Positions 1 to 44,560 of a stretch of DNA of 44,560 nucleotides are shown here, piece by piece. Both the position numbers and the translations under genes were made by a program. The notes under the pieces are model-generated. The model was not told the origin of the DNA. It ran no database searches and saw only the letters and a program-made list of their open reading frames with translations. How positions within the stretch are numbered: the first letter of the stretch is position 1; each line of letters begins with the position of its first letter. Where the stretch lies: the IMG/VR virus record IMGVR_UViG_3300026130_000372, positions 1 to 44,560 of that record, one strand, 5' to 3'. This stretch comes from a virus.

Positions 1-1465
1 AGTACATGATAATGGTGCTGCTACTCACACAGCGTTTGGCGAGCCTGTTGCTGTCCCTATTACACCATTGGTACAAACAGATGCTATCTATGGTTTAGAC
101 AAACACGATCACGAAACTTTTACAGGAATAAACGGAACCGTAACCACAGACAGCAGTCAATTCCTTGTAAACACAGGCGTTGGCGTTCAAAACAGCTACG
201 CAGTACTAAGAACCAAAAGATTTATTAGATATCGTCCAGGACAAGGTTCTATGTGCCGCTTTGCTGCTCGCTGGAGTAAGCCTGGTACTCAAACCATTTT
301 ACGTGCTGGGTTTATGAATCAAGAAAACGAACTTGCTATCGGTTATTTAGGCCCGGACTTTGGAATACATCACGTGTATGGCGGCAGAGCCCACATTGAA
401 CGTCTAACTGTTACAACTCCTCCCGATACAAATCAAACACTGAGCATAGTGTTAAACGGTGTTATCCACCAAGTGGCACTAGTTGATGGCGAAACAGCAC
501 AACAAACAGCAGCAAGGATTGCTAGAGTGGGATCTTTCCCAGACTGGACTGTTAATGCTTATGACAACACTGTGGTGTTTCTTTCAAATGGAACGCTTCA
601 AGAACTTACCGAAACGTTTGGGTGGAGCAGTACAGGAAATGTGGTTGTAACTTTAGAAACTACAAGACAAGGTCACACCGGCACTACTAATTTTATTCCG
701 CAAAGTCAATGGAACAGAGATCCTCTAGACGGTACTGGATCAAGTGGTATTGTACTTGACCCACAATCATTCAATGTGTTTCAAATCAACTTCCGTTGGC
801 TAGGCGCAGGTATAATACAGTTTGCTCTAGAAAACCCAATCACCGGGCAAATGGTGTTGATACACACAATACATTGGACCAATAAAAATGACAATCTACA
901 CTTGGAAAACCCAAGCATGAAGATAGGTGCTATTGCTTATCACTTTGGCGAAACTGTAGAAGATCCTGGTGTAGTATATCTTGGCAGCATCATGGGGGCA
1001 ATCGAAGGCATAGCTGTTCCTGCTAATACACCTAATGGAGCATTTACCACTAAAACTAGTTTATCTGCCGATACCTATCATCATTTAGGAACACTGGAAA
1101 ATCCTGTTATAGCAAATAATGCGATCAACACTCGTCCTTATTATCTAGAATCGTTGAGCGTGGCTTATACTGGACAAGACGTGCTCAATGTTTTGCTCTA
1201 CAAAGATGTTCCACTAGCAACAGGCACACACTTATTCAGTAGCTATCCTGGCATAGATGCCAAAGCCAGCTTGGTCACAGGTACAGTTGACATCACACAA
1301 GATAGTCCTGAAGCAGCATACGTTTTGCCCATCAACGGCAGTACCATATTTGATCTATCTAAAATCGGTATGCGAGTAGAACCCGGAGAACGATTTACAG
1401 TGGCAGTTTTCAGCGGCGGTAACATATCAGAAGTATCAGCAACAGTCAACTGGATAAGGCAGTAG
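1..1465 (+). CDS. Virion (tail-fibre-like) protein, N-terminus cut by window
   Basis: The reading frame is open from base 2 to the TAG ending at 1465, so this is the C-terminal part of a larger protein; the internal TTG at 68 is not a credible start. The protein is rich in Thr, Gly and Asn, with no signal peptide or membrane segment, as expected for a beta-structured tail or fibre protein. A central block with PQSQWNRDPLDGTG, then an aromatic stretch and a late 'HTIHW', matches a block in the gene at 2153-3412 (PQSQWNRDPLNGTG), so the two are paralogues. A late promoter follows it. The function is inferred from composition, paralogy and the neighbouring virion-like genes; the exact tail position is unknown. 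Confidence 0.6.
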   Translation, partial: VHDNGAATHTAFGEPVAVPITPLVQTDAIYGLDKHDHETFTGINGTVTTDSSQFLVNTGVGVQNSYAVLRTKRFIRYRPGQGSMCRFAARWSKPGTQTILRAGFMNQENELAIGYLGPDFGIHHVYGGRAHIERLTVTTPPDTNQTLSIVLNGVIHQVALVDGETAQQTAARIARVGSFPDWTVNAYDNTVVFLSNGTLQELTETFGWSSTGNVVVTLETTRQGHTGTTNFIPQSQWNRDPLDGTGSSGIVLDPQSFNVFQINFRWLGAGIIQFALENPITGQMVLIHTIHWTNKNDNLHLENPSMKIGAIAYHFGETVEDPGVVYLGSIMGAIEGIAVPANTPNGAFTTKTSLSADTYHHLGTLENPVIANNAINTRPYYLESLSVAYTGQDVLNVLLYKDVPLATGTHLFSSYPGIDAKASLVTGTVDITQDSPEAAYVLPINGSTIFDLSKIGMRVEPGERFTVAVFSGGNISEVSATVNWIRQ

Positions 1466-1474
1466 CATAAATAC
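1466..1474 (+). promoter_or_regulatory. Late promoter box
   Basis: CATAAATAC starts immediately after the stop codon of the preceding gene and 31 bases before the next ATG. It fits the T4-type late consensus TATAAATA, which recurs with ATAAATA[AC] across this window. Confidence 0.55.
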
Positions 1475-1496
1475 ACTAAAGTTATAGGACAACACA

Positions 1497-1706
1497 ATGC
1501 GAGTACAAGAAATTATTAGAGACTTAATCGACAAACTAGAAGCACTTGACGCTAGTATAGGAGGAAACACTCCGTCACACGATGCTGCACCAGAAGACGA
1601 AAGTGCTACGTTTGTTCCACCTCTACAACAAGAAATTGAACTAGAAAAAGCCAAACTAGGCAAAGACAGTGAAATAGTTGACGAGTTGCTAGACGACGAG
1701 GAGTAA
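1497..1706 (+). CDS. Small acidic helical phage protein
   Basis: This 69-residue protein starts at ATG 1497, with GTTATAGGAC upstream as a weak ribosome binding site and a late promoter box 23 bases further up. It is predicted to be helical at both ends (MRVQEIIRDLIDKLEAL and a Glu/Lys-rich tail ending DDEE) around a Pro/Ser-rich middle. It lies between the two paralogous virion proteins and is probably a late structural or assembly accessory protein. I do not recognise the family. Confidence 0.6.
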   Translation: MRVQEIIRDLIDKLEALDASIGGNTPSHDAAPEDESATFVPPLQQEIELEKAKLGKDSEIVDELLDDEE

Positions 1707-1709
1707 GCA

Positions 1710-2153
1710 ATGGCGTTATTCAAGTTCTGGGCTAGTTACAAACCAACAGCAAACCGCTCTACTTATGTAGGACGCAACGACGAAGTCGTCCTTGATGCTG
1801 TTACAAACAAACTGTATCACATGGATGGTGTAACACCAGGCGGCACAGAAATCACAGGCGGCGAAGGCGGCACAGAAACTTACAATGTAAAAGAAGTTAC
1901 AGATGCTACTGCCGACATAGAACTAAACGATTACCTCATAGTGTTTAACAGAGCAGGCCCGATCACACTCACAGCCACTGGCACTTATCCTAATGGATTT
2001 AAGGTAACCACAAAAGACATCAGCGGCAACGCTAGTACAAACAATATAACATATGACATGACAGTAGATGGAGACGCAGGCGGTGCTACTCTCGCAATAG
2101 ACAACGGATGTATAACAATGATCTACTATAACGGATCCTGGAGAATAGTATAA
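1710..2153 (+). CDS. Small beta-rich virion-associated protein
   Basis: This 147-residue protein starts at ATG 1710 behind GAGGAG, in a tight late operon. An N-terminal section (ALFKFWASYKPTANRST, then 'NKLYHMDGVTPGG') resembles the parameter-style heads of marine-phage fibre proteins. The rest is Thr/Gly/Asp-rich and looks like short beta strands with a final 'MIYYNGSWRIV'. Its stop overlaps the ATG of the next gene (TAATG). It is probably a structural decoration or fibre accessory protein. That role is inferred from composition and neighbours only. Confidence 0.5.
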   Translation: MALFKFWASYKPTANRSTYVGRNDEVVLDAVTNKLYHMDGVTPGGTEITGGEGGTETYNVKEVTDATADIELNDYLIVFNRAGPITLTATGTYPNGFKVTTKDISGNASTNNITYDMTVDGDAGGATLAIDNGCITMIYYNGSWRIV

Positions 2154-3412
2154 TGACCTACCTTTTTAACAAAGACGTAAACGTAACTAACCAATCAGAA
2201 GCTGATGAAGTATACGTCAGAGACAATAATAAAGAATTTACTTCTAGAGCAAGGCTCAAAGTCAGCCAAGTTGAAACCATGTGGTTCTCGACTTTCCAAG
2301 GCAGCATTTCTTCTGCTGAATGGGACACAGTTACAAGCGCAAACGGCACTTCTACACTAGATGCAAATGCCAACATGGTCAACATGACAGTAACCAGTGA
2401 TGCAGGATCCAAAGTTACACGTCAAACTCGCAAGGTCATGGGATACATTCCAAGTCGTCCTGCTACAGTTAGTATGGCAGCAGTATGGGGGGAGCAACCA
2501 GCAGGTATTCGTGTAAGACACGGTATCTTTGACGACGAAAACGGTGCGTTTATTGAAGTAGCAGACGGAACAAAATATGCTGTTATCCGCAGCAGCGTTA
2601 GCGGCAGTGTAGTAGAAACTCGAGTACCGCAGTCGCAATGGAACAGAGATCCTCTAAACGGCACAGGTCCTAGTGGTGTTACAATTGATTTCGAAAAAGT
2701 ACAGCTGATCAACATACACTACGAGTGGTACGGTGCTGGCAGTGTTGAATTTAGTTTGATCATCGACGGCTTTCGTATTAGATTCCACGACTTCCATCAT
2801 GCCAACGAACTTACTGGACCATGGATCAAAACACCGTTCTTGCCTATTAGAGCAGAGATTGAAAACATCACAGGTGTAGCTGGTACACACAACTTCAAGC
2901 AGTTGAGCAGTGCGATGACCAAAGAAGGCTTTGCTGCTACCAGTGGTACAGCCAACAACTATGCTACTCCAATTGCCGGTAGATCAATGGCAGTTGCTAA
3001 TACCTATTATCCAATGGTGAGCTTGCGTATGAAGTCAGACTTCCTTAACAACGTTATCTTTCCGACATACTTCCTAGCAGCTACATCAGACTCGTCGTTT
3101 ATTGGCTATAAATTGATTCGTAACGGAACACTTACAAATGCTAACTGGATTGACCACCCTAACGTCAGCAGTACTGCTCAAGTCGATACATCTGCTACAG
3201 CTATCAGTGGCGGAACTATCATCAACGAAGGATTTATTCCAGTAGGAACTAACCCAGGTCCGATACGTCTAGACGAAGGTTTAACCTATCAATTAGGTCG
3301 TAGTACTACAACTACTATAGGTGATACATCAGATATTATCACACTGGCTATTGCTTGCACAAGTACTAACAAAACAGGATATGGTTCATTGGGCTGGATC
3401 GAACAGCGTTAA
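2153..3412 (+). CDS. Virion (tail-fibre-like) protein, paralogue of the 1-1465 gene
   Basis: This 419-residue protein is translationally coupled to the upstream gene through TAATG. The block PQSQWNRDPLNGTGPSG near residue 165, followed by an aromatic segment ('IHYEWYGAGSVEFSL') and 'HDFHHANELTGPW', repeats the organisation of the window's first gene. The N-terminal third differs. No membrane segment or signal peptide is seen. Marine T4-like phages often carry several related virion proteins of this kind. Paralogous, partly divergent copies suggest receptor-binding or tail-fibre subunits that assemble together or vary host range. No catalytic motif is visible. Confidence 0.6.
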   Translation: MTYLFNKDVNVTNQSEADEVYVRDNNKEFTSRARLKVSQVETMWFSTFQGSISSAEWDTVTSANGTSTLDANANMVNMTVTSDAGSKVTRQTRKVMGYIPSRPATVSMAAVWGEQPAGIRVRHGIFDDENGAFIEVADGTKYAVIRSSVSGSVVETRVPQSQWNRDPLNGTGPSGVTIDFEKVQLINIHYEWYGAGSVEFSLIIDGFRIRFHDFHHANELTGPWIKTPFLPIRAEIENITGVAGTHNFKQLSSAMTKEGFAATSGTANNYATPIAGRSMAVANTYYPMVSLRMKSDFLNNVIFPTYFLAATSDSSFIGYKLIRNGTLTNANWIDHPNVSSTAQVDTSATAISGGTIINEGFIPVGTNPGPIRLDEGLTYQLGRSTTTTIGDTSDIITLAIACTSTNKTGYGSLGWIEQR

Positions 3413-3438
3413 AAGAAAAATAGCTTGCATTACTAACG

Positions 3439-3467
3439 ATAAATACCTGCATAATATGCAGGTATTT
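3439..3467 (+). terminator. Hairpin terminator with late promoter box in its left arm
   Basis: Two 13-base arms, AAATACCTGCATA (3441-3453) and its exact complement (3455-3467), are separated by a single A and end in a T run. A late box GATAAATAC (3439-3447) overlaps the left arm. RNA reading through from upstream contains both arms. RNA started from the late box would contain only the right arm, which also carries the weak AGG binding site of the next gene. Confidence 0.7.
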
Positions 3468-3469
3468 TT

Positions 3470-5470
3470 ATGAAAAGACTAAAGAAAAGTTTGTGCAGCA
3501 AGCGCACAGCCGTTAACCTTATAGGGTTAAGCAGCATCATCGTACTAGTAAGTATGATAGGGGTGTATGGTTACCATTATCTAGCTCACTCAGCCGATAA
3601 ATTTAGCATACAGTCACAGATACTACTGTTTATAGCAGGTATATTATTACTCAAGCGTCCGTTAAAAGGTCATATAACACACTGGCGAAGATTACTGCTT
3701 GTGTTAATAGGTTATGTTCTGCTGTCATATGTACCCGTAGGCTTGCGTGATATCGGCGGATGGGTTGATTATTTCTTCCAAAATACTTTTTATGGAGACA
3801 ACTTGACCGGTGTCAGCAGCGGATCCAGTCCTATAACACGACTAGGCGTACTATTGCTACTAATAGCAAGTTTATTATGTCCTAAAATCAAAAATGGCAT
3901 AAACGTTTTTTATGCTCTAGTTGGCGCAGTGGTATCTATACAAACAATCAATTTGTTGAGTTATATTGTTGAGGGCTCAAGTGTGTTACACCAGGGCACA
4001 AGCGTAGAAGTAATCTTGCTTACACTTGCTTACAGCATTGCTCTCTTATTCAAAAGCAGTTGGAAGTTTCCTATTCGCTATGCACTTCGCGACCCAAGCA
4101 CACGGCGTATGCAATTGTTTGCCTGGAACAGCATATGGGCAGTGCCGGTGATAATGCTAATTGGAGCGCATATATTCAGTCCTACAGATTTCGAACCTCG
4201 GCCTCAGTTTTACTTTTTATCAACTATAGGTGCTTGGGCTTACTACATTATTCTTGCACATTTCAACACTACTGTAGCACTAACAAGAACACGATTAGAA
4301 ATCAAGTCGCAGAAGATGCACAAGCTGGCTGTTACAGATTACATGACAGGAGCACCTAACCGAGCGGGCTTGCGCGAGTTCAAGGATCAGCACAGGAGCA
4401 CACCAATGAGTTTAATAGTGTTTGACATAGACCACTTCAAAAACGTAAATGATCGCTATGGACACGACACAGGTGACCATGTGATACGTACAGTATCTAG
4501 AACACTTCAAAAAAGCCTACGAATCAGTGACCCGTTTGTTAGACTAGGCGGCGAAGAGTTTCTAGTGATGCTGCCCAATACCAGCATAGAAGATGCAGAA
4601 GCAGTAGCAGAAATGTTGAGAGTGCAGGTAAGCGAACTAGATCCAGAAAACGATTTGTCTATTTTAGGGCCAATCACAGTCAGTTGCGGTGTAAGCGATT
4701 ATGCACCAAGACAAGAACACTTTGATGATGCTCACAGGAGGGCAGACAAAGCACTATATGTTAGCAAAAGAAATGGGAGGAACAGAACCACTGTGTTGGC
4801 AAAAGCGAGCTTTAATATTATAGAAAACTTTAAGCGTCCTGTTATATACGGACAAGAAATACGAGACATGCGAACTGAGACAGCAACAGCTATAGAACTG
4901 TTGGCAAGGATACCTGGAGTAGATCCAGAATTATGGTTTATGTCAGCACCTACAGATACTATTGCAGCACTATTTAACGATCAACTAGCAATAGCTCGTG
5001 ACGTACACCGTTCAACAGGTCTGATGCCTACTATCAATATAGATTCAGACTTGTTCAACACATTGGATTGGGATGAGATTGCTCAATTCATATGTGATAC
5101 TCCTATAGGCTTTGAGATTACACACATCAAAGGCTTGCCCGGACCTAATAAAGTAGCAGCCGCAAGACTTGCACTTCCCAGAACTGCTCTGCTGTTGTTT
5201 GATGACTATGAACCAAGGCATGAATCGATACTAGAACAATATTCAGTTGACATAGTAAAGATTGACAGGAACTATGTCAAACTAGATCCGCAGTCTGCTG
5301 CCTGTTCTGTAGAAAATATTGTAAACAGTGGTAAACGTGTGATAGTAGAAGGCATTGATCCAGAGGATTCTGAGTTAGAGCAGATGTTTATAGAAGCGGG
5401 AGCAGAATTTATACAAGGCTTCAAATACCACAAGCCAGAGTGTATACACGATTATATGTACAACAAATAG
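3470..5470 (+). CDS. Membrane GGDEF-EAL protein (c-di-GMP synthase/phosphodiesterase)
   Basis: The N-terminal 270 residues hold about seven or eight hydrophobic segments, so this is an integral membrane sensor. The GGDEF domain follows: DYMTGAPNR (290-298), the metal-binding FDIDHFKNVND (318-328) and an active-type GGEEF (360-364). RISD lies exactly five residues before GGEEF and matches the RxxD product-inhibition site. The C-terminal half is EAL-like and keeps E476, N523, E549, D578-D579, K597, E627 and Q649, but the usual DDFGTG loop reads DDYEPR and the EAL motif reads ELL. Synthesis of c-di-GMP is therefore likely and breakdown is uncertain. The start at 3470 sits directly after a hairpin with only a weak AGG site. 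It lies just upstream of two secreted-protein cassettes, and c-di-GMP enzymes are rare in phages. Confidence 0.9.
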   Translation: MKRLKKSLCSKRTAVNLIGLSSIIVLVSMIGVYGYHYLAHSADKFSIQSQILLFIAGILLLKRPLKGHITHWRRLLLVLIGYVLLSYVPVGLRDIGGWVDYFFQNTFYGDNLTGVSSGSSPITRLGVLLLLIASLLCPKIKNGINVFYALVGAVVSIQTINLLSYIVEGSSVLHQGTSVEVILLTLAYSIALLFKSSWKFPIRYALRDPSTRRMQLFAWNSIWAVPVIMLIGAHIFSPTDFEPRPQFYFLSTIGAWAYYIILAHFNTTVALTRTRLEIKSQKMHKLAVTDYMTGAPNRAGLREFKDQHRSTPMSLIVFDIDHFKNVNDRYGHDTGDHVIRTVSRTLQKSLRISDPFVRLGGEEFLVMLPNTSIEDAEAVAEMLRVQVSELDPENDLSILGPITVSCGVSDYAPRQEHFDDAHRRADKALYVSKRNGRNRTTVLAKASFNIIENFKRPVIYGQEIRDMRTETATAIELLARIPGVDPELWFMSAPTDTIAALFNDQLAIARDVHRSTGLMPTINIDSDLFNTLDWDEIAQFICDTPIGFEITHIKGLPGPNKVAAARLALPRTALLLFDDYEPRHESILEQYSVDIVKIDRNYVKLDPQSAACSVENIVNSGKRVIVEGIDPEDSELEQMFIEAGAEFIQGFKYHKPECIHDYMYNK

Positions 5471-5508
5471 CAAATGGCTCGTTTTGAGCCTATTTGCCAT
5501 GGTTTTTT
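5471..5508 (+). terminator. Rho-independent terminator after the GGDEF-EAL gene
   Basis: CAAATGGCTC (5471-5480) pairs with GAGCCTATTTG (5486-5496), with one bulged T and a short loop, and a T6 run follows at 5503-5508. It directly follows the stop codon at 5470. Confidence 0.65.
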
Positions 5509-5517
5509 ACAAATCGA

Positions 5518-5525
5518 CTAAATAC
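5518..5525 (+). promoter_or_regulatory. Late promoter-like box before the first secreted cassette
   Basis: CTAAATAC matches the variant late box used elsewhere in the window (for example 11859-11866). If used, it makes a leader of about 250 bases before the ATG at 5780. Confidence 0.4.
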
Positions 5526-5582
5526 GTTTGTAATAACAGCACTGAGGGCAATTCAGAGGGCTTTAGTTATTACCGTGATGGC

Positions 5583-5615
5583 CGAGGCGGTAAACACGTA
5601 AAAAATGGTACCTCG
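5583..5615 (+). ncRNA. Conserved-loop hairpin, copy 1
   Basis: The stem CGAGG (5583-5587) pairs with CCTCG (5611-5615) around a 23-base loop. The loop begins CGGTAAACACGTAAAA and ends ATGGTA. Copies 2 and 3 have the same loop length and nearly the same loop sequence but different stem bases that still pair, the mark of a structured RNA. I cannot assign it to a known Rfam family by eye. Confidence 0.6.
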
Positions 5616-5719
5616 AGCAAAGTTAGACTTTGGTTCGGGGGAGCTATTAATATCTTACTAACAACCCCATTCAATTTCTAACTATGCGTTTTACGTAGAA
5701 TTCTACGTGACGTGAAGGT

Positions 5720-5750
5720 TGAGAGGTAAACACGTTAAAAATGGTGCTCA
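5720..5750 (+). ncRNA. Conserved-loop hairpin, copy 2
   Basis: The stem TGAG (5720-5723) pairs with CTCA (5747-5750) around a 23-base loop that starts AGGTAAACACGTTAAAA and ends ATGGTG. It lies about 30 bases before the start of the first secreted cassette, so it could control translation there. The ATG inside the loop (5742) is in frame with the gene but is not the start, because the good binding site and the signal peptide begin at 5780. Confidence 0.6.
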
Positions 5751-5779
5751 CTATTGTTCGTAATAGGGAGGGCACAAGA

Positions 5780-6400
5780 ATGAACAAATCAATATTAGCA
5801 GCACTATTAGGTACTGCTCTATTCGCAACTACTGCTTCAGCAGTTCAACTAGATGTAACAGGTCCAGACAATGGCAACCTTGATTGGCTTGGCAGCATCG
5901 AATCAGCATGTGGTCTACAAGACTTCGTAGACGGTCGTGTTACAGCAAACATTAATCAAGACACACTTTCAAGCACATTCAGCGGCGGCGCTGTCGCAAG
6001 CGTAGACGTTCGTACTAATACTGACGGTTATACTCTTGTGCTTGGCGAGCCAAAACTACTTGATGCAGACACTGAAGAAGACATCTCACAATGGGCAGCA
6101 GAGTTTGATATCGATGCAAGTGCTACAGGTGTTGATCTAATGGGAAACAACGCAGGTACACTACAACAAAATAGCGCCGGTGATATTGTATTCACTAACG
6201 GCGGAAGCTATGAAGTAGAAGCAGATGCAACTGTATACGCTAACCTAAAAGGTGGTTTCCCAGCAGGTGACTACATTGTTCGTGTACCAGTAACATGTGT
6301 GCTTGAAATGAGTGGCAATGACGGAAGCGGTAACAAAGGTGTTGGCGTTGGCAATGGTGGCGGAAACGGCACTGGTAATGAAGGTCAAGGTAACGACTAA
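5780..6400 (+). CDS. Secreted two-cysteine pilin-like protein (cassette 1, gene A)
   Basis: This 206-residue protein opens with a clear Sec signal peptide (MNKSILAALLGTALFATTASA). The start at ATG 5780 follows AGGGAGGG; the longer frame from 5741 would run through the leader hairpin. The mature part has one Cys near its N-terminus (ESACGL) and one near its end (VPVTCVLE), a spacing that could form a disulfide joining the first and last strands of a beta sandwich. 'GDYIVRVPVTC' resembles the last strands of fimbrial or spore-coat-U-like subunits. A Gly/Asn-rich tail follows. Genes B, C and D follow, overlapped or closely spaced. The pilin-like role is inferred from architecture and from the chaperone-like gene next door. 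Confidence 0.6.
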   Translation: MNKSILAALLGTALFATTASAVQLDVTGPDNGNLDWLGSIESACGLQDFVDGRVTANINQDTLSSTFSGGAVASVDVRTNTDGYTLVLGEPKLLDADTEEDISQWAAEFDIDASATGVDLMGNNAGTLQQNSAGDIVFTNGGSYEVEADATVYANLKGGFPAGDYIVRVPVTCVLEMSGNDGSGNKGVGVGNGGGNGTGNEGQGND

Positions 6401-6768
6401 TGATAGGCAAAGTTCTAACAACACTTTTACTTTTGATAGCAGGCACAGCTCAGGCTGTGTCTATATATCCAAACGTAATAGAACTTGAAGGACAGCCAGG
6501 TGCAATAGCATCGGTACAAATGGAAGTATACGGACATCCTAGCTACGAAACTATTGAGTTTGTAAAAGTTGAAAGTATACGAGATGACAACGATCAAGTA
6601 CTAGCAACATTTGCGCTTGGATCAGAAGACAGATCATTTGTACCGATTGATATTGTTATCCCAAACATTGCGAAGGAGTATTACATATGCGCAGTATTAA
6701 AAAATTCACAATCTATGCGCTTGCGAGTTTGTTCATTGGTGCGAGCAGTGCCTACGCTGACACAATGA
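6400..6768 (+). CDS. Secreted one-domain chaperone-like protein (cassette 1, gene B)
   Basis: This 122-residue protein overlaps gene A by one base (TAATG). It starts with a signal peptide (MIGKVLTTLLLLIAGTAQA), followed by 'VSIYPNVIELEGQPGAIASV', which resembles the first strands of the PapD-type periplasmic chaperone N-terminal domain. It ends with a Cys pair (YYICAVLKN...RVCSLVRA) that the matching gene at 8129-8533 also has. Only one immunoglobulin-like domain fits the length, whereas classical pilus chaperones have two. Its last 82 bases overlap gene C in another frame. The chaperone call is a pattern match and needs a structure comparison. Confidence 0.5.
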   Translation: MIGKVLTTLLLLIAGTAQAVSIYPNVIELEGQPGAIASVQMEVYGHPSYETIEFVKVESIRDDNDQVLATFALGSEDRSFVPIDIVIPNIAKEYYICAVLKNSQSMRLRVCSLVRAVPTLTQ

Positions 6769-7100
6769 TCCCAGGATCACCGAGCGTAGTAGAAGGCGGC
6801 GACAGTGTTCGCGGCAGAGACGGAACAACTTGTAAGCAAGGAACATACCATAGTCCAACACTTGACTTTGGTATTACAGCAAACAATCTAGACAGCTATG
6901 ACGATACATTTGGTAATTTTAATCAAAATAGATCAAGAAGCGACGATGTAGGAGTCTACGCACGGGTTGTTATCCCTTTGGGTAACAACAAGATACCAAG
7001 AGTTGATTGTACTCAGTTGTATCAATTAGAAATACAACGATTACAAATGGAACTTGAAAGAATGCAAAACCAAGGGTCATCTAGTATTGTTGTAAGATAG
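6687..7100 (+). CDS. Secreted protein with C-terminal coiled coil (cassette 1, gene C)
   Basis: This 137-residue protein starts at ATG 6687 behind AAGGAG, inside gene B but out of frame with it. A signal peptide (ending SSAYA) precedes a mature region with 'GTTCKQGTYHSPTLDFGI', a beta stretch 'VGVYARVVIPLG', a second Cys (RVDC) and a terminal heptad-like helix (LYQLEIQRLQMELERMQ). The gene at 8475-8879 has the same order: Cys, beta stretch, Cys and helix. It may be a periplasmic or outer-membrane partner of gene A. I do not recognise the family. Confidence 0.6.
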   Translation: MRSIKKFTIYALASLFIGASSAYADTMIPGSPSVVEGGDSVRGRDGTTCKQGTYHSPTLDFGITANNLDSYDDTFGNFNQNRSRSDDVGVYARVVIPLGNNKIPRVDCTQLYQLEIQRLQMELERMQNQGSSSIVVR

Positions 7101-7110
7101 GAGACAGATA

Positions 7111-7497
7111 ATGAACTCACAAGACAATGACAATAATAACAATAATAACGATAACCAACAGAGAAGAAGGAGCGACCTTACGATGCAACCAGCAACAGTG
7201 TTAAGCATAGCATTTGCTTTTTTTAGTTTGATCTGGGCTGGCGGCACAGCCTATCAAAGATTAGTATATCTTGAAAGTTGGAAACATTCACATGAATCAG
7301 AAGTAATGACTAGAGCGAGTAAGTCTGATTTAGTTGAGTTAACCAGTAGAATGGAAGCTGAACTAGCGATGGTTACTCAACATCTTGAGGCTGAAGTGCA
7401 AATGGAACGTGCTTTCAGTAGATCATTATGTGTGGCTTTATCGCATACTCAGACGGCAGCAAATGTTCCTGTTACAAACGATTGCGCTAGACCTTAA
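7111..7497 (+). CDS. Single-pass membrane protein with coiled coil (cassette 1, gene D)
   Basis: The 128-residue product begins with an Asn/Asp/Gln-rich cytoplasmic segment, then a single membrane span near residues 28-48 (ATVLSIAFAFFSLIWAGG), then a helical region suited to a coiled coil and a short tail with two Cys. AGGAGA precedes ATG 7111. The gene at 9129-9521 has the same plan and the same position after its cassette. Candidates are an anchor for the secreted proteins or a spanin/holin-like lysis component. The sequence does not decide between them. Confidence 0.55.
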   Translation: MNSQDNDNNNNNNDNQQRRRSDLTMQPATVLSIAFAFFSLIWAGGTAYQRLVYLESWKHSHESEVMTRASKSDLVELTSRMEAELAMVTQHLEAEVQMERAFSRSLCVALSHTQTAANVPVTNDCARP

Positions 7498-7546
7498 GCC
7501 AGGGGGGGCGAAAGATTTAGCTAATGCTAACGCTAACGTGCAGGAG

Positions 7547-7587
7547 CAAGGAGGCAAACACGTAAAAATTGGTGCCTTGATTTTTTT
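7547..7587 (+). ncRNA. Conserved-loop hairpin, copy 3, followed by T7
   Basis: CAAGG (7547-7551) pairs with CCTTG (7575-7579) around a 23-base loop starting AGGCAAACACGTAAAAA. A run of seven T follows at 7581-7587, so this copy could also end transcription. It lies between cassettes 1 and 2, about 30 bases before the next ribosome binding site. A terminator joined to a conserved loop is the usual arrangement of a riboswitch-type attenuator; here that is inference. Confidence 0.6.
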
Positions 7588-7618
7588 AACATTATAATAT
7601 ATTATAGGAGAACATATA

Positions 7619-8116
7619 ATGAAAAAATCAATTATCGCAGGTGCAATTGTTGCACTAATGTCAACTTCAGTTTTCGCTAACGAAAACTTCAAGATTGAAG
7701 GCTCTGCAACTGGTTTAGCGGCAGGTTGCTCTTTCTTTGCAGTTACTGACGGAAGCATGGCTTGGGATGAGTCTGTAAGCACTTGGTACACTCAAAACCC
7801 AGCTGCTATTCGTATCAAAACTCGTGACGTAGTATCAGTAGATATTACTAACGATGGACAACTACGTGATACTGTAGGTGCAGTAGATACACCAGAGTCT
7901 ATTGATTACACTGATTCAACTGTTAATACAGAAAACGCTCGCAACGCTGGTGTTATCGATCCAGTTGTTACAGAAGACAAGTACTCTGTAACTGAGCTAG
8001 CTGGTGGTAACGTATTGAACATCAAAGTAGATCACACTGTCAAGACAACTGATTCATTTGTTGCTCTAAACGATGTGGCTTACCACGTTCAAAACACTGC
8101 AACTTGTGTGCAGTAA
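7619..8116 (+). CDS. Secreted two-cysteine pilin-like protein (cassette 2, gene A)
   Basis: The 165-residue protein has a Sec signal peptide (MKKSIIAGAIVALMSTSVFA) and starts at ATG 7619 behind ATAGGAG. The mature part is beta-rich with one Cys near its start (AAGCSFF) and one two residues from its end (TATCVQ), the same layout as the gene at 5780-6400, although residue identity is low and the Gly/Asn tail is missing. Genes B and C follow directly. It is probably a second, diverged subunit of the same kind of assembly. The conserved-loop hairpin with T run sits just upstream. Confidence 0.6.
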   Translation: MKKSIIAGAIVALMSTSVFANENFKIEGSATGLAAGCSFFAVTDGSMAWDESVSTWYTQNPAAIRIKTRDVVSVDITNDGQLRDTVGAVDTPESIDYTDSTVNTENARNAGVIDPVVTEDKYSVTELAGGNVLNIKVDHTVKTTDSFVALNDVAYHVQNTATCVQ

Positions 8117-8128
8117 TAGGAGATAGTG

Positions 8129-8533
8129 ATGCAATCAATTAAACTAATGATTGTATCCTTACTCTTTGGAGTCGTGGCATCGCAAGGTGCCATGGCTCAC
8201 TCAATGACGCCGGGATACGAAAAGATATTTGCACCAGGTACTGCTAAAAGTATCAGGTACACAGTTAAAAATGATTATGATTACCCTGCCACATTTAGGG
8301 TAGAAGTCTATGACAAGTACGGAGAAGAACTTGAAGTAGATTGGAAAGTTGACAAAGAAGCATTCAAACTATTCTCAGACGCAAGCCAAAGAGTAAACGT
8401 CAAGATTAGAATGAAAGAAGGCATAAAAGAAAGAAAGGTTCTAGTATGCTCGGTACTAGACAAGGTTGGATATAATGACGAAGAACCTGCTACCATTAGT
8501 CGTGTTTGCAGTCGTCTATGGCTCTGGCGTTAA
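8129..8533 (+). CDS. Secreted one-domain chaperone-like protein (cassette 2, gene B)
   Basis: The 134-residue product starts at ATG 8129, six bases after AGGAG; the GTG at 8126 is too close to the site. A signal peptide ending in GAMAH is followed by 'MTPGYEKIFAPGTAKSIRYT' and 'VKNDYDYPATFRVEVYDKYG', close to the pattern of a PapD-type chaperone N-terminal domain (Pro-Gly loop, a strand with V-x-N, then a Pro and an R-V-E strand). The C-terminal Cys pair (VLVCSVLD...RVCSR) matches cassette 1 gene B. Its end overlaps gene C by 59 bases out of frame. Of the two B proteins this one shows the chaperone pattern more clearly. Confidence 0.6.
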   Translation: MQSIKLMIVSLLFGVVASQGAMAHSMTPGYEKIFAPGTAKSIRYTVKNDYDYPATFRVEVYDKYGEELEVDWKVDKEAFKLFSDASQRVNVKIRMKEGIKERKVLVCSVLDKVGYNDEEPATISRVCSRLWLWR

Positions 8534-8879
8534 TGCTGCTGGAGTCACTGACAAGTATAGGTCAGAGTCAGGAGCAGAGTGTACTGCTTCTTACGAAGAC
8601 AACCAAAGATTTGAGTTTGGGTTCGAAGGCGATCCAAACGCAAGAGACGAAGGCGCTTTAACCATCGTAGGAAAGTATGTGTACACGTTTGGCGGAGACA
8701 AGAATAGATCAAGGCTGAACTGTTTCACAACACAAAGATTAGAAGAAGAACGCATGATGATTGAAAATGAAAGATTGCGTTTAGAACTGGAACTGTTAAA
8801 GATCCAAGTAGAAGCTGAGAAGAACGCTTCAAAAGATCAAGTAACAGTTACAGACACGGGTTCAGACGACGACTGGTAA
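8475..8879 (+). CDS. Secreted protein with C-terminal coiled coil (cassette 2, gene C)
   Basis: This 134-residue protein starts at ATG 8475 inside gene B, out of frame. It has a signal peptide (MTKNLLPLVVFAVVYGSGVN), then 'GAECTASYEDNQRFEFGF', a beta stretch 'GKYVYTFGG', a second Cys (RLNCF) and a long charged helix (QRLEEERMMIENERLRLELE). This mirrors the gene at 6687-7100, including the out-of-frame overlap with gene B. It ends with an acidic Asp tail. The role is unknown; it is probably a secreted partner of the pilin-like protein. Confidence 0.6.
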   Translation: MTKNLLPLVVFAVVYGSGVNAAGVTDKYRSESGAECTASYEDNQRFEFGFEGDPNARDEGALTIVGKYVYTFGGDKNRSRLNCFTTQRLEEERMMIENERLRLELELLKIQVEAEKNASKDQVTVTDTGSDDDW

Positions 8880-8917
8880 CAGTCTAGTCAACGGGTTGCC
8901 CCCCGGCAAGTGCAGGA

Positions 8918-8947
8918 GAGGTGGAAGCACTATAATCTAGGTACCTC
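8918..8947 (+). ncRNA. Conserved-loop hairpin, copy 4 (diverged)
   Basis: GAGG (8918-8921) pairs with CCTC (8944-8947) around a 22-base loop that begins TGGAAGCACTATAATCTA and ends GGTA. The loop aligns with copies 1-3 but is less conserved. GTGCAGGAG precedes the stem here and also before copy 3. A small hairpin TTGCC/GGCAA with a C4 loop (8896-8909) lies just upstream. The TATAAT in the loop could serve as a -10 element. Confidence 0.4.
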
Positions 8948-9002
8948 CCTAATAAATTGTAGAGAGATTTGCAATGCTTTTAACAAAGAGACAAAGCGTG
9001 AT

Positions 9003-9119
9003 ATGAAAAAGCTAATAACTGCTAAGTTCAAAAGTTGGAATATGATACACTACATAATTGTGCTATCTCCAATAAGTATAGTTATAGTTGCATTAATTGC
9101 AGCTCAATTCATGTTATAG
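9003..9119 (+). CDS. Very small single-pass membrane protein
   Basis: This is a 38-residue reading frame (MKKLITAKFKSWNMIHYIIV, then a hydrophobic run ending AAQFML). A short basic N-terminus is followed by one membrane span. The start at ATG 9003 has only a weak purine-rich region upstream (AAAGAGACAAAGCG). An upstream extension in the same frame runs through the copy 4 hairpin and is probably not translated. It lies between cassette 2 gene C and the gene D-like protein and stops ten bases before the latter starts. It could be a small holin-like or accessory protein. Confidence 0.45.
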   Translation: MKKLITAKFKSWNMIHYIIVLSPISIVIVALIAAQFML

Positions 9120-9128
9120 GAGAAAAAC

Positions 9129-9521
9129 ATGGCAGGTAATGTAGAAAATTTCAAGGTAAGCCTTGGCGTACTGTTTGTGGTATTGCTACAAGGTGGTGCG
9201 TTTGTTTGGTGGACAGCACAACAAGCAAGCACACTAGAGCAGTTGGCAATAACCGTTGGCAAACTAGAACAAAAAATAGATGACGGTAAATTAGTTATTA
9301 TCCAGCGAGATATTAAAGATTTGCACGAAGATATAGAAGTATTGCAAAAGAGCATGACCTCTATGCAGCAGTTGCATTATAATGATATGCGAGGCGCATA
9401 CGATAAGTTCAAAGAACATGAGAACATGATTACGTATAGCGCAACTATAGATGAGCTAAATGATGTGATAGATGATCTAGAAGAACTTGAAGGCAAGCTA
9501 GAAGATATCGGCATTAATTAA
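9129..9521 (+). CDS. Single-pass membrane protein with long coiled coil (cassette 2, gene D)
   Basis: The 130-residue protein starts at ATG 9129 behind AGGAGAAAAAC. One membrane span lies near residues 11-30 (VSLGVLFVVLLQGGAFVWW), followed by about 95 residues of charged heptad-like helix (LEQLAITVGKLEQKI, 'DIKDLHEDIEVLQKSM', and an acidic C-terminus). The plan equals that of the gene at 7111-7497. It closes the cassette region and is followed by a terminator. A membrane anchor or spanin/holin-like role fits equally well. Confidence 0.55.
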   Translation: MAGNVENFKVSLGVLFVVLLQGGAFVWWTAQQASTLEQLAITVGKLEQKIDDGKLVIIQRDIKDLHEDIEVLQKSMTSMQQLHYNDMRGAYDKFKEHENMITYSATIDELNDVIDDLEELEGKLEDIGIN

Positions 9522-9526
9522 GATTA

Positions 9527-9559
9527 ACCCCGAGCTAGTTTCCTAACCCGGGGCGTTTT
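9527..9559. terminator. Terminator between convergent operons
   Basis: CCCCG (9528-9532) pairs with CGGGG (9549-9553) and is followed by GTTTTAT. It lies between the plus-strand cassettes and the minus-strand gene ending at 9624, so it may serve both sides. Confidence 0.5.
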
Positions 9560-9623
9560 ATATGTACTTTATTATATAAAGGACTATGTCCCGATTAATT
9601 ATTATACTGCTATAAAATATTAT

Positions 9624-9935
9624 TTATTTGTTTTGGTTAACAAATGCGTAAAACTTTTCAGCCGCTTCAAGAACTGCATCAGCTCCTGGAACTTCTGGCA
9701 TTGCAACCTTGGTTACTACTTCATCACCGTCTTTAGTAATAGAAGTTTCGAACTGACCTAGTTTAGCATGGTAATCGTTCCATACATTGTTTTGAGCCAT
9801 TTCTAAAACTTTAGTGCGAATCTCGTAGCCGTTCTTATTAGTTGTTACTTTTGGCATAGCCTGCTTGAACATGTCTGCAATCTCTTGAGTTTGTTTCAAG
9901 ATGGTTTCGCCGTATGTTGTGTCTACTTTTGACAT
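9624..9935 (-). CDS. Conserved marine-phage helical protein
   Basis: This 103-residue protein on the minus strand has a strong binding site (AAGGAGAAAACA before ATG). 'NGYEIRTKVLEMAQNNVWND' and 'YHAKLGQFETSI' recall a small protein I have seen widely in marine T4-like phages, without known function. The N- and C-terminal parts are predicted helical, the latter with 'DAVLEAAEKFYAFVNQ'. There is no signal peptide or membrane span. A promoter with an inverted repeat lies upstream (9984-10012). Expression is probably early, from the sigma70-like promoter. Confidence 0.6.
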   Translation of the reverse strand: MSKVDTTYGETILKQTQEIADMFKQAMPKVTTNKNGYEIRTKVLEMAQNNVWNDYHAKLGQFETSITKDGDEVVTKVAMPEVPGADAVLEAAEKFYAFVNQNK

Positions 9936-9968
9936 TGTTTTCTCCTTGTGTGTCTATGTGTGTAGTGT

Positions 9969-10012
9969 CTCTGCTACAGTATTAATGTAGCAGAGTATTT
10001 AGTGTGTGTCAA
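9969..10012 (-). promoter_or_regulatory. Sigma70-type promoter in an inverted repeat
   Basis: On the minus strand TTGACA (10012-10007), a 17-base spacer and TACATT (9989-9984) fit a host-type promoter for the gene starting at 9935. The 10-base arms CTCTGCTACA (9969-9978 as written on plus) and its complement (9986-9995) overlap the -10. A late-like ACTAAATAC also lies in the spacer. Confidence 0.6.
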
Positions 10013-10016
10013 CGGA

Positions 10017-10064
10017 TTATTTTCCGTTAATGATCGTTAACTCGTCCTCGGTATATGGCCACAT
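10017..10064 (-). CDS. Possible 15-residue micro-protein
   Basis: The frame reads MWPYTEDELTIINGK and its ATG overlaps the stop of the upstream gene (TAATG), so translational coupling is possible. It is short enough to be chance, but the one-base coupling matches the other junctions of this minus-strand operon. Confidence 0.25.
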   Translation of the reverse strand: MWPYTEDELTIINGK

Positions 10065-10174
10065 TATAGTACACCTGCCCAGTGTAGTGCATTTAAGTAC
10101 ATGTATGCGCCCGTGCCGCCTACAACAAGTAGGAATGTACCGATTGCTTCTGCTACAGCTTTAAGTTTACTCAT
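10064..10174 (-). CDS. Very small membrane protein
   Basis: The 36-residue product is MSKLKAVAEAIGTFLLVVGG followed by TGAYMYLNALHWAGVL. One hydrophobic segment covers residues 10-30. Its ATG lies within the stop of the upstream gene (ATGA), so the two genes are coupled. Small single-span proteins of this type are common next to DUF1127 genes and in phage early regions; the function is unknown. Confidence 0.5.
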   Translation of the reverse strand: MSKLKAVAEAIGTFLLVVGGTGAYMYLNALHWAGVL

Positions 10175-10350
10175 TTGTCACCGCCTTGAAGCATAAGATC
10201 TTTTGCTTCTTTGTAGTAGCCCATTGCGGCCAAATGATGAGCAGCTCGTGCTCTGCCAATACGCTCTTGTGCAGCAATCCAACCTTTGAAAAAGTGTTTT
10301 AGTCCTGACAATACAGGGTTAACAGTGTAGTTCATTACTAGTGCAGTCAT
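10171..10350 (-). CDS. Small basic protein coupled to the DUF1127 gene
   Basis: This 59-residue protein starts MTALVMNYTVNPVLSGLKHF. I chose the ATG at 10350, which overlaps the upstream TAA and has AGGAGG nine bases before it; an alternative ATG at 10359 has the site abutting it. The second half (RIGRARAAHHLAAMGYYKEA) is basic and helical, like the C-terminal part of some DUF1127-type proteins. It could be a partner or truncated relative of the upstream protein. Confidence 0.5.
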   Translation of the reverse strand: MTALVMNYTVNPVLSGLKHFFKGWIAAQERIGRARAAHHLAAMGYYKEAKDLMLQGGDK

Positions 10351-10604
10351 TACACCCATCCTCCTAGGTTCTTGTTTACTTCTGCTCTACGAACACGCTC
10401 TAGTGTAGTGTCGCCACGAGCAACGTTCCAGATATCACCGCGAGCAATACCAATGTCGTTTAGTTCTCGATCAGATAGTTTTGAAAGTTGTTTTGCTGTT
10501 TGCTTTACTTGTGCATTGTGGATGCGTTTTTCGTTTAGCTCTCTAAGCCAACGTGCGAATGATTGTAAGCCGATTTTGTCAGCTGTCATAATTAATGTAG
10601 TCAT
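10350..10604 (-). CDS. DUF1127 (YjiS-like) small basic protein
   Basis: This 84-residue protein starts at ATG 10604 behind AGGAGAG; the longer frame to 10682 has no site. The motif at residues 40-58 (LSKLSDRELNDIGIARGDI) is the hallmark of DUF1127. The N-terminus is helical and rich in Arg. In alphaproteobacteria, DUF1127 proteins are short and abundant, and some affect RNA turnover and phosphate or stress responses. The last codons of this gene (GGWV) also form the binding site of the next gene. A phage-borne copy heading a minus-strand operon suggests control of host RNA or stress physiology; that is inference. Confidence 0.8.
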   Translation of the reverse strand: MTTLIMTADKIGLQSFARWLRELNEKRIHNAQVKQTAKQLSKLSDRELNDIGIARGDIWNVARGDTTLERVRRAEVNKNLGGWV

Positions 10605-10964
10605 TACTACTCTCCTGTTTTGTGTGTATAGTGTATGTGTGAAGCTAAGGTTGTCACAAACCGCGGTCTCTTCCGCCGTCACCTTTCATATGGCTTTGGG
10701 TATGCCCTTCATTTTTTGCAAGCTGAAGACGCTTGTGGAGACTGAGAGTAAACAGGATTGCTGTTGTTTCTCGTGTATATTTATTATACTATAGTTGAAT
10801 ACTTGACAAAAATCAACTGTTATTTGTGCATATCTTACATGTTATTTTTGCAACAGTATGTTTAGATTTTCTAATAGAACTTATAGGAAAATACAATTAA
10901 AAACCCAAAGAAAATAGTTGACTTTTATAGTAAATAATGTACAATTAATACTTAGGAGACAACG
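10605..10964. other. Divergent intergenic control region
   Basis: This 360-base region between the minus-strand DUF1127 operon and the plus-strand glutaredoxin gene has no supported gene. A minus-strand promoter (TATAAT at 10788-10783 with TTGTCA at 10809-10804, 15-base spacer) would give a DUF1127 leader of about 170 bases. The same spot reads TATAATAAATA, so it could also act as a late box. That leader contains a GC-rich hairpin near 10656-10684. The plus-strand half is AT-rich and contains the glutaredoxin promoter. Confidence 0.5.
10918..10945 (+). promoter_or_regulatory. Sigma70-type promoter for glutaredoxin-peroxiredoxin
   Basis: TTGACT (10918-10923), a 16-base spacer and TACAAT (10940-10945) lie 20 bases before ATG 10965, with TTAGGAG as binding site. 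Confidence 0.55.
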
Positions 10965-11231
10965 ATGTTTACACATGAACTAGACTTTAGTAAAGGCGCT
11001 ATCGTAGTTGGTCACTACAAATATCCTAAATGCCCTAGCTGCGACAGCGCCAAAGAGTTACTTAAAGAAAACGATATACAATACACGTTCGTTCAAGCAG
11101 ACAAAAAGTTATTTGGTAAGGTTATGGCAGTAACCAAGCAAATAACAGTGCCACAGATATTTATCGATGGCGAGTTTGTAGGCGGGTTTGAAGATTTGGA
11201 ACAAAAACTAAAAACAGGAGAAATTAGTTAA
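10965..11231 (+). CDS. Glutaredoxin
   Basis: The 88-residue protein has a thioredoxin fold with the redox motif CPSC near residue 24 (YPKCPSCDSAKELL), the cis-Pro segment 'TVPQIFIDGEFVGGFEDLE' and normal glutaredoxin length. It transfers reducing power from glutathione to protein disulfides in the cytoplasm. Its TAA overlaps the ATG of the peroxiredoxin gene by one base, so the two are co-translated. That points to a role in reducing this peroxiredoxin, a pairing also known as Prx-Grx fusions in some bacteria. It differs from the second glutaredoxin at 23325-23576, which sits with nrdAB. Confidence 0.9.
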   Translation: MFTHELDFSKGAIVVGHYKYPKCPSCDSAKELLKENDIQYTFVQADKKLFGKVMAVTKQITVPQIFIDGEFVGGFEDLEQKLKTGEIS

Positions 11232-11794
11232 TGGAAGGCAATAAAGTACCAAGCGTAACATTCAAGTACCGTGTACGCACAGACGGACACCCAATCACCT
11301 ACGTAGACACTACTAATGGCGGCGAGAATCCGTTTGACTGGAAGGACGTAACCACAGAAGATATCTTCGTAGGCAAGCGTGTACTAGTGTTTTCACTACC
11401 GGGTGCGTTTACACCTACTTGTTCAACATACCAAGTACCGGGCTTTGAAGAAAACTACGAAGCAATTAAAGCAATGGGTATTGACGAGATCTATGTTATC
11501 TCAGTAAATGACACATTTGTGATGCGCAAGTGGATGATCGATCAAGGTGTACAGAAGCTACAGTTTATTCCAGACGGCTCAGCAGAGTTTACTGAGAAGA
11601 TGGGTATGCTTGTATGCAAAGACAACCTAGGCTTTGGTGATCGCTCATGGCGCTACGCTATGGTAGTAACTGACGGCGTAGTAGAAAAAGCATTTGTGGA
11701 ACCAGGGCAAGAAGATAACTGTCCTACTGACCCATACGGTGAAAGCTCGCCTGAAACTGTAATGGCATATCTAAAAGCTCAACACGCATCATAA
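11231..11794 (+). CDS. Peroxiredoxin of the Prx5 type
   Basis: This 187-residue protein matches the Prx5/redoxin family: PGAFTPTCSTYQVPGF holds the peroxidatic Cys64, 'DRSWRYAMVVTDGVV' the conserved Arg region, and 'FIPDGSAEFTEKMG' the typical middle. Prx5 reduces hydrogen peroxide and alkyl peroxides using glutathione/glutaredoxin or thioredoxin. It is coupled to the glutaredoxin gene by TAATG and followed by a strong terminator, so the pair is a two-gene operon from its own promoter. In a phage it probably protects the infected cell or the ribonucleotide reductase from oxidative damage. Confidence 0.93.
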   Translation: MEGNKVPSVTFKYRVRTDGHPITYVDTTNGGENPFDWKDVTTEDIFVGKRVLVFSLPGAFTPTCSTYQVPGFEENYEAIKAMGIDEIYVISVNDTFVMRKWMIDQGVQKLQFIPDGSAEFTEKMGMLVCKDNLGFGDRSWRYAMVVTDGVVEKAFVEPGQEDNCPTDPYGESSPETVMAYLKAQHAS

Positions 11795-11806
11795 TATGCT
11801 TCACAC

Positions 11807-11829
11807 AAGGGGCAATGTGCCCCTTTTTT
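11807..11829 (+). terminator. Rho-independent terminator
   Basis: GGGGCA (11809-11814) pairs with TGCCCC (11818-11823) around ATG, with flanking AA/TT and a T6 run (11824-11829). It follows the peroxiredoxin gene. Confidence 0.85.
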
Positions 11830-11858
11830 ACTTTTATATTGTTTAGAACTTTCTTACA

Positions 11859-11866
11859 CTAAATAC
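11859..11866 (+). promoter_or_regulatory. Late promoter box
   Basis: CTAAATAC lies 20 bases before ATG 11887, with AAGGAA between them as the binding site. Confidence 0.5.
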
Positions 11867-11886
11867 ATGTAAGGAACTTATATATC

Positions 11887-12147
11887 ATGAAAAAGCGTAC
11901 AAGAAGTATATTAGACGAACTAAACAGCTTGAACCGAGATCGAGATAATGATCTATTGATCGAAACAACTGCGAATAATATCATCGAAAGCGCAATTAAT
12001 CTTCTCGATCGAATTAACGATGTATATGATGAAGAAACAGCAATTGAGCTTGAACGCAGATTTATTAATTCGATTAAAGCCGGCGACCCTAGAAAGTTTA
12101 GACGTTCGATGCAAAAAGTTATAGAGAGTAAAAGAAATGATTCTTAA
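11887..12147 (+). CDS. Small helical phage protein
   Basis: The 86-residue, charged, all-helical protein begins MKKRTRSILDELNSLNRDRD and has no membrane span or recognised motif. It is first in a three-gene run with overlaps (12137 and 12871) behind a late box, so it is probably expressed with the nucleotidyltransferase-like gene. Its family is common in marine T4-like phages as far as I can recall, with unknown function. Confidence 0.6.
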   Translation: MKKRTRSILDELNSLNRDRDNDLLIETTANNIIESAINLLDRINDVYDEETAIELERRFINSIKAGDPRKFRRSMQKVIESKRNDS

Positions 12148-12871
12148 TGAAGGCGGAAACATATTCCAAGGCACATCAGACTTTGATCATAAACTGATTC
12201 CTGATATGATGAAACAGGTAAACAGTGTAATGAGCAAGACGGGTGTTAAAGCCTTGCCTATCGGAAGTGGTGCTACACCTACTCCAGGCAAGGTCAGCGG
12301 CGACTTAGATATGATTGCAGACGCTGGACAAATTAGAGATTACTTCGGTGTTAAAGATAACAAGGCTGCAAAGATTGAACTAGAAAAACTATTTCAACAG
12401 GCAGGCTTTGAAACTAAAAAGACAGGACAGATTGTACACGTTAAAACTAACGTAGGTGGCGCAAGTCAGCAAGTAGACATTATGGTCGTTGACGGCGGAG
12501 AAACTGCACAGAAGTTCCACGTACATGACATTCCAAAGGACAGCCCATACAAAGGTGTACACAAACAAATTGCAATTGCTTACCTAGCAAAGGCAGCAGG
12601 CATGAAGTGGAGTCCGTACAAAGGGTTAGTAGACAGAGATACTAACGAACTTGTATCGAATGATCTAGACGAAATTGCAAAGAAAATTATAGGACCTAAT
12701 GCAAGTGCAAAGGACTTAGGTTCGCTAGAAAGCATTATGGCAGCAATGCCAAAGGATCAAGCAGACCAAATGCTGGCAGACATTAAGGCAAGCAATCCGA
12801 AACAGTTCGGCGAAACACTAGAAGATAAACACTTGAATAGAATTAAAGACCTAGTAAGTAAACTAATATAA
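12137..12871 (+). CDS. Nucleotidyltransferase-like protein
   Basis: The 244-residue protein carries GSGATPTPGKVSGDLDMIAD near residue 43, which fits the Pol-beta-type nucleotidyltransferase pattern GS-x(n)-DxD. The later QQVDIMVVD near residue 113 could supply the third acidic residue. The following 'FHVHDIPKDSPYKGVHKQIA' is characteristic of a family seen in marine T4-like phages. Such enzymes transfer a nucleotide to RNA, protein or small molecules; the target here is unknown. It overlaps its neighbours by 11 bases upstream and one base downstream. Function is moderately supported, substrate not at all. Confidence 0.65.
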   Translation: MILNEGGNIFQGTSDFDHKLIPDMMKQVNSVMSKTGVKALPIGSGATPTPGKVSGDLDMIADAGQIRDYFGVKDNKAAKIELEKLFQQAGFETKKTGQIVHVKTNVGGASQQVDIMVVDGGETAQKFHVHDIPKDSPYKGVHKQIAIAYLAKAAGMKWSPYKGLVDRDTNELVSNDLDEIAKKIIGPNASAKDLGSLESIMAAMPKDQADQMLADIKASNPKQFGETLEDKHLNRIKDLVSKLI

Positions 12872-13233
12872 TGAATTTTATACGATCAATAGTAAACGAA
12901 GAAGAGCTCATACTAGACGAAGATGTTGAAAAGTTTGTAGAAGAACTCGAACTACTAGAAAACATCGACGAACTAGATGAAGATGCGCTCGACCGAGTAC
13001 TTCAACGTGTAAGAAACAGAGAACTTGCTTTCTATCGTTTTATAGTTGGCGCTGAAAACTTGATGATGACAAGTAAATTTTTAGAACTAGCAAAGAACGG
13101 TAAAAGCATACCTAGCTCAATGGTGAAAGCATACTTACCTGCTATAGAACTATTAGATGATATAGTTCAAGCAGGTCCAGGATACATTCAACTATTGAAA
13201 ACCTTGCAAAAACGAGCGAAAAAAAGTAAATAA
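12871..13233 (+). CDS. Conserved helical phage protein
   Basis: The 120-residue protein has an acidic first half (EEELILDEDVEKFVEELE) and a basic helical second half ending KRAKKSK. Its ATG overlaps the stop of the nucleotidyltransferase-like gene (TAATG). No enzymatic motif is visible. The charge split suggests a small structural or scaffold-type protein, but there is no direct evidence. Confidence 0.55.
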   Translation: MNFIRSIVNEEELILDEDVEKFVEELELLENIDELDEDALDRVLQRVRNRELAFYRFIVGAENLMMTSKFLELAKNGKSIPSSMVKAYLPAIELLDDIVQAGPGYIQLLKTLQKRAKKSK

Positions 13234-13244
13234 ATCCTCTTTTG

Positions 13245-13252
13245 TATAAATA
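13245..13252 (+). promoter_or_regulatory. Late promoter box, exact TATAAATA
   Basis: TATAAATA matches the T4 late consensus exactly and lies 57 bases before ATG 13310. The next gene also has a strong AGGAGA site and its own terminator, which implies high late expression. Confidence 0.7.
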
Positions 13253-13309
13253 ATAGTATAACAGTTCACAGAGTGTGGACTTAGTCATTAGATTAATAGG
13301 AGAAATAAA

Positions 13310-13576
13310 ATGGCAACAGTATCAAATCCAAACGCAGCAGTAAGAGCTGGAAACGGCTTAGGCGGCAAAACTCACATTCTATCAGTAGCAACTGGCACTA
13401 ACATGGCTGCTTGTGTTGCAGAAGCACAAGCTGAAGGTTTCACAGTAGTAGCAGTAGAAGGTGTTGCAGACGGTAACCACTTCGCAGTTCAAGGCACTGG
13501 CACTCCAAGCATTGCTAATGCTTCACTAGTTGTAACTTTCGACGACGAAGGCACAAACGGCGGCTTCACTATCTAA
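13310..13576 (+). CDS. Small, probably abundant late virion protein
   Basis: The 88-residue protein is Ala/Gly/Val/Thr-rich, with no Cys after the mid-part and no membrane span (MATVSNPNAAVRAGNGLGGK, then 'AACVAEAQAEGFTVVAVEGV'). It stands alone between an exact late promoter with a long leader and a strong terminator. That monocistronic layout suits a product needed in many copies, such as a capsid decoration protein. The function is inferred from expression signals only. Confidence 0.55.
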   Translation: MATVSNPNAAVRAGNGLGGKTHILSVATGTNMAACVAEAQAEGFTVVAVEGVADGNHFAVQGTGTPSIANASLVVTFDDEGTNGGFTI

Positions 13577-13596
13577 TAACTAATTTAGATATACTT

Positions 13597-13627
13597 AAGG
13601 CTCACTTTTTAAGTGGGCCTTTTTTTA
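13597..13627 (+). terminator. Rho-independent terminator
   Basis: AAGGCTCACTT pairs with AAGTGGGCCTT (one G-T pair) around TTT and continues into a T run to 13626. Confidence 0.85.
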
Positions 13628-13642
13628 TGGCTTAAATACAGT

Positions 13643-14038
13643 ATGAGATTTATAGCATATTCACTAATAGATATTACTGCAACAGGTGCTCGCCGAGGTG
13701 AGGACACACACGCCTATCACCAACAGCAAAACTTTATGAGTTTCTTTCAAACTCTTAGTCTAAGATTTAATCCTATTTTAGATGGAATGCCTACAATGAC
13801 TAACATGAGTATTAACGAACTTCCTTTTGGATCAGCGTATAAAGGAAAACAAAATATTTGGACTATTCGTTTTGAATCAGAAAGTGATATAGGTGTAGGT
13901 ATAGAAACTATAGAAGAAGATTTTAATTATGTTCCTATTATAAAAGATCTAGACGAAACTGTAAAACTCGATATGTCAGTGTTTAGAACGCAAGATTCTA
14001 AGTATACAAACATAATTTTACAGTTCGATGATAAATAA
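13643..14038 (+). CDS. Phage protein of unknown function, possibly leaderless
   Basis: This 131-residue protein starts MRFIAYSLIDITATGARRGE at ATG 13643. There is no ribosome binding site, and a late-like CTTAAATA ends four bases before the ATG, so transcripts may begin at or near the start codon. The longer frame from 13613 lies in the upstream terminator. The acidic, beta-rich C-terminal part ('NIWTIRFESESDIGVGIETI') suggests a compact cytoplasmic or virion protein. I do not recognise a domain, but the opening resembles a family in marine T4-like phages. Confidence 0.6.
   Translation: MRFIAYSLIDITATGARRGEDTHAYHQQQNFMSFFQTLSLRFNPILDGMPTMTNMSINELPFGSAYKGKQNIWTIRFESESDIGVGIETIEEDFNYVPIIKDLDETVKLDMSVFRTQDSKYTNIILQFDDK
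14030..14038 (+). promoter_or_regulatory. Late promoter box
   Basis: GATAAATAA overlaps the stop of the preceding gene and lies about 70 bases before ATG 14107, which has a strong GGAGG site. Confidence 0.5.
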
Positions 14039-14106
14039 TATAAAGCAACACTTAATACAGGCATCTTAACTCAAGGCAAACAGCAGAACTTTAATGGAGG
14101 GATCAG

Positions 14107-14346
14107 ATGTCTGCACCGAGCACTACACAATTAGAAAAAGAGAGCTTAGAAGCACACGTTGACCTTTGTGCAATTCGCTATCAAAACTTAGACGCCCGTC
14201 TAAATAGTGTGGAAGAAAAGATAGATAATATCCATAACGATATTAAAGACGGACAACACAGCCTAGTTAAAGTATTAATAGGCACAGCCGGAACAATCGT
14301 AGCCGGTTTACTTTCAACAATCGTTGTACTTTTAATGAACACTTAA
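14107..14346 (+). CDS. Coiled coil plus C-terminal membrane span (holin/XhlA-like)
   Basis: The 79-residue protein has an amphipathic N-terminal half (YQNLDARLNSVEEKIDNIHN) and a C-terminal membrane span (VLIGTAGTIVAGLLSTIVVL). This order and size resemble XhlA-type haemolysin/holin proteins found with phage endolysins. It has a strong GGAGG site and a late box upstream. A holin-like role would fit with the secreted SleB hydrolase at 27874, but the two are far apart. An alternative is a small membrane-bound structural protein. Confidence 0.5.
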   Translation: MSAPSTTQLEKESLEAHVDLCAIRYQNLDARLNSVEEKIDNIHNDIKDGQHSLVKVLIGTAGTIVAGLLSTIVVLLMNT

Positions 14347-14355
14347 CCGTTTCAC

Positions 14356-14363
14356 GATAAATA
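14356..14363 (+). promoter_or_regulatory. Late promoter box directly before a start codon
   Basis: GATAAATA ends five bases before ATG 14369 and there is no ribosome binding site between them. T4-type late transcripts start about six bases after the box, so the mRNA would begin at the start codon. Confidence 0.5.
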
Positions 14364-14368
14364 ACTAT

Positions 14369-14662
14369 ATGTTATTACGTGAACTCTTTACAAATCAAAT
14401 AGACGAAAAACAAACTTGGGCACGATCAGGTAAAAAGGTTGTGCGCAAGTATCGTTGTACCAGCGGATCTAGAAAAGGACGCATCGTTTCTAAAATAGCA
14501 CAATGTTTTGCTGCACCTGACACTAAACGTAGAGCACAAATGAAAAGAACTAAAGCACGTTTGGGGAACAAGATGATTCGCAAAGCTCGCAAGACTAAGA
14601 GAATAAACCCAATAAGTCGCAGAGTGCAGAAGTTAAACAAAGCATCAAGACGAAGAATATGA
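14369..14662 (+). CDS. Highly basic phage protein (paralogue 1)
   Basis: The 97-residue protein is rich in Arg and Lys. 'KKVVRKYRCTSGSRKGRIVS' and a later Cys (AQCFAAP) are shared with the next gene (KTVRKYRCNSGTRKGRIVAK, TCTAP). The very basic C-terminal half (RRAQMKRTKARLGNKMIRKA) suggests nucleic-acid binding. The two Cys about 18 residues apart could make a disulfide or metal site. It starts a chain of five genes with short overlaps. Function is unknown; packaged DNA-binding or head-assembly roles are possible. Confidence 0.6.
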   Translation: MLLRELFTNQIDEKQTWARSGKKVVRKYRCTSGSRKGRIVSKIAQCFAAPDTKRRAQMKRTKARLGNKMIRKARKTKRINPISRRVQKLNKASRRRI

Positions 14663-14967
14663 AGATAGAAGAAATTACAGAAGGCGCCACGAGTATATAC
14701 GGACGCAAAGGCAATAAAACAGTACGCAAGTACCGTTGCAATTCTGGAACTCGCAAGGGGAGAATTGTTGCCAAGCCAAGTACCTGTACTGCACCTATCA
14801 ACGTTTCTAAAAGAGTACAACTTAAAAAGACAAAGGCTAAACGCGGCTCGTCTATAAAAGTAAAAACAAGATTAACTAAACGAGCAAACCCAGCTTCAAA
14901 GAGACTGGGCAAAATTAACACAGGTTCAAGAATCAGAAGAAAACAGAGTAGATCGAAAAGAATATGA
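14659..14967 (+). CDS. Highly basic phage protein (paralogue 2)
   Basis: This 102-residue paralogue of the preceding protein overlaps it by four bases (ATGA). It shares 'VRKYRC', the following S/T-x-R-K-G-R-I-V pattern, the second Cys and the Arg/Lys-rich tail (ending QSRSKRI), though the middle differs. Tandem duplication followed by divergence is the simplest history. Its role probably matches that of paralogue 1. Confidence 0.6.
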   Translation: MKIEEITEGATSIYGRKGNKTVRKYRCNSGTRKGRIVAKPSTCTAPINVSKRVQLKKTKAKRGSSIKVKTRLTKRANPASKRLGKINTGSRIRRKQSRSKRI

Positions 14968-15221
14968 AAATAAACGAAATAGTTAATACTAATCCCAATG
15001 CGGTACAGCAACAAGGAAAAGTGAAACGTGCATCTGGTACAGAGATCGAAATAGAGGATCCGAAGAAACCTGGTGTAACTACTAAAATTGACCTTAAAAA
15101 GGCTAATGTGAGTCAAGACGATAAAGGCAATACAACTATCGACATGACTGCAAAAACGCCAGCAGGGCCGAACAAGATTAAACCTAATTCATCAGTAACA
15201 CTAACAATGCCGAAAAAATGA
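14964..15221 (+). CDS. Small Thr/Lys-rich phage protein
   Basis: The 85-residue product begins MKINEIVNTNPNAVQQQGKV and continues with beta-rich, Lys/Asp-rich segments ('GTEIEIEDPKKPGVTTKIDL'). It overlaps its neighbours by four bases on both sides. The composition, with repeated charged beta strands and a Thr-rich end, suits a small barrel. No family is recognised. Confidence 0.5.
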   Translation: MKINEIVNTNPNAVQQQGKVKRASGTEIEIEDPKKPGVTTKIDLKKANVSQDDKGNTTIDMTAKTPAGPNKIKPNSSVTLTMPKK

Positions 15222-15421
15222 AGCTGAACGAATTAATCATCGACTTTACTATTGCTGTAACGAATGAAGAGAAGGCCATATTAGAAAGAATGGATAGACC
15301 TTCTCCAATGACAAATTTTACTGCTAGAGAACAAACCATTATTAACAACCTAATAAGGAAAAGTCTAGTAAGTAAAGTACTAAGCAAAGGTAACGTTTGG
15401 GTGATTAAAAATGAAGCATGA
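15218..15421 (+). CDS. Small helical phage protein
   Basis: The 67-residue protein starts MKLNELIIDFTIAVTNEEKA. A later segment, 'AREQTIINNLIRKSLVSKVL', looks like a small helix-turn-helix or helical bundle, as seen in some marine-phage proteins. It overlaps the upstream gene by four bases and the downstream gene by eleven. It could bind DNA, but no signature settles that. Confidence 0.5.
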   Translation: MKLNELIIDFTIAVTNEEKAILERMDRPSPMTNFTAREQTIINNLIRKSLVSKVLSKGNVWVIKNEA

Positions 15422-15827
15422 CATTGTTAAATCTTTAGAAGAACTAATCAATAACAACATAAATGAAATTGACTTTCCGCATGTGAAGGGTAATTCTATT
15501 CGTATAAAACATATGGTTGTTCGGAAAAGTCCTAAAGGGTTCCTAGTTTACAATACAAAAGATAATAAGCAAATAGCTAGACTGTTTTGTAAAGCAAGTG
15601 CAATAGCATTGGCTAAAAGTTGTGCTCAAGGAAAATCGCTATTGTCAGACATTATAGATCTTGACAAAATTATAGAAAAGTTTTATAATGATTGTATATT
15701 TTACAAGCACACTATCATTAATACCAAAGATCCTATTAGACGAGACATATCTGAAATAAGATTTGATGAAGCAAAATTCCAAACTAATCATGCAAAAAGC
15801 GCATTAGACAGGATTATCTTTGCATAG
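15411..15827 (+). CDS. Phage protein of unknown function
   Basis: This 138-residue protein overlaps the previous gene by 11 bases. Its N-terminal third is helical (KSLEELINNNINEIDFPHVK), and the middle has 'KDNKQIARLFCKASAIALAK', which recalls small head or neck-associated proteins of marine phages. It is the last member of the overlapping chain and is followed by a late box. No catalytic motif is seen. Confidence 0.5.
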   Translation: MKHDIVKSLEELINNNINEIDFPHVKGNSIRIKHMVVRKSPKGFLVYNTKDNKQIARLFCKASAIALAKSCAQGKSLLSDIIDLDKIIEKFYNDCIFYKHTIINTKDPIRRDISEIRFDEAKFQTNHAKSALDRIIFA

Positions 15828-15830
15828 AAT

Positions 15831-15839
15831 GATAAATAA
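15831..15839 (+). promoter_or_regulatory. Late promoter box
   Basis: GATAAATAA lies 31 bases before ATG 15871; TTTAGGGAAG gives the binding site. Confidence 0.6.
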
Positions 15840-15870
15840 TATTAAATAACCTTTAGGGAAGAGTTTTAAA

Positions 15871-16608
15871 ATGAATATCAGAGAAATTTCAAAACCAGTT
15901 ACAGCTAAGGCATTAAACGAAAGCCTAGCGAAGAAGTTTGGTCAAAAGATCAATCTAGACAAGTTTACATTCGAGCAACTAGAAGATGCTCGTAATAAAT
16001 TACGTACAAAACTTTCGCAAGTAGAAACTAACGAAAGCTACAATGTAGTTCACACAGAACAGTATGCAAAAGACAAAATGTTCTTAGATCTTCTAAACAC
16101 TGCAATAACAGAGCGCGAAGCAGAACGCACTTATGTTAAAGAAGGCAAAGAAGACGAAGCTGAATTAGTAATGGCAGCCAAAGACATGGTAGACCGTTTA
16201 ACAGGTTGGATGGAAGATACTGCTGAAATGCAATCAGATTCGATGCTCGAACTTGCAGATGCTATCCGCGATGAGCTTGGTTCTGAAGCAAGCGAATCAT
16301 TTACTAATACAGTTAAACCTGCATTGGAGCAACTATATGCTGCAATGGAAACTGCTCGCGTTTCTTTAACATCTGGAGTAGGCCAATTAACTGGCGAAGG
16401 AGAACCTGTTGAAGAGCCAATGGGCGCTGAAGACGATATGTCAATGGAGCCAACAGTTGACGGTGAAGAAGATATGGGCGGTGAAGAAGATTTCGATCTT
16501 GATGCAGGTGATGAATTTGCAGCAGACGATACTGCCGTAGGCGGCGAAGAAGAAGCAGGCCGTGAAAAGCGTGAGAGCATAGAGCGACCAGTTTCAAAAA
16601 AAAAGTAA
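15871..16608 (+). CDS. Conserved acidic phage protein, zero-frame product
   Basis: This 245-residue protein has a helical N-terminal domain ('FTFEQLEDARNKLRTKLSQV', 'ESYNVVHTEQYAKDKMFLDL') that I recall from many marine T4-like phages, where it accompanies head-related genes. A helical middle and a long, acidic, Gly/Glu/Asp-rich linker (about residues 175-230) follow. The frame ends in KKK-stop at an A9 run. The -1 frame stays open into a further folded region (16605-16910), so the mature protein may be about 345 residues. The role is probably virion or scaffold-like and is inferred. Confidence 0.6.
   Translation: MNIREISKPVTAKALNESLAKKFGQKINLDKFTFEQLEDARNKLRTKLSQVETNESYNVVHTEQYAKDKMFLDLLNTAITEREAERTYVKEGKEDEAELVMAAKDMVDRLTGWMEDTAEMQSDSMLELADAIRDELGSEASESFTNTVKPALEQLYAAMETARVSLTSGVGQLTGEGEPVEEPMGAEDDMSMEPTVDGEEDMGGEEDFDLDAGDEFAADDTAVGGEEEAGREKRESIERPVSKKK
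16596..16608 (+). other. A9 slippery run next to the stop codon
   Basis: Nine consecutive A (16596-16604) are followed by GTAA. The zero-frame reading is TCA AAA AAA AAG TAA. Slipping back one base gives AAA GTA ATT and keeps reading to 16910. Either a -1 ribosomal frameshift or polymerase slippage could do this. A one-base sequencing or assembly error in the homopolymer would give the same picture. Confidence 0.5.
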
Positions 16609-16910
16609 TTGAAGGTATTGACGAAACCGCAATACTGATACAAATACTAAAAACTGTTCCAAAAGGAAAAACTGTATCGTGGGATAAGCTGAATGTCTTT
16701 ATGAAGAAAGCAGGTATCCCACAATTTGATTATGAGTCATTCAAGGCGGCTTACGATGCTAATATTGAATTGCAAAATCTAGTACAGTTCGATCCAGACG
16801 GAGTAACTATAGGCGCTGATTCTATAGATAAAATGGCTAAAGCCGGACAGTCTAAAAAAGATACAGTAGGCGATATGGCAAAAAGAGCCACTGATTTAAC
16901 TGACCTTTAA
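16605..16910 (+). CDS. C-terminal extension in the -1 frame of the preceding gene
   Basis: From base 16605 the frame reads VIEGIDETAILIQILKTVPK and continues to the TAA at 16910. It includes 'VSWDKLNVFMKKAGIPQFDY' and 'LQNLVQFDPDGVTIGADSID', a folded-looking alpha/beta region. No binding site precedes the first in-frame ATG (16701), which falls inside what looks like one domain. This region is best explained as an extension of the upstream protein after a -1 shift. It may be about 100 residues of a C-terminal domain. Confidence 0.55.
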   Translation, partial: VIEGIDETAILIQILKTVPKGKTVSWDKLNVFMKKAGIPQFDYESFKAAYDANIELQNLVQFDPDGVTIGADSIDKMAKAGQSKKDTVGDMAKRATDLTDL

Positions 16911-16918
16911 AATTTCTC

Positions 16919-16965
16919 TTGACATTGCTCCTAATGTTTGTTATTATATAATGAATATTAGGAGC
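16919..16965 (+). promoter_or_regulatory. Sigma70-type promoter inside an inverted repeat
   Basis: TTGACA (16919-16924), a 17-base spacer and TATTAT (16942-16947) form the promoter. GCTCCTAAT (16927-16935) in the spacer is perfectly complementary to ATTAGGAGC (16957-16965), which contains the AGGAG site for the ATG at 16972. A T6 run follows. Read-through RNA could form the hairpin; RNA from this promoter lacks the left arm. Confidence 0.7.
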
Positions 16966-16971
16966 TTTTTT

Positions 16972-17004
16972 ATGACTGAACGAACAGGAGGAGCCAAACA
17001 TTGA
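16972..17004 (+). CDS. Ten-residue leader peptide before the exonuclease
   Basis: The frame MTERTGGAKH starts at ATG 16972, eight bases after AGGAG, and its TGA overlaps the TTG start of the exonuclease (TTGA). The peptide's own codons contain the AGGAGG that serves the exonuclease. It may couple translation or simply be a by-product of the start region. Confidence 0.4.
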   Translation: MTERTGGAKH

Positions 17005-17705
17005 CTCTAGTGATTGAGAAATACAAATACGAAAAACTAAAGCGTGTTGAAGTAGATGGCAAACGCAGATACGCTGCTCCAGGCGGAGTACCTGTAGCAA
17101 GTGTAACTACAATTCTCGATGCGACTAAAGACAAGAGTCATTTGATTGCGTGGAAGAAACGTGTAGGCGAAAAGAAAGCACAAGAGATTGTAACAGAAGC
17201 TGCCGGTGTAGGTACACGTATGCACAAGTATCTCGAAGACTATATCGAGTTCGGTGAGTGGCCTACTCCAGGTAGTAATCCGTTTGCTAAAAAGGCACAC
17301 GCAATGGCTACAATGATACGTGACAATGCACTTGTTGATGTAGACGAAATATGGGGTTCAGAAGTTGCACTCTATGTTCCTAATATGTATGCCGGAACTA
17401 CTGACTTAGTAGGGCAATACAAAGGCAACCCGTGCATTATGGATTTTAAGCAGTCTAACAAGCCTAAAAAGGAAGAGTGGATTGTAGACTACTATCTTCA
17501 AATGGTAGCGTATGCTGAAGCGCATAACGCAGTACACGGAACCAATATACGCGAAGGTCACGTGTTTATGTGTACTCGCGGTGATGATCCTATGGAAATA
17601 GGTGGCGAAATTTATCAACAGTTTGACCTATGGCCACATGAGTACGACGAGTGGCGACACGAATGGTATGAGCGAGTCTATCAGTATTACGAGAAATACG
17701 CATAA
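17001..17705 (+). CDS. Exonuclease of the PD-(D/E)XK fold
   Basis: The 234-residue protein carries the pattern of RecB/lambda-type nucleases: 'VASVTTILDATKD' and 'GVGTRMHKYLEDYIEFGE' in the N-terminal part, the acidic 'MYAGTTDLVGQY' near residue 132, 'PCIMDFKQSNKPK' (D-x-K near 150) and 'YYLQMVAYAEA' (the Q-x3-Y of this group). Such enzymes degrade or process DNA ends during phage replication, recombination or host DNA breakdown. The start is TTG 17001, supported by AGGAGG nine bases upstream. Its promoter is host-type, so it is probably early, unlike its late-type neighbours. Confidence 0.85.
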   Translation: MTLVIEKYKYEKLKRVEVDGKRRYAAPGGVPVASVTTILDATKDKSHLIAWKKRVGEKKAQEIVTEAAGVGTRMHKYLEDYIEFGEWPTPGSNPFAKKAHAMATMIRDNALVDVDEIWGSEVALYVPNMYAGTTDLVGQYKGNPCIMDFKQSNKPKKEEWIVDYYLQMVAYAEAHNAVHGTNIREGHVFMCTRGDDPMEIGGEIYQQFDLWPHEYDEWRHEWYERVYQYYEKYA

Positions 17706-17721
17706 ATACTTTAAAGTATTT
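17701..17721 (+). promoter_or_regulatory. Late promoter box overlapping a palindrome
   Basis: CATAAATAC (17701-17709) overlaps the perfect palindrome AAATACTTTAAAGTATTT (17704-17721). A TTAGGAG site follows before GTG 17735. Confidence 0.65.
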
Positions 17722-17734
17722 TTAGGAGATTCAA

Positions 17735-19342
17735 GTGGCAGTCGTCAGTATATCACGCATACAAATTCGAAGAGGTAAGGAGAACTCAGGTTCCGGTCTT
17801 CCGCAGTTGGCTTCAGGTGAGCTTGGCTGGGCAATCGATACACAACATTTATACATAGGTAATGGTAGTGTAAGCGAAGGAGCTCCAGCAGTCGGCAACA
17901 CACGCATATTAACATCAAACGATAACTTGTTTAGTCTCGTAAACACTTACACGTATCGTCCTGAATCAAGTATAGCAGGAACAGCTACACGAGATTTACA
18001 AGATAGACTTGACGACAGAGTAAGTGTTAGAGCGTTTGGCGTTCTTGGAGACGGCAGCGATTGTACACAAGAACTTCAAACAGCTATCTATCAACTGTAT
18101 CTAAACACTGACAGTAGTGACCAGGCAATACTACACATGGAGCCGGGAACATATGTCATCTCCGATACAATTTACTTACCTAAAAATACTAAGCTAATTG
18201 GCGCTGGCAAAGGAAAAACAAACATTTCAGTTGTAGGAGATCAAGCAGCATTCTTAACTGTTAGCGATCTCTCCACACCAGGAAATCCGGTTCATACTTC
18301 GAGTGTTACTACAAATAACCAGCCAACTAATATACACTTGGCTGGTATGACAATTAGTTTTGCATCAGCAAACACTGTAAGTCCTTTGATAAACTTGTTT
18401 AACTGTAGAAATAGCACAGTTGAAGATATAGAATTCCAAGGAAACTTTGACGCATTAAACAAAACCGAGTTAGATGTAATACCTAATGCTGGTATTAAAC
18501 TAACAAGTGACAGCATGACTGTATACTCAGGAAATAACATAATCCGAAATTGTTCGTTTAACGATTTATGTTTCGGTATTATGAGCGACGATTACTCAGT
18601 TGATAATGTAATTCATAAGAATTCGTTTTATCTAAACATTTACGGCATTAGTTTTGGAAACGGTGTACAGACATATGATACTAGAAATCCTTATCCAAGA
18701 AACAATGTAATATCAGAAAACGATTTTAAAGAAATATATGCAAATGGTATTCTAGTCAAATATGGCGTTGACAACGTTTCTAGAGAAAATCATTTTTATA
18801 ATGTAGGTAATCGCTATAGTGGACCAGCTGATATAGATTACGGAGCATACGGTATAATTAAATTTGCTTATTCCGGTAACATTTCAGTTGACGATTACTT
18901 CGAAAGAAGTTATATTTTAAGTACAGGTTCAGCAAGAGACGGACTAGTATCTGCAAACTTAGTTACAAGCAGATATACTCCAGATGTTGTTGGACCAGTG
19001 TTCTACGAAGAAGGTTATACTAAGAAAGTGTCTATTCCGGACTCTACATCGCCGCAGTATGCTTTCCGATTAGCAGCAGATAGTATAAAAACATATGAAA
19101 TTGAATATGTGTACGAATCTACAATTAGAACATTTAAACGATTCGGCACATTAACCGTAACAATTGAACCAACAGGCCAAACTGTAGACATAATTGATGA
19201 TTACGACATTACAGGCAGTGCAAACTATGCAGAAAACATTGTATGGACAACTTCGTTTGTACAAACAGATACTCTTGCAGTATCAACAACTAACCCAGGA
19301 GACGCAGGAACTCTTCAATTCCGAGCACGAGTTAAATCATAA
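17735..19342 (+). CDS. Tailspike / tail fibre with right-handed beta-helix
   Basis: The 535-residue protein starts at GTG 17735 behind TTAGGAG. The N-terminal 'IQIRRGKENSGSGLPQLASG' and 'ELGWAIDTQHLYIGNGSV' form the adapter-like head common to marine-phage fibres. From about residue 95, 'VSVRAFGVLGDGSDCTQELQ' and 'MEPGTYVISDTIYLPKNTKL' match the start of pectate-lyase-3 type beta-helices, followed by repeats of short Asn-rich strands ('NNIIRNCSF', 'NNVISENDF', 'VSRENHFYNV'). Such spikes bind and often cut host surface polysaccharide. The last 110 residues are a separate beta-rich trimerisation-type tail. Enzymatic activity is not proven. Confidence 0.85.
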   Translation: MAVVSISRIQIRRGKENSGSGLPQLASGELGWAIDTQHLYIGNGSVSEGAPAVGNTRILTSNDNLFSLVNTYTYRPESSIAGTATRDLQDRLDDRVSVRAFGVLGDGSDCTQELQTAIYQLYLNTDSSDQAILHMEPGTYVISDTIYLPKNTKLIGAGKGKTNISVVGDQAAFLTVSDLSTPGNPVHTSSVTTNNQPTNIHLAGMTISFASANTVSPLINLFNCRNSTVEDIEFQGNFDALNKTELDVIPNAGIKLTSDSMTVYSGNNIIRNCSFNDLCFGIMSDDYSVDNVIHKNSFYLNIYGISFGNGVQTYDTRNPYPRNNVISENDFKEIYANGILVKYGVDNVSRENHFYNVGNRYSGPADIDYGAYGIIKFAYSGNISVDDYFERSYILSTGSARDGLVSANLVTSRYTPDVVGPVFYEEGYTKKVSIPDSTSPQYAFRLAADSIKTYEIEYVYESTIRTFKRFGTLTVTIEPTGQTVDIIDDYDITGSANYAENIVWTTSFVQTDTLAVSTTNPGDAGTLQFRARVKS

Positions 19343-19350
19343 GGAGACTT

Positions 19351-19776
19351 ATGTTTAACGGCACATACGAGCAGCGTCTCTTCGCCTGGAACGAGTTTCG
19401 TAACTCATTAGAGACAAGCGAAACTCCAATCCAGGATGTTATTGACATCTACAATAAAGCACCTAAAGTACTCATACATGCAGATCCGTATGACAAGCAA
19501 ACTTGGCCTACACCATGGGAATTAGTAAACGAAAATTCATACTGTGAGTTTTGCCTAATGCTCGGAATTTGTTACACATTACAATTAACTGATCGCTTTT
19601 CGACCGAACATTTTGAGATACATATTAGACAAGACAAAGAAAGATCAGAAACACGATACTTACTTTTTCTAAAAGATTTGTGTATAGGCTATGACGAACA
19701 CGCACCTGTTTCAGTTGAAGACTTACCAGAAACTCTTCGACTAGAAAAAAAATACGTCATGCCTGACCTCCAATAA
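19351..19776 (+). CDS. Phage protein following the tailspike
   Basis: The 141-residue acidic protein begins MFNGTYEQRLFAWNEFRNSL, eight bases after the tailspike stop, with AAGGAG as site. It holds two Cys close together (YCEFCLMLGICYTL) and no membrane span. Its place directly after a tailspike and its lack of repeats suggest a fibre assembly chaperone or co-expressed partner. I recall similar proteins in marine phages, without a known function. Confidence 0.5.
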   Translation: MFNGTYEQRLFAWNEFRNSLETSETPIQDVIDIYNKAPKVLIHADPYDKQTWPTPWELVNENSYCEFCLMLGICYTLQLTDRFSTEHFEIHIRQDKERSETRYLLFLKDLCIGYDEHAPVSVEDLPETLRLEKKYVMPDLQ

Positions 19777-19780
19777 ATAA
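19772..19780 (+). promoter_or_regulatory. Late-type box before nrdA
   Basis: AATAAATAA lies 34 bases before ATG 19815. No clear -35 was found, so nrdA may depend on this box or on read-through. Confidence 0.4.
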
Positions 19781-19814
19781 CTCTACTTACAAACAATAAA
19801 GAAGGAAATTACAA

Positions 19815-22121
19815 ATGATTCAAGTCACCAAACGCAGCGGCGGAAAAGAACCGCTCGACATTGAAAAACTACACAAAGTTGTATTTCATGCATGTGACGG
19901 CATCACAGGTGTATCGCCGAGTGAAGTTGAAATTAAAAGTCACATACAGTTTTACAACGGAATTACAAGTGCAGAAATACAAGAAACATTAATTAAAGCA
20001 GCAGCAGATCTTATTTCGGAAGAAACTCCAAATTATCAATATGTCGGCGGACGCCTAATTAACTATGCCTTACGCAAGGAAGTTTATGGTGACTATCATC
20101 CTTGTACAGTTAAAGAGCTTGTTGGAAAAAATATCGATCGCGGTTTTTATGATCCAGAATTGATTACGTACTATACTGACGAAGAATGGGGGAAAATTAA
20201 TTCTTTCGTTAAACACGAACGTGACGAAAATCTAACCTACGTTGCAATGGAACAGCTACGTGGTAAGTACCTTGCGCAAAATCGTGTGACTGGTGAAATT
20301 TTTGAAACACCTCAAATGTGTTATGTACTAATTGCTGCAACACTATTTGCTACATATCCAAAAGAAGAACGCCTCAAGTGGGTTAAAGACTACTACGATG
20401 CTATCAGTTTGCATGACATTAGTCTACCTACTCCTGTTATGGCAGGTGTTCGTACGCCTCAGCGCCAGTTTAGCTCTTGTGTTCTTATTGAAACAGACGA
20501 CAGCCTAGACAGTATTAATGCTACTAGCTCGTCTATCGTCAAGTACGTAAGTCAGAAAGCAGGCATTGGCATCGGTGGCGGATCTATTCGTGCTATTGGT
20601 TCGCCTATTCGTAAAGGCGATGCATTCCATACAGGTATCATTCCTTTCTACAAGATGTTCCAGGCAGCTACTAAAAGTTGTTCACAGGGTGGTGTTCGCG
20701 GAGGCGCAGCAACTATCTACTACCCAATATGGCACTTAGAAGCAGAAGAAATGTTAGTTCTAAAGAACAACAAAGGTACAGAAGAAACTCGTGTGCGTCA
20801 CATGGACTATGGTGTACAGTTTAACAAGTTAATGTACGAAAGACTTATTACCGGCGGAGATATTACCCTTTTCTCACCTAGTGATGTACCAGGACTATAT
20901 GATGCATTTTATGCTGATCAAGACAAGTTCCGCGAACTATATGAAAAGGCAGAACGCAATACTAAACTACGCAAGAAAACAGTTAAGGCAGTTGCATTGT
21001 TTAGTGCGTTTATAGAAGAACGTAAGAACACAGGGCGTATCTACCTACAGAACGTTGACAACGCTAACGATCATGGTAGCTTCCTTCCTGAGATTGCACC
21101 TATTCGTCAATCAAACTTGTGTGCAGAAATTGACTTGCCAACTAAGCCATTAAAAGATATTAATGACCCAGACGGCGAAATTTCATTGTGTACACTGAGC
21201 GCTATTAACTGGGGTAATGTCAGAACACCAGCTGACTTCGAAAAAGCGTGTACGCTTGCTGTGCGCGGCTTAGACGCACTATTAAGCTACCAGAACTATC
21301 CTATCTTAGCTGCACAGTTAAGCACAGAAAAGCGCCGCCCAATTGGCGTAGGCATTATTAACTTTGCTTACTGGATGGCTAAACACGGTCTAAGCTACCA
21401 AGACGTTACCGCAGAAGGACTTGAACTAATTGACGAATACGCAGAAGCATGGAGTTATTACTTGATCAAAGCAAGTGCCGATCTTGCTGCTGAACAAGGT
21501 GCTATCCCAGGGTTAATGGAAACTAAGTACGGACACGGCATTACTCCTAACCAAACTTACAAGAAAGATGTTGATGATCTAGTCGAGCACAAAGAACGTA
21601 TGGACTGGGACGGACTACGTAATCAACTAAAAGAAACTGGTATTCGTAACTCAACACTAATGGCACTTATGCCAAGTGAAACAAGTGCGCAAATTGCTAA
21701 TGCAACTAATGGCATTGAACCGCCTCGTGCTTACATCAGTGTAAAACAATCCAAACACGGCGTACTGAAACAAGTAGTACCTGAGTACAAAAAGCTTAAA
21801 AACAAGTACGATCTACTATGGGAACAAAAGAGCCCAGAAGGCTACTTAAAAATTATGGCTGTATTGCAAAAGTATATCGACCAAGGTATTTCAGTTAATA
21901 CAAGTTACAATCCGCAGTTCTTTGAAGATGAAAAGATTCCTATGAGTCTAATGCTACAGCATCTTATTATGTTTTATAAGTACGGCGGCAAGCAATTGTA
22001 TTACTTCAATACTAACGATGGCCAAGGAGAGCTAGACGTAAGCAAGCTAGTAGGCGAAGAGAACAGTGAAGATTCATCAGGTGACATTGACGATTCTCAT
22101 TGCGACTCTTGTACAATATAA
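19815..22121 (+). CDS. nrdA: Ribonucleotide reductase large subunit, class Ia
   Basis: The 768-residue protein has the full NrdA layout. An N-terminal ATP-cone (VTKRSGGKEPLDIEKLHKVV, 'IQETLIKAAADLISEE') indicates allosteric activity control. The catalytic core has SSCVLIETDD, NLCAEIDLP and SLCTLSAINW with the active-site Cys residues. PRAYISVKQS supplies the radical-transfer Tyr region, and the C-terminal DSHCDSCTI is the CxxC tail that passes electrons from glutaredoxin. Together with NrdB it makes deoxyribonucleotides from NDPs for phage DNA synthesis. nrdB and a glutaredoxin follow directly, a complete reductase set. No split or truncation is seen. Confidence 0.97.
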   Translation: MIQVTKRSGGKEPLDIEKLHKVVFHACDGITGVSPSEVEIKSHIQFYNGITSAEIQETLIKAAADLISEETPNYQYVGGRLINYALRKEVYGDYHPCTVKELVGKNIDRGFYDPELITYYTDEEWGKINSFVKHERDENLTYVAMEQLRGKYLAQNRVTGEIFETPQMCYVLIAATLFATYPKEERLKWVKDYYDAISLHDISLPTPVMAGVRTPQRQFSSCVLIETDDSLDSINATSSSIVKYVSQKAGIGIGGGSIRAIGSPIRKGDAFHTGIIPFYKMFQAATKSCSQGGVRGGAATIYYPIWHLEAEEMLVLKNNKGTEETRVRHMDYGVQFNKLMYERLITGGDITLFSPSDVPGLYDAFYADQDKFRELYEKAERNTKLRKKTVKAVALFSAFIEERKNTGRIYLQNVDNANDHGSFLPEIAPIRQSNLCAEIDLPTKPLKDINDPDGEISLCTLSAINWGNVRTPADFEKACTLAVRGLDALLSYQNYPILAAQLSTEKRRPIGVGIINFAYWMAKHGLSYQDVTAEGLELIDEYAEAWSYYLIKASADLAAEQGAIPGLMETKYGHGITPNQTYKKDVDDLVEHKERMDWDGLRNQLKETGIRNSTLMALMPSETSAQIANATNGIEPPRAYISVKQSKHGVLKQVVPEYKKLKNKYDLLWEQKSPEGYLKIMAVLQKYIDQGISVNTSYNPQFFEDEKIPMSLMLQHLIMFYKYGGKQLYYFNTNDGQGELDVSKLVGEENSEDSSGDIDDSHCDSCTI

Positions 22122-22124
22122 ATA

Positions 22125-22153
22125 TTGACACGCCCACAAGGGCGTGTTATTAT
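22125..22153 (+). promoter_or_regulatory. Sigma70-type promoter with hairpin spacer, before nrdB
   Basis: TTGACA (22125-22130), a 17-base spacer and TATTAT (22148-22153). ACACGCCC (22128-22135) and GGGCGTGT (22140-22147) form a perfect 8-base hairpin with loop ACAA between the two elements. It starts three bases after the nrdA stop, so it may also slow nrdA read-through. Confidence 0.7.
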
Positions 22154-22179
22154 AGAAAAATAAAGGAAGAGGAGTTATA

Positions 22180-23328
22180 ATGGGAAGTGTATTTGATGTA
22201 AACAATCGTGTAGATCATACATCAGTAAAATCGTTTTTGGATCCTTCAGGTGGTCCAACTATTCAACGTTACGACACATTGAAGTACAAACAGTTTGATC
22301 AACTAACTGACAAACAACTTGGCTTCTTTTGGCGACCTGAAGAAGTAGATATCTATCAAGATGCTAAAGACTTTAAAGGTCTAACAGAACACGAACAGCA
22401 TATCTTTACTTCTAACTTAAAGCGTCAGATTCTTTTAGACAGTGTACAAGGCCGTGCACCGACTGAAGCTTTCGCGCCTATAGTAAGTCTTCCAGAATTA
22501 GAAAACTGGATACAAACTTGGACGTTCTCTGAAACTATTCATAGCCGTTCTTACACACATATTATTCGTAATATCTATAACAACCCATCTAAAATCTTCG
22601 ATGAGATGTTGGATATTAAAGAAATTGTAAGTTGTGCAGACGCTATTAGCAAGTATTACGATGATTTAATCGAGTACAGCATGTACTACAATATGTTTGG
22701 TGAAGGTTCTTTCACTATAATGAAAGGCAACGAAGATAAATCAACCACTAAAACTATTAGCTTGTACGAGCTAAAGAAAAAGTTGTGGCTGACTCTTATG
22801 AGTGTTAACATTCTCGAAGGTGTTCGTTTTTATGTTTCGTTTGCATGTTCATGGGCGTTTGCAGAACTTAAGAAGATGGAAGGTAATGCTAAAATTATTA
22901 AGCTAATTGCTCGTGATGAAAACTTGCACCTTGCTTCTACTCAGATGATGTTGAAGTTCCTTCGTAAAGAAGATGCAGACTTCGAAAAGATTGCACAAGA
23001 AACAGAAGAAGAATGTATACAGATGTTTGTAGATGCAGTAGATCAAGAAAAGATTTGGGCTGACTACTTGTTTAAAGACGGTTCAATGATTGGACTAAAC
23101 ACTCAATTACTAAGCGAATACATCGAGTGGATTGCTACTCGTCGTATGACAAACATTGGACTAAAGAGTCCTTTCTCAGTTAAAAATAATCCACTACCGT
23201 GGACACAAAAATGGATCAGTGGAGCAGACGTACAAGTTGCACCACAAGAAACAGAAATTAGTTCTTACGTCATTGGTGGAACCAAGCAAGACGTAAGCGA
23301 AGACACATTTAAAGGATTCTCACTATGA
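22180..23328 (+). CDS. nrdB: Ribonucleotide reductase small subunit, class Ia
   Basis: The 382-residue protein carries the diiron-tyrosyl radical residues of NrdB: SETIHSRSYTHII has E118, H121 and the radical Y125; E214 lies in ILEGVRFYVS; and ARDENLHL has E247 and H250. The Tyr is present, so this is a normal class Ia subunit. The start at ATG 22180 follows a strong AAGGAAGAGGAG site. It overlaps the glutaredoxin gene by four bases (ATGA), so all three reductase genes are likely expressed together, with an extra promoter before nrdB. Confidence 0.97.
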   Translation: MGSVFDVNNRVDHTSVKSFLDPSGGPTIQRYDTLKYKQFDQLTDKQLGFFWRPEEVDIYQDAKDFKGLTEHEQHIFTSNLKRQILLDSVQGRAPTEAFAPIVSLPELENWIQTWTFSETIHSRSYTHIIRNIYNNPSKIFDEMLDIKEIVSCADAISKYYDDLIEYSMYYNMFGEGSFTIMKGNEDKSTTKTISLYELKKKLWLTLMSVNILEGVRFYVSFACSWAFAELKKMEGNAKIIKLIARDENLHLASTQMMLKFLRKEDADFEKIAQETEEECIQMFVDAVDQEKIWADYLFKDGSMIGLNTQLLSEYIEWIATRRMTNIGLKSPFSVKNNPLPWTQKWISGADVQVAPQETEISSYVIGGTKQDVSEDTFKGFSL

Positions 23329-23576
23329 TAGAAATTTGGGGTAAACCTCATTGTCCTTTTTGCGAACAAGCAAAACAACTTTGCGAAATGCGTGGACTAA
23401 CATACACCTACAAAGAACTTGCAACACACTTTACTCGTGAGGAAGTACTAGAAGAGTTTCCTGGAGCTCGTACATTCCCGCAAATTAAAGTTGATGGCAA
23501 AATTGTAGGTGGCTACAATGAACTAACAAAGTACATCGACGAAACTAACTACACAGGAACAGGCTATACTTTATGA
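23325..23576 (+). CDS. Glutaredoxin of the ribonucleotide reductase operon
   Basis: This 83-residue glutaredoxin has CPFC at residues 9-12 (GKPHCPFCEQAKQLCEM), the 'TFPQIKVDGKIVGGYNEL' cis-Pro segment and normal length. It overlaps nrdB by four bases and is the likely electron donor to the CxxC tail of NrdA. It is distinct from the glutaredoxin at 10965, which has CPSC and pairs with the peroxiredoxin. Confidence 0.93.
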   Translation: MIEIWGKPHCPFCEQAKQLCEMRGLTYTYKELATHFTREEVLEEFPGARTFPQIKVDGKIVGGYNELTKYIDETNYTGTGYTL

Positions 23577-23863
23577 TAATCGAAACACCATACAAAGAAG
23601 GCGACACCATTTCACTGAAACTAAGCTCAGGCGAAGAAATTGTAGCAAGATTAGAAAAAGAAGACGCTAAATACTTTACAGTCAGAAAACCTATGGTTCT
23701 TATTGCACAGCCAGAAGGCCTAGGTTTAGCACCGTTTATGTTTAGTGTATCACCTGATGCCAAATTTAATATAACTGTAACTTCAGTTAGTTGTGTAGCA
23801 AAAACACAAGACGAAATTGGTAAGCAGTACACATCGCAAACAAGCGGTATTCAAATGATTTAA
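23573..23863 (+). CDS. Small barrel-like (Sm/SH3-like) phage protein
   Basis: This 96-residue protein is coupled to the glutaredoxin gene by ATGA. 'EGDTISLKLSSGEEIVARLE' followed by 'KYFTVRKPMVLIAQPEG' reads like the strands of an Sm/LSM-like or SH3-like barrel. I recall homologous small proteins in marine T4-like phages, often beside structural genes. RNA binding is possible but unproven. It is followed by the PAAR gene after twelve bases, so it could instead be a baseplate partner. Confidence 0.5.
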   Translation: MIIETPYKEGDTISLKLSSGEEIVARLEKEDAKYFTVRKPMVLIAQPEGLGLAPFMFSVSPDAKFNITVTSVSCVAKTQDEIGKQYTSQTSGIQMI

Positions 23864-23875
23864 GGAAACAAAGAC

Positions 23876-24226
23876 ATGCCACTAGTAGCAAGAAAAGACG
23901 GAGTAGATATTGTAGATACTGTACACGTATCTGTCGGTGACGCAGATCCGAAAGATGGAATCACCTGCGATGCTGCTCCACAAAATATTGTTACAGAAGC
24001 AGGCAGTCCAGATGTTTTCGTACACAACGTGGGTGTTGTTCGCAAAGGTGACGTCGAACAAGCCCACACTATTCCTCCTGCATGTGCAACACACCAAACT
24101 GGTTTGGCTACGCACAGCCCTAACGTATACGCAAATAACCTAGAAATTGGTAGATTGCATGACACCTATAGTTGTGGTGCAAAAATTATCAACGTAACAC
24201 AAGGCGATGTATACGCAAACAGCTAG
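23876..24226 (+). CDS. PAAR-like baseplate spike tip protein
   Basis: The 116-residue protein has several Gly-Asp and His/Cys-rich turns: 'KDGITCDAAP', 'DVFVHNVGVVRKGD', 'PPACATHQTGLATHSPNVYA', 'NNLEIGRLHDTYSCGAKI'. This layout fits PAAR proteins, which cap the central spike of contractile tails and bind a metal through His and Cys (gp5.4 in T4). The sharpened tip helps pierce the host membrane. The TAG ends one base before a promoter TTGACA. PAAR genes usually sit with baseplate genes, so its place after the reductase operon is notable. Confidence 0.8.
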   Translation: MPLVARKDGVDIVDTVHVSVGDADPKDGITCDAAPQNIVTEAGSPDVFVHNVGVVRKGDVEQAHTIPPACATHQTGLATHSPNVYANNLEIGRLHDTYSCGAKIINVTQGDVYANS

Positions 24227-24255
24227 TTGACAACTAGCATCAACGGTGCTATACT
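24222..24255 (+). promoter_or_regulatory. Sigma70-type promoter with palindrome over -35
   Basis: TTGACA (24227-24232), a 17-base spacer and TATACT (24250-24255). The -35 lies in the middle of GCTAGTTGACAACTAGC (24222-24238), a palindrome that includes the PAAR stop. A further conserved leader AAGGCAATTAGGAAGGCAC follows before ATG 24289. Confidence 0.65.
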
Positions 24256-24288
24256 AATGCTATAATAAGGCAATTAGGAAGGCACACT

Positions 24289-24876
24289 ATGAAAAAAGAT
24301 AAAGTAATTCTTGTTGACGCAGACGGCGTACTCTTAGATTGGGAATACGCATTTGATCAGTGGATGGCTCGTCACGGGTACACTATTAAAGTAACAGGCG
24401 ATTACAAGATGGACATCAAGTACGGCTTAAGCCGACAAGATACAATGCGTCTTGTGCGTATGTTTAACGAAAGTGCTTGGATACGTAAACTTCCTCCGTT
24501 ACGTGATGCAATGAAGTATGTTCGCAAACTACACGTTGACCACGGATATATTTTCCACGTAATAACATCTTTGAGTAACGATCAGTATGCTCAACACTTG
24601 CGTACTAAAAATCTGCGTGAGCTCTTCGGCGATACAGTGTTTGAGAAGTATGTTTACTTAGACACAGGCGCAGATAAAGATCACGTTCTAAAAGAATACA
24701 AAGATACTGGATGCTTCTGGGTCGAAGACAAACCTCAGAACGCAGAAGTTGGAGCAGTATTTGGTCTTAATAGTTTACTTATGCTACATGACCACAACGA
24801 AGATCACGAAATAATTTATAACAATATTACAAAAGTAGTAAACTGGAAAGAAATTTACGATATAATCACTGCATGA
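24289..24876 (+). CDS. HAD-family phosphatase (5'-nucleotidase-like)
   Basis: The 195-residue protein opens with KVILVDADGVLLDWEYAF, the HAD motif I (D-x-D-G), followed by 'FHVITSLSNDQYAQHLRTKN' as motif II (Ser/Thr near residue 86) and 'KDTGCFWVEDKPQNAEVGAV' as motif IV (E-D-x3-N-A). This pattern fits the phage 5'(3')-deoxyribonucleotidase-like group. It probably dephosphorylates nucleotides or another small phosphate ester in the cytoplasm. It is the first gene behind a host-type promoter and probably early. Confidence 0.82.
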   Translation: MKKDKVILVDADGVLLDWEYAFDQWMARHGYTIKVTGDYKMDIKYGLSRQDTMRLVRMFNESAWIRKLPPLRDAMKYVRKLHVDHGYIFHVITSLSNDQYAQHLRTKNLRELFGDTVFEKYVYLDTGADKDHVLKEYKDTGCFWVEDKPQNAEVGAVFGLNSLLMLHDHNEDHEIIYNNITKVVNWKEIYDIITA

Positions 24877-24885
24877 GATTCATAT

Positions 24886-25023
24886 ATGAAACACATAAGA
24901 ACTCCGCAAAAACCTAAACCGTATGCGCCAAAGAAACAAAAAGAAAAAACGCATCGGTTGCGCACTATTAGACCGTGTAAGAAACAGAAACATAGATTAG
25001 ATTGGAAAAACGATGAATTGTAA
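24886..25023 (+). CDS. Small, very basic phage protein
   Basis: The 45-residue protein begins MKHIRTPQKPKPYAPKKQKE and ends HRLDWKNDEL. It is rich in Lys, Arg and Pro. It starts ten bases after the HAD stop and overlaps the next gene by 11 bases in another frame. It could be a nucleic-acid binding peptide. The close spacing and coding-like composition support it; no family is recognised. Confidence 0.5.
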   Translation: MKHIRTPQKPKPYAPKKQKEKTHRLRTIRPCKKQKHRLDWKNDEL

Positions 25024-25318
25024 ACAAGGCGATGCGGCTGTAATTGTATTTTCATTACGCCCAGAAAATGTAGGCAGAGTTGTAAACGTAGCAGAATACA
25101 TAGGCAAATTTAAGGAAAACGAAACTTTTGAGTTTAGAGGAATTCCTTGTAAAGCACTGGTTCATGATCACTATTGGTGGGTTGAAGCTGACGATTTAAG
25201 TATTATGCTAGGACCCAGTCCTCGAGCGTATATTGCAGACAGTTGGCTACGACCTATTAAGCCGCCACAAGAAGAAACAGAAGAAACGGTTGAAAAAGAG
25301 ATTGACATCTTCGCATAA
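25013..25318 (+). CDS. Small phage protein with KOW/SH3-like start
   Basis: The 101-residue protein begins MNCKQGDAAVIVFSLRPENV, and its first half ('GRVVNVAEYIGKFKENETFE') reads like a small beta barrel that handles a 'GD-x-A-x-V' turn. Its acidic tail (EETEETVEKEIDIFA) is lost in the promoter region of the next gene. Function is unknown. It lies in an early-type operon with the HAD phosphatase. Confidence 0.5.
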   Translation: MNCKQGDAAVIVFSLRPENVGRVVNVAEYIGKFKENETFEFRGIPCKALVHDHYWWVEADDLSIMLGPSPRAYIADSWLRPIKPPQEETEETVEKEIDIFA

Positions 25319-25337
25319 GTATGTATAATACATACTT
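25302..25337 (+). promoter_or_regulatory. Sigma70-type promoter with palindrome over -10
   Basis: TTGACA (25302-25307), a 16-base spacer and TATAAT (25324-25329). The arms AAGTATGTA (25317-25325) and TACATACTT (25329-25337) place the -10 at the centre of a near-perfect 21-base palindrome. This is an operator-like position for a repressor or a hairpin in read-through RNA. Confidence 0.7.
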
Positions 25338-25354
25338 TAGAAAAGGAGAGTGTC

Positions 25355-25513
25355 ATGGCAAAGAAAGTAACTGCGCCAAAACAGCGCAACTTAGTCGCAA
25401 AATACTTGCGTCAATACAACAAAGCAACCGTTGAGCGTGATCGTAAGAAAATGCAAAAGAACGGCTATGTTAAACACAAAGGTAAGCCGTTATCTATAAG
25501 TGTGTTTGCATAG
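25355..25513 (+). CDS. Small, highly basic phage protein
   Basis: This 52-residue protein (MAKKVTAPKQRNLVAKYLRQ, then YNKATVERDRKKMQKNGYVK) starts at ATG 25355 behind AAAGGAGAG. It is over a quarter Lys/Arg and predicted helical. A monocistronic layout with a strong promoter and terminator suggests a needed small product, perhaps a ribosome- or RNA-associated peptide. The family is not recognised. Confidence 0.6.
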   Translation: MAKKVTAPKQRNLVAKYLRQYNKATVERDRKKMQKNGYVKHKGKPLSISVFA

Positions 25514-25530
25514 TACATTTATAGATAACG
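25488..25530 (+). repeat. 12-base inverted repeat over a gene's 3' end
   Basis: CGTTATCTATAA (25488-25499) is exactly complementary to TTATAGATAACG (25519-25530) and encloses the stop codon of the small basic gene. It precedes the terminator at 25542 by twelve bases. It could be an mRNA 3' stability hairpin or a processing site. Confidence 0.5.
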
Positions 25531-25541
25531 ACTTATCATAG

Positions 25542-25565
25542 AAGCACCTTCGGGTGCTTTTTTTG
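25542..25565 (+). terminator. Rho-independent terminator with TTCG loop
   Basis: AAGCACC (25542-25548) pairs with GGTGCTT (25553-25559) around TTCG, then a T run. Confidence 0.9.
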
Positions 25566-25572
25566 TGGCTGC

Positions 25573-25581
25573 AATAAATAC
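25573..25581 (+). promoter_or_regulatory. Late promoter box
   Basis: AATAAATAC lies 24 bases before ATG 25606; the leader includes AGGGAATAAC as binding site. Confidence 0.55.
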
Positions 25582-25605
25582 TTATATGTTAATGAGGGAA
25601 TAACA

Positions 25606-25839
25606 ATGTCACATACAGATCCTATAAAGATCTTAATAGAATTCTTAAACGGCGATAGTAAATCTGCATATGTTTACTTAGAACCGGGCGATCGCCTACA
25701 AGATTTAATCAATGACGAAAGATACTTCTTACCCGTATGCTTTATGGTTAACTCAGATGATCCGTCATACAGATGTACAATGATTAACAAACAACAAATT
25801 TTTAGCATAGAGGAGTGGTCAGAAGATGTACGAATATAA
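25606..25839 (+). CDS. Small beta-rich phage protein
   Basis: This 77-residue protein begins MSHTDPIKILIEFLNGDSKS and continues 'AYVYLEPGDRLQDLINDERY', which reads like a small barrel similar to the DUF6812/PilZ-like proteins of bacteria. The comparison is loose. It overlaps the nuclease gene by 14 bases. If the likeness is real it could relate to nucleotide signalling, but it lacks the RxxxR and D/NxSxxG motifs of PilZ domains, so c-di-GMP binding is not supported. Confidence 0.45.
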   Translation: MSHTDPIKILIEFLNGDSKSAYVYLEPGDRLQDLINDERYFLPVCFMVNSDDPSYRCTMINKQQIFSIEEWSEDVRI

Positions 25840-26284
25840 ATGTAAAATAGTCCGTGTTGTAGACGGAGATACTGTTGACGTAGACGTTGACCTAGGTTTT
25901 GGAATATGGATGCACAATGAGCGTGTTCGTATTGCAGGTATAGACACTCCGGAGTGTCGTACTTCAGACGAAGTAGAAAGAATATTCGGAAACCTAGCAA
26001 AAGCAAGAGTAGAAGAGTTACTACCAGTAGGAAGTTATCATACACTAAAGAGTCAAGACTTTAAGGGCAAGTTCGGACGCATCTTAGGCGATATAATTCT
26101 TAAAGAACACAGCGTATACTTAACAGATTTGTTATTGGCAGAAAACTTAGCTGTAATATACAGTGGACAGTCTAAAGATGATATAGAAGCAGGGCACTTA
26201 CACAATAGACAGAAACTATTAGATTCCGGTGTAGTAAGTCAAGAAGAGTATGATGCAGCAGTGCTACTTATGGAGAATAAGTAA
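25826..26284 (+). CDS. Staphylococcal nuclease-like thermonuclease
   Basis: The 152-residue SNase-fold protein has 'VVDGDTVDVDVDLGFGIWMH', then 'VRIAGIDTPECRT' (the R and D of the active site), followed by 'DVERIFGN'-like and 'KGKFGRILGDIIL' (catalytic Arg in KFGR). The active-site Asp and Arg residues fit those of SNase, which cleaves DNA and RNA with calcium. It probably degrades host nucleic acid. It is coupled to its upstream neighbour by 14 bases and to the DUF1353 gene by TAATG. Confidence 0.9.
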   Translation: MYEYKCKIVRVVDGDTVDVDVDLGFGIWMHNERVRIAGIDTPECRTSDEVERIFGNLAKARVEELLPVGSYHTLKSQDFKGKFGRILGDIILKEHSVYLTDLLLAENLAVIYSGQSKDDIEAGHLHNRQKLLDSGVVSQEEYDAAVLLMENK

Positions 26285-26889
26285 TGGACAATAAATTATT
26301 AGATTTTTTAATCGAACAAGCAATAGTATGGTGGCAGTTTACAACAGTTGCTATACTAATCCTTATCGGCTGGATTATTAACTTATTTGGTATAGACCAA
26401 GACGAACCTATAGTTGGTTTTAAATACACTACAATGCCTGTGATGCGTCCTATTAAAATAGATACAGCTGGCAAGGGATTCTGGGGTGCTATTAAACTGT
26501 GGCTACTCGGTGTACGCACTTGGGAAATTGTAGAGGACTGGCATTTCGAATTAAAAGAAAGACAATACGTAATACCTAAAGGATTTATTTTCGACGGTGC
26601 CAGCGTACCAAAATTTATATCAGCTTGGTTGTCGCCTACAGGTGTACTACTAATTGCAGGCCTTGTCCACGATTACATTTACAAGTACCAAGTATTGCTT
26701 CTAGATAAACCAAAGCATCCTATACATATGTTTAATCAAAAAGAAGCAGATAAATTGTTCCGTGACATTAACATCGAACAGAACGGTTTTCACTTGTTAA
26801 ATTATCTTGCCTATTGGGGATTACGTATAGGCGGTTTTATTGCATGGAATGGACATCGCAAGCGCAATTGTAAAATTGGCGAAAAATAA
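26284..26889 (+). CDS. DUF1353-family protein with membrane start
   Basis: The 201-residue protein opens with a hydrophobic segment (WWQFTTVAILILIGWIINLF), so it is likely membrane anchored. The remainder matches DUF1353: 'YVIPKGFIFDGASVPKFISA' and 'VHDYIYKYQ' (H-D-Y), a family common in phages and prophages and predicted to be a hydrolase or lysis-associated enzyme. The TAA is followed directly by a promoter. The role in lysis or cell-wall processing is inferred. Confidence 0.82.
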   Translation: MDNKLLDFLIEQAIVWWQFTTVAILILIGWIINLFGIDQDEPIVGFKYTTMPVMRPIKIDTAGKGFWGAIKLWLLGVRTWEIVEDWHFELKERQYVIPKGFIFDGASVPKFISAWLSPTGVLLIAGLVHDYIYKYQVLLLDKPKHPIHMFNQKEADKLFRDINIEQNGFHLLNYLAYWGLRIGGFIAWNGHRKRNCKIGEK

Positions 26890-26890
26890 G

Positions 26891-26947
26891 TTGACACACT
26901 AACCGAACCCTGCTATAATAGTTACACGTTAATTAGATAGCAGGGTT
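26891..26947 (+). promoter_or_regulatory. Sigma70-type promoter in an 11-base inverted repeat
   Basis: TTGACA (26891-26896), a 17-base spacer and TATAAT (26914-26919). AACCCTGCTAT (26906-26916) is perfectly complementary to ATAGCAGGGTT (26937-26947), whose AGGG is the binding site for ATG 26954 and which ends in T's. In read-through RNA the site would be buried and transcription may end. RNA from this promoter lacks the left arm. Confidence 0.75.
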
Positions 26948-26953
26948 TTATAT

Positions 26954-27394
26954 ATGACAATGCACTTGGCAACCGGCCTCAGCACAATCAACACTAAAAA
27001 ACGCAAACCTAAGAAACTAACTCAAAAAGACATGGAACGTCTTACTACTGAGTGGCGTCAATACAACAAACGTATGCGTCAAACTCACAATCACAAGTTG
27101 CAGTTTGATACACTAGAAGATTACATTGCATACACTAAAGGTCAGTATAAACCCAAGCGTACCAAAGAAAAGGAGTTCAAAGAGTATGCGCCGTCCAAAC
27201 CGCCTATCCGCGACACAAAGGAGTATCCAAGCCTACAAACTTCGGACGCGATCCCAGAGTCGTGTGCAAGAAAAGAGTCGCCAAAGTACACAGGAGACCT
27301 CATCTGTGGAATCGGAACAATGCACAAATCCAACGCAGTCCCAATCATGCGAGGAACAAAACAAGCCGAAGAACTAGCACGTATGCGTCGGTAA
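26954..27394 (+). CDS. Conserved basic phage protein
   Basis: The 146-residue protein begins MTMHLATGLSTINTKKRKPK. 'LTTEWRQYNKRMRQTHNHKL' and 'TLEDYIAYTKGQYKPKRTKE' are strongly basic. I recall similar 'MHLxxGxSTINTKKRK' proteins as common in marine T4-like phages, without a known function. It has a host-type promoter and so is probably early. The C-terminal half contains short Cys/His turns ('SCARKESPKYTGDLICGIGT'), possibly a metal site. Confidence 0.6.
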   Translation: MTMHLATGLSTINTKKRKPKKLTQKDMERLTTEWRQYNKRMRQTHNHKLQFDTLEDYIAYTKGQYKPKRTKEKEFKEYAPSKPPIRDTKEYPSLQTSDAIPESCARKESPKYTGDLICGIGTMHKSNAVPIMRGTKQAEELARMRR

Positions 27395-27414
27395 TCTAAC
27401 AAAGGAGAAATATA

Positions 27415-27618
27415 ATGAGCTGGGAAATCGTATTAGTCATAGCACTTATTTTTGGTACTTACCGAATGACATATAAGGCAGGATTTAAGAAAGGTGCCGA
27501 ACACGGCATGAGTGAGCATGAACGTTATGTTCAAGCACTTCTTAGTGGGGGTGTCGAAGGATCTGAAAAAGCTCGTGTTACATATGAAAAATTAAAAGCT
27601 ATTATGGAGAAGAAATAA
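27415..27618 (+). CDS. Small membrane-anchored protein
   Basis: The 67-residue protein has one N-terminal membrane span (MSWEIVLVIALIFGTYRMTY) followed by a soluble charged part with two short helices. It starts behind AAAGGAGAAATATA. It could be a small envelope protein; it sits one base before the next gene. Confidence 0.55.
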   Translation: MSWEIVLVIALIFGTYRMTYKAGFKKGAEHGMSEHERYVQALLSGGVEGSEKARVTYEKLKAIMEKK

Positions 27619-27619
27619 T

Positions 27620-27859
27620 ATGTGGCGATTATTTAGAGCAGCAGTAGGCGAGCTTGGTATACTCGGTACATTGTTTATGATCGTAGCTATCCCTGCCGCT
27701 ATGCTTGGTTTGTGGCTACTAGTTGGAGCAATTGTAAATGCTATTTTTGATTGGGGATATGAAAAGAACGAATGGGCAATGATTGGCATCGGCGCAATTA
27801 CGGTTATGATTCTTGGATTAATCAATCAGTGGATGAACAAAAATAACGTTAAATGGTAA
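27620..27859 (+). CDS. Small two-span membrane protein
   Basis: The 79-residue protein has two membrane spans (GILGTLFMIVAIPAAMLGLW and 'WAMIGIGAITVMILGLINQW'), a short loop between them and a Lys-Trp end. Two-span proteins of this length next to a secreted SleB hydrolase, 14 bases upstream of its start, fit a holin-like or accessory role. The order fits a lysis cluster, but there is no experimental support. Confidence 0.55.
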   Translation: MWRLFRAAVGELGILGTLFMIVAIPAAMLGLWLLVGAIVNAIFDWGYEKNEWAMIGIGAITVMILGLINQWMNKNNVKW

Positions 27860-27873
27860 AGAAAGGAAACACA

Positions 27874-28365
27874 ATGAAGTTTTATATTATGGCAGCAGTA
27901 ATGCTAGTAATGGCGTCTGCTGCTAACGCAAAGGGTCTGTACAGTGCGGAAGACCGTCCTGAAGAGTGGTGCCTAGCACAAAACATCTATTACGAAGCAC
28001 GAGGTTCTAGCTACGCTGATATGATTGCTGTAGCTGATGTAGTACTAAATCGTGTAGAAGACACTCGTTACCCGAACACAGTATGCGAAGTAGTACAGCA
28101 AGGAGAGAAGAACGCCAACGGCACAATGAAACGTCATCGCTGTCAGTTCAGTTGGTACTGTGACGGCAAGAGTGATTGGCCTGCTAATACAGATGCTTGG
28201 GTACTAGCACAACAAATTGCATACAACATGTACACACTTGATAACTTTCGCGGCCTTACTGAAGGCGCAACACACTATCACGCAGATTATGTAAACCCGA
28301 GTTGGGCCCGCACACTAACACTTACTGGAACTATCGGTGTACATAAATTCTATCGCTGGGAGTAA
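27874..28365 (+). CDS. Secreted cell-wall hydrolase, SleB/CwlJ type
   Basis: The 163-residue protein starts MKFYIMAAVMLVMASAANAK, a Sec signal peptide; ATG 27874 has AAAGGAAAC in front. The mature domain has 'WCLAQNIYYEARGSSYADMI' with the catalytic Glu of the SleB family, 'VADVVLNRVEDTRYPNTVC', and 'HYHADYVNPSWAR'. SleB-type enzymes cut peptidoglycan. In a phage this is the likely endolysin, exported by the host Sec pathway. It follows two small membrane proteins, so 27415-28365 may be a lysis cassette. Confidence 0.9.
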   Translation: MKFYIMAAVMLVMASAANAKGLYSAEDRPEEWCLAQNIYYEARGSSYADMIAVADVVLNRVEDTRYPNTVCEVVQQGEKNANGTMKRHRCQFSWYCDGKSDWPANTDAWVLAQQIAYNMYTLDNFRGLTEGATHYHADYVNPSWARTLTLTGTIGVHKFYRWE

Positions 28366-28395
28366 TAAGATAGCTTTATTTGTAATGTATAACAG

Positions 28396-28404
28396 GTTAA
28401 ATAC
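28396..28404 (+). promoter_or_regulatory. Late-type box directly before a start codon
   Basis: GTTAAATAC ends six bases before ATG 28411, with no ribosome binding site in between, so transcripts may start at the ATG. Confidence 0.45.
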
Positions 28405-28410
28405 ATTACT

Positions 28411-29979
28411 ATGTTCTTAGCGATATTAACTTTAATTACAGCCCTTTCGATTAGTGCTGTTGCAATATACTATTCTGTCGCAGGCCTTATGACTATCTTT
28501 GCTGCGGCAGCTATACCTATTATGATTATGGGCGGCATACTAGAAGTTAGCAAACTAGTCACCGCAGTATGGTTGCATAGATATTGGAGACAAGCTACAT
28601 GGTGGCTTAAATCTTATCTAACTACAGCCGTAATTGTCCTTATGTTTATTACAAGCATGGGTATCTTTGGCTTCTTATCCAAAGCACACATTGAGCAAAC
28701 TGCAAGTGCCAACGAAGGCATTGCACAAATTGAACGCATTACAAAAGAAATTGCCCGCAACGAAGAAGTTATTGCCAGAGCTGAAGCAAAGATTCAAGAT
28801 TTAGAAACATCAGGAACTGGGGCTACCACACAACTACAAGAACAAATTGATCGTGAACAGCAACGTATTAGCACAGCATACGAGCGTATACAACCTGCTA
28901 TTGACGAACAAAATGCTATCATTGCACAGCAGTCGCAATTATTCCAAAGCGAGCTAGACAAAATTGATACTGACCTTGCTAAACTACAAGGCTATATTGA
29001 CACAGGTGAAATTGCTAAAGCACAAGGTATGGTAGGTGCTAAAGCAGATGGTGCATATGGTCCTAGGACTGCGGCAGCATTTACAGCATATCAAGAACGC
29101 AAAGCACAGGAGCGTGATGTGTGGCTACAGCGTATACAAGATGCTGCACAGTCGCCTGTAGTAATAGCAGCCCGCGAAGAAATTAAACGATTACGTGCTA
29201 ATGCCGACGAGCAAATTGCACAGTCAAATGCACTTATCAACAACCTAAGAGACCAATTAAAGTCTAACAACGGTAATGATCTTCAAACGATATTAAACGA
29301 ACAAAACGAACGTGTCCGTACTGCATCGAATGAGATCGATCGATTGATAGATGAAAAATTTTCGCTCGAAGCAGACTACCGTAAACTAGAAGCAGAAGTA
29401 GGTCCTGTAAAATACATTGCTGAGTTTATCTACGGTGAACAAGCAGATACTAACTTATTAGAAGAGGCAGTACGTTGGGTTATCATTACAATTATATTTG
29501 TCTTTGACCCGCTTGCTGTACTATTATTGATTGCAAGCCAATACACGTTTGAATTACACCGCAGACGTAAAGACGATCAACAGGAGAGTCTTCGGCTCGA
29601 AAAACAAGAACAACAGTTAAATGACAACACTAGCAATAATATTATTGCTCCTCAAGTACCTCAAGAAGAGAAAGGACAAGTAGATGACCATATTGTATCT
29701 GACGATGTTGGAACCGGAGATAATGGAGGAGACTCTACCAACGGAATGGCTGTGGCCGAACAAGAAATAGACACTCGCACAGAAGAAGAAATTAAACGCA
29801 CAAACGAATACGAAATAAAAGAACAATCAATTGATTGGAAGGCAGCTAAACACGCATGGAAAGACAAGCATCCAAATGAGACACTCAAAGAGTGGAAGTA
29901 TAGATATATACGTGGAGAAATAGATAGTTTACCATGGGAAGAAGATGCACACAATCAATCTAATAACAGCACCGGATAA
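28411..29979 (+). CDS. Large membrane coiled-coil protein with peptidoglycan-binding-like segment
   Basis: The 522-residue protein starts with three membrane spans (first 100 residues, including 'AIPIMIMGGILEVSKLVTAV'), then 250 residues of coiled coil, a fourth span near residues 352-374 ('WVIITIIFVFDPLAVLLLIA') and a charged tail. In the coil, 'QGMVGAKADGAYGPRTAAAF' looks like a peptidoglycan-binding type-1 repeat. I recall this membrane/coil layout from marine T4-like phages. It could tether the membrane to the cell wall during infection. The start has no binding site and a late box nearby. Confidence 0.6.
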   Translation: MFLAILTLITALSISAVAIYYSVAGLMTIFAAAAIPIMIMGGILEVSKLVTAVWLHRYWRQATWWLKSYLTTAVIVLMFITSMGIFGFLSKAHIEQTASANEGIAQIERITKEIARNEEVIARAEAKIQDLETSGTGATTQLQEQIDREQQRISTAYERIQPAIDEQNAIIAQQSQLFQSELDKIDTDLAKLQGYIDTGEIAKAQGMVGAKADGAYGPRTAAAFTAYQERKAQERDVWLQRIQDAAQSPVVIAAREEIKRLRANADEQIAQSNALINNLRDQLKSNNGNDLQTILNEQNERVRTASNEIDRLIDEKFSLEADYRKLEAEVGPVKYIAEFIYGEQADTNLLEEAVRWVIITIIFVFDPLAVLLLIASQYTFELHRRRKDDQQESLRLEKQEQQLNDNTSNNIIAPQVPQEEKGQVDDHIVSDDVGTGDNGGDSTNGMAVAEQEIDTRTEEEIKRTNEYEIKEQSIDWKAAKHAWKDKHPNETLKEWKYRYIRGEIDSLPWEEDAHNQSNNSTG

Positions 29980-30340
29980 GTTGTTTAACAACAACAAAAG
30001 TATCCTACTCATCCATTGTAGAGACGATATTAAAGATGAATTCCAAAATTATATAGAAGTTTGGAACTGTCCTCTTAATATATACATCTACGACAATCAA
30101 GACCAAGAAGAAAATATAGATTGGTTATTAACTATTTCTAATCTTGCAGATCTTGTCATTTTTGACGTAGATAATGCAACGTCACGAGTAAGAGATATAG
30201 CTAGCTATATCATTGCAAATACAAATACATATTGGTTGACAAATTCAACTGATCCAGTATATAATAATATAAGTGTAAAAAGAATATATACACTTGATTT
30301 TTTAAAGGAAAATGGAGGCTATTTTGCGCAAAAATCATAA
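29945..30340 (+). CDS. Phage protein of unknown function
   Basis: The 131-residue protein overlaps the previous gene by 35 bases and the S21 gene by 29. It is an alpha/beta protein ('[20 protein letters not shown]', '[20 protein letters not shown]') that reads like a small Rossmann-type sheet. No catalytic motif is seen. It is co-expressed with the translation and metabolic genes that follow. Confidence 0.5.
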
Positions 30341-30575
30341 TAAATCACAACAACCGATTAACGGTTTAGCAGTAGAAGTGCGAAACGGAGACGTTAATAA
30401 AGCACTACGTCGGTTTAAGAAACTGGTCCAAGAAGACGGTATTCTTCAAGAAGTACGCAATCGCGAATTCTACGAAAAACCAACTACTCGTCGTAAAAAT
30501 GCTAAGAAGGCTGCTCGCTCTCGTTGGCTAAAGAAACAAGCAAAAGAAAATTTACATACCAAACGCTTATACTAA
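30312..30575 (+). CDS. rpsU: Ribosomal protein bS21 homologue
   Basis: The 87-residue product has the bS21 core: '[20 protein letters not shown]', '[20 protein letters not shown]'. bS21 sits at the mRNA exit and platform of the 30S subunit and helps start-site selection. Phage copies occur in pelagiphages and may bias host ribosomes to phage mRNA. The start is ATG 30312 (closest AAGG only three bases away); TTG 30324 behind GGAGG is a good alternative. The N-terminal extension relative to the usual ~70 residues fits the first choice. Confidence 0.93.
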
Positions 30576-30584
30576 GAGGTTAAC

Positions 30585-31733
30585 ATGCGGTTAGAAACCG
30601 ATATTAAACTAGACTACAAAGACGTACTCATTCGTCCTAAGCGTAGTACACTAGGCAGTCGTAAGGAAGTAGACTTAGAACGTAAATTTACATTCCGTAA
30701 TTACAAGCCGGACTTTCCTGACAACGTAGAAGACTATCACTATCGTGGTATTCCTATTATGGCTGCTAACATGGACGGTGTCGGAACGTTTGAAATGGCA
30801 GATACTCTGTCAGCAAACGGAATTTTTACTTGTTTAGTTAAAACTTATAATGCAACTGAGCTAGTTGAGTTCTTTAACGCAGGACTTGTAAACAGGCAAG
30901 AACATGTAGCAATGAGCATCGGTATCACTGACAAGGACTTTTACAAGTTTCAAAACGTCTACGGTGCAGTTGACAGTGGTAACTTAAAATACGTTTGTGT
31001 AGATGTAGCAAACGGATACTCAGAACGCTTTGCAGAATTTATTCGCAAACTACGTGCTAGTTATCCACATATTGTAATCATCGCCGGAAATGTAGTAACA
31101 GGCGAAATGACGGAGGAATTGATTCTTGCTGGCGCTGATATTGTTAAAGTGGGCATTGGCCCTGGGAGTGTATGCACTACTCGTATACAGACTGGTGTGG
31201 GTTATCCTCAACTCTCCGCAGTTATCGAATGTGCGGACGCTGCCCATGGCCTTGGAGGTCATATCATTGCTGATGGCGGCTGCACTTGTCCTGGTGATGT
31301 CGCAAAAGCATTTGCCGCCGGTGCAGATTTTGTAATGCTAGGAGGTATGCTAGCAGGTCATGACGAAGGCGGCGGCGAAGTAATCACCAAGTACTTTCAA
31401 ACGAATGAATACGATCAATGGCTATCAACTTCTAGAGCTAAACTTAAAGTTGAGGAAAAGAAGTTTGTACAATTCTACGGTATGAGTTCAGAAAGTGCAA
31501 ACAAGAAACACTTCGGCGGACTAAAAGACTATCGCAGTTCCGAAGGACGAACTGTACTAGTTCCATATCGCGGAGCAGTAATGAATACTGTACAGGATAT
31601 ACTAGGCGGTGTGCGTAGTACTTGTACGTATGCAGGTGCTAATACTCTTAAACAACTTAGTAAGTGTACAACGTTTGTTCGTTGTACGCAAACACATAAT
31701 GGTGTGTACGAAAACTCAACTATAGGTAATTAA
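30585..31733 (+). CDS. guaC: GMP reductase / IMP dehydrogenase family
   Basis: The 382-residue barrel enzyme opens [20 protein letters not shown], the start of the GuaC/GuaB family. It has the nucleotide-binding '[20 protein letters not shown]' with the catalytic Cys, '[20 protein letters not shown]' and '[17 protein letters not shown]'. It lacks the CBS domains of IMP dehydrogenase, so it fits GMP reductase (GMP to IMP with NADPH), which returns guanine nucleotides to adenine and general purine use. It follows bS21 and precedes groES by one base. A phage GMP reductase may recycle host RNA-derived GMP. Confidence 0.88.
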
Positions 31734-31734
31734 T

Positions 31735-32022
31735 ATGAATTTAAGACCGCTACATGATAAACTCATTATCAAACTCCAAGAAGCGGAGACACAAACAGCC
31801 GGCGGACTCATTATTGCAAATGCAAAAAATGAAGGCATTGTTAAAGCTGAAGTACTAGCATCTGGACCAGGTACTTACGACAGTAAAGGAAACTTTATCG
31901 AAGTTAGCACAAAGCCAGGTAGTACTATTCTCGTTAACAATATGGCCGGACAAAAATTTAAACACGACGAAATGGAATACGTTACAATATCAGAAAACGA
32001 AATAGTAGCAGTTTTATCGTGA
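31735..32022 (+). CDS. groES: GroES-type co-chaperonin
   Basis: The 95-residue protein has 'MNLRPLHDKLIIKLQEAETQ', the mobile loop region 'TAGGLIIANAKNEGIVKAEV', 'GTYDSKGNFIEVSTKPGSTI' and 'DEMEYVTISENEIVAVL'. This is the normal GroES length and order. T4 and relatives need a phage GroES substitute (gp31) for capsid protein folding; this one is closer to the bacterial type. It probably caps host GroEL during virion protein folding. Confidence 0.94.
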   Translation: MNLRPLHDKLIIKLQEAETQTAGGLIIANAKNEGIVKAEVLASGPGTYDSKGNFIEVSTKPGSTILVNNMAGQKFKHDEMEYVTISENEIVAVLS

Positions 32023-32058
32023 TAAATAAATGCGTAACGCCGAAAGGGTTACGTTTTT
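32021..32058 (+). terminator. Terminator with GAAA loop behind a late box
   Basis: CGTAAC-G-CC (32033-32041) pairs with GG-GTTACG (32046-32053) around GAAA and ends in T5. A late box GATAAATAA (32021-32029) immediately precedes it, so a late transcript starting near 32036 would omit part of the left arm. Confidence 0.7.
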
Positions 32059-32085
32059 AATCTTGCTTAATAAAGGAGAAATAAA

Positions 32086-32574
32086 ATGACAAGACTAACA
32101 ACTCTAGACCTACCTCAACTACACAGAGCTACTATTGGCTTTGACAGACTGTTTAATGAACTAGACAGACAGTTTCAAAATAGTCCAAACAGTACAGGTT
32201 ATCCTCCATACAATATTGCACAAATCAACGACGACGAATACATGATTAGTATTGCTGTCGCAGGATTCGGCATGGGTAACTTAGACATTACTAAAGACGG
32301 TAAGATTCTGCGTATCGAAGGTACATCTCCTAAAGGGGGTGAAGAAGTAAATTACCTACATAAAGGAATTGCTAATCGCAACTTCCGTAGAGAGTTTACA
32401 CTTGCTGATCACGTTGATGTAGTTAGTGCAGGCCTTGAACTAGGTATGCTTAACATACACCTGAAGCGTGAAATACCAGAGGAACTACAACCTAAGAAAA
32501 TTTCTATTACAGACTATAACGGTACTGTACAAGAAGCAATCGAAGGCGAGTTTGACGGAGAAGTAGGCAAGTAA
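32086..32574 (+). CDS. Small heat-shock protein (Hsp20/IbpA-like)
   Basis: The 162-residue protein has an alpha-crystallin domain: 'YNIAQINDDEYMISIAVAGF', 'DITKDGKILRIEGTSPKGGE', 'NRNFRREFTLADHVDVVSAG', 'LELGMLNIHLKREIPEELQP'. The short N-terminal arm holds 'LPQLHRATIGFDRLFNELDR'. Hsp20s hold unfolding proteins. Cyanophages and pelagiphages commonly encode one. It is in a late transcription unit with its own terminator. Confidence 0.94.
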   Translation: MTRLTTLDLPQLHRATIGFDRLFNELDRQFQNSPNSTGYPPYNIAQINDDEYMISIAVAGFGMGNLDITKDGKILRIEGTSPKGGEEVNYLHKGIANRNFRREFTLADHVDVVSAGLELGMLNIHLKREIPEELQPKKISITDYNGTVQEAIEGEFDGEVGK

Positions 32575-32580
32575 TTGTCT

Positions 32581-32606
32581 TGGGGGAGTTAATACTTCCC
32601 CATTTT
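32581..32606 (+). terminator. Hairpin terminator
   Basis: TGGGGGAGT (32581-32589) pairs with ACTTCCCCA (one G-T pair), loop TAAT, and a short T4 run. The T run is weak. Confidence 0.5.
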
Positions 32607-32625
32607 ACAACCAATGGAGATAAAC

Positions 32626-32931
32626 ATGAGTACATCTACCGACGTAGTAATCGACGAAAAGATTAAACAAGAAATCAGCGAACCAATTAAATACAACGTG
32701 ATTTTTCTAAATGATGATCACACCCCTATGGATTGGGTCGTTAACGTACTAACTGAAATATTTAAGCACAGTCAAGAATCTGCAGAACGTATCACTCTTA
32801 CGATACATACAGAAGGAAGTGGAGTTGCAGGAACGTACAGTCACGAAATCGCTGAGCAAAAAACAACCGAAGCAATTAATGCAAGTAGAAATAATGGTTT
32901 CCCACTTAAAATTACAATGGAGGCAGAATGA
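32626..32931 (+). CDS. clpS: ClpS-type protease adaptor
   Basis: The 101-residue protein has the ClpS pattern: 'KYNVIFLNDDHTPMDWVVNV' with the NDDHTP segment that lines the N-degron pocket, and 'HTEGSGVAGTYSHEIAEQKT'. Start ATG 32626 has GGAG six bases upstream; ATG 32614 would place the site inside the gene. ClpS delivers N-end-rule substrates to ClpAP. A phage copy may redirect host proteolysis. It overlaps the heme oxygenase gene by four bases (ATGA). Confidence 0.93.
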   Translation: MSTSTDVVIDEKIKQEISEPIKYNVIFLNDDHTPMDWVVNVLTEIFKHSQESAERITLTIHTEGSGVAGTYSHEIAEQKTTEAINASRNNGFPLKITMEAE

Positions 32932-33524
32932 CTAGTTTAAAAGAACTAACTAGAGAGCATCATACAAATGCAGAACGACAAGAATTTGTTAATGTTCTAA
33001 TGAGCGGAAAAATAAATCCAAAATTTTACGCAATATACCTATTCAATCAATTTACAAAATATTCATTATTAGAAGATTTAATAATAGGTAATATACCAGC
33101 AGCTAGAGATGTAATGCAGAGGATAGAACGTAGACATAAAATACATGAAGATTTTATTGAACTGTGGGACGATCCTGCTAACCCACCTGAATTACTAGAG
33201 GCAACTCATGATTACATGCAACGTTTAATCGAGTTTGCTACTAATGATAAAATCGATAAAAAATTGTTGCTAGCACATATGTATGTACAACATATGGGAG
33301 ATCTAAGCGGCGGCCAAATGATAGCAACAAAAGTTCCTGGCGAAGGTAAGATGTATAAATTTAATGATGATGTAGAGATTCTTAAAGACGATATACGTGA
33401 ATTGCTATCTGGTAAGGAAGCATTACTAGCTGAAGAATCTAAGTTTGTATTTGAAAGTGCAACTAAACTTTTCCAAAATCTAATGGAGCTAGACATTGAG
33501 CATTATATGGAATCATCTGATTAA
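32928..33524 (+). CDS. Heme oxygenase (biliverdin-forming)
   Basis: The 198-residue all-helical protein carries the heme-oxygenase signatures: 'LKELTREHHTNAERQEFVNV' with the proximal heme-ligand His near residue 11-12, and 'HMYVQHMGDLSGGQMIATKV', the distal GDLSGG helix (124-129). It opens heme to biliverdin, CO and iron using ferredoxin electrons. The next gene is a bilin reductase, so the pair runs heme to a bilin pigment, as in cyanophages and some oceanic phages. It is translated from the ATGA overlap with clpS. Confidence 0.93.
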   Translation: MTSLKELTREHHTNAERQEFVNVLMSGKINPKFYAIYLFNQFTKYSLLEDLIIGNIPAARDVMQRIERRHKIHEDFIELWDDPANPPELLEATHDYMQRLIEFATNDKIDKKLLLAHMYVQHMGDLSGGQMIATKVPGEGKMYKFNDDVEILKDDIRELLSGKEALLAEESKFVFESATKLFQNLMELDIEHYMESSD

Positions 33525-34182
33525 TTGTCAGAACGAAATTATTAAAATATTTGACAGTTATGCAACAGAATACGAAGAACCAGGTCTTGCTCACTTTAAT
33601 AACGATACTTGGATCAACCGCGTTTGGCATAGTGATAGTGTGCGCAGGGCGCACATTGATGTCGTAGATGCACGTGAAACGAAAGGCTTATGGATGATGC
33701 ATGTAACTGTCATGCCGCAACTAGACAATGATGCACCTATCTTTGGATTTGATGTTATTGCAGGAAAAAACAAAATGACAGGTGCATTCCTTGACTTTAG
33801 TGCAAGCTCTAATCCAGATCATCCTATGATGCACGGCTATGCTGAAAGTGTAGCCGATTTTATTCCTAAAAAGAAACGTGAACTACCTGACTGGGCTAAA
33901 AATATCTTCTCAGAACACATGCTTGCCGCAGGCAATGTAAACACAGAAGAAGAAGCAGTTGCTATTATTCAACTGGCACTTGACAATCTACAAGCATACT
34001 TCGAAGAAGTAGCAGAGTACACAGGAGACGGTGACCCAGAAGAAGTTAAATCAGCACACAACTATTACGCACACAATCAGCAACAGAATCCGCACACACC
34101 AAGAACAATGAAGAGTCTAGGTCTAAACGAAGACGATGTAGACTTGTTCTGCAGAGACATGTTGTTCCCCAAGATTGCATAA
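33496..34182 (+). CDS. pcyX: Ferredoxin-dependent bilin reductase (PcyX/PebS-like)
   Basis: The 228-residue protein fits ferredoxin-dependent bilin reductases: 'ETKGLWMMHVTVMPQLDNDA' leads into 'PIFGFDVIAGKNKMTGAFLD', the family's strand with catalytic Asp/Glu neighbours, and the C-terminal 'LFCRDMLFPKIA' mirrors the FV-x-DFLF end of PebS/PcyA. It follows heme oxygenase directly, so biliverdin is the likely substrate and phycoerythrobilin a likely product (PcyX and PebS do four-electron reduction). The start is unclear: a TTG at 33496 overlaps the upstream gene by 29 bases and there is no in-frame ATG until residue 67. Which product is made cannot be read from sequence alone. Confidence 0.82.
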   Translation: MSIIWNHLINCQNEIIKIFDSYATEYEEPGLAHFNNDTWINRVWHSDSVRRAHIDVVDARETKGLWMMHVTVMPQLDNDAPIFGFDVIAGKNKMTGAFLDFSASSNPDHPMMHGYAESVADFIPKKKRELPDWAKNIFSEHMLAAGNVNTEEEAVAIIQLALDNLQAYFEEVAEYTGDGDPEEVKSAHNYYAHNQQQNPHTPRTMKSLGLNEDDVDLFCRDMLFPKIA

Positions 34183-34186
34183 ATAC
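34178..34186 (+). promoter_or_regulatory. Late promoter box
   Basis: CATAAATAC overlaps the stop of the bilin reductase gene and lies 24 bases before ATG 34210 with TTTAGGAAC. Confidence 0.55.
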
Positions 34187-34209
34187 TTAAAATAATTTAG
34201 GAACATATA

Positions 34210-35889
34210 ATGCGTTTTAAAGATTTTAAAGTAGTTGAATCTAGGCTAGACGAAGCAGTATTAAAGAAAGAATACTGGAACGAAAAGCACGGAAGTTACA
34301 AAAAATACATTCCAGATTTAATGCAAAAAGTTGAAGCTGGCGGTCCGATCTATGTAAAGCCTGATTCTAAAAGTGATATGATCGCTGTTACATTTACTGA
34401 TGAACAAAAACAAGCAGCTCTAGGTTTGCTTAGAGCGCAAGTTCAAAACGTAACAGAATACGGCGAAAATATTCCAGACAAAATTGAAGGAACAAACGAA
34501 GACGGTGAACCAGTTACTTTTACTGCATTAAAGATTGATAAATCTAGCGTAAAGGTTACAGTTAACGCAGGTAACGTAACAGAAGGTGTACTAGGTTTTG
34601 CACTAGCAGCTCGCTTTGCTAGAACTAGTACTCCTATTACAGAACGAGAACTAGTTAAGATTGGACAAGCGTTTTTTAAAGCAAACAAAGATGAGATCAA
34701 TGTTAAAGTTGCTGACAGAACTGACGATAGACTAAAGCTAAAAGTTACTCTTCCAAAAGGCGATCTAAGAGCTCTTCAGTTGTTAATGGAGAGAGAAGGT
34801 GACGGATTAGCAGTTGCAAAAGAACTTGGTCTTAGTAAAGATGCTGGCAAAAAATTAGATACAATGCTTAACCAAGCAGTTATGTATGCTAACGAAGGCG
34901 TTGCACCTAGATCAGCACTAGATAAGATTGTATCTTATTATCAAGACGGCGTTAAACAAGTTATTAGTGTAGTTAGCGATGGTGCTGAAGCAGAAAACCA
35001 AAATATGACTAAAGTTGACTTGTCGCTTGTTGTTGATCCTGAAACTGGCGAAACAGAAACACTAAGTCTTCTAAGTCTAAAAGCCGGTGGCGGCCGCAGT
35101 CAGATTGGTCAAGCAAGCGGACGTAACTTCGAAAAACTAGCTTTATTCTGGAGACAGAGTTTTGCTTATGAGCTTCCGGAAAACTTTAAAGCTTCATTTG
35201 ATAAAGCATATGAAGAAAACTCAGTAGACGGCAAATTTACACTAGATGAGGAAAGCGTATTTGATATTCTAAACGGTCCTATCCTAGAAACATATGAGTG
35301 GGCGGAAGAAAAGATTGAACAGCACTTACGTGGGGATTCAGTAGAAGGCGAGGTTGACTTCTTACGTCACTTACAGAAAGGTCTATTGTATCACAGTGGT
35401 AAACACGCTGATAAAGAAGATGCAAGTACAAAAGTAAAAGGTAATGAAGCAGTTATCGTTACTATTCTAAATGCTGGCGCAGGTAAGCCGTTCTTAGAAT
35501 TGCGTTTCGGAGAGAAGTTCTATAACATCTTAAAATACTTTGATTTAGAAACTTCTGGTGTGCAGCGCCAAAGCGGAAATACTGGAGTACTCCTTCAAGT
35601 TAGAGTTAAACCAGTTGCTAATATTAACGAAGCTCCTCAAGCAGTACAAGAAGTTGCTAAAAAACTAGGCAAGAATAACATACTATGTCAGTACAGAAGT
35701 TATATTCAAGGCGGAACTACTGTTCGTAATATTGTTGAAGTTGACGCTGCTGCTAAGTTATTAGCATCGTTACAATATGAAAATATCTTAGAACCAGATA
35801 CTCCAGAAGAACCTGGACAACAGGATATGGTTGCTGATGCTCCACCTGAAGCTCCAAAGAAAACAAACGATCCTAACGCTACTATATAA
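34210..35889 (+). CDS. Large phage protein with nuclease-like central segment
   Basis: The 559-residue protein has an N-terminal mixed domain and, near residues 273-320, 'KVDLSLVVDPETGETETLSL' followed by 'LSLKAGGGRSQIGQASGRNF'. That D...x-LK pattern with an adjacent Gln resembles a PD-(D/E)XK nuclease site. The C-terminal third is beta-rich with a Pro-rich acidic tail. Marine T4-like phages carry homologues I recall as uncharacterised. Nuclease activity is inferred only. It has a late box upstream and its own terminator. Confidence 0.55.
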   Translation: MRFKDFKVVESRLDEAVLKKEYWNEKHGSYKKYIPDLMQKVEAGGPIYVKPDSKSDMIAVTFTDEQKQAALGLLRAQVQNVTEYGENIPDKIEGTNEDGEPVTFTALKIDKSSVKVTVNAGNVTEGVLGFALAARFARTSTPITERELVKIGQAFFKANKDEINVKVADRTDDRLKLKVTLPKGDLRALQLLMEREGDGLAVAKELGLSKDAGKKLDTMLNQAVMYANEGVAPRSALDKIVSYYQDGVKQVISVVSDGAEAENQNMTKVDLSLVVDPETGETETLSLLSLKAGGGRSQIGQASGRNFEKLALFWRQSFAYELPENFKASFDKAYEENSVDGKFTLDEESVFDILNGPILETYEWAEEKIEQHLRGDSVEGEVDFLRHLQKGLLYHSGKHADKEDASTKVKGNEAVIVTILNAGAGKPFLELRFGEKFYNILKYFDLETSGVQRQSGNTGVLLQVRVKPVANINEAPQAVQEVAKKLGKNNILCQYRSYIQGGTTVRNIVEVDAAAKLLASLQYENILEPDTPEEPGQQDMVADAPPEAPKKTNDPNATI

Positions 35890-35890
35890 T

Positions 35891-35917
35891 AAAAAGCACC
35901 GAAAGGTGCTTTTTTTA
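35891..35917 (+). terminator. Rho-independent terminator with GAAA loop
   Basis: AAAAAGCACC pairs with GGTGCTTTTT around GAAA and runs into T7. Confidence 0.9.
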
Positions 35918-35929
35918 TCTAAAAAAGAC

Positions 35930-35957
35930 TTGACAAATATGTCATTGATGTTAAACT
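35930..35957 (+). promoter_or_regulatory. Sigma70-type promoter
   Basis: TTGACA (35930-35935), 16-base spacer and TAAACT (35952-35957). TGACA and TGTCA (35931-35944) form a small inverted repeat over the -35. ATG 35990 follows AAAGGT. Confidence 0.55.
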
Positions 35958-35989
35958 AATAGAGTAAACTAACGACAAAGGTATATTTT

Positions 35990-36709
35990 ATGGCAACTTC
36001 GGAAGAAAAGCAAGAAACAATTGACGCACTCAAAGGTCCACGCTACTACCGTATTCAACTTAACGGCTACGGCGGCGAAAGTGCATACATGAGTATTTCA
36101 AAAGAAGCACACGACTTTTGGAAAGCACAGTGTGAAGAACACGGTGACACAGACCTTGTAGAGTACATGGTAAACGCAACAGACGAAGAGTGCGGATTTA
36201 ACGAAATCACAGAAGTTCCGCGAGGTGCTGACTTTCTTTACGACGAAGGAGAAGTATTTCATCGTCCTTGGTACGAATCGCATACTGAGTTCGAGCATAC
36301 TTACGGTGTAGAATTTAGTAGTGCATATATTACCGTAGATGAAGTAGCGAGCGGAGATTATGATGCTGATATAATACGCGAAGTAGTTGATCGAGAAGAC
36401 CTTAGCGATTATCTTAGCAAAGTTGACGAAGAAAATGATTACGACATCCAGTTAACTGAAATGACTTGTTGCGAAGAACCAGATGCACAATTTATTGCTC
36501 AGATGTATTCTAGCGAAAAAGGGTGCTTCTTCGAAGGAACAATTGAAACTACAGGCGAGTTTGATCCTACAAAGTTAAAAATTTTTACTACTGAATATCT
36601 AAACGGTGAAGACACTGTTACTAGCATCGAATACGATGGAGTTGAAATTGATAACGACGGTGGCGATACTAACGGAAAAGGTTACTATGCGGCAGTTTGG
36701 GCGAATTAA
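35990..36709 (+). CDS. Acidic phage protein of unknown function
   Basis: The 239-residue, strongly acidic protein contains 'RYYRIQLNGYGGESAYMSIS' and several short Asp/Glu clusters ('CGFNEITEVPRGADFLYDEG'). The acidic composition and host-type promoter suggest an early soluble protein, perhaps a mimic of nucleic acid charge. No domain is recognised. Its 3' end overlaps the minus-strand gene by 41 bases. Confidence 0.5.
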   Translation: MATSEEKQETIDALKGPRYYRIQLNGYGGESAYMSISKEAHDFWKAQCEEHGDTDLVEYMVNATDEECGFNEITEVPRGADFLYDEGEVFHRPWYESHTEFEHTYGVEFSSAYITVDEVASGDYDADIIREVVDREDLSDYLSKVDEENDYDIQLTEMTCCEEPDAQFIAQMYSSEKGCFFEGTIETTGEFDPTKLKIFTTEYLNGEDTVTSIEYDGVEIDNDGGDTNGKGYYAAVWAN

Positions 36710-37094
36710 CAGCTACTTCAATAAATTCGCTTAGAAATACAAAATGTCGAGCTAGTACAGGATATAATGTGTCATCTTTATCGCTTGCCATTTCGTACGA
36801 TGTAGAACCAATATCTTGATAGTATCTGCGATTTATTCCATGACGTTGTTTAAGTTTAGGAAATACTCCGCTAACAAACAAGCAAGTATCGCCAAGATAC
36901 TTTGCTTGATCACTGTTGCGAAGACTAAGGAACATTTCTGCAAATGAAAGTTCAGGTGGAATGTCGTCGCGATCAACGTAATCGCCTAACAACATTACAA
37001 TGTATGCCTCCACATGATGTGGCAACTCTAACCCAGATGTTATTTGCGTTTCTTTTACCACATCATAGAAGGCTGTATAGTATGCATCCTTCAT
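36669..37094 (-). CDS. Conserved alpha-helical protein on the minus strand
   Basis: The 141-residue protein reads MKDAYYTAFYDVVKETQITS, then 'PHHVEAYIVMLLGDYVDRDD', 'AKYLGDTCLFVSGVFPKLKQ' and 'RRYYQDIGSTSYEMASDKDD'. The 'GD-x-x-L-F-V-S-G-x-F' and 'YY-x-D-x-G-x-x-x-Y' pattern recalls an uncharacterised bacterial family. I chose ATG 37094, which follows a late box on this strand by five bases; ATG 37109 would add five residues. It is convergent to its left neighbour and divergent from the AbrB-like gene. Confidence 0.55.
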   Translation of the reverse strand: MKDAYYTAFYDVVKETQITSGLELPHHVEAYIVMLLGDYVDRDDIPPELSFAEMFLSLRNSDQAKYLGDTCLFVSGVFPKLKQRHGINRRYYQDIGSTSYEMASDKDDTLYPVLARHFVFLSEFIEVAVNSPKLPHSNLFR

Positions 37095-37107
37095 ATAAAT
37101 ATTTAGC
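37094..37107. promoter_or_regulatory. Overlapping bidirectional late promoter
   Basis: On plus, TATAAATA (37094-37101) serves the gene at 37121. On minus, GCTAAATA (37107-37100) lies five bases before the ATG at 37094. The two boxes share the central TAAATATTTA palindrome. Confidence 0.6.
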
Positions 37108-37120
37108 ATAGGAGAACACC

Positions 37121-37321
37121 ATGACAGAAGAAGCTAAAACATTTACATTCAACGCAGAAGATATCTTTGAGGACATTGAAGGCGATGAAGAAAACGTACT
37201 AATGAAAATTCCGCCTGAGATTATGGAAGCACAAGGATGGAAAGAAGGTGATAACCTAAGAATCGAATGGGGCGATCAGGGCTCTATCGTTATAACTAAA
37301 GTAGAGGAGTCGAATGAGTAA
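37121..37321 (+). CDS. AbrB/MazE-like DNA-binding protein
   Basis: The 66-residue protein has the SpoVT-AbrB swapped-hairpin pattern in '[20 protein letters not shown]' (the 'IP-x-x-x-x-x-x-W-x-x-G-D' signature) followed by '[18 protein letters not shown]'. Such proteins bind DNA as dimers and act as regulators or antitoxins. No toxin gene is adjacent. It overlaps the IF-1 gene by eight bases and shares the bidirectional late promoter. Confidence 0.85.
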
Positions 37322-37532
37322 GGACAAAGACCTAATAGAATTTGAAGGGTTAGTAGCAGAAGTTCTGCCTAACCAAATGTACAAAGTAGAACTTGAAAAC
37401 GGACATCAGATTACTGCTTACACAGGCGGAAAAATGCGTAAGTTTAAAATACGTATCGTGCAAGGCGATCGTGTAATTGTAGAAATGAGTCCGTACGATC
37501 TCCACAAAGGACGTGTGATCAAACGCCTGTAA
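37314..37532 (+). CDS. infA: Translation initiation factor IF-1
   Basis: The 72-residue protein has the same length as E. coli IF-1 and the S1/OB-fold pattern: '[20 protein letters not shown]', '[20 protein letters not shown]' and '[20 protein letters not shown]'. IF-1 blocks the ribosomal A site and helps assemble the 30S initiation complex. A phage copy could replace or supplement the host factor. It overlaps the AbrB-like gene by eight bases (ATGAGTAA). Confidence 0.95.
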
Positions 37533-37562
37533 GTCATTGATTTAATTGAAGAAAATTTATGG

Positions 37563-37621
37563 TTGACACACTGTCCTCTTGGCTGTATAATTAATGTATT
37601 AATTAGGCAAACACAAAGAGG
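37563..37621 (+). promoter_or_regulatory. Sigma70-type promoter with SD-pairing left arm
   Basis: TTGACA (37563-37568), 17-base spacer, TATAAT (37586-37591). CCTCTT (37575-37580) in the spacer is complementary to AAGAGG (37616-37621), the binding site of the next gene. The leader also contains TTAGGCAAACACA, shared with four other early leaders. Confidence 0.7.
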
Positions 37622-37626
37622 CAAGT

Positions 37627-38061
37627 ATGATTACTGTAATTGGCGGCAAACCTAATCAGCGCAAGTACGTAGAAAGTATTAGCGAGTTTTGTATTAAAAC
37701 TCTAATGCCTCGTATGCGCAATCTTGATATCACAATCAAACTAAAGACTTTAAAAGATGCATACGGTTATTGTTTAGAAACCGATAACAAGCGCACCTTT
37801 GAAATCGAAGTACATCGTGATTTAAAATTGCGTACACTGCTAGAAACTGTTGCACACGAAATGGTGCATGTTAAACAATATGCTCGTCGCGAGTTGCATC
37901 CAGTGCACAACACCTGGTGTGGCAAAACATACAATCCTAAAAAAACTAGCTACTGGGACCTTCCTTGGGAGATTGAAGCACATGGTCGCGAAACAGGCTT
38001 GTTTATTCGTTGGGCAGAACAAGAAAATCTTGGCACTAAAAAATGGACACAAATAGGTTGA
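37627..38061 (+). CDS. SprT-like zinc metalloprotease
   Basis: The 144-residue protein has 'LLETVAHEMVHVKQYARREL' with the HEMVH zinc motif near residue 79 and the downstream 'PWEIEAHGRETGLFIRW', which provides the third ligand and Gly-helix. SprT-type proteases clear DNA-protein crosslinks or process proteins. It has a host-type promoter and probably acts early. Its TGA lies inside the TTGACA of the next promoter. Confidence 0.82.
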   Translation: MITVIGGKPNQRKYVESISEFCIKTLMPRMRNLDITIKLKTLKDAYGYCLETDNKRTFEIEVHRDLKLRTLLETVAHEMVHVKQYARRELHPVHNTWCGKTYNPKKTSYWDLPWEIEAHGRETGLFIRWAEQENLGTKKWTQIG

Positions 38062-38086
38062 CAGGTGTATCTGTTGATGTTATAGT
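38058..38086 (+). promoter_or_regulatory. Sigma70-type promoter for the helicase genes
   Basis: TTGACA (38058-38063) contains the stop codon of the SprT gene. 17-base spacer, TATAGT (38081-38086). The spacer GTGTATCTGTT matches the complement of the AGAGGCACAC site at 8 of 11 bases. Leader TTAGGCAAAGAGGCACAC precedes ATG 38117. Confidence 0.65.
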
Positions 38087-38116
38087 ATATACATAAATTA
38101 GGCAAAGAGGCACACA

Positions 38117-39082
38117 ATGATTGTAGATAAAGATAAAATGTACTGCTACCTTTGGGAAGAAGTTGATCATCCCGGAGAATGCAAGTTTGGCGAACGTTGG
38201 GTATTTGCAGGACAAGATCCTGAGAAAGAATGCCGCAAACGTATTCGAGAGTCGCTAGGTGTACGTAAAGATATCTTCGATCAAGGTGCAGTGCGAGTTG
38301 TTGCACTTTGGGACGTAAGTGATGCTGCTGAAAAAGCAGGACGTTACTATCAGCGTTCACGTATGGACGATTACCTACGTGAGTTTATTGGTTACCGCAA
38401 AGGTAGTACAGGCGAGATCCACAAGTTGCACGGCGATGATATGAAGTTGCGTGTAAACAAATTGTTAGCTAAACTAGGACAGCCGTTGATTACAGCAGGT
38501 CTAAGCACCAAGCAATACGAAGTAGCAGAAGAAGTAATTAACTTGTTTAATACTAGCAGTCACACAGTGTTGGCAGAGCTTTGTGCTCGTTTTGGCAAAA
38601 CTATTTGGAGTGGTGCTGTTGCAGTAGAAATGGGTGTAGACATTGTAATTGTAGCAAGCTACGTTAAAACAGTGTTTACAAGTTTTGCAACAGACCTTAC
38701 TAGCTTTCAGCAGTTTGCAAATTATGCACACGTTGACACTAGTGATGCTGATTACCAAGAGCAAATTGAATCTGCACTAGCAGACGGCAAAAAAGTATTT
38801 GCATATCTAAGTCTTGCAAACGGTAGCAAACGACAAGAACGTATTGATTATTTGTTTGATAATCAAATTAAAAAACTTCTTGTAGTAGATGAAGCAGATT
38901 TCGGAGCTCACCAAATTAAACAAGCACAACCTTTGATTGACAAACTTGATGATTTAGTGTATACTATTATTATGACGGGCACAAATGCAGAACGGGCTGC
39001 GACACACTGGCCAATTGATACAATGGTAAGTGTTACATATCCTGAACTGCTAATTCAAAAGAAGGCTACACAAAATGCTTAA
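38117..39082 (+). CDS. GIY-YIG-like domain plus SF2 helicase N-terminal half
   Basis: The 321-residue protein begins MYCYLWEEVDHPGECKFGER, a segment that loosely resembles GIY-YIG/T5orf172 domains. A SF2 helicase core follows: motif I-like 'ELCARFGKTIWSGAVAVEMG' (RFGKT, 158-162), motif II 'LLVVDEADFGAHQIK' (VDEAD, 257-261) and a motif III-like 'IIMTGTNAERA'. It ends at this point and the second helicase half is a separate gene starting in the last eight bases (ATGCTTAA). The split is unusual. With the methyltransferases next door, a restriction-like or DNA-processing role is possible. Confidence 0.75.
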   Translation: MIVDKDKMYCYLWEEVDHPGECKFGERWVFAGQDPEKECRKRIRESLGVRKDIFDQGAVRVVALWDVSDAAEKAGRYYQRSRMDDYLREFIGYRKGSTGEIHKLHGDDMKLRVNKLLAKLGQPLITAGLSTKQYEVAEEVINLFNTSSHTVLAELCARFGKTIWSGAVAVEMGVDIVIVASYVKTVFTSFATDLTSFQQFANYAHVDTSDADYQEQIESALADGKKVFAYLSLANGSKRQERIDYLFDNQIKKLLVVDEADFGAHQIKQAQPLIDKLDDLVYTIIMTGTNAERAATHWPIDTMVSVTYPELLIQKKATQNA

Positions 39083-40328
39083 ACAGTTTAACATTAATAC
39101 AGACCGTGACTTGCTAGTTCCTGACTTTGCATGTTATCAAATGAATCTAATGGGTCCTGTAAATGCTGCTATTGCAGCTGGCGAAGTAGACGAAGACTTT
39201 GAAACACTTCCTAGTTGGGCTAAGTTTGCAGCAAATCCTATTAAAAGCAAAGGATTCTTTACTCGTACACTACAAGCGATGTTCTTAGGACAGGGCGGTC
39301 ACGACGAACTTAATGTAGACTTGCAAACAGAAGACTACAAAAGTCAACGTGTGAGCATGATGTTTATGCCAGCTAATACACGCAATGATGTGCTAGAGCT
39401 TATTGGCAATATTGCACAAGAAACATTGCCAGGTTTTGAAGTAATTGTGCTATGTGGTACAGTGAAACATAACGGACGTAAGATTACTAATCGTCTTGCA
39501 GAACGTGCAGTAAAAGAAGTTGTTGAGCAAGGCAAGCCTACACTTATTATTGCTGCACAAATGGCGCAACGTAGTTTTAGTATTCCTGAGATTACAGAAC
39601 TGTACCTTGCATACGATCGAGGCGAGAATGGCGCTACTATTCAAAAGATGAGTCGTACACTTACTCCTGGTGACATGAACAAAGTAGGACGTATTTTTAG
39701 TTTGAGCTTTGATCCTAATCGCGATGATAAATTTGATGCAATGGTAGTTGAGACTGCACTTAATCACAAGAAGCGTAATGCGTCAAAGAGCTTGCAAGAA
39801 GCTATGCGTGACGTACTGCGTACAATTGATATCTTTAAGTGTACGCCGGACGGCAGCATTAAAGTAGAAGTAGATGACTACCTTGCACTTGCACTAGAGC
39901 GCAAGGGCGTAAGTCGTGTACTAGGTAAGATTGTTAATATTAACTTGCTTACTAGTGATGCTATTAGTGCTCTTGCAAACGGTAACAGCGATTACTTTCG
40001 CAATCAAAAGCAAGAACGAGCAGAAAGTGGCAAGACTCGAAACAGTTCGAACACAAAGAACAAGGGTGTTAAACGTGATCTAAGCACACAAAAAGAAATT
40101 GCAAAAGCACGTGAAGTAATTACTACAATTATTGAAAACCTAGACATTATAATTTTAGGTACTGGTAATACTGTACTAGCAGATGCAATGACTACTGTTG
40201 AAGATGACGACGAAATGCGTCAATGCGTAGAAGAAGAATTTGGTGTCGCTGCAGAAACTATTAGCTATTTGTTTAAAAACAACATTATTAAACAAGATTG
40301 GGTAGAGTTGCTGTACGATAATAGTTGA
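39075..40328 (+). CDS. SF2 helicase C-terminal half
   Basis: The 417-residue protein starts eight bases before the upstream stop with AGAAGG as site. It carries the second RecA-like lobe: 'EVIVLCGTVKHNGRKITNRL' and 'KPTLIIAAQMAQRSFSIPEI' with motif V features, and 'NGATIQKMSRTLTPGDMNKV' with motif VI-like QKMSR. It probably pairs with the product of 38117-39082 to form one working helicase. The remaining 200 residues are charged and helical. Its TGA lies in the TTGACA of the next promoter. Confidence 0.75.
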   Translation: MLKQFNINTDRDLLVPDFACYQMNLMGPVNAAIAAGEVDEDFETLPSWAKFAANPIKSKGFFTRTLQAMFLGQGGHDELNVDLQTEDYKSQRVSMMFMPANTRNDVLELIGNIAQETLPGFEVIVLCGTVKHNGRKITNRLAERAVKEVVEQGKPTLIIAAQMAQRSFSIPEITELYLAYDRGENGATIQKMSRTLTPGDMNKVGRIFSLSFDPNRDDKFDAMVVETALNHKKRNASKSLQEAMRDVLRTIDIFKCTPDGSIKVEVDDYLALALERKGVSRVLGKIVNINLLTSDAISALANGNSDYFRNQKQERAESGKTRNSSNTKNKGVKRDLSTQKEIAKAREVITTIIENLDIIILGTGNTVLADAMTTVEDDDEMRQCVEEEFGVAAETISYLFKNNIIKQDWVELLYDNS

Positions 40329-40369
40329 CATATTGTATAAAGATGTTATTATAAGTGTATAGGCAATAT
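40325..40369 (+). promoter_or_regulatory. Sigma70-type promoter for the first methyltransferase
   Basis: TTGACA (40325-40330) contains the helicase stop. 16-base spacer, TATTAT (40347-40352). ATATTG (40330-40335) is complementary to CAATAT (40364-40369) in the leader, adjacent to the AGAGG binding site. Confidence 0.65.
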
Positions 40370-40380
40370 AAGAGGCAGTT

Positions 40381-41604
40381 ATGTTAGGCAGACTCAAATT
40401 TGATATTACACAACTTGTAGACGAGATTTTAGATCAACTTCCGAAAGAAGTATGGTCTAGTTCTACTACAACTTTTCTAGATCCTGCTATGGGCGGCGGG
40501 CAGTTTGTTTCAAATGTTGAAAATCGACTACGTAACGCAGGACATTCTACTGAAAATATTGCATCACGGGTTTACGGATATGAATCTAATCGTATGAGAA
40601 TCAATTTTGCCGTAAATAAGTACATGTTAGTAGGCACATATACTAATAAGAATTTTTTAGAGGCAGAGAGTAATATGAAATTTGATGTAATTGTAGGCAA
40701 TCCACCTTATCAAAATCCAGGCAAATCTAAAGGAGAAAAGCTCTGGTATCGATTTATTAGAAAATCTGTAGATTTACTGAATGACGATGGGTATCTTGCG
40801 TTTGTTACTCCAAATAGTTGGATGACAGGCGGCACAAACATGTCTAGCGGCAAATGGGGTGTATTAAAAGATGTATTCTGCAATTATCAATTAATTTATG
40901 CAAATGTACATAATGTAACTAAAAGATATTTTCCAAAAATCGGAATTCAAATATCTTACTGGGCAATGCAAAAAAGTAAAATTACAAAAAATAGTGTAAT
41001 TGAACTTGAAGATAAAACTATTGAGATTGATCTTACTAAAGCAGACATTCTTAGCTCAGAACCGAATAGTTTATCAATGAGCGTAGTTAATAAAGTATTA
41101 CATAACAAATCTAACGAAGTATTTGAAGTACAGTATTTCCAACATCATACAAAGCCAGGTACATATCATGAAGAAGATACTCCAAAAGACGAATATATTT
41201 ACGCTCATTGGATAATGGGTTCTGATGCTACAAACGATTTAAGTATTAAATATATCAATTTTGATAAAAGCCCTAAGATTCGATACAATAAGATTGTAAT
41301 GCCTGTAACAACTAGATACTGGCAACCATATTTAGATTTAGATAGTATCGGGGCATTAGCACAAGGTTATGCAATAAAAGTTGATAATGATGTAACACAA
41401 GACGGATTTAAATCTGTATTTTACAGTAATATATTTCGGTACATTAATAAAACACTGCAAATTGATAAAACTGGGTGTATGAAAACAAACATTGTTAGAA
41501 AGCTGCCCAAGCTAGATATGAGTAAGATTTGGACAAACGATCAATTATATAAACATTTTGGCTTAACACAAGAAGAGATTGATTACATTGAATCGTATAA
41601 TTGA
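40381..41604 (+). CDS. N6-adenine DNA methyltransferase
   Basis: The 407-residue protein has the SAM-binding motif I 'TFLDPAMGGGQFVSN' (34-45) and the catalytic motif IV 'FDVIVGNPPYQNPGKSKGEK' (NPPY 107-110), in the order of type IIG/Eco57I-like and type I N6-adenine methylases. 'RFIRKSVDLLNDDGYLAFVT' follows as typical. The second half may recognise DNA. It probably methylates phage DNA to resist host restriction, or forms part of a phage-encoded modification system with the helicase next door. It has its own host-type promoter. Confidence 0.9.
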   Translation: MLGRLKFDITQLVDEILDQLPKEVWSSSTTTFLDPAMGGGQFVSNVENRLRNAGHSTENIASRVYGYESNRMRINFAVNKYMLVGTYTNKNFLEAESNMKFDVIVGNPPYQNPGKSKGEKLWYRFIRKSVDLLNDDGYLAFVTPNSWMTGGTNMSSGKWGVLKDVFCNYQLIYANVHNVTKRYFPKIGIQISYWAMQKSKITKNSVIELEDKTIEIDLTKADILSSEPNSLSMSVVNKVLHNKSNEVFEVQYFQHHTKPGTYHEEDTPKDEYIYAHWIMGSDATNDLSIKYINFDKSPKIRYNKIVMPVTTRYWQPYLDLDSIGALAQGYAIKVDNDVTQDGFKSVFYSNIFRYINKTLQIDKTGCMKTNIVRKLPKLDMSKIWTNDQLYKHFGLTQEEIDYIESYN

Positions 41605-41626
41605 TTATATAAGAAATCGTTCTTAT

Positions 41627-42052
41627 ATGAGCGGCGTAGATAGAGAACAAGTACGTGTAAAAGCTACAGGCGAAGTTTTTACGCCAACGCCTCTTGTACA
41701 GGAAGTATTAGATAACATGCCGCAGAAACAATTTGAAGATCCAACAAAGACATTCCTCGATCCCAGTTGCGGCGACGGACAATTTCTAGGCGAAGTACTC
41801 ATACGTAAGATGGAAAACGGTAGTACGTTCGAACAAGCCCTCAGTACCATCTACGGTGTAGATCTAATGCAAGACAATGTTGATTTGTGTCGCGAGCGTC
41901 TGCTTTGCGGACGTGAAGACTTGCGTCACATTGTAGAGAAGAACATTGTATGCGCAGATGGACTACGCTATCACTATCGCTTCGATGGCAGTCATCCTTA
42001 TGATGACGAATTAAAAGATCAAATCTTAGAAAATTTATTCGATTTTGGTTGA
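41627..42052 (+). CDS. Short methyltransferase-like protein lacking motif IV
   Basis: This 141-residue protein starts MSGVDREQVRVKATGEVFTP, the usual N-terminal start of type I/II methylase cores, with motif I 'TFLDPSCGDGQFLGEVLIRK' and motif II 'YGVDLMQDNVDLCRERL'. The frame ends before any NPPY. It may bind SAM but not transfer methyl, or work with the preceding protein. A longer frame starting TTG 41579 overlaps the upstream gene; ATG 41627 is preferred because the homologous core begins there, although no good binding site is visible. Confidence 0.65.
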   Translation: MSGVDREQVRVKATGEVFTPTPLVQEVLDNMPQKQFEDPTKTFLDPSCGDGQFLGEVLIRKMENGSTFEQALSTIYGVDLMQDNVDLCRERLLCGREDLRHIVEKNIVCADGLRYHYRFDGSHPYDDELKDQILENLFDFG

Positions 42053-42111
42053 CAATATGTGCCTCTGACTGTACACTATATACATATAGTTAGGCAAACA
42101 CAGAGGCACAT
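42049..42111 (+). promoter_or_regulatory. Sigma70-type promoter in an 11-base inverted repeat
   Basis: TTGACA (42049-42054) contains the preceding stop codon. 17-base spacer, TACACT (42072-42077). ATGTGCCTCTG (42057-42067) is perfectly complementary to CAGAGGCACAT (42101-42111), which holds the AGAGG site for ATG 42115. The leader TTAGGCAAACACAGAGGCAC is the clearest case of the shared early leader. Confidence 0.75.
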
Positions 42112-42114
42112 GCA

Positions 42115-42945
42115 ATGGCAAAGACACTTCCAGACCCAAGCACACTAGATTGGGGCTCAATGAGCAAAGCAGAATTCAAGCGTTGGGAACTTGAATACGA
42201 ACTTGCACACGAAACCAACACACAAGTTCGTTACACTAAACCCAAACAGAAGACTGTACCGATCACAGACGCTCTTGCTGTTGCATATGCTGCATACCGT
42301 ATTAACAAAAACGAATACATTAAAGACGTTCGTCGCTTTACAGCAGAAGAAAATAAGACACAGTTTCCTAACAAGGATCTAGTGCGTTACTACTGGGCAT
42401 TGAAACTAAAATCAAGTGACGGTCCGTATCTTCCATCAGACTTTGAAATGTTTGAACCTACTGAAGAAGACTATGCTAGTGTGCAAGAAGCACTCAAGTG
42501 GATGCGTCGGTATGTGATGCTTGGACTAGGTGACCTAGACGGCTTTAAGGCAGACATGGTTAAAGAACTGTCGCAAGAAGAAATTCCAGTTAAAGGCATG
42601 GGCCGTATTGCATTTGCTCCAGAGTTTATTGCTCGCGACAAGAAAGAAAGCGATCTAAAGAAAACTATCCGTGTTGAGTATCGTGACAGCAAACATATTG
42701 AGCCCGTAGGCGAGAAAGTAGAAACTGTAATTGAAATCCTTGACAGCCGTTACAGCTCACAGTGGGAGTCGTACAACTATACTTGTGTTACTACAGACGG
42801 CAACCTTGTTAGCTTTATGAACAAGCACAAACATACTGTAGGCGAGCGCAAGCGCATCAAGGCTAAAGTAAAAGGACATACCAAGAATCGGTTGTTTAGC
42901 GCAGACGAGACACGTCTTAACTATGTTAAACTATACAAGGTGTAA
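42115..42945 (+). CDS. Phage protein with possible C-terminal OB fold
   Basis: The 276-residue protein begins MAKTLPDPSTLDWGSMSKAE and is largely helical up to residue 190. The last 80 residues are beta-rich and basic ('QWESYNYTCVTTDGNLVSFM', 'RKRIKAKVKGHTKNRLFSAD') and read like a small OB-type barrel. It could bind nucleic acid. It has a clear host-type promoter with inverted repeat. No family is recognised. Confidence 0.5.
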   Translation: MAKTLPDPSTLDWGSMSKAEFKRWELEYELAHETNTQVRYTKPKQKTVPITDALAVAYAAYRINKNEYIKDVRRFTAEENKTQFPNKDLVRYYWALKLKSSDGPYLPSDFEMFEPTEEDYASVQEALKWMRRYVMLGLGDLDGFKADMVKELSQEEIPVKGMGRIAFAPEFIARDKKESDLKKTIRVEYRDSKHIEPVGEKVETVIEILDSRYSSQWESYNYTCVTTDGNLVSFMNKHKHTVGERKRIKAKVKGHTKNRLFSADETRLNYVKLYKV

Positions 42946-42947
42946 CA

Positions 42948-43145
42948 ATGAGTGATTCATACTACGCTTACCAAGATGCCAAGAAGCGTTGGCTAAAAGA
43001 TAATCCAAACAAAACAGAACGTGACTGGCAGTACGCTGGTACACACATACAAGACAGCTACGTAGATCCTGAAATGGAAAAACGTGGGTACACTAAATCA
43101 AAGTACATAGGCGCAGGCGCCTGGGAATGGAGTAAAACACGATGA
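42948..43145 (+). CDS. Small phage protein
   Basis: The 65-residue protein reads MSDSYYAYQDAKKRWLKDNP and continues with Trp-rich, charged segments ('ERDWQYAGTHIQDSYVDPEM'). It starts three bases after the preceding stop and overlaps the next gene by four bases. No function is visible. Confidence 0.5.
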   Translation: MSDSYYAYQDAKKRWLKDNPNKTERDWQYAGTHIQDSYVDPEMEKRGYTKSKYIGAGAWEWSKTR

Positions 43146-43390
43146 GCAGAACCTGGAAATACTTCTTAAAGTCACTTGGAAAAATATCATTAATGATAGT
43201 TTCATTTTCTATCTATTATTCATTCCTCTCATATATTGCTGTACGCATGGAGTGGGATGAAGGCAGCGCTATAGCAATTTACTTTATATCGTTATTTCTA
43301 GTTTTTGGGCTAAGTTGGATGTGGGAAGATGCTAAACGCAAAGTTCAGATCGAAAACCAAGTCATGCTACGAGATATTAAAGGAAAATAA
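43142..43390 (+). CDS. Small two-span membrane protein
   Basis: The 82-residue protein has two membrane spans ('ISLMIVSFSIYYSFLSYIAV' and 'AIAIYFISLFLVFGLSWMWE') with a short hairpin, followed by a charged cytoplasmic tail. ATGA overlap with the upstream gene. Function unknown. Confidence 0.55.
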   Translation: MSRTWKYFLKSLGKISLMIVSFSIYYSFLSYIAVRMEWDEGSAIAIYFISLFLVFGLSWMWEDAKRKVQIENQVMLRDIKGK

Positions 43391-43391
43391 T

Positions 43392-43580
43392 ATGTGGGTT
43401 AACGAAATGTGGTTGCTAGTAACTGCTCTAATCTTTACTGCATACGGTTGGTGGATGGGTGTAAAAAATAATTCAAGTCACATTACAGCTCTTGTAATAG
43501 ACAGTCTTATTGACGAAGGATACTTGCGTACTCGAAAGAACGGCGACGAAATAGAAATCTTAAAGTGGAACGAAAAGTGA
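43392..43580 (+). CDS. Small membrane-anchored protein
   Basis: The 62-residue protein has one N-terminal span (MWVNEMWLLVTALIFTAYGW) and a charged soluble part 'IDSLIDEGYLRTRKNGDEIE'. ATG 43392 is used; the longer frame overlaps the upstream gene. Its stop overlaps the deaminase GTG (GTGA). Confidence 0.5.
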   Translation: MWVNEMWLLVTALIFTAYGWWMGVKNNSSHITALVIDSLIDEGYLRTRKNGDEIEILKWNEK

Positions 43581-43978
43581 ATGTAAAAATTGTAGATATG
43601 CTTACTAAGCTTGCTATTAATAATCCTGGTGTGCAAGGAAGATTTAAAATGGCAGCTGGCATCGTTTACAAAAAACATTTAATTGCTACAGGTGTCAACA
43701 GTTATAAAACGCATCCACTTATGCTCAAGCCTGGCTACAGAGATGGTCAATTGTTTATGCATGCCGAGGTTGATGCTATAAGAAACGCATTAAGATTAGT
43801 AGATGCTGAAGACTTGTCTAAGTGTGACATATACGTTGTGCGTGTCAAACGACCTTCTAAGAACTCAAAAAATTGGGTAAGAGCATTAGCCGAGCCATGT
43901 GAAGGTTGTGCAAGAACTATTGCAAGTTTTAATTTTAAAAATGTGTTCTGGACCGAAGACGAAGTTGAATTAGTATGA
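43577..43978 (+). CDS. Zinc-dependent deaminase, dCMP/cytidine type
   Basis: The 133-residue protein has 'FMHAEVDAIRNALRLVDAED' with H-A-E (His zinc ligand, catalytic Glu; 62-64) and 'EPCEGCARTIASFNFKNVFW' with P-C-x-x-C zinc ligands (108 and 111). This is the cytidine/deoxycytidylate deaminase fold. The exact substrate (dCMP, cytidine or a tRNA/other base) is not fixed by these motifs. The GTG at 43577 overlaps the previous stop; GTG 43565 would add four residues. Its end overlaps the next gene's ATG. Confidence 0.85.
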   Translation: MNVKIVDMLTKLAINNPGVQGRFKMAAGIVYKKHLIATGVNSYKTHPLMLKPGYRDGQLFMHAEVDAIRNALRLVDAEDLSKCDIYVVRVKRPSKNSKNWVRALAEPCEGCARTIASFNFKNVFWTEDEVELV

Positions 43979-44560
43979 TTAAAGCGCAAGGTAAATTTCA
44001 TAGTTCTGTTTATGTAGCTTGTAGCGGCGGAGTTGACTCAATGGCAGTGGTTGACTTTTTAAAAGCGCATAGAGATGTTACTATAGTTTATTTTGATCAT
44101 GGCACTGAACATAGTAGTCGTGCATTTAAGTTTATACAAAACTACTGTAAAGAACATGATCTCGGCATGATGGTAGGACGAGTAACTCGACAAAAGAGTA
44201 GAAAGGAAAGCCAAGAAGAGTATTGGCGCAACGAACGCTACAATTTCTTCCATAAGATTAATGCAGATATTATTACCTGCCATCATTTAGACGATTGTGT
44301 AGAAACATGGGTGTGGAGCAGTATGCATGGCAACGGACGTATTATTCCCTACCGCAATGAAAACGTAGTTCGTCCGTTTCGCCTTACTCGCAAACGAGAT
44401 TTCCAACTGTGGTGTGATCTTAAAAATGTTCCTTACATAGAGGATGACAGCAATGCAGATACGTGTTATACTAGAAACTATATTAGACATGAGATGATGC
44501 CTCATGTATTACGTGTCAATCCTGGCATTCACAAAACTGTAATGAAAAAGGTAAAAGCAG
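43975..44560 (+). CDS. tilS: tRNA(Ile)-lysidine synthetase-like protein (cut by window end)
   Basis: The visible 195 residues carry the N-type ATP pyrophosphatase PP-loop 'YVACSGGVDSMAVVDFLKAH' (SGGVDS, 17-22), 'IVYFDHGTEH', 'ITCHHLDDCVETWVWSSM' and 'EDDSNADTCYTRNYIRHEMM', the last close to the TilS-specific 'N-x-x-x-x-R-N-x-I-R-H-x-x-x-P'. TilS makes lysidine at C34 of tRNA-Ile(CAU), so that AUA codons are read. Start ATG 43975 overlaps the deaminase stop (ATGA). A phage copy would help decode AUA-rich mRNA. The C-terminus lies beyond the window. Confidence 0.88.
   Translation, partial: MIKAQGKFHSSVYVACSGGVDSMAVVDFLKAHRDVTIVYFDHGTEHSSRAFKFIQNYCKEHDLGMMVGRVTRQKSRKESQEEYWRNERYNFFHKINADIITCHHLDDCVETWVWSSMHGNGRIIPYRNENVVRPFRLTRKRDFQLWCDLKNVPYIEDDSNADTCYTRNYIRHEMMPHVLRVNPGIHKTVMKKVKA

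Follow-up and report, generated by a model that had tools for sequence, protein, structure and literature searches.

The preQ1-I and SAM-II riboswitches are small H-type pseudoknots with two crossing helices and an A-rich third loop near the ribosome-binding site. In T4-type phages, RNA structures serve as operators to which proteins bind; the gp32 pseudoknot is an example. In marine T4-like cyanophages, the manA and wcaG motifs are structured cis-regulatory leaders that precede genes altering the metabolism or surface of the host (PMC2864571), and virus-encoded diguanylate cyclases occur in marine viromes (PMC7785012). Here we describe a block from a T4-like environmental virus that infects bacteria (record IMGVR_UViG_3300026130_000372; the window is the whole stretch analysed, 44,560 nt). 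Positions 3470-9521 carry, in order, a GGDEF-EAL gene, leaders w1 and w2, genes A1-B1-C1-D1, leader w3, genes A2-B2-C2, leader w4, a 38-aa ORF and D2. We read the block as a late, envelope-directed phage module in which a new cis-acting pseudoknot leader would control translation of the exported sets and the GGDEF-EAL gene is co-inherited, at a probability of about 0.55.

Features of the block, with the evidence or remarks for each
Feature	Position	Strand	Evidence or remark
T4-type late promoter-like ATAAATAC	3439-3446	+	31 nt upstream of GGDEF-EAL start
Perfect 13-bp hairpin (inverted repeat I7)	3441-3467	+	immediately upstream of GGDEF-EAL start codon
GGDEF-EAL membrane protein, 666 aa	3470-5470	+	Pfam; EAL half supported by L011 homologue
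Hairpin then T run, likely terminator	5470-5508	+	sequence, 3' of GGDEF-EAL gene
Late promoter-like CTAAATAC	5518-5525	+	upstream of leader 1 (w1)
Pseudoknot leader w1	5574-5615	+	descriptor; tandem with w2; SD-like stretch without following start codon
Pseudoknot leader w2	5710-5750	+	descriptor; upstream of A1
A1, exported, two Cys, Gly/Asn-rich tail	5780-6400	+	homologues in L011 and L018
B1, exported, two Cys, Ig/PapD-like sandwich	6400-6768	+	AlphaFold, Foldseek
C1, exported, overlaps B1, C-terminal heptad-like helix	6687-7100	+	phrog_37374, 7.7e-9; homologues in Vibrio phages and others
D1, one-TM, coiled-coil-like C-terminal part	7111-7497	+	36% identical to L011 D1
Pseudoknot leader w3	7536-7579	+	descriptor; upstream of A2
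A2, exported, two Cys	7619-8116	+	87% identity over 67 aa with L011 A2; resembles Vibrio phage A
B2, exported, two Cys	8129-8533	+	homology to B1 weak
C2, exported, overlaps B2	8475-8879	+	sequence comparison
Pseudoknot leader w4	8909-8947	+	diverged loop, same fold; found by descriptor without loop sequence
Small membrane ORF, 38 aa	9003-9119	+	sequence
D2, one-TM coiled-coil protein	9129-9521	+	sequence

Pseudoknot leaders in two phages

A structure descriptor without loop sequence gave exactly four matches in the 44.5-kb window and only two further copies, l1 and l2, in the related phage contig L011. The initial annotation had proposed four conserved-loop hairpins: four elements are present, as H-type pseudoknots rather than simple hairpins, and the loop of w4 has diverged. 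The loop AAACACGTWAAAAWTGGT is common to three of the four window leaders; 100 shuffles gave an expectation of 0 matches. Helix S1 was found in all copies. For helix S2, the native strand combinations formed 24 of 25 Watson-Crick pairs versus a mean of 13 with strands swapped, the best of 120 permutations. Compensatory change on both sides was seen at all five S2 pairs, the covariation score was reached by none of 500 shuffles, and pairing collapsed when the registers were slid. Covariance model R1 did not detect w4. In both phages a leader lies about 30-40 nt upstream of each of the A1 and A2 starts. From these sequence comparisons, the compensatory helix changes and the conserved position before genes, the leaders are structured cis-regulatory RNA.

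The repeats might instead be modules that act as DNA, namely promoter or recombination linkers that were copied along with the cassettes, and have no function as RNA. They do lie at module boundaries, and w1 and w2 stand in tandem with no gene between them. Pairing is kept, however, although stem letters vary between copies, and S1 is compensated in w4 (AGUG/CACU). Such compensatory changes already largely contradict this reading, which we regard as very improbable.

Among 35 chance matches to the loop sequence in viral contigs, none had an S2 of at least four pairs and one had S1. Loop-sequence scans of viral_contigs returned mostly chance matches in other contexts, L011 being the sole real one. 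The one match in a whole-collection scan of bacterial genomes, a Bartonella site, was dismissed as chance and has no S2. No Rfam family matched the leaders at the gathering threshold or at E up to 5. Their stability in single-strand folding was not unusual, because pseudoknots are not modelled there. A NUG in loop 3 was considered as a start codon and dropped, since reading frames are not conserved. The motif is carried by only two phages, the window virus and L011, which are related to each other. We propose the leaders, on this comparative evidence, as a candidate family of H-type pseudoknots of about 42 nt, previously undescribed and so far seen only in phages.

Exported cassettes and their relatives

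Every A, B and C protein has a signal peptide and exactly two cysteines; A1 most likely starts at 5780. Two A-B-C-D cassettes had been proposed, and two runs of exported proteins are present, but they are only distantly alike. C1 and C2 matched at E=0.0016 and A1 and A2 at E=2e-4 with 45% probability, the B1/B2 comparison was not significant, and D1 and D2 were 14% identical with no homology detected. The proposed interleaving of hairpins and cassettes applies to w2 before A1 and w3 before A2; w4 precedes the small membrane ORF and D2 and not a whole cassette.

Structure prediction, which the initial annotation had suggested for these proteins, was informative for B and not for A. The B1 model (AlphaFold, pLDDT 80) shows a single Ig-like domain, about 100 aa long; its top PDB match in Foldseek was a PapD-like domain (TM 0.54), and immunoglobulins matched equally. 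The A model, in which an incomplete Ig-fold pilin subunit was looked for, was poor (mean pLDDT 46). The Ig/PapD-like sandwich of B, the A C-terminal pattern AG-Y-x-V-x-C, as in exported beta-sandwich proteins, and the export of all A, B and C proteins with one likely disulphide each are what a chaperone-assisted pilus or fimbria on the infected cell would lead one to expect. Against this, usher family PF00577 had no match in the window, a record that may be a fragment, or in four related records (the E. coli control was detected). Pfam gave no pilin or PapD family match among the window and L011 proteins, and for both A and B the PDB profile searches returned chance matches only. B is a single Ig-like domain without a PapD family match, and so not a two-domain PapD-type chaperone. 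The pilus-like structure suggested earlier is thus unproven, and we consider it unlikely. No convincing match to PADLOC defence families was seen. The signal peptides and general fold lead us to infer that the cassette products may act in the infected-cell envelope, for example in receptor masking or superinfection exclusion.

A search for the same gene order, recommended by the initial annotation, recovered it in L011: separate GGDEF and EAL genes, a pseudoknot, A1-B1-C1-D1, a second pseudoknot and A2. The left flank of L011 differs from that of the window, which argues that the block was inherited together. A-B-C was also found without GGDEF, EAL or pseudoknot in two Vibrio phages (Thalassavirus Bennett and D93), in a virus contig of 72 kb and in the Klebsiella jumbo phage Eowyn; the cassette is therefore not tied to c-di-GMP. 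The idea of one phage-encoded system gains from the joint presence of enzyme, leaders and cassettes in the diverged L011 and loses from these four enzyme-free records, which are half of what the initial annotation had said would speak against it. The overlap of the B and C genes is conserved in Vibrio, Klebsiella and other phages, and the C protein occurs in about 180 Vibrio phage records. A further contig with a match to A2, L012, was rejected for its weak match and differing neighbourhood.

The GGDEF-EAL gene and proposed control of the cassettes

The initial annotation of a GGDEF-EAL membrane protein with intact GGEEF and RxxD sites was borne out. The GGDEF domain scored 129 bits in the window protein (E=1.7e-37) and 119 bits in the L011 protein, against a Pfam family cut-off of 23.8. 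In the window protein the inhibitory site is RISD (residues 351-354, nt 4520-4531) and the active site GGEEF (residues 360-364, nt 4547-4561); the L011 GGDEF protein has RSGD and GGEEF, so that both sites are retained despite about 31% identity. The window EAL part scored 18.1 bits, under Pfam's own cut-off of 31.3, and is homologous to the stand-alone L011 EAL protein (BLASTP 3e-23), which itself matched Pfam at 2.4e-25 (89.7 bits). The metal- and substrate-binding residues of EAL domains (E of EAL, N, E, DD, K, E and Q) were sought by eye, giving ELLAR, NID, FEIT, DDY, KID and VEG as candidates in the two phages; the canonical loop 6, DFG(T/S)GYSS, is absent, with DDYEPRHES in the window and DDYDMNNMK in L011. 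Judged by its sequence, the gene is real and its cyclase motifs are intact. Exact peptide patterns of the GGDEF protein had no match in viral_contigs, and no PilZ receptor was found in the window.

The pseudoknot could be a new class of c-di-GMP riboswitch through which a rise in signal from the phage cyclase turns the exported cassettes on. Wherever records were checked, GGDEF/EAL and the RNA motif occurred together (window, L011) or were both lacking (the four other cassette-bearing phages), the leaders adjoin the GGDEF/EAL genes, and a c-di-GMP-II riboswitch precedes a C. difficile pilin gene (PMC3649979). The two positive phages are relatives, however, so the association of RNA and enzyme counts as one event. 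The c-di-GMP-I and c-di-GMP-II Rfam models were unmatched at the gathering threshold and at E up to 5, and the enzyme may act simply on host pathways. Such a riboswitch is unlikely on this sequence evidence, and a closed c-di-GMP circuit, in which the phage cyclase and a four-copy, very small new riboswitch class would turn the cassettes on late, is a shade more doubtful. In the co-inherited module that we favour, enzyme-made c-di-GMP would push the host to a sessile, envelope-remodelled state late in infection.

Matches to ATAAATA/TAAATAC in the window were nearly all intergenic, several of them 30-64 nt upstream of gene starts. The hairpin at 3441-3467 may be a terminator for upstream genes or a cover for the ribosome-binding site. 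The stem core of the 5470-5508 hairpin was also detected on the opposite strand; as this is a likely terminator, the cassettes are probably a transcription unit apart from the GGDEF-EAL gene. This probable terminator, and the further late promoter-like box that separates the enzyme gene from leader 1, fit a pseudoknot bound by a protein, which might be a translational regulator of the phage, a ribosomal protein or, as in antitermination, RNA polymerase. Such binding would set when, or in what proportions, the late cassettes are expressed, and the GGDEF gene would be a neighbour under its own promoter. The gp32 pseudoknot of T4-type phages is a precedent, copies precede several units within one block, and the AGG-rich loop 1 is like a ribosome-binding stretch. 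The candidate binding protein is only hypothetical, though, and other phages that carry these cassettes lack the pseudoknot; we hold this reading as tentative, with appreciably less than an even chance.

Under our preferred reading, the H-type leader would exert post-transcriptional control over the exported sets, A-B-C and the membrane proteins D. With S2 formed, the pseudoknot would leave the downstream ribosome-binding site open. Alternatively, at least in the cassette-1 leaders, the 3' strand of S2 may pair in a hairpin that covers this site, in which case ligand or protein binding would turn translation on. Shuffles scored as high for this alternative pairing in 0 of 200 cases for w1, 16 of 200 for l1 and 38 of 200 for w2. 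It was sought and not seen in w3, w4 and l2, and the switch mechanism is therefore not general. A further point against this reading is that no gene of its own stands immediately downstream of w1.

Comparison with described systems

Two additions follow from these results: small pseudoknot leaders as a candidate RNA family, new and strongly backed by covariation, and a phage module of exported proteins that is widespread yet unnamed. Should the RNA prove to sense a small molecule, the virus would have in it a compact switch for timing envelope changes by signals made by the host or by itself.

Like the manA and wcaG motifs, the element is a structured leader RNA in a T4-like phage, but its compact H-type pseudoknot spans about 42 nt, stands before genes for exported proteins and has no Rfam match at E up to 5. 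In general terms it shares with preQ1-I and SAM-II the crossing helices, A-rich loop 3 and proximity to the ribosome site, and differs from them in its conserved loops and lack of a sequence match in Rfam. Like c-di-GMP riboswitches I and II, it would connect surface genes with a diguanylate cyclase, yet it matches neither family. A phage-borne GGDEF enzyme is common to this virus, the marine-virome cyclases (PMC7785012) and phages such as Bacillus phage SP-15; neither this RNA nor these cassettes were seen in the records of those other viruses. Thalassavirus Bennett and its relatives show the three genes in this order too, annotated as hypothetical and with B and C again overlapping; Bennett differs from the window in having a single cassette and neither GGDEF/EAL nor pseudoknot. 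Its A-B-C row lies 3' of tail-fibre-like genes and 5' of lysis genes.

Layout of the enzyme-leader-cassette block

The window, 44,560 bases long, corresponds to one entire record in the IMG/VR virus database and may be a piece of some larger genome. It encodes structural proteins similar to those known from marine phages, T4-like cyanophages among them. ATAAATA/TAAATAC boxes were nearly all intergenic and several stood 30-64 nt upstream of gene starts, a placing that points to putative T4-type late promoters. The block opens with a late promoter-like box, the membrane GGDEF-EAL gene, a probable terminator and a second late promoter-like box. These are followed by two pseudoknot leaders (w1 and w2), a first cassette of exported proteins A1, B1 and C1 with the one-TM protein D1, leader w3, A2-B2-C2, leader w4, a small membrane ORF and D2. 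Elsewhere in the window a heme oxygenase-like gene adjoins a ferredoxin-dependent bilin reductase (PF05996, 7.9e-19); such pairs are known marine phage auxiliary genes.

Coordinates of the block, its leaders and other features in the window and in compared virus loci (L handles)
Feature	Record	Position	Remark
Enzyme-leader-cassette block	window	3439-9521	late promoter-like box to D2
Leader w1	window	5574-5615
Leader w2	window	5710-5750
Leader w3	window	7536-7579
Leader w4	window	8909-8947
w1 and downstream hairpin	window	5574-5668
Ten-codon frame	window	8974-9006	3' of w4
Tetraspanin-like membrane protein	window	28411-29979
Heme oxygenase-like and bilin reductase genes	window	32928-34182
Eco57I-type DNA methylase	window	40381-41604
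Three-exported-protein module	L018	9244-10396	B and C genes overlap
Three-exported-protein module	L014	4214-5520	B and C genes overlap
Three-exported-protein module	L015	4202-5478	B and C genes overlap
Three-exported-protein module	L024	3670-4923	B and C genes overlap

A predicted pseudoknot RNA upstream of the cassettes

The initial annotation had described four conserved-loop hairpins in this block. The four elements are real, but they are better taken as H-type pseudoknots than as simple hairpins: the window's four copies and the two (l1 and l2) of the related phage contig L011 all fit a single such fold. Helix S1 is CGUG/CACG, replaced by AGUG/CACU in w4, and helix S2 has 4-5 pairs. Loop 1 reads N(A/U)GG.., loop 2 is mostly AGGYAAA and loop 3 mostly WAAAAWUGGUR. 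When S2 strands were swapped among the five regular copies, pairing fell from the native 24/25 to an average of 13, and of 120 combinations the native one ranked best. Compensatory change was seen at 5/5 S2 pairs, and pairing was lost when the register was slid.

A structure descriptor, in which loop sequence was not used beyond a required GG in loop 1 and GGTR ending loop 3, matched the six copies alone in about 579 kb of DNA from loci many of which overlap one another. S2 was absent at 35 chance loop matches in other viruses. The covariance model R1 scored 56-63 bits on the five copies from which it was built and missed w4; its weak partial matches elsewhere (13-27 bits) lacked the pseudoknot structure. 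An Rfam search with the leaders gave zero family matches, and the exact form of the motif was found in none of 84,980 species genomes apart from one chance site. The leaders are presented as a candidate new RNA family.

The 3' end of the motif lies about 30 to 40 nt upstream of the start codons of A1 and A2. An alternative pairing, of the 3' strand of S2 with sequence at the ribosome-binding site, is possible in w1 and l1 and, with less clarity, in w2. It suggests a translation switch: the formed pseudoknot would keep translation on, and the alternative pairing would occupy the ribosome-binding site. This mechanism, which we infer, may differ from leader to leader, since the alternative pairing was not seen in w3, l2 or w4. 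Downstream of leader w1 come a hairpin and an SD-like stretch, GGGGGAG, but no start codon; this leader may be a relic of a lost cassette. The ten-codon frame MLLTKRQSVI runs into the start of the small membrane ORF (38 aa) through an ATGA overlap and is possibly translationally coupled to it.

The GGDEF-EAL enzyme and inheritance of the block

The reported GGDEF-EAL membrane protein with intact sites was borne out: its GGDEF domain is clear (129 bits), and the GGEEF and RxxD sites are both intact. Although divergent, the EAL half is homologous to a stand-alone EAL protein in L011. Inspection by eye shows candidates for the main metal- and substrate-binding residues in both phages, each with a degenerate loop 6; on this basis cyclase activity is predicted as likely and phosphodiesterase activity as uncertain. 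The EAL parts are similar to each other and found no comparable match among isolate phages, which favours a common origin for the two.

The initial annotation had suggested that enzyme, RNA elements and cassettes may form one system. The gene order of L011 (GGDEF, EAL, knot, A1-D1, knot, A2) is that of the window, and its left-hand genes have no counterpart at the same place there, which supports inheritance of enzyme, knots and cassettes together. Identity between the two phages is 70-87% for cassette proteins and 43% for D1 but about 30% for the enzyme, suggesting that the enzyme gene has either diverged rapidly or been exchanged for another. Four other phage records carry A-B-C but neither GGDEF, EAL nor the knot: Thalassavirus Bennett, Vibrio phage D93, Klebsiella phage Eowyn and a 72-kb contig, the last perhaps incomplete, which limits the absence there. 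A necessary tie of the cassettes to GGDEF-EAL is therefore not supported. In these records the knot was lacking along with the enzyme; because both knot-positive phages are relatives, this co-occurrence is effectively one observation. We consider it unlikely, at a probability of roughly 0.13-0.15, that the phage runs a c-di-GMP circuit in which the signal of its own cyclase is read by the knots.

Cassette proteins and a possible role in the host envelope

A, B and C are each exported, each has two cysteines, and the B and C genes overlap in every phage examined. C homologues were found in about 190 phage records, with Vibrio predominating. The A-B-C module is unnamed and widespread among phages; in Vibrio phages it lies near genes for tail fibres and lysis, and its order in Klebsiella phage Eowyn is B-C-A.

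B1 is homologous to a Vibrio B protein (E=3.9e-6) and its predicted model is an Ig/PapD-like sandwich. The model would be compatible with the pilus-like structure first proposed for the cassettes, but no usher gene was found in the window or in four related records, and a pilus is therefore a lead and not a finding. Action of the cassettes in the infected-cell envelope would fit both their export and their late timing. A known phage protein of this general kind, PfsE from Pf phage, excludes superinfection by acting on the host surface apparatus (PMC8764522); we claim no relationship between it and the cassette proteins.

Follow-up and report, generated by a model that had tools for sequence, protein, structure and literature searches.

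Introduction

Bacteria swim or settle according to the second messenger c-di-GMP, which also shapes the bacterial surface to which phages bind. Among the closest described architectures to the one reported here are those of proteobacterial tandem GGDEF-EAL membrane proteins, namely the PA0861/RmcA type, MorA, BifA, DosP and LapD. As far as the available parts of the respective reports go, a diguanylate cyclase is carried by Bacillus phage SP-15 (PMC5977210), a marine viral diguanylate cyclase, that of the Mu-like Cariaco Basin viruses, has been proposed as an auxiliary gene (PMC7785012), and the receptor glycan of phage N4 comes from a c-di-GMP-dependent pathway (PMC8669472).

Here we have analysed a linear viral contig of 44,560 bases, IMG/VR record IMGVR_UViG_3300026130_000372, the whole of which we call the window. 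At 3470–5470 on the plus strand it carries an ATG-initiated gene for a membrane-bound GGDEF-EAL protein of 666 amino acids, an assignment that draws on the open reading frame, Pfam, hydrophobicity, AlphaFold2 and fold matches. The protein is like its proteobacterial counterparts in domain order, folds, GGDEF active site and EAL metal ligands, but unlike them in its non-canonical loop 6, in an EAL domain that scores under the Pfam cut-off, in a membrane part with no Pfam family, and in being phage-borne. The SP-15 gene (KT624200, SP15_150) is likewise an accessory-region gene of a large phage, and its product is 40.5% identical to the window protein over the GGDEF domain; however, that product has only 183 amino acids, consists of a GGDEF domain with no EAL, and its gene sits in a carbohydrate gene block. 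The Cariaco Basin viruses differ in being Mu-like and transposase-bearing, and the available part of their description covers neither an EAL partner nor a gene cassette of the kind found in the window (PMC7785012). The protein family phrog_11823, which spans 693 positions, matches both a GGDEF (241–424) and an EAL (584–687) stretch, as does the window protein; its function is not given, however, and the window protein matches it over the GGDEF part only (E ≤ 1e-3).

A GGDEF gene carried by a phage, even together with an EAL domain, is therefore already known, and is uncommon rather than new. What is new is a GGDEF/EAL pair that is maintained in T4-like phages, with a linked cassette of secreted proteins and an RNA element; for such a pair in T4-like phages no paper was found in the open-licence PMC literature.

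The gene, its protein and the GGDEF half

The 666-residue protein consists of a transmembrane region (residues ~1–265), a GGDEF domain (287–439) and an EAL-like domain (~455–660). Hydrophobicity indicates about six to eight membrane stretches within residues 12–240, and a Pfam search assigned this membrane part to no family. AlphaFold2, run with a 38-row alignment, modelled the GGDEF and EAL domains well and the membrane part poorly: 10-residue blocks of residues 271–440 had confidence values of 91–98, with one exception at 72, and those of the EAL domain had values of 67–96. In a fold search the model matched the solved GGDEF-EAL protein PA0861 (E 4.3e-25), and the matches returned by Foldseek and VIA-align were solved GGDEF-EAL proteins and also single EAL domains. 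The confidence of the two modelled domains and their match to solved GGDEF-EAL proteins argue that the GGDEF-EAL reading is not due to chance.

The GGDEF domain (4328–4786, plus strand; residues 287–439) scores 129.1 bits against its Pfam model, with a cut-off of 23.8 (E 1.7e-37). An earlier note on this DNA, made from the letters alone, had claimed that the metal, substrate and product-inhibition residues are kept, and this holds: DIDHFK lies at 319–324, GGEEF at 360–364, and RISD at 351–354 provides an RxxD I-site five residues ahead of GGEEF. The metal residues D319 and E362 are present, as are the GTP-binding and transition-state residues F323, K324, N327, D336, K433 and R437, in which the spacing of PleD is kept; their PleD counterparts are F331, K332, N335, D344, K442 and R446, as given in the available part of the source (PMC12943098). 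The intact site, together with the I-site, suggests that the domain is a real, self-limited diguanylate cyclase.

Terminator-like hairpins followed by T runs flank the gene on the plus strand. The upstream one, at 3441–3467 directly 5′ of the ATG, has a folding energy of −14.6 kcal/mol (z −5.89; 0/200 shuffles equally stable), and the downstream one, at 5470–5510, of −15.3 kcal/mol (z −3.87; 1/200 shuffles equally stable). A consensus terminator scan listed neither of them on the plus strand, and the call rests on the folding result. The T run of the upstream hairpin touches the ATG, and an AGG ribosome-binding stretch is found inside the hairpin (3441–3472). A promoter scan of the window was at chance level, with 6 found and 7.5 expected. 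The motif TATAAATA was considered as a late promoter and dropped, as it occurs 3 times in the window versus 4.4 expected from shuffles, and 4 times versus 3.0 in the viral locus L350; no copy of TATAAATA lies directly 5′ of the GGDEF-EAL gene.

The phage and its relatives

Upstream of the gene are two virion structural proteins (phrog_1645), and the best-scoring matches of the second are from Kyanoviridae cyanophages, at 43–46% identity over 94–95% of its length. The genes downstream encode secreted proteins, glutaredoxin- and peroxiredoxin-like proteins and a tail spike-like protein with matches to Mtd_N and pectate-lyase, and beyond it NrdA and NrdB. These are followed by a GMP reductase/IMPDH-type gene, by GroES-, Hsp20- and ClpS-like genes (by eye), and by heme oxygenase and bilin reductase. 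The block from the GMP reductase-type gene to bilin reductase (30585–34182) recurs in another record, L120, at 78–99%, and Pelagibacter phage Mosig has a heme oxygenase and a bilin reductase that are 43 and 51% identical to those of the window.

Through its NrdA the window is linked to a set of viral contigs whose NrdA proteins are 82–96% identical to its own, one of these contigs being 330,024 bases long. Gene order is common to many viral contigs, with up to 17 of the 45 window proteins collinear and on the same strand in one of them (L097). Given these NrdA-related contigs and the collinear gene order, the window phage is a member of a large-genome, T4-like group. The composition of the GGDEF-EAL gene (GC 0.415, GC3 0.366) is close to that of nrdA (0.413 and 0.344). 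That the gene is carried by a phage, as had been proposed before, is borne out by the structural genes upstream, by NrdA/NrdB downstream and by a gene order that is kept in viral contigs.

None of 35 relative records has a match to the GGDEF-EAL protein, and Pfam GGDEF was found in none of 41 relatives (30 of the NrdA group and 11 of the structural-protein group, many of them fragments), so that the window alone has one. Since relatives lack GGDEF, the gene appears to be an accessory insert that is dispensable for the phage group, with the proviso that many of the records are fragments. In the matching region of three relatives (L175–L177) there are accessory genes of other kinds, by eye pstS/pstC/pstA/pstB-like and 5-aminolevulinate-synthase-like.

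A second phage with the pair surfaced in an IMG/VR scan with a GGDEF alignment. This contig, IMGVR_UViG_3300026125_000048 (17,729 bases; L265 hereafter), has the phage genes topoisomerase II large subunit (phrog_543) and GroES, five tRNA genes, and also UvsY- and UvsW-like genes (by eye). Its module is split: a GGDEF protein of 435 amino acids (E 2.1e-34) is followed, 4 bases after the end of its gene and in a different frame, by the gene for an EAL protein of 235 amino acids, which by eye has no evident membrane helix and scores above the Pfam cut-off (89.7 bits, E 2.4e-25). Between the two phages 52 of 236 aligned positions are identical in the membrane part, 68 of 158 in the GGDEF domain and 67 of 208 in the EAL domain. 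With the same scoring, the window EAL gives 59.9 bits against that of L265, whereas the best among 369 gammaproteobacterial genomes gives 29.4. In a GGDEF tree of 84 rows, in which 45 of 81 inner branches are left open, the window and L265 are not joined; with a 50-row set, a tree that holds them together has a likelihood 18.3 above the free tree (p-AU 0.876), so that this grouping is not rejected. The trees are thus compatible with a single origin of the two domains without proving it.

The EAL-like half

The EAL-like domain (4832–5449, plus strand) is recognised by Pfam over residues 588–656 with 18.1 bits (E 0.0019), below the cut-off of 31.3. Its TIM-barrel fold (residues ~445–666) is matched with Z ~22 by 4q6j, 5m1t, 8arv and 3u2e, with rmsd values of 2.6–2.7 over 206–218 aligned positions. 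The claim that this half keeps its catalytic acids, lysine and glutamine (N523, E549, K597, E627, Q649) stands, and so do the two departures named with it, ELL at 476–478 in place of EAL, and DDYEPR from 578 in place of DDFGTG. The ExLxR motif is present as E476-L-L-A-R480.

We take E476, N523, E549, D578, D579, K597, E627 and Q649, all kept in the window, to be the eight metal and catalytic positions, chosen by presumed equivalence to RocR. In L265 all eight are identical, at an overall identity of about 32% (67/208), and the chance of this given the overall identity is P 8.6e-5. As all eight are the same in both phages at ~32% identity, the key residues appear to be under selection, and because the second phage keeps a separate EAL gene with all of them, the window EAL does not look like a decaying leftover. 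The earlier note had named lost key residues in relatives as a ground for rejecting an active enzyme; no such loss was found in L265, the one gene-bearing related phage, and most relatives lack the gene.

In active EAL enzymes loop 6 is DFG(T/A)GYSS, which the available part of one source calls essential (PMC12943098). Both phages have a non-canonical loop 6, DDYEPR from residue 578 in the window and DDYDMN in L265. What is presumably the equivalent of RocR E268 is H in one phage EAL and Q in the other. With the loop 6 motif missing in both phages and this glutamate replaced, the domain may have no phosphodiesterase activity. The kept residues suggest at least c-di-GMP binding, and the changed loop 6 suggests a weak or conditional cleavage of c-di-GMP; the two halves may oppose each other or the EAL half may act as a sensor, the two options named in the earlier note.

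Bacterial and viral carriers

At E ≤ 1e-32 the window protein is matched in 10 of 369 gammaproteobacterial and 5 of 385 alphaproteobacterial genomes, always centred on GGDEF and at 34–48% identity, in scans that scored at most three candidates in most genomes and that weaker or rarer relatives can escape. In a scan of genome contigs, 79 of 80 loci are without the EAL part, and the remaining one (L250) extends to residue 656 at 26%. The comparison with bacterial GGDEF-EAL proteins that had been proposed as a route to the source of the gene gave no full-length relative, either in the Gamma- and Alphaproteobacteria or in the contig scan.

Among phage records, 113 of 50,697 match the window protein at E ≤ 1e-5, some of which are bacterial DNA (e.g. 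ON470595), and none covers 80% of the protein; seven PHROG families match it as well. The stretch of ON470595 (filed as an Escherichia phage) that holds the diguanylate cyclase gene resembles the E. coli chromosome, with dbpA, zntB and smrA as neighbours. In light of these counts and of the published cyclases, the statement that such genes are scarcely known in phages is right in that they are uncommon, but is put slightly too strongly.

The IMG/VR scan with the window protein alone found nothing, and scans with the two phage GGDEF or EAL domains found the module in the L265 contig only. From the GGDEF-alignment scan the best 80 of 307 confirmed loci were taken, and large viral contigs bearing GGDEF include L272 (190 kb), L321 (238 kb), L380 (210 kb), L383/L387 (394 kb) and L388 (138 kb). 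An EAL domain above the cut-off is found in 4 of 50 GGDEF-bearing viral records, the 394-kb contig included, where the set consists of 46 of the best 80 loci (mostly near-identical ones were dropped by hand) and 4 of 12 new loci from a narrower GGDEF scan, two of these 12 sharing a record. Among the four EAL-positive records, G839 (19.9 kb) is possibly bacterial DNA. In a 110-kb viral contig (L335, 4731–10706) GGDEF lies inside a frame of 1,992 amino acids with sigma-factor- and primase-like PHROG matches.

The 394-kb contig, IMGVR_UViG_3300021400_002728, also pairs the two domains, with a GGDEF gene immediately after an EAL gene (L387, 5428–8501); it differs in this reversed order, in a canonical EAL (184.5 bits) and in a DNA polymerase A-like gene nearby. 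Elsewhere it has split Rpb1-like pieces, FtsH and a serpin-like gene. IMG/VR scans with proteins A and B of the cassette described below did not surface that cassette on it.

A linked cassette and its leader element

Behind the module is a set of four genes that occurs twice in tandem (5741–9521, plus strand). In unit 1, protein A (5780–6400), which is shared with L265, has a signal peptide by eye; protein B (6400–6768) has a predicted structure of seven strands, of moderate confidence; protein C (6687–7100) is apparently secreted, with a coiled-coil-like end by eye; and protein D (7111–7497) has one transmembrane helix by eye. Unit 2 (7619–9521) has A at 7619–8116, B at 8126–8533, C at 8466–8879 and D at 9129–9521. 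By eye, proteins A to C seem to be secreted and protein D to be anchored in the membrane. The L265 proteins are identical to those of the window at 69–71% (A1), 71% (B1), 69% (C1) and 41% (D1), and L265 A2 is 87% identical over its first 67 residues, where the contig ends. The linkage of module and cassette is thus seen in two phages.

Proteins A and B are without a Pfam or NCBIfam family and have no match at E ≤ 0.1 among the 50,697 phage records, and IMG/VR scans with each of them surfaced the cassette in the L265 contig only. The model of protein B (mean pLDDT 69) gave fold matches of a general Ig-like kind (E about 1e-3), with no PapD-type chaperone among the 50 matches listed. A pilin or chaperone identity of the cassette, which had seemed likely by eye, was supported neither by a PDB sequence search nor by the fold search.

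Each cassette unit is preceded by a short element, present as a tandem pair before A1 (5573–5615 and 5710–5751, plus strand) and once before A2 (7536–7579, plus strand), with two further copies on the minus strand of L350 (2093–2051 and 283–240). The motif stops 27 to 39 bases short of the start codon of A, and the first tandem copy before A1 lies further upstream. It can be drawn as a putative H-type pseudoknot, with a helix 1 of CGTG/CACG, a helix 2 of five pairs whose letters vary, and conserved joining stretches GGNAAA and TNAAAAN-TGGT. Pairing holds in 47 of the 50 cells of the five copies, and all five pairs of helix 2 show two-sided changes, while helix 1 is nearly invariant and hence little informative on covariation. 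The covariation is 0.520 versus 0.224 in shuffles (0/500 as high) and ≤0.156 when the helix is slid, a control that is biased in favour of the pseudoknot, whose structure was itself read by eye off these five related copies; further pair types, at 6 versus 6.4 in shuffles, are not in excess. Ordinary folding of the elements was no better than that of shuffles (z −0.65 to 0.21). Rfam 15 gave no match at E ≤ 1 within 3300–9600 and none at gathering in the window. Covariance models hold pseudoknots poorly. The core motif, searched in 394 sequences, occurs only in records or loci of the two phages, and of 369 gammaproteobacterial genomes one contains the core pattern, at a place where helix 2 has no counterpart. 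No paper on such a leader element was found in the open-licence PMC literature. On the evidence of these alignments, the leader of each cassette unit can form a covarying H-type pseudoknot.

Discussion

We consider it reasonably probable that the window gene encodes a diguanylate cyclase that is active and limited by feedback, that its phosphodiesterase half is weak or regulated, and that the protein alters the envelope of the infected cell. The activity of the enzyme, the direction in which it shifts c-di-GMP, the consequences for the cell and any connection of enzyme and cassette are what we infer, and the known pieces may be assembled otherwise. The protein could be a net phosphodiesterase, in which GGDEF is a GTP-binding control and c-di-GMP is lowered by the EAL half, so that motility is freed or c-di-GMP made by the host is removed. 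The EAL acids kept in both phages would fit this, as would the L265 EAL, a protein of its own that scores well above the Pfam cut-off; we nevertheless hold it to be fairly unlikely, as the GGDEF domain is the better kept of the two (68/158 versus 67/208 identical), its active site is complete, and loop 6 is unlike that of active EAL enzymes. A non-canonical loop 6, a membrane part and GGDEF-EAL order would suit a receptor of the LapD type, which binds c-di-GMP through EAL, has little enzyme activity and relays a signal into the periplasm, and LapD is among the fold matches. The GGDEF domain of LapD is degenerate, however, whereas that of the window is intact; the window protein reaches 32.5 bits with the NCBIfam LapD model against a cut-off of 1020; and the L265 EAL, as a separate protein without evident membrane helix, cannot alone signal across a membrane. 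A receptor role is accordingly improbable.

Bacterial DNA might have been misjoined to a phage contig, as is seen in some supposed phage records with GGDEF such as ON470595, but the phage genes on both sides, the matching composition, and the independent phage contig L265 with the same module and cassette leave this reading nearly refuted. A role against host defence, with the pair altering immune cyclic dinucleotides by decoy supply or by cleavage, would have a parallel in jumbo phages, which are said, in the available part of one source, to bear other cyclic-nucleotide enzymes as counter-defence (PMC7824862). It is very unlikely, given that PADLOC had no match for the window protein, the L265 EAL or the cassette, its two weak matches both being of one coiled-coil protein, and that a cyclase is not expected to be useful against cyclic-dinucleotide systems.

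In the cyclase reading that we prefer, an accessory phage gene with its own hairpin boundaries would place its product in the inner membrane of the infected cell. The GGDEF half would make c-di-GMP and limit itself through the I-site, and the EAL half would bind c-di-GMP and, having retained its metal ligands but changed loop 6, cleave it weakly or only in response to a signal. A raised or buffered level of c-di-GMP could then leave the host non-motile and its surface altered during infection, and the linked secreted cassette may be part of the same envelope-directed programme. A membrane cyclase beside envelope-directed genes might thereby bring about less motility, altered receptors and perhaps the exclusion of a second phage.

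A bolder extension, which we regard as decidedly doubtful, is a private c-di-GMP circuit, in which the enzyme sets the level and the pseudoknot leaders are a new class of c-di-GMP-responsive switch that activates the envelope proteins; if this were true, a virus would have its own second-messenger writer, eraser, reader and output. On the cyclase reading itself, infected cells would be steered through the host's own lifestyle switch by a lytic-type phage equipped with both synthesising and degrading domains, next to secreted proteins that have an RNA leader in common. The module would then be an instance of second-messenger takeover that is open to direct test, and the cassette leader a candidate RNA regulatory element of a new kind.
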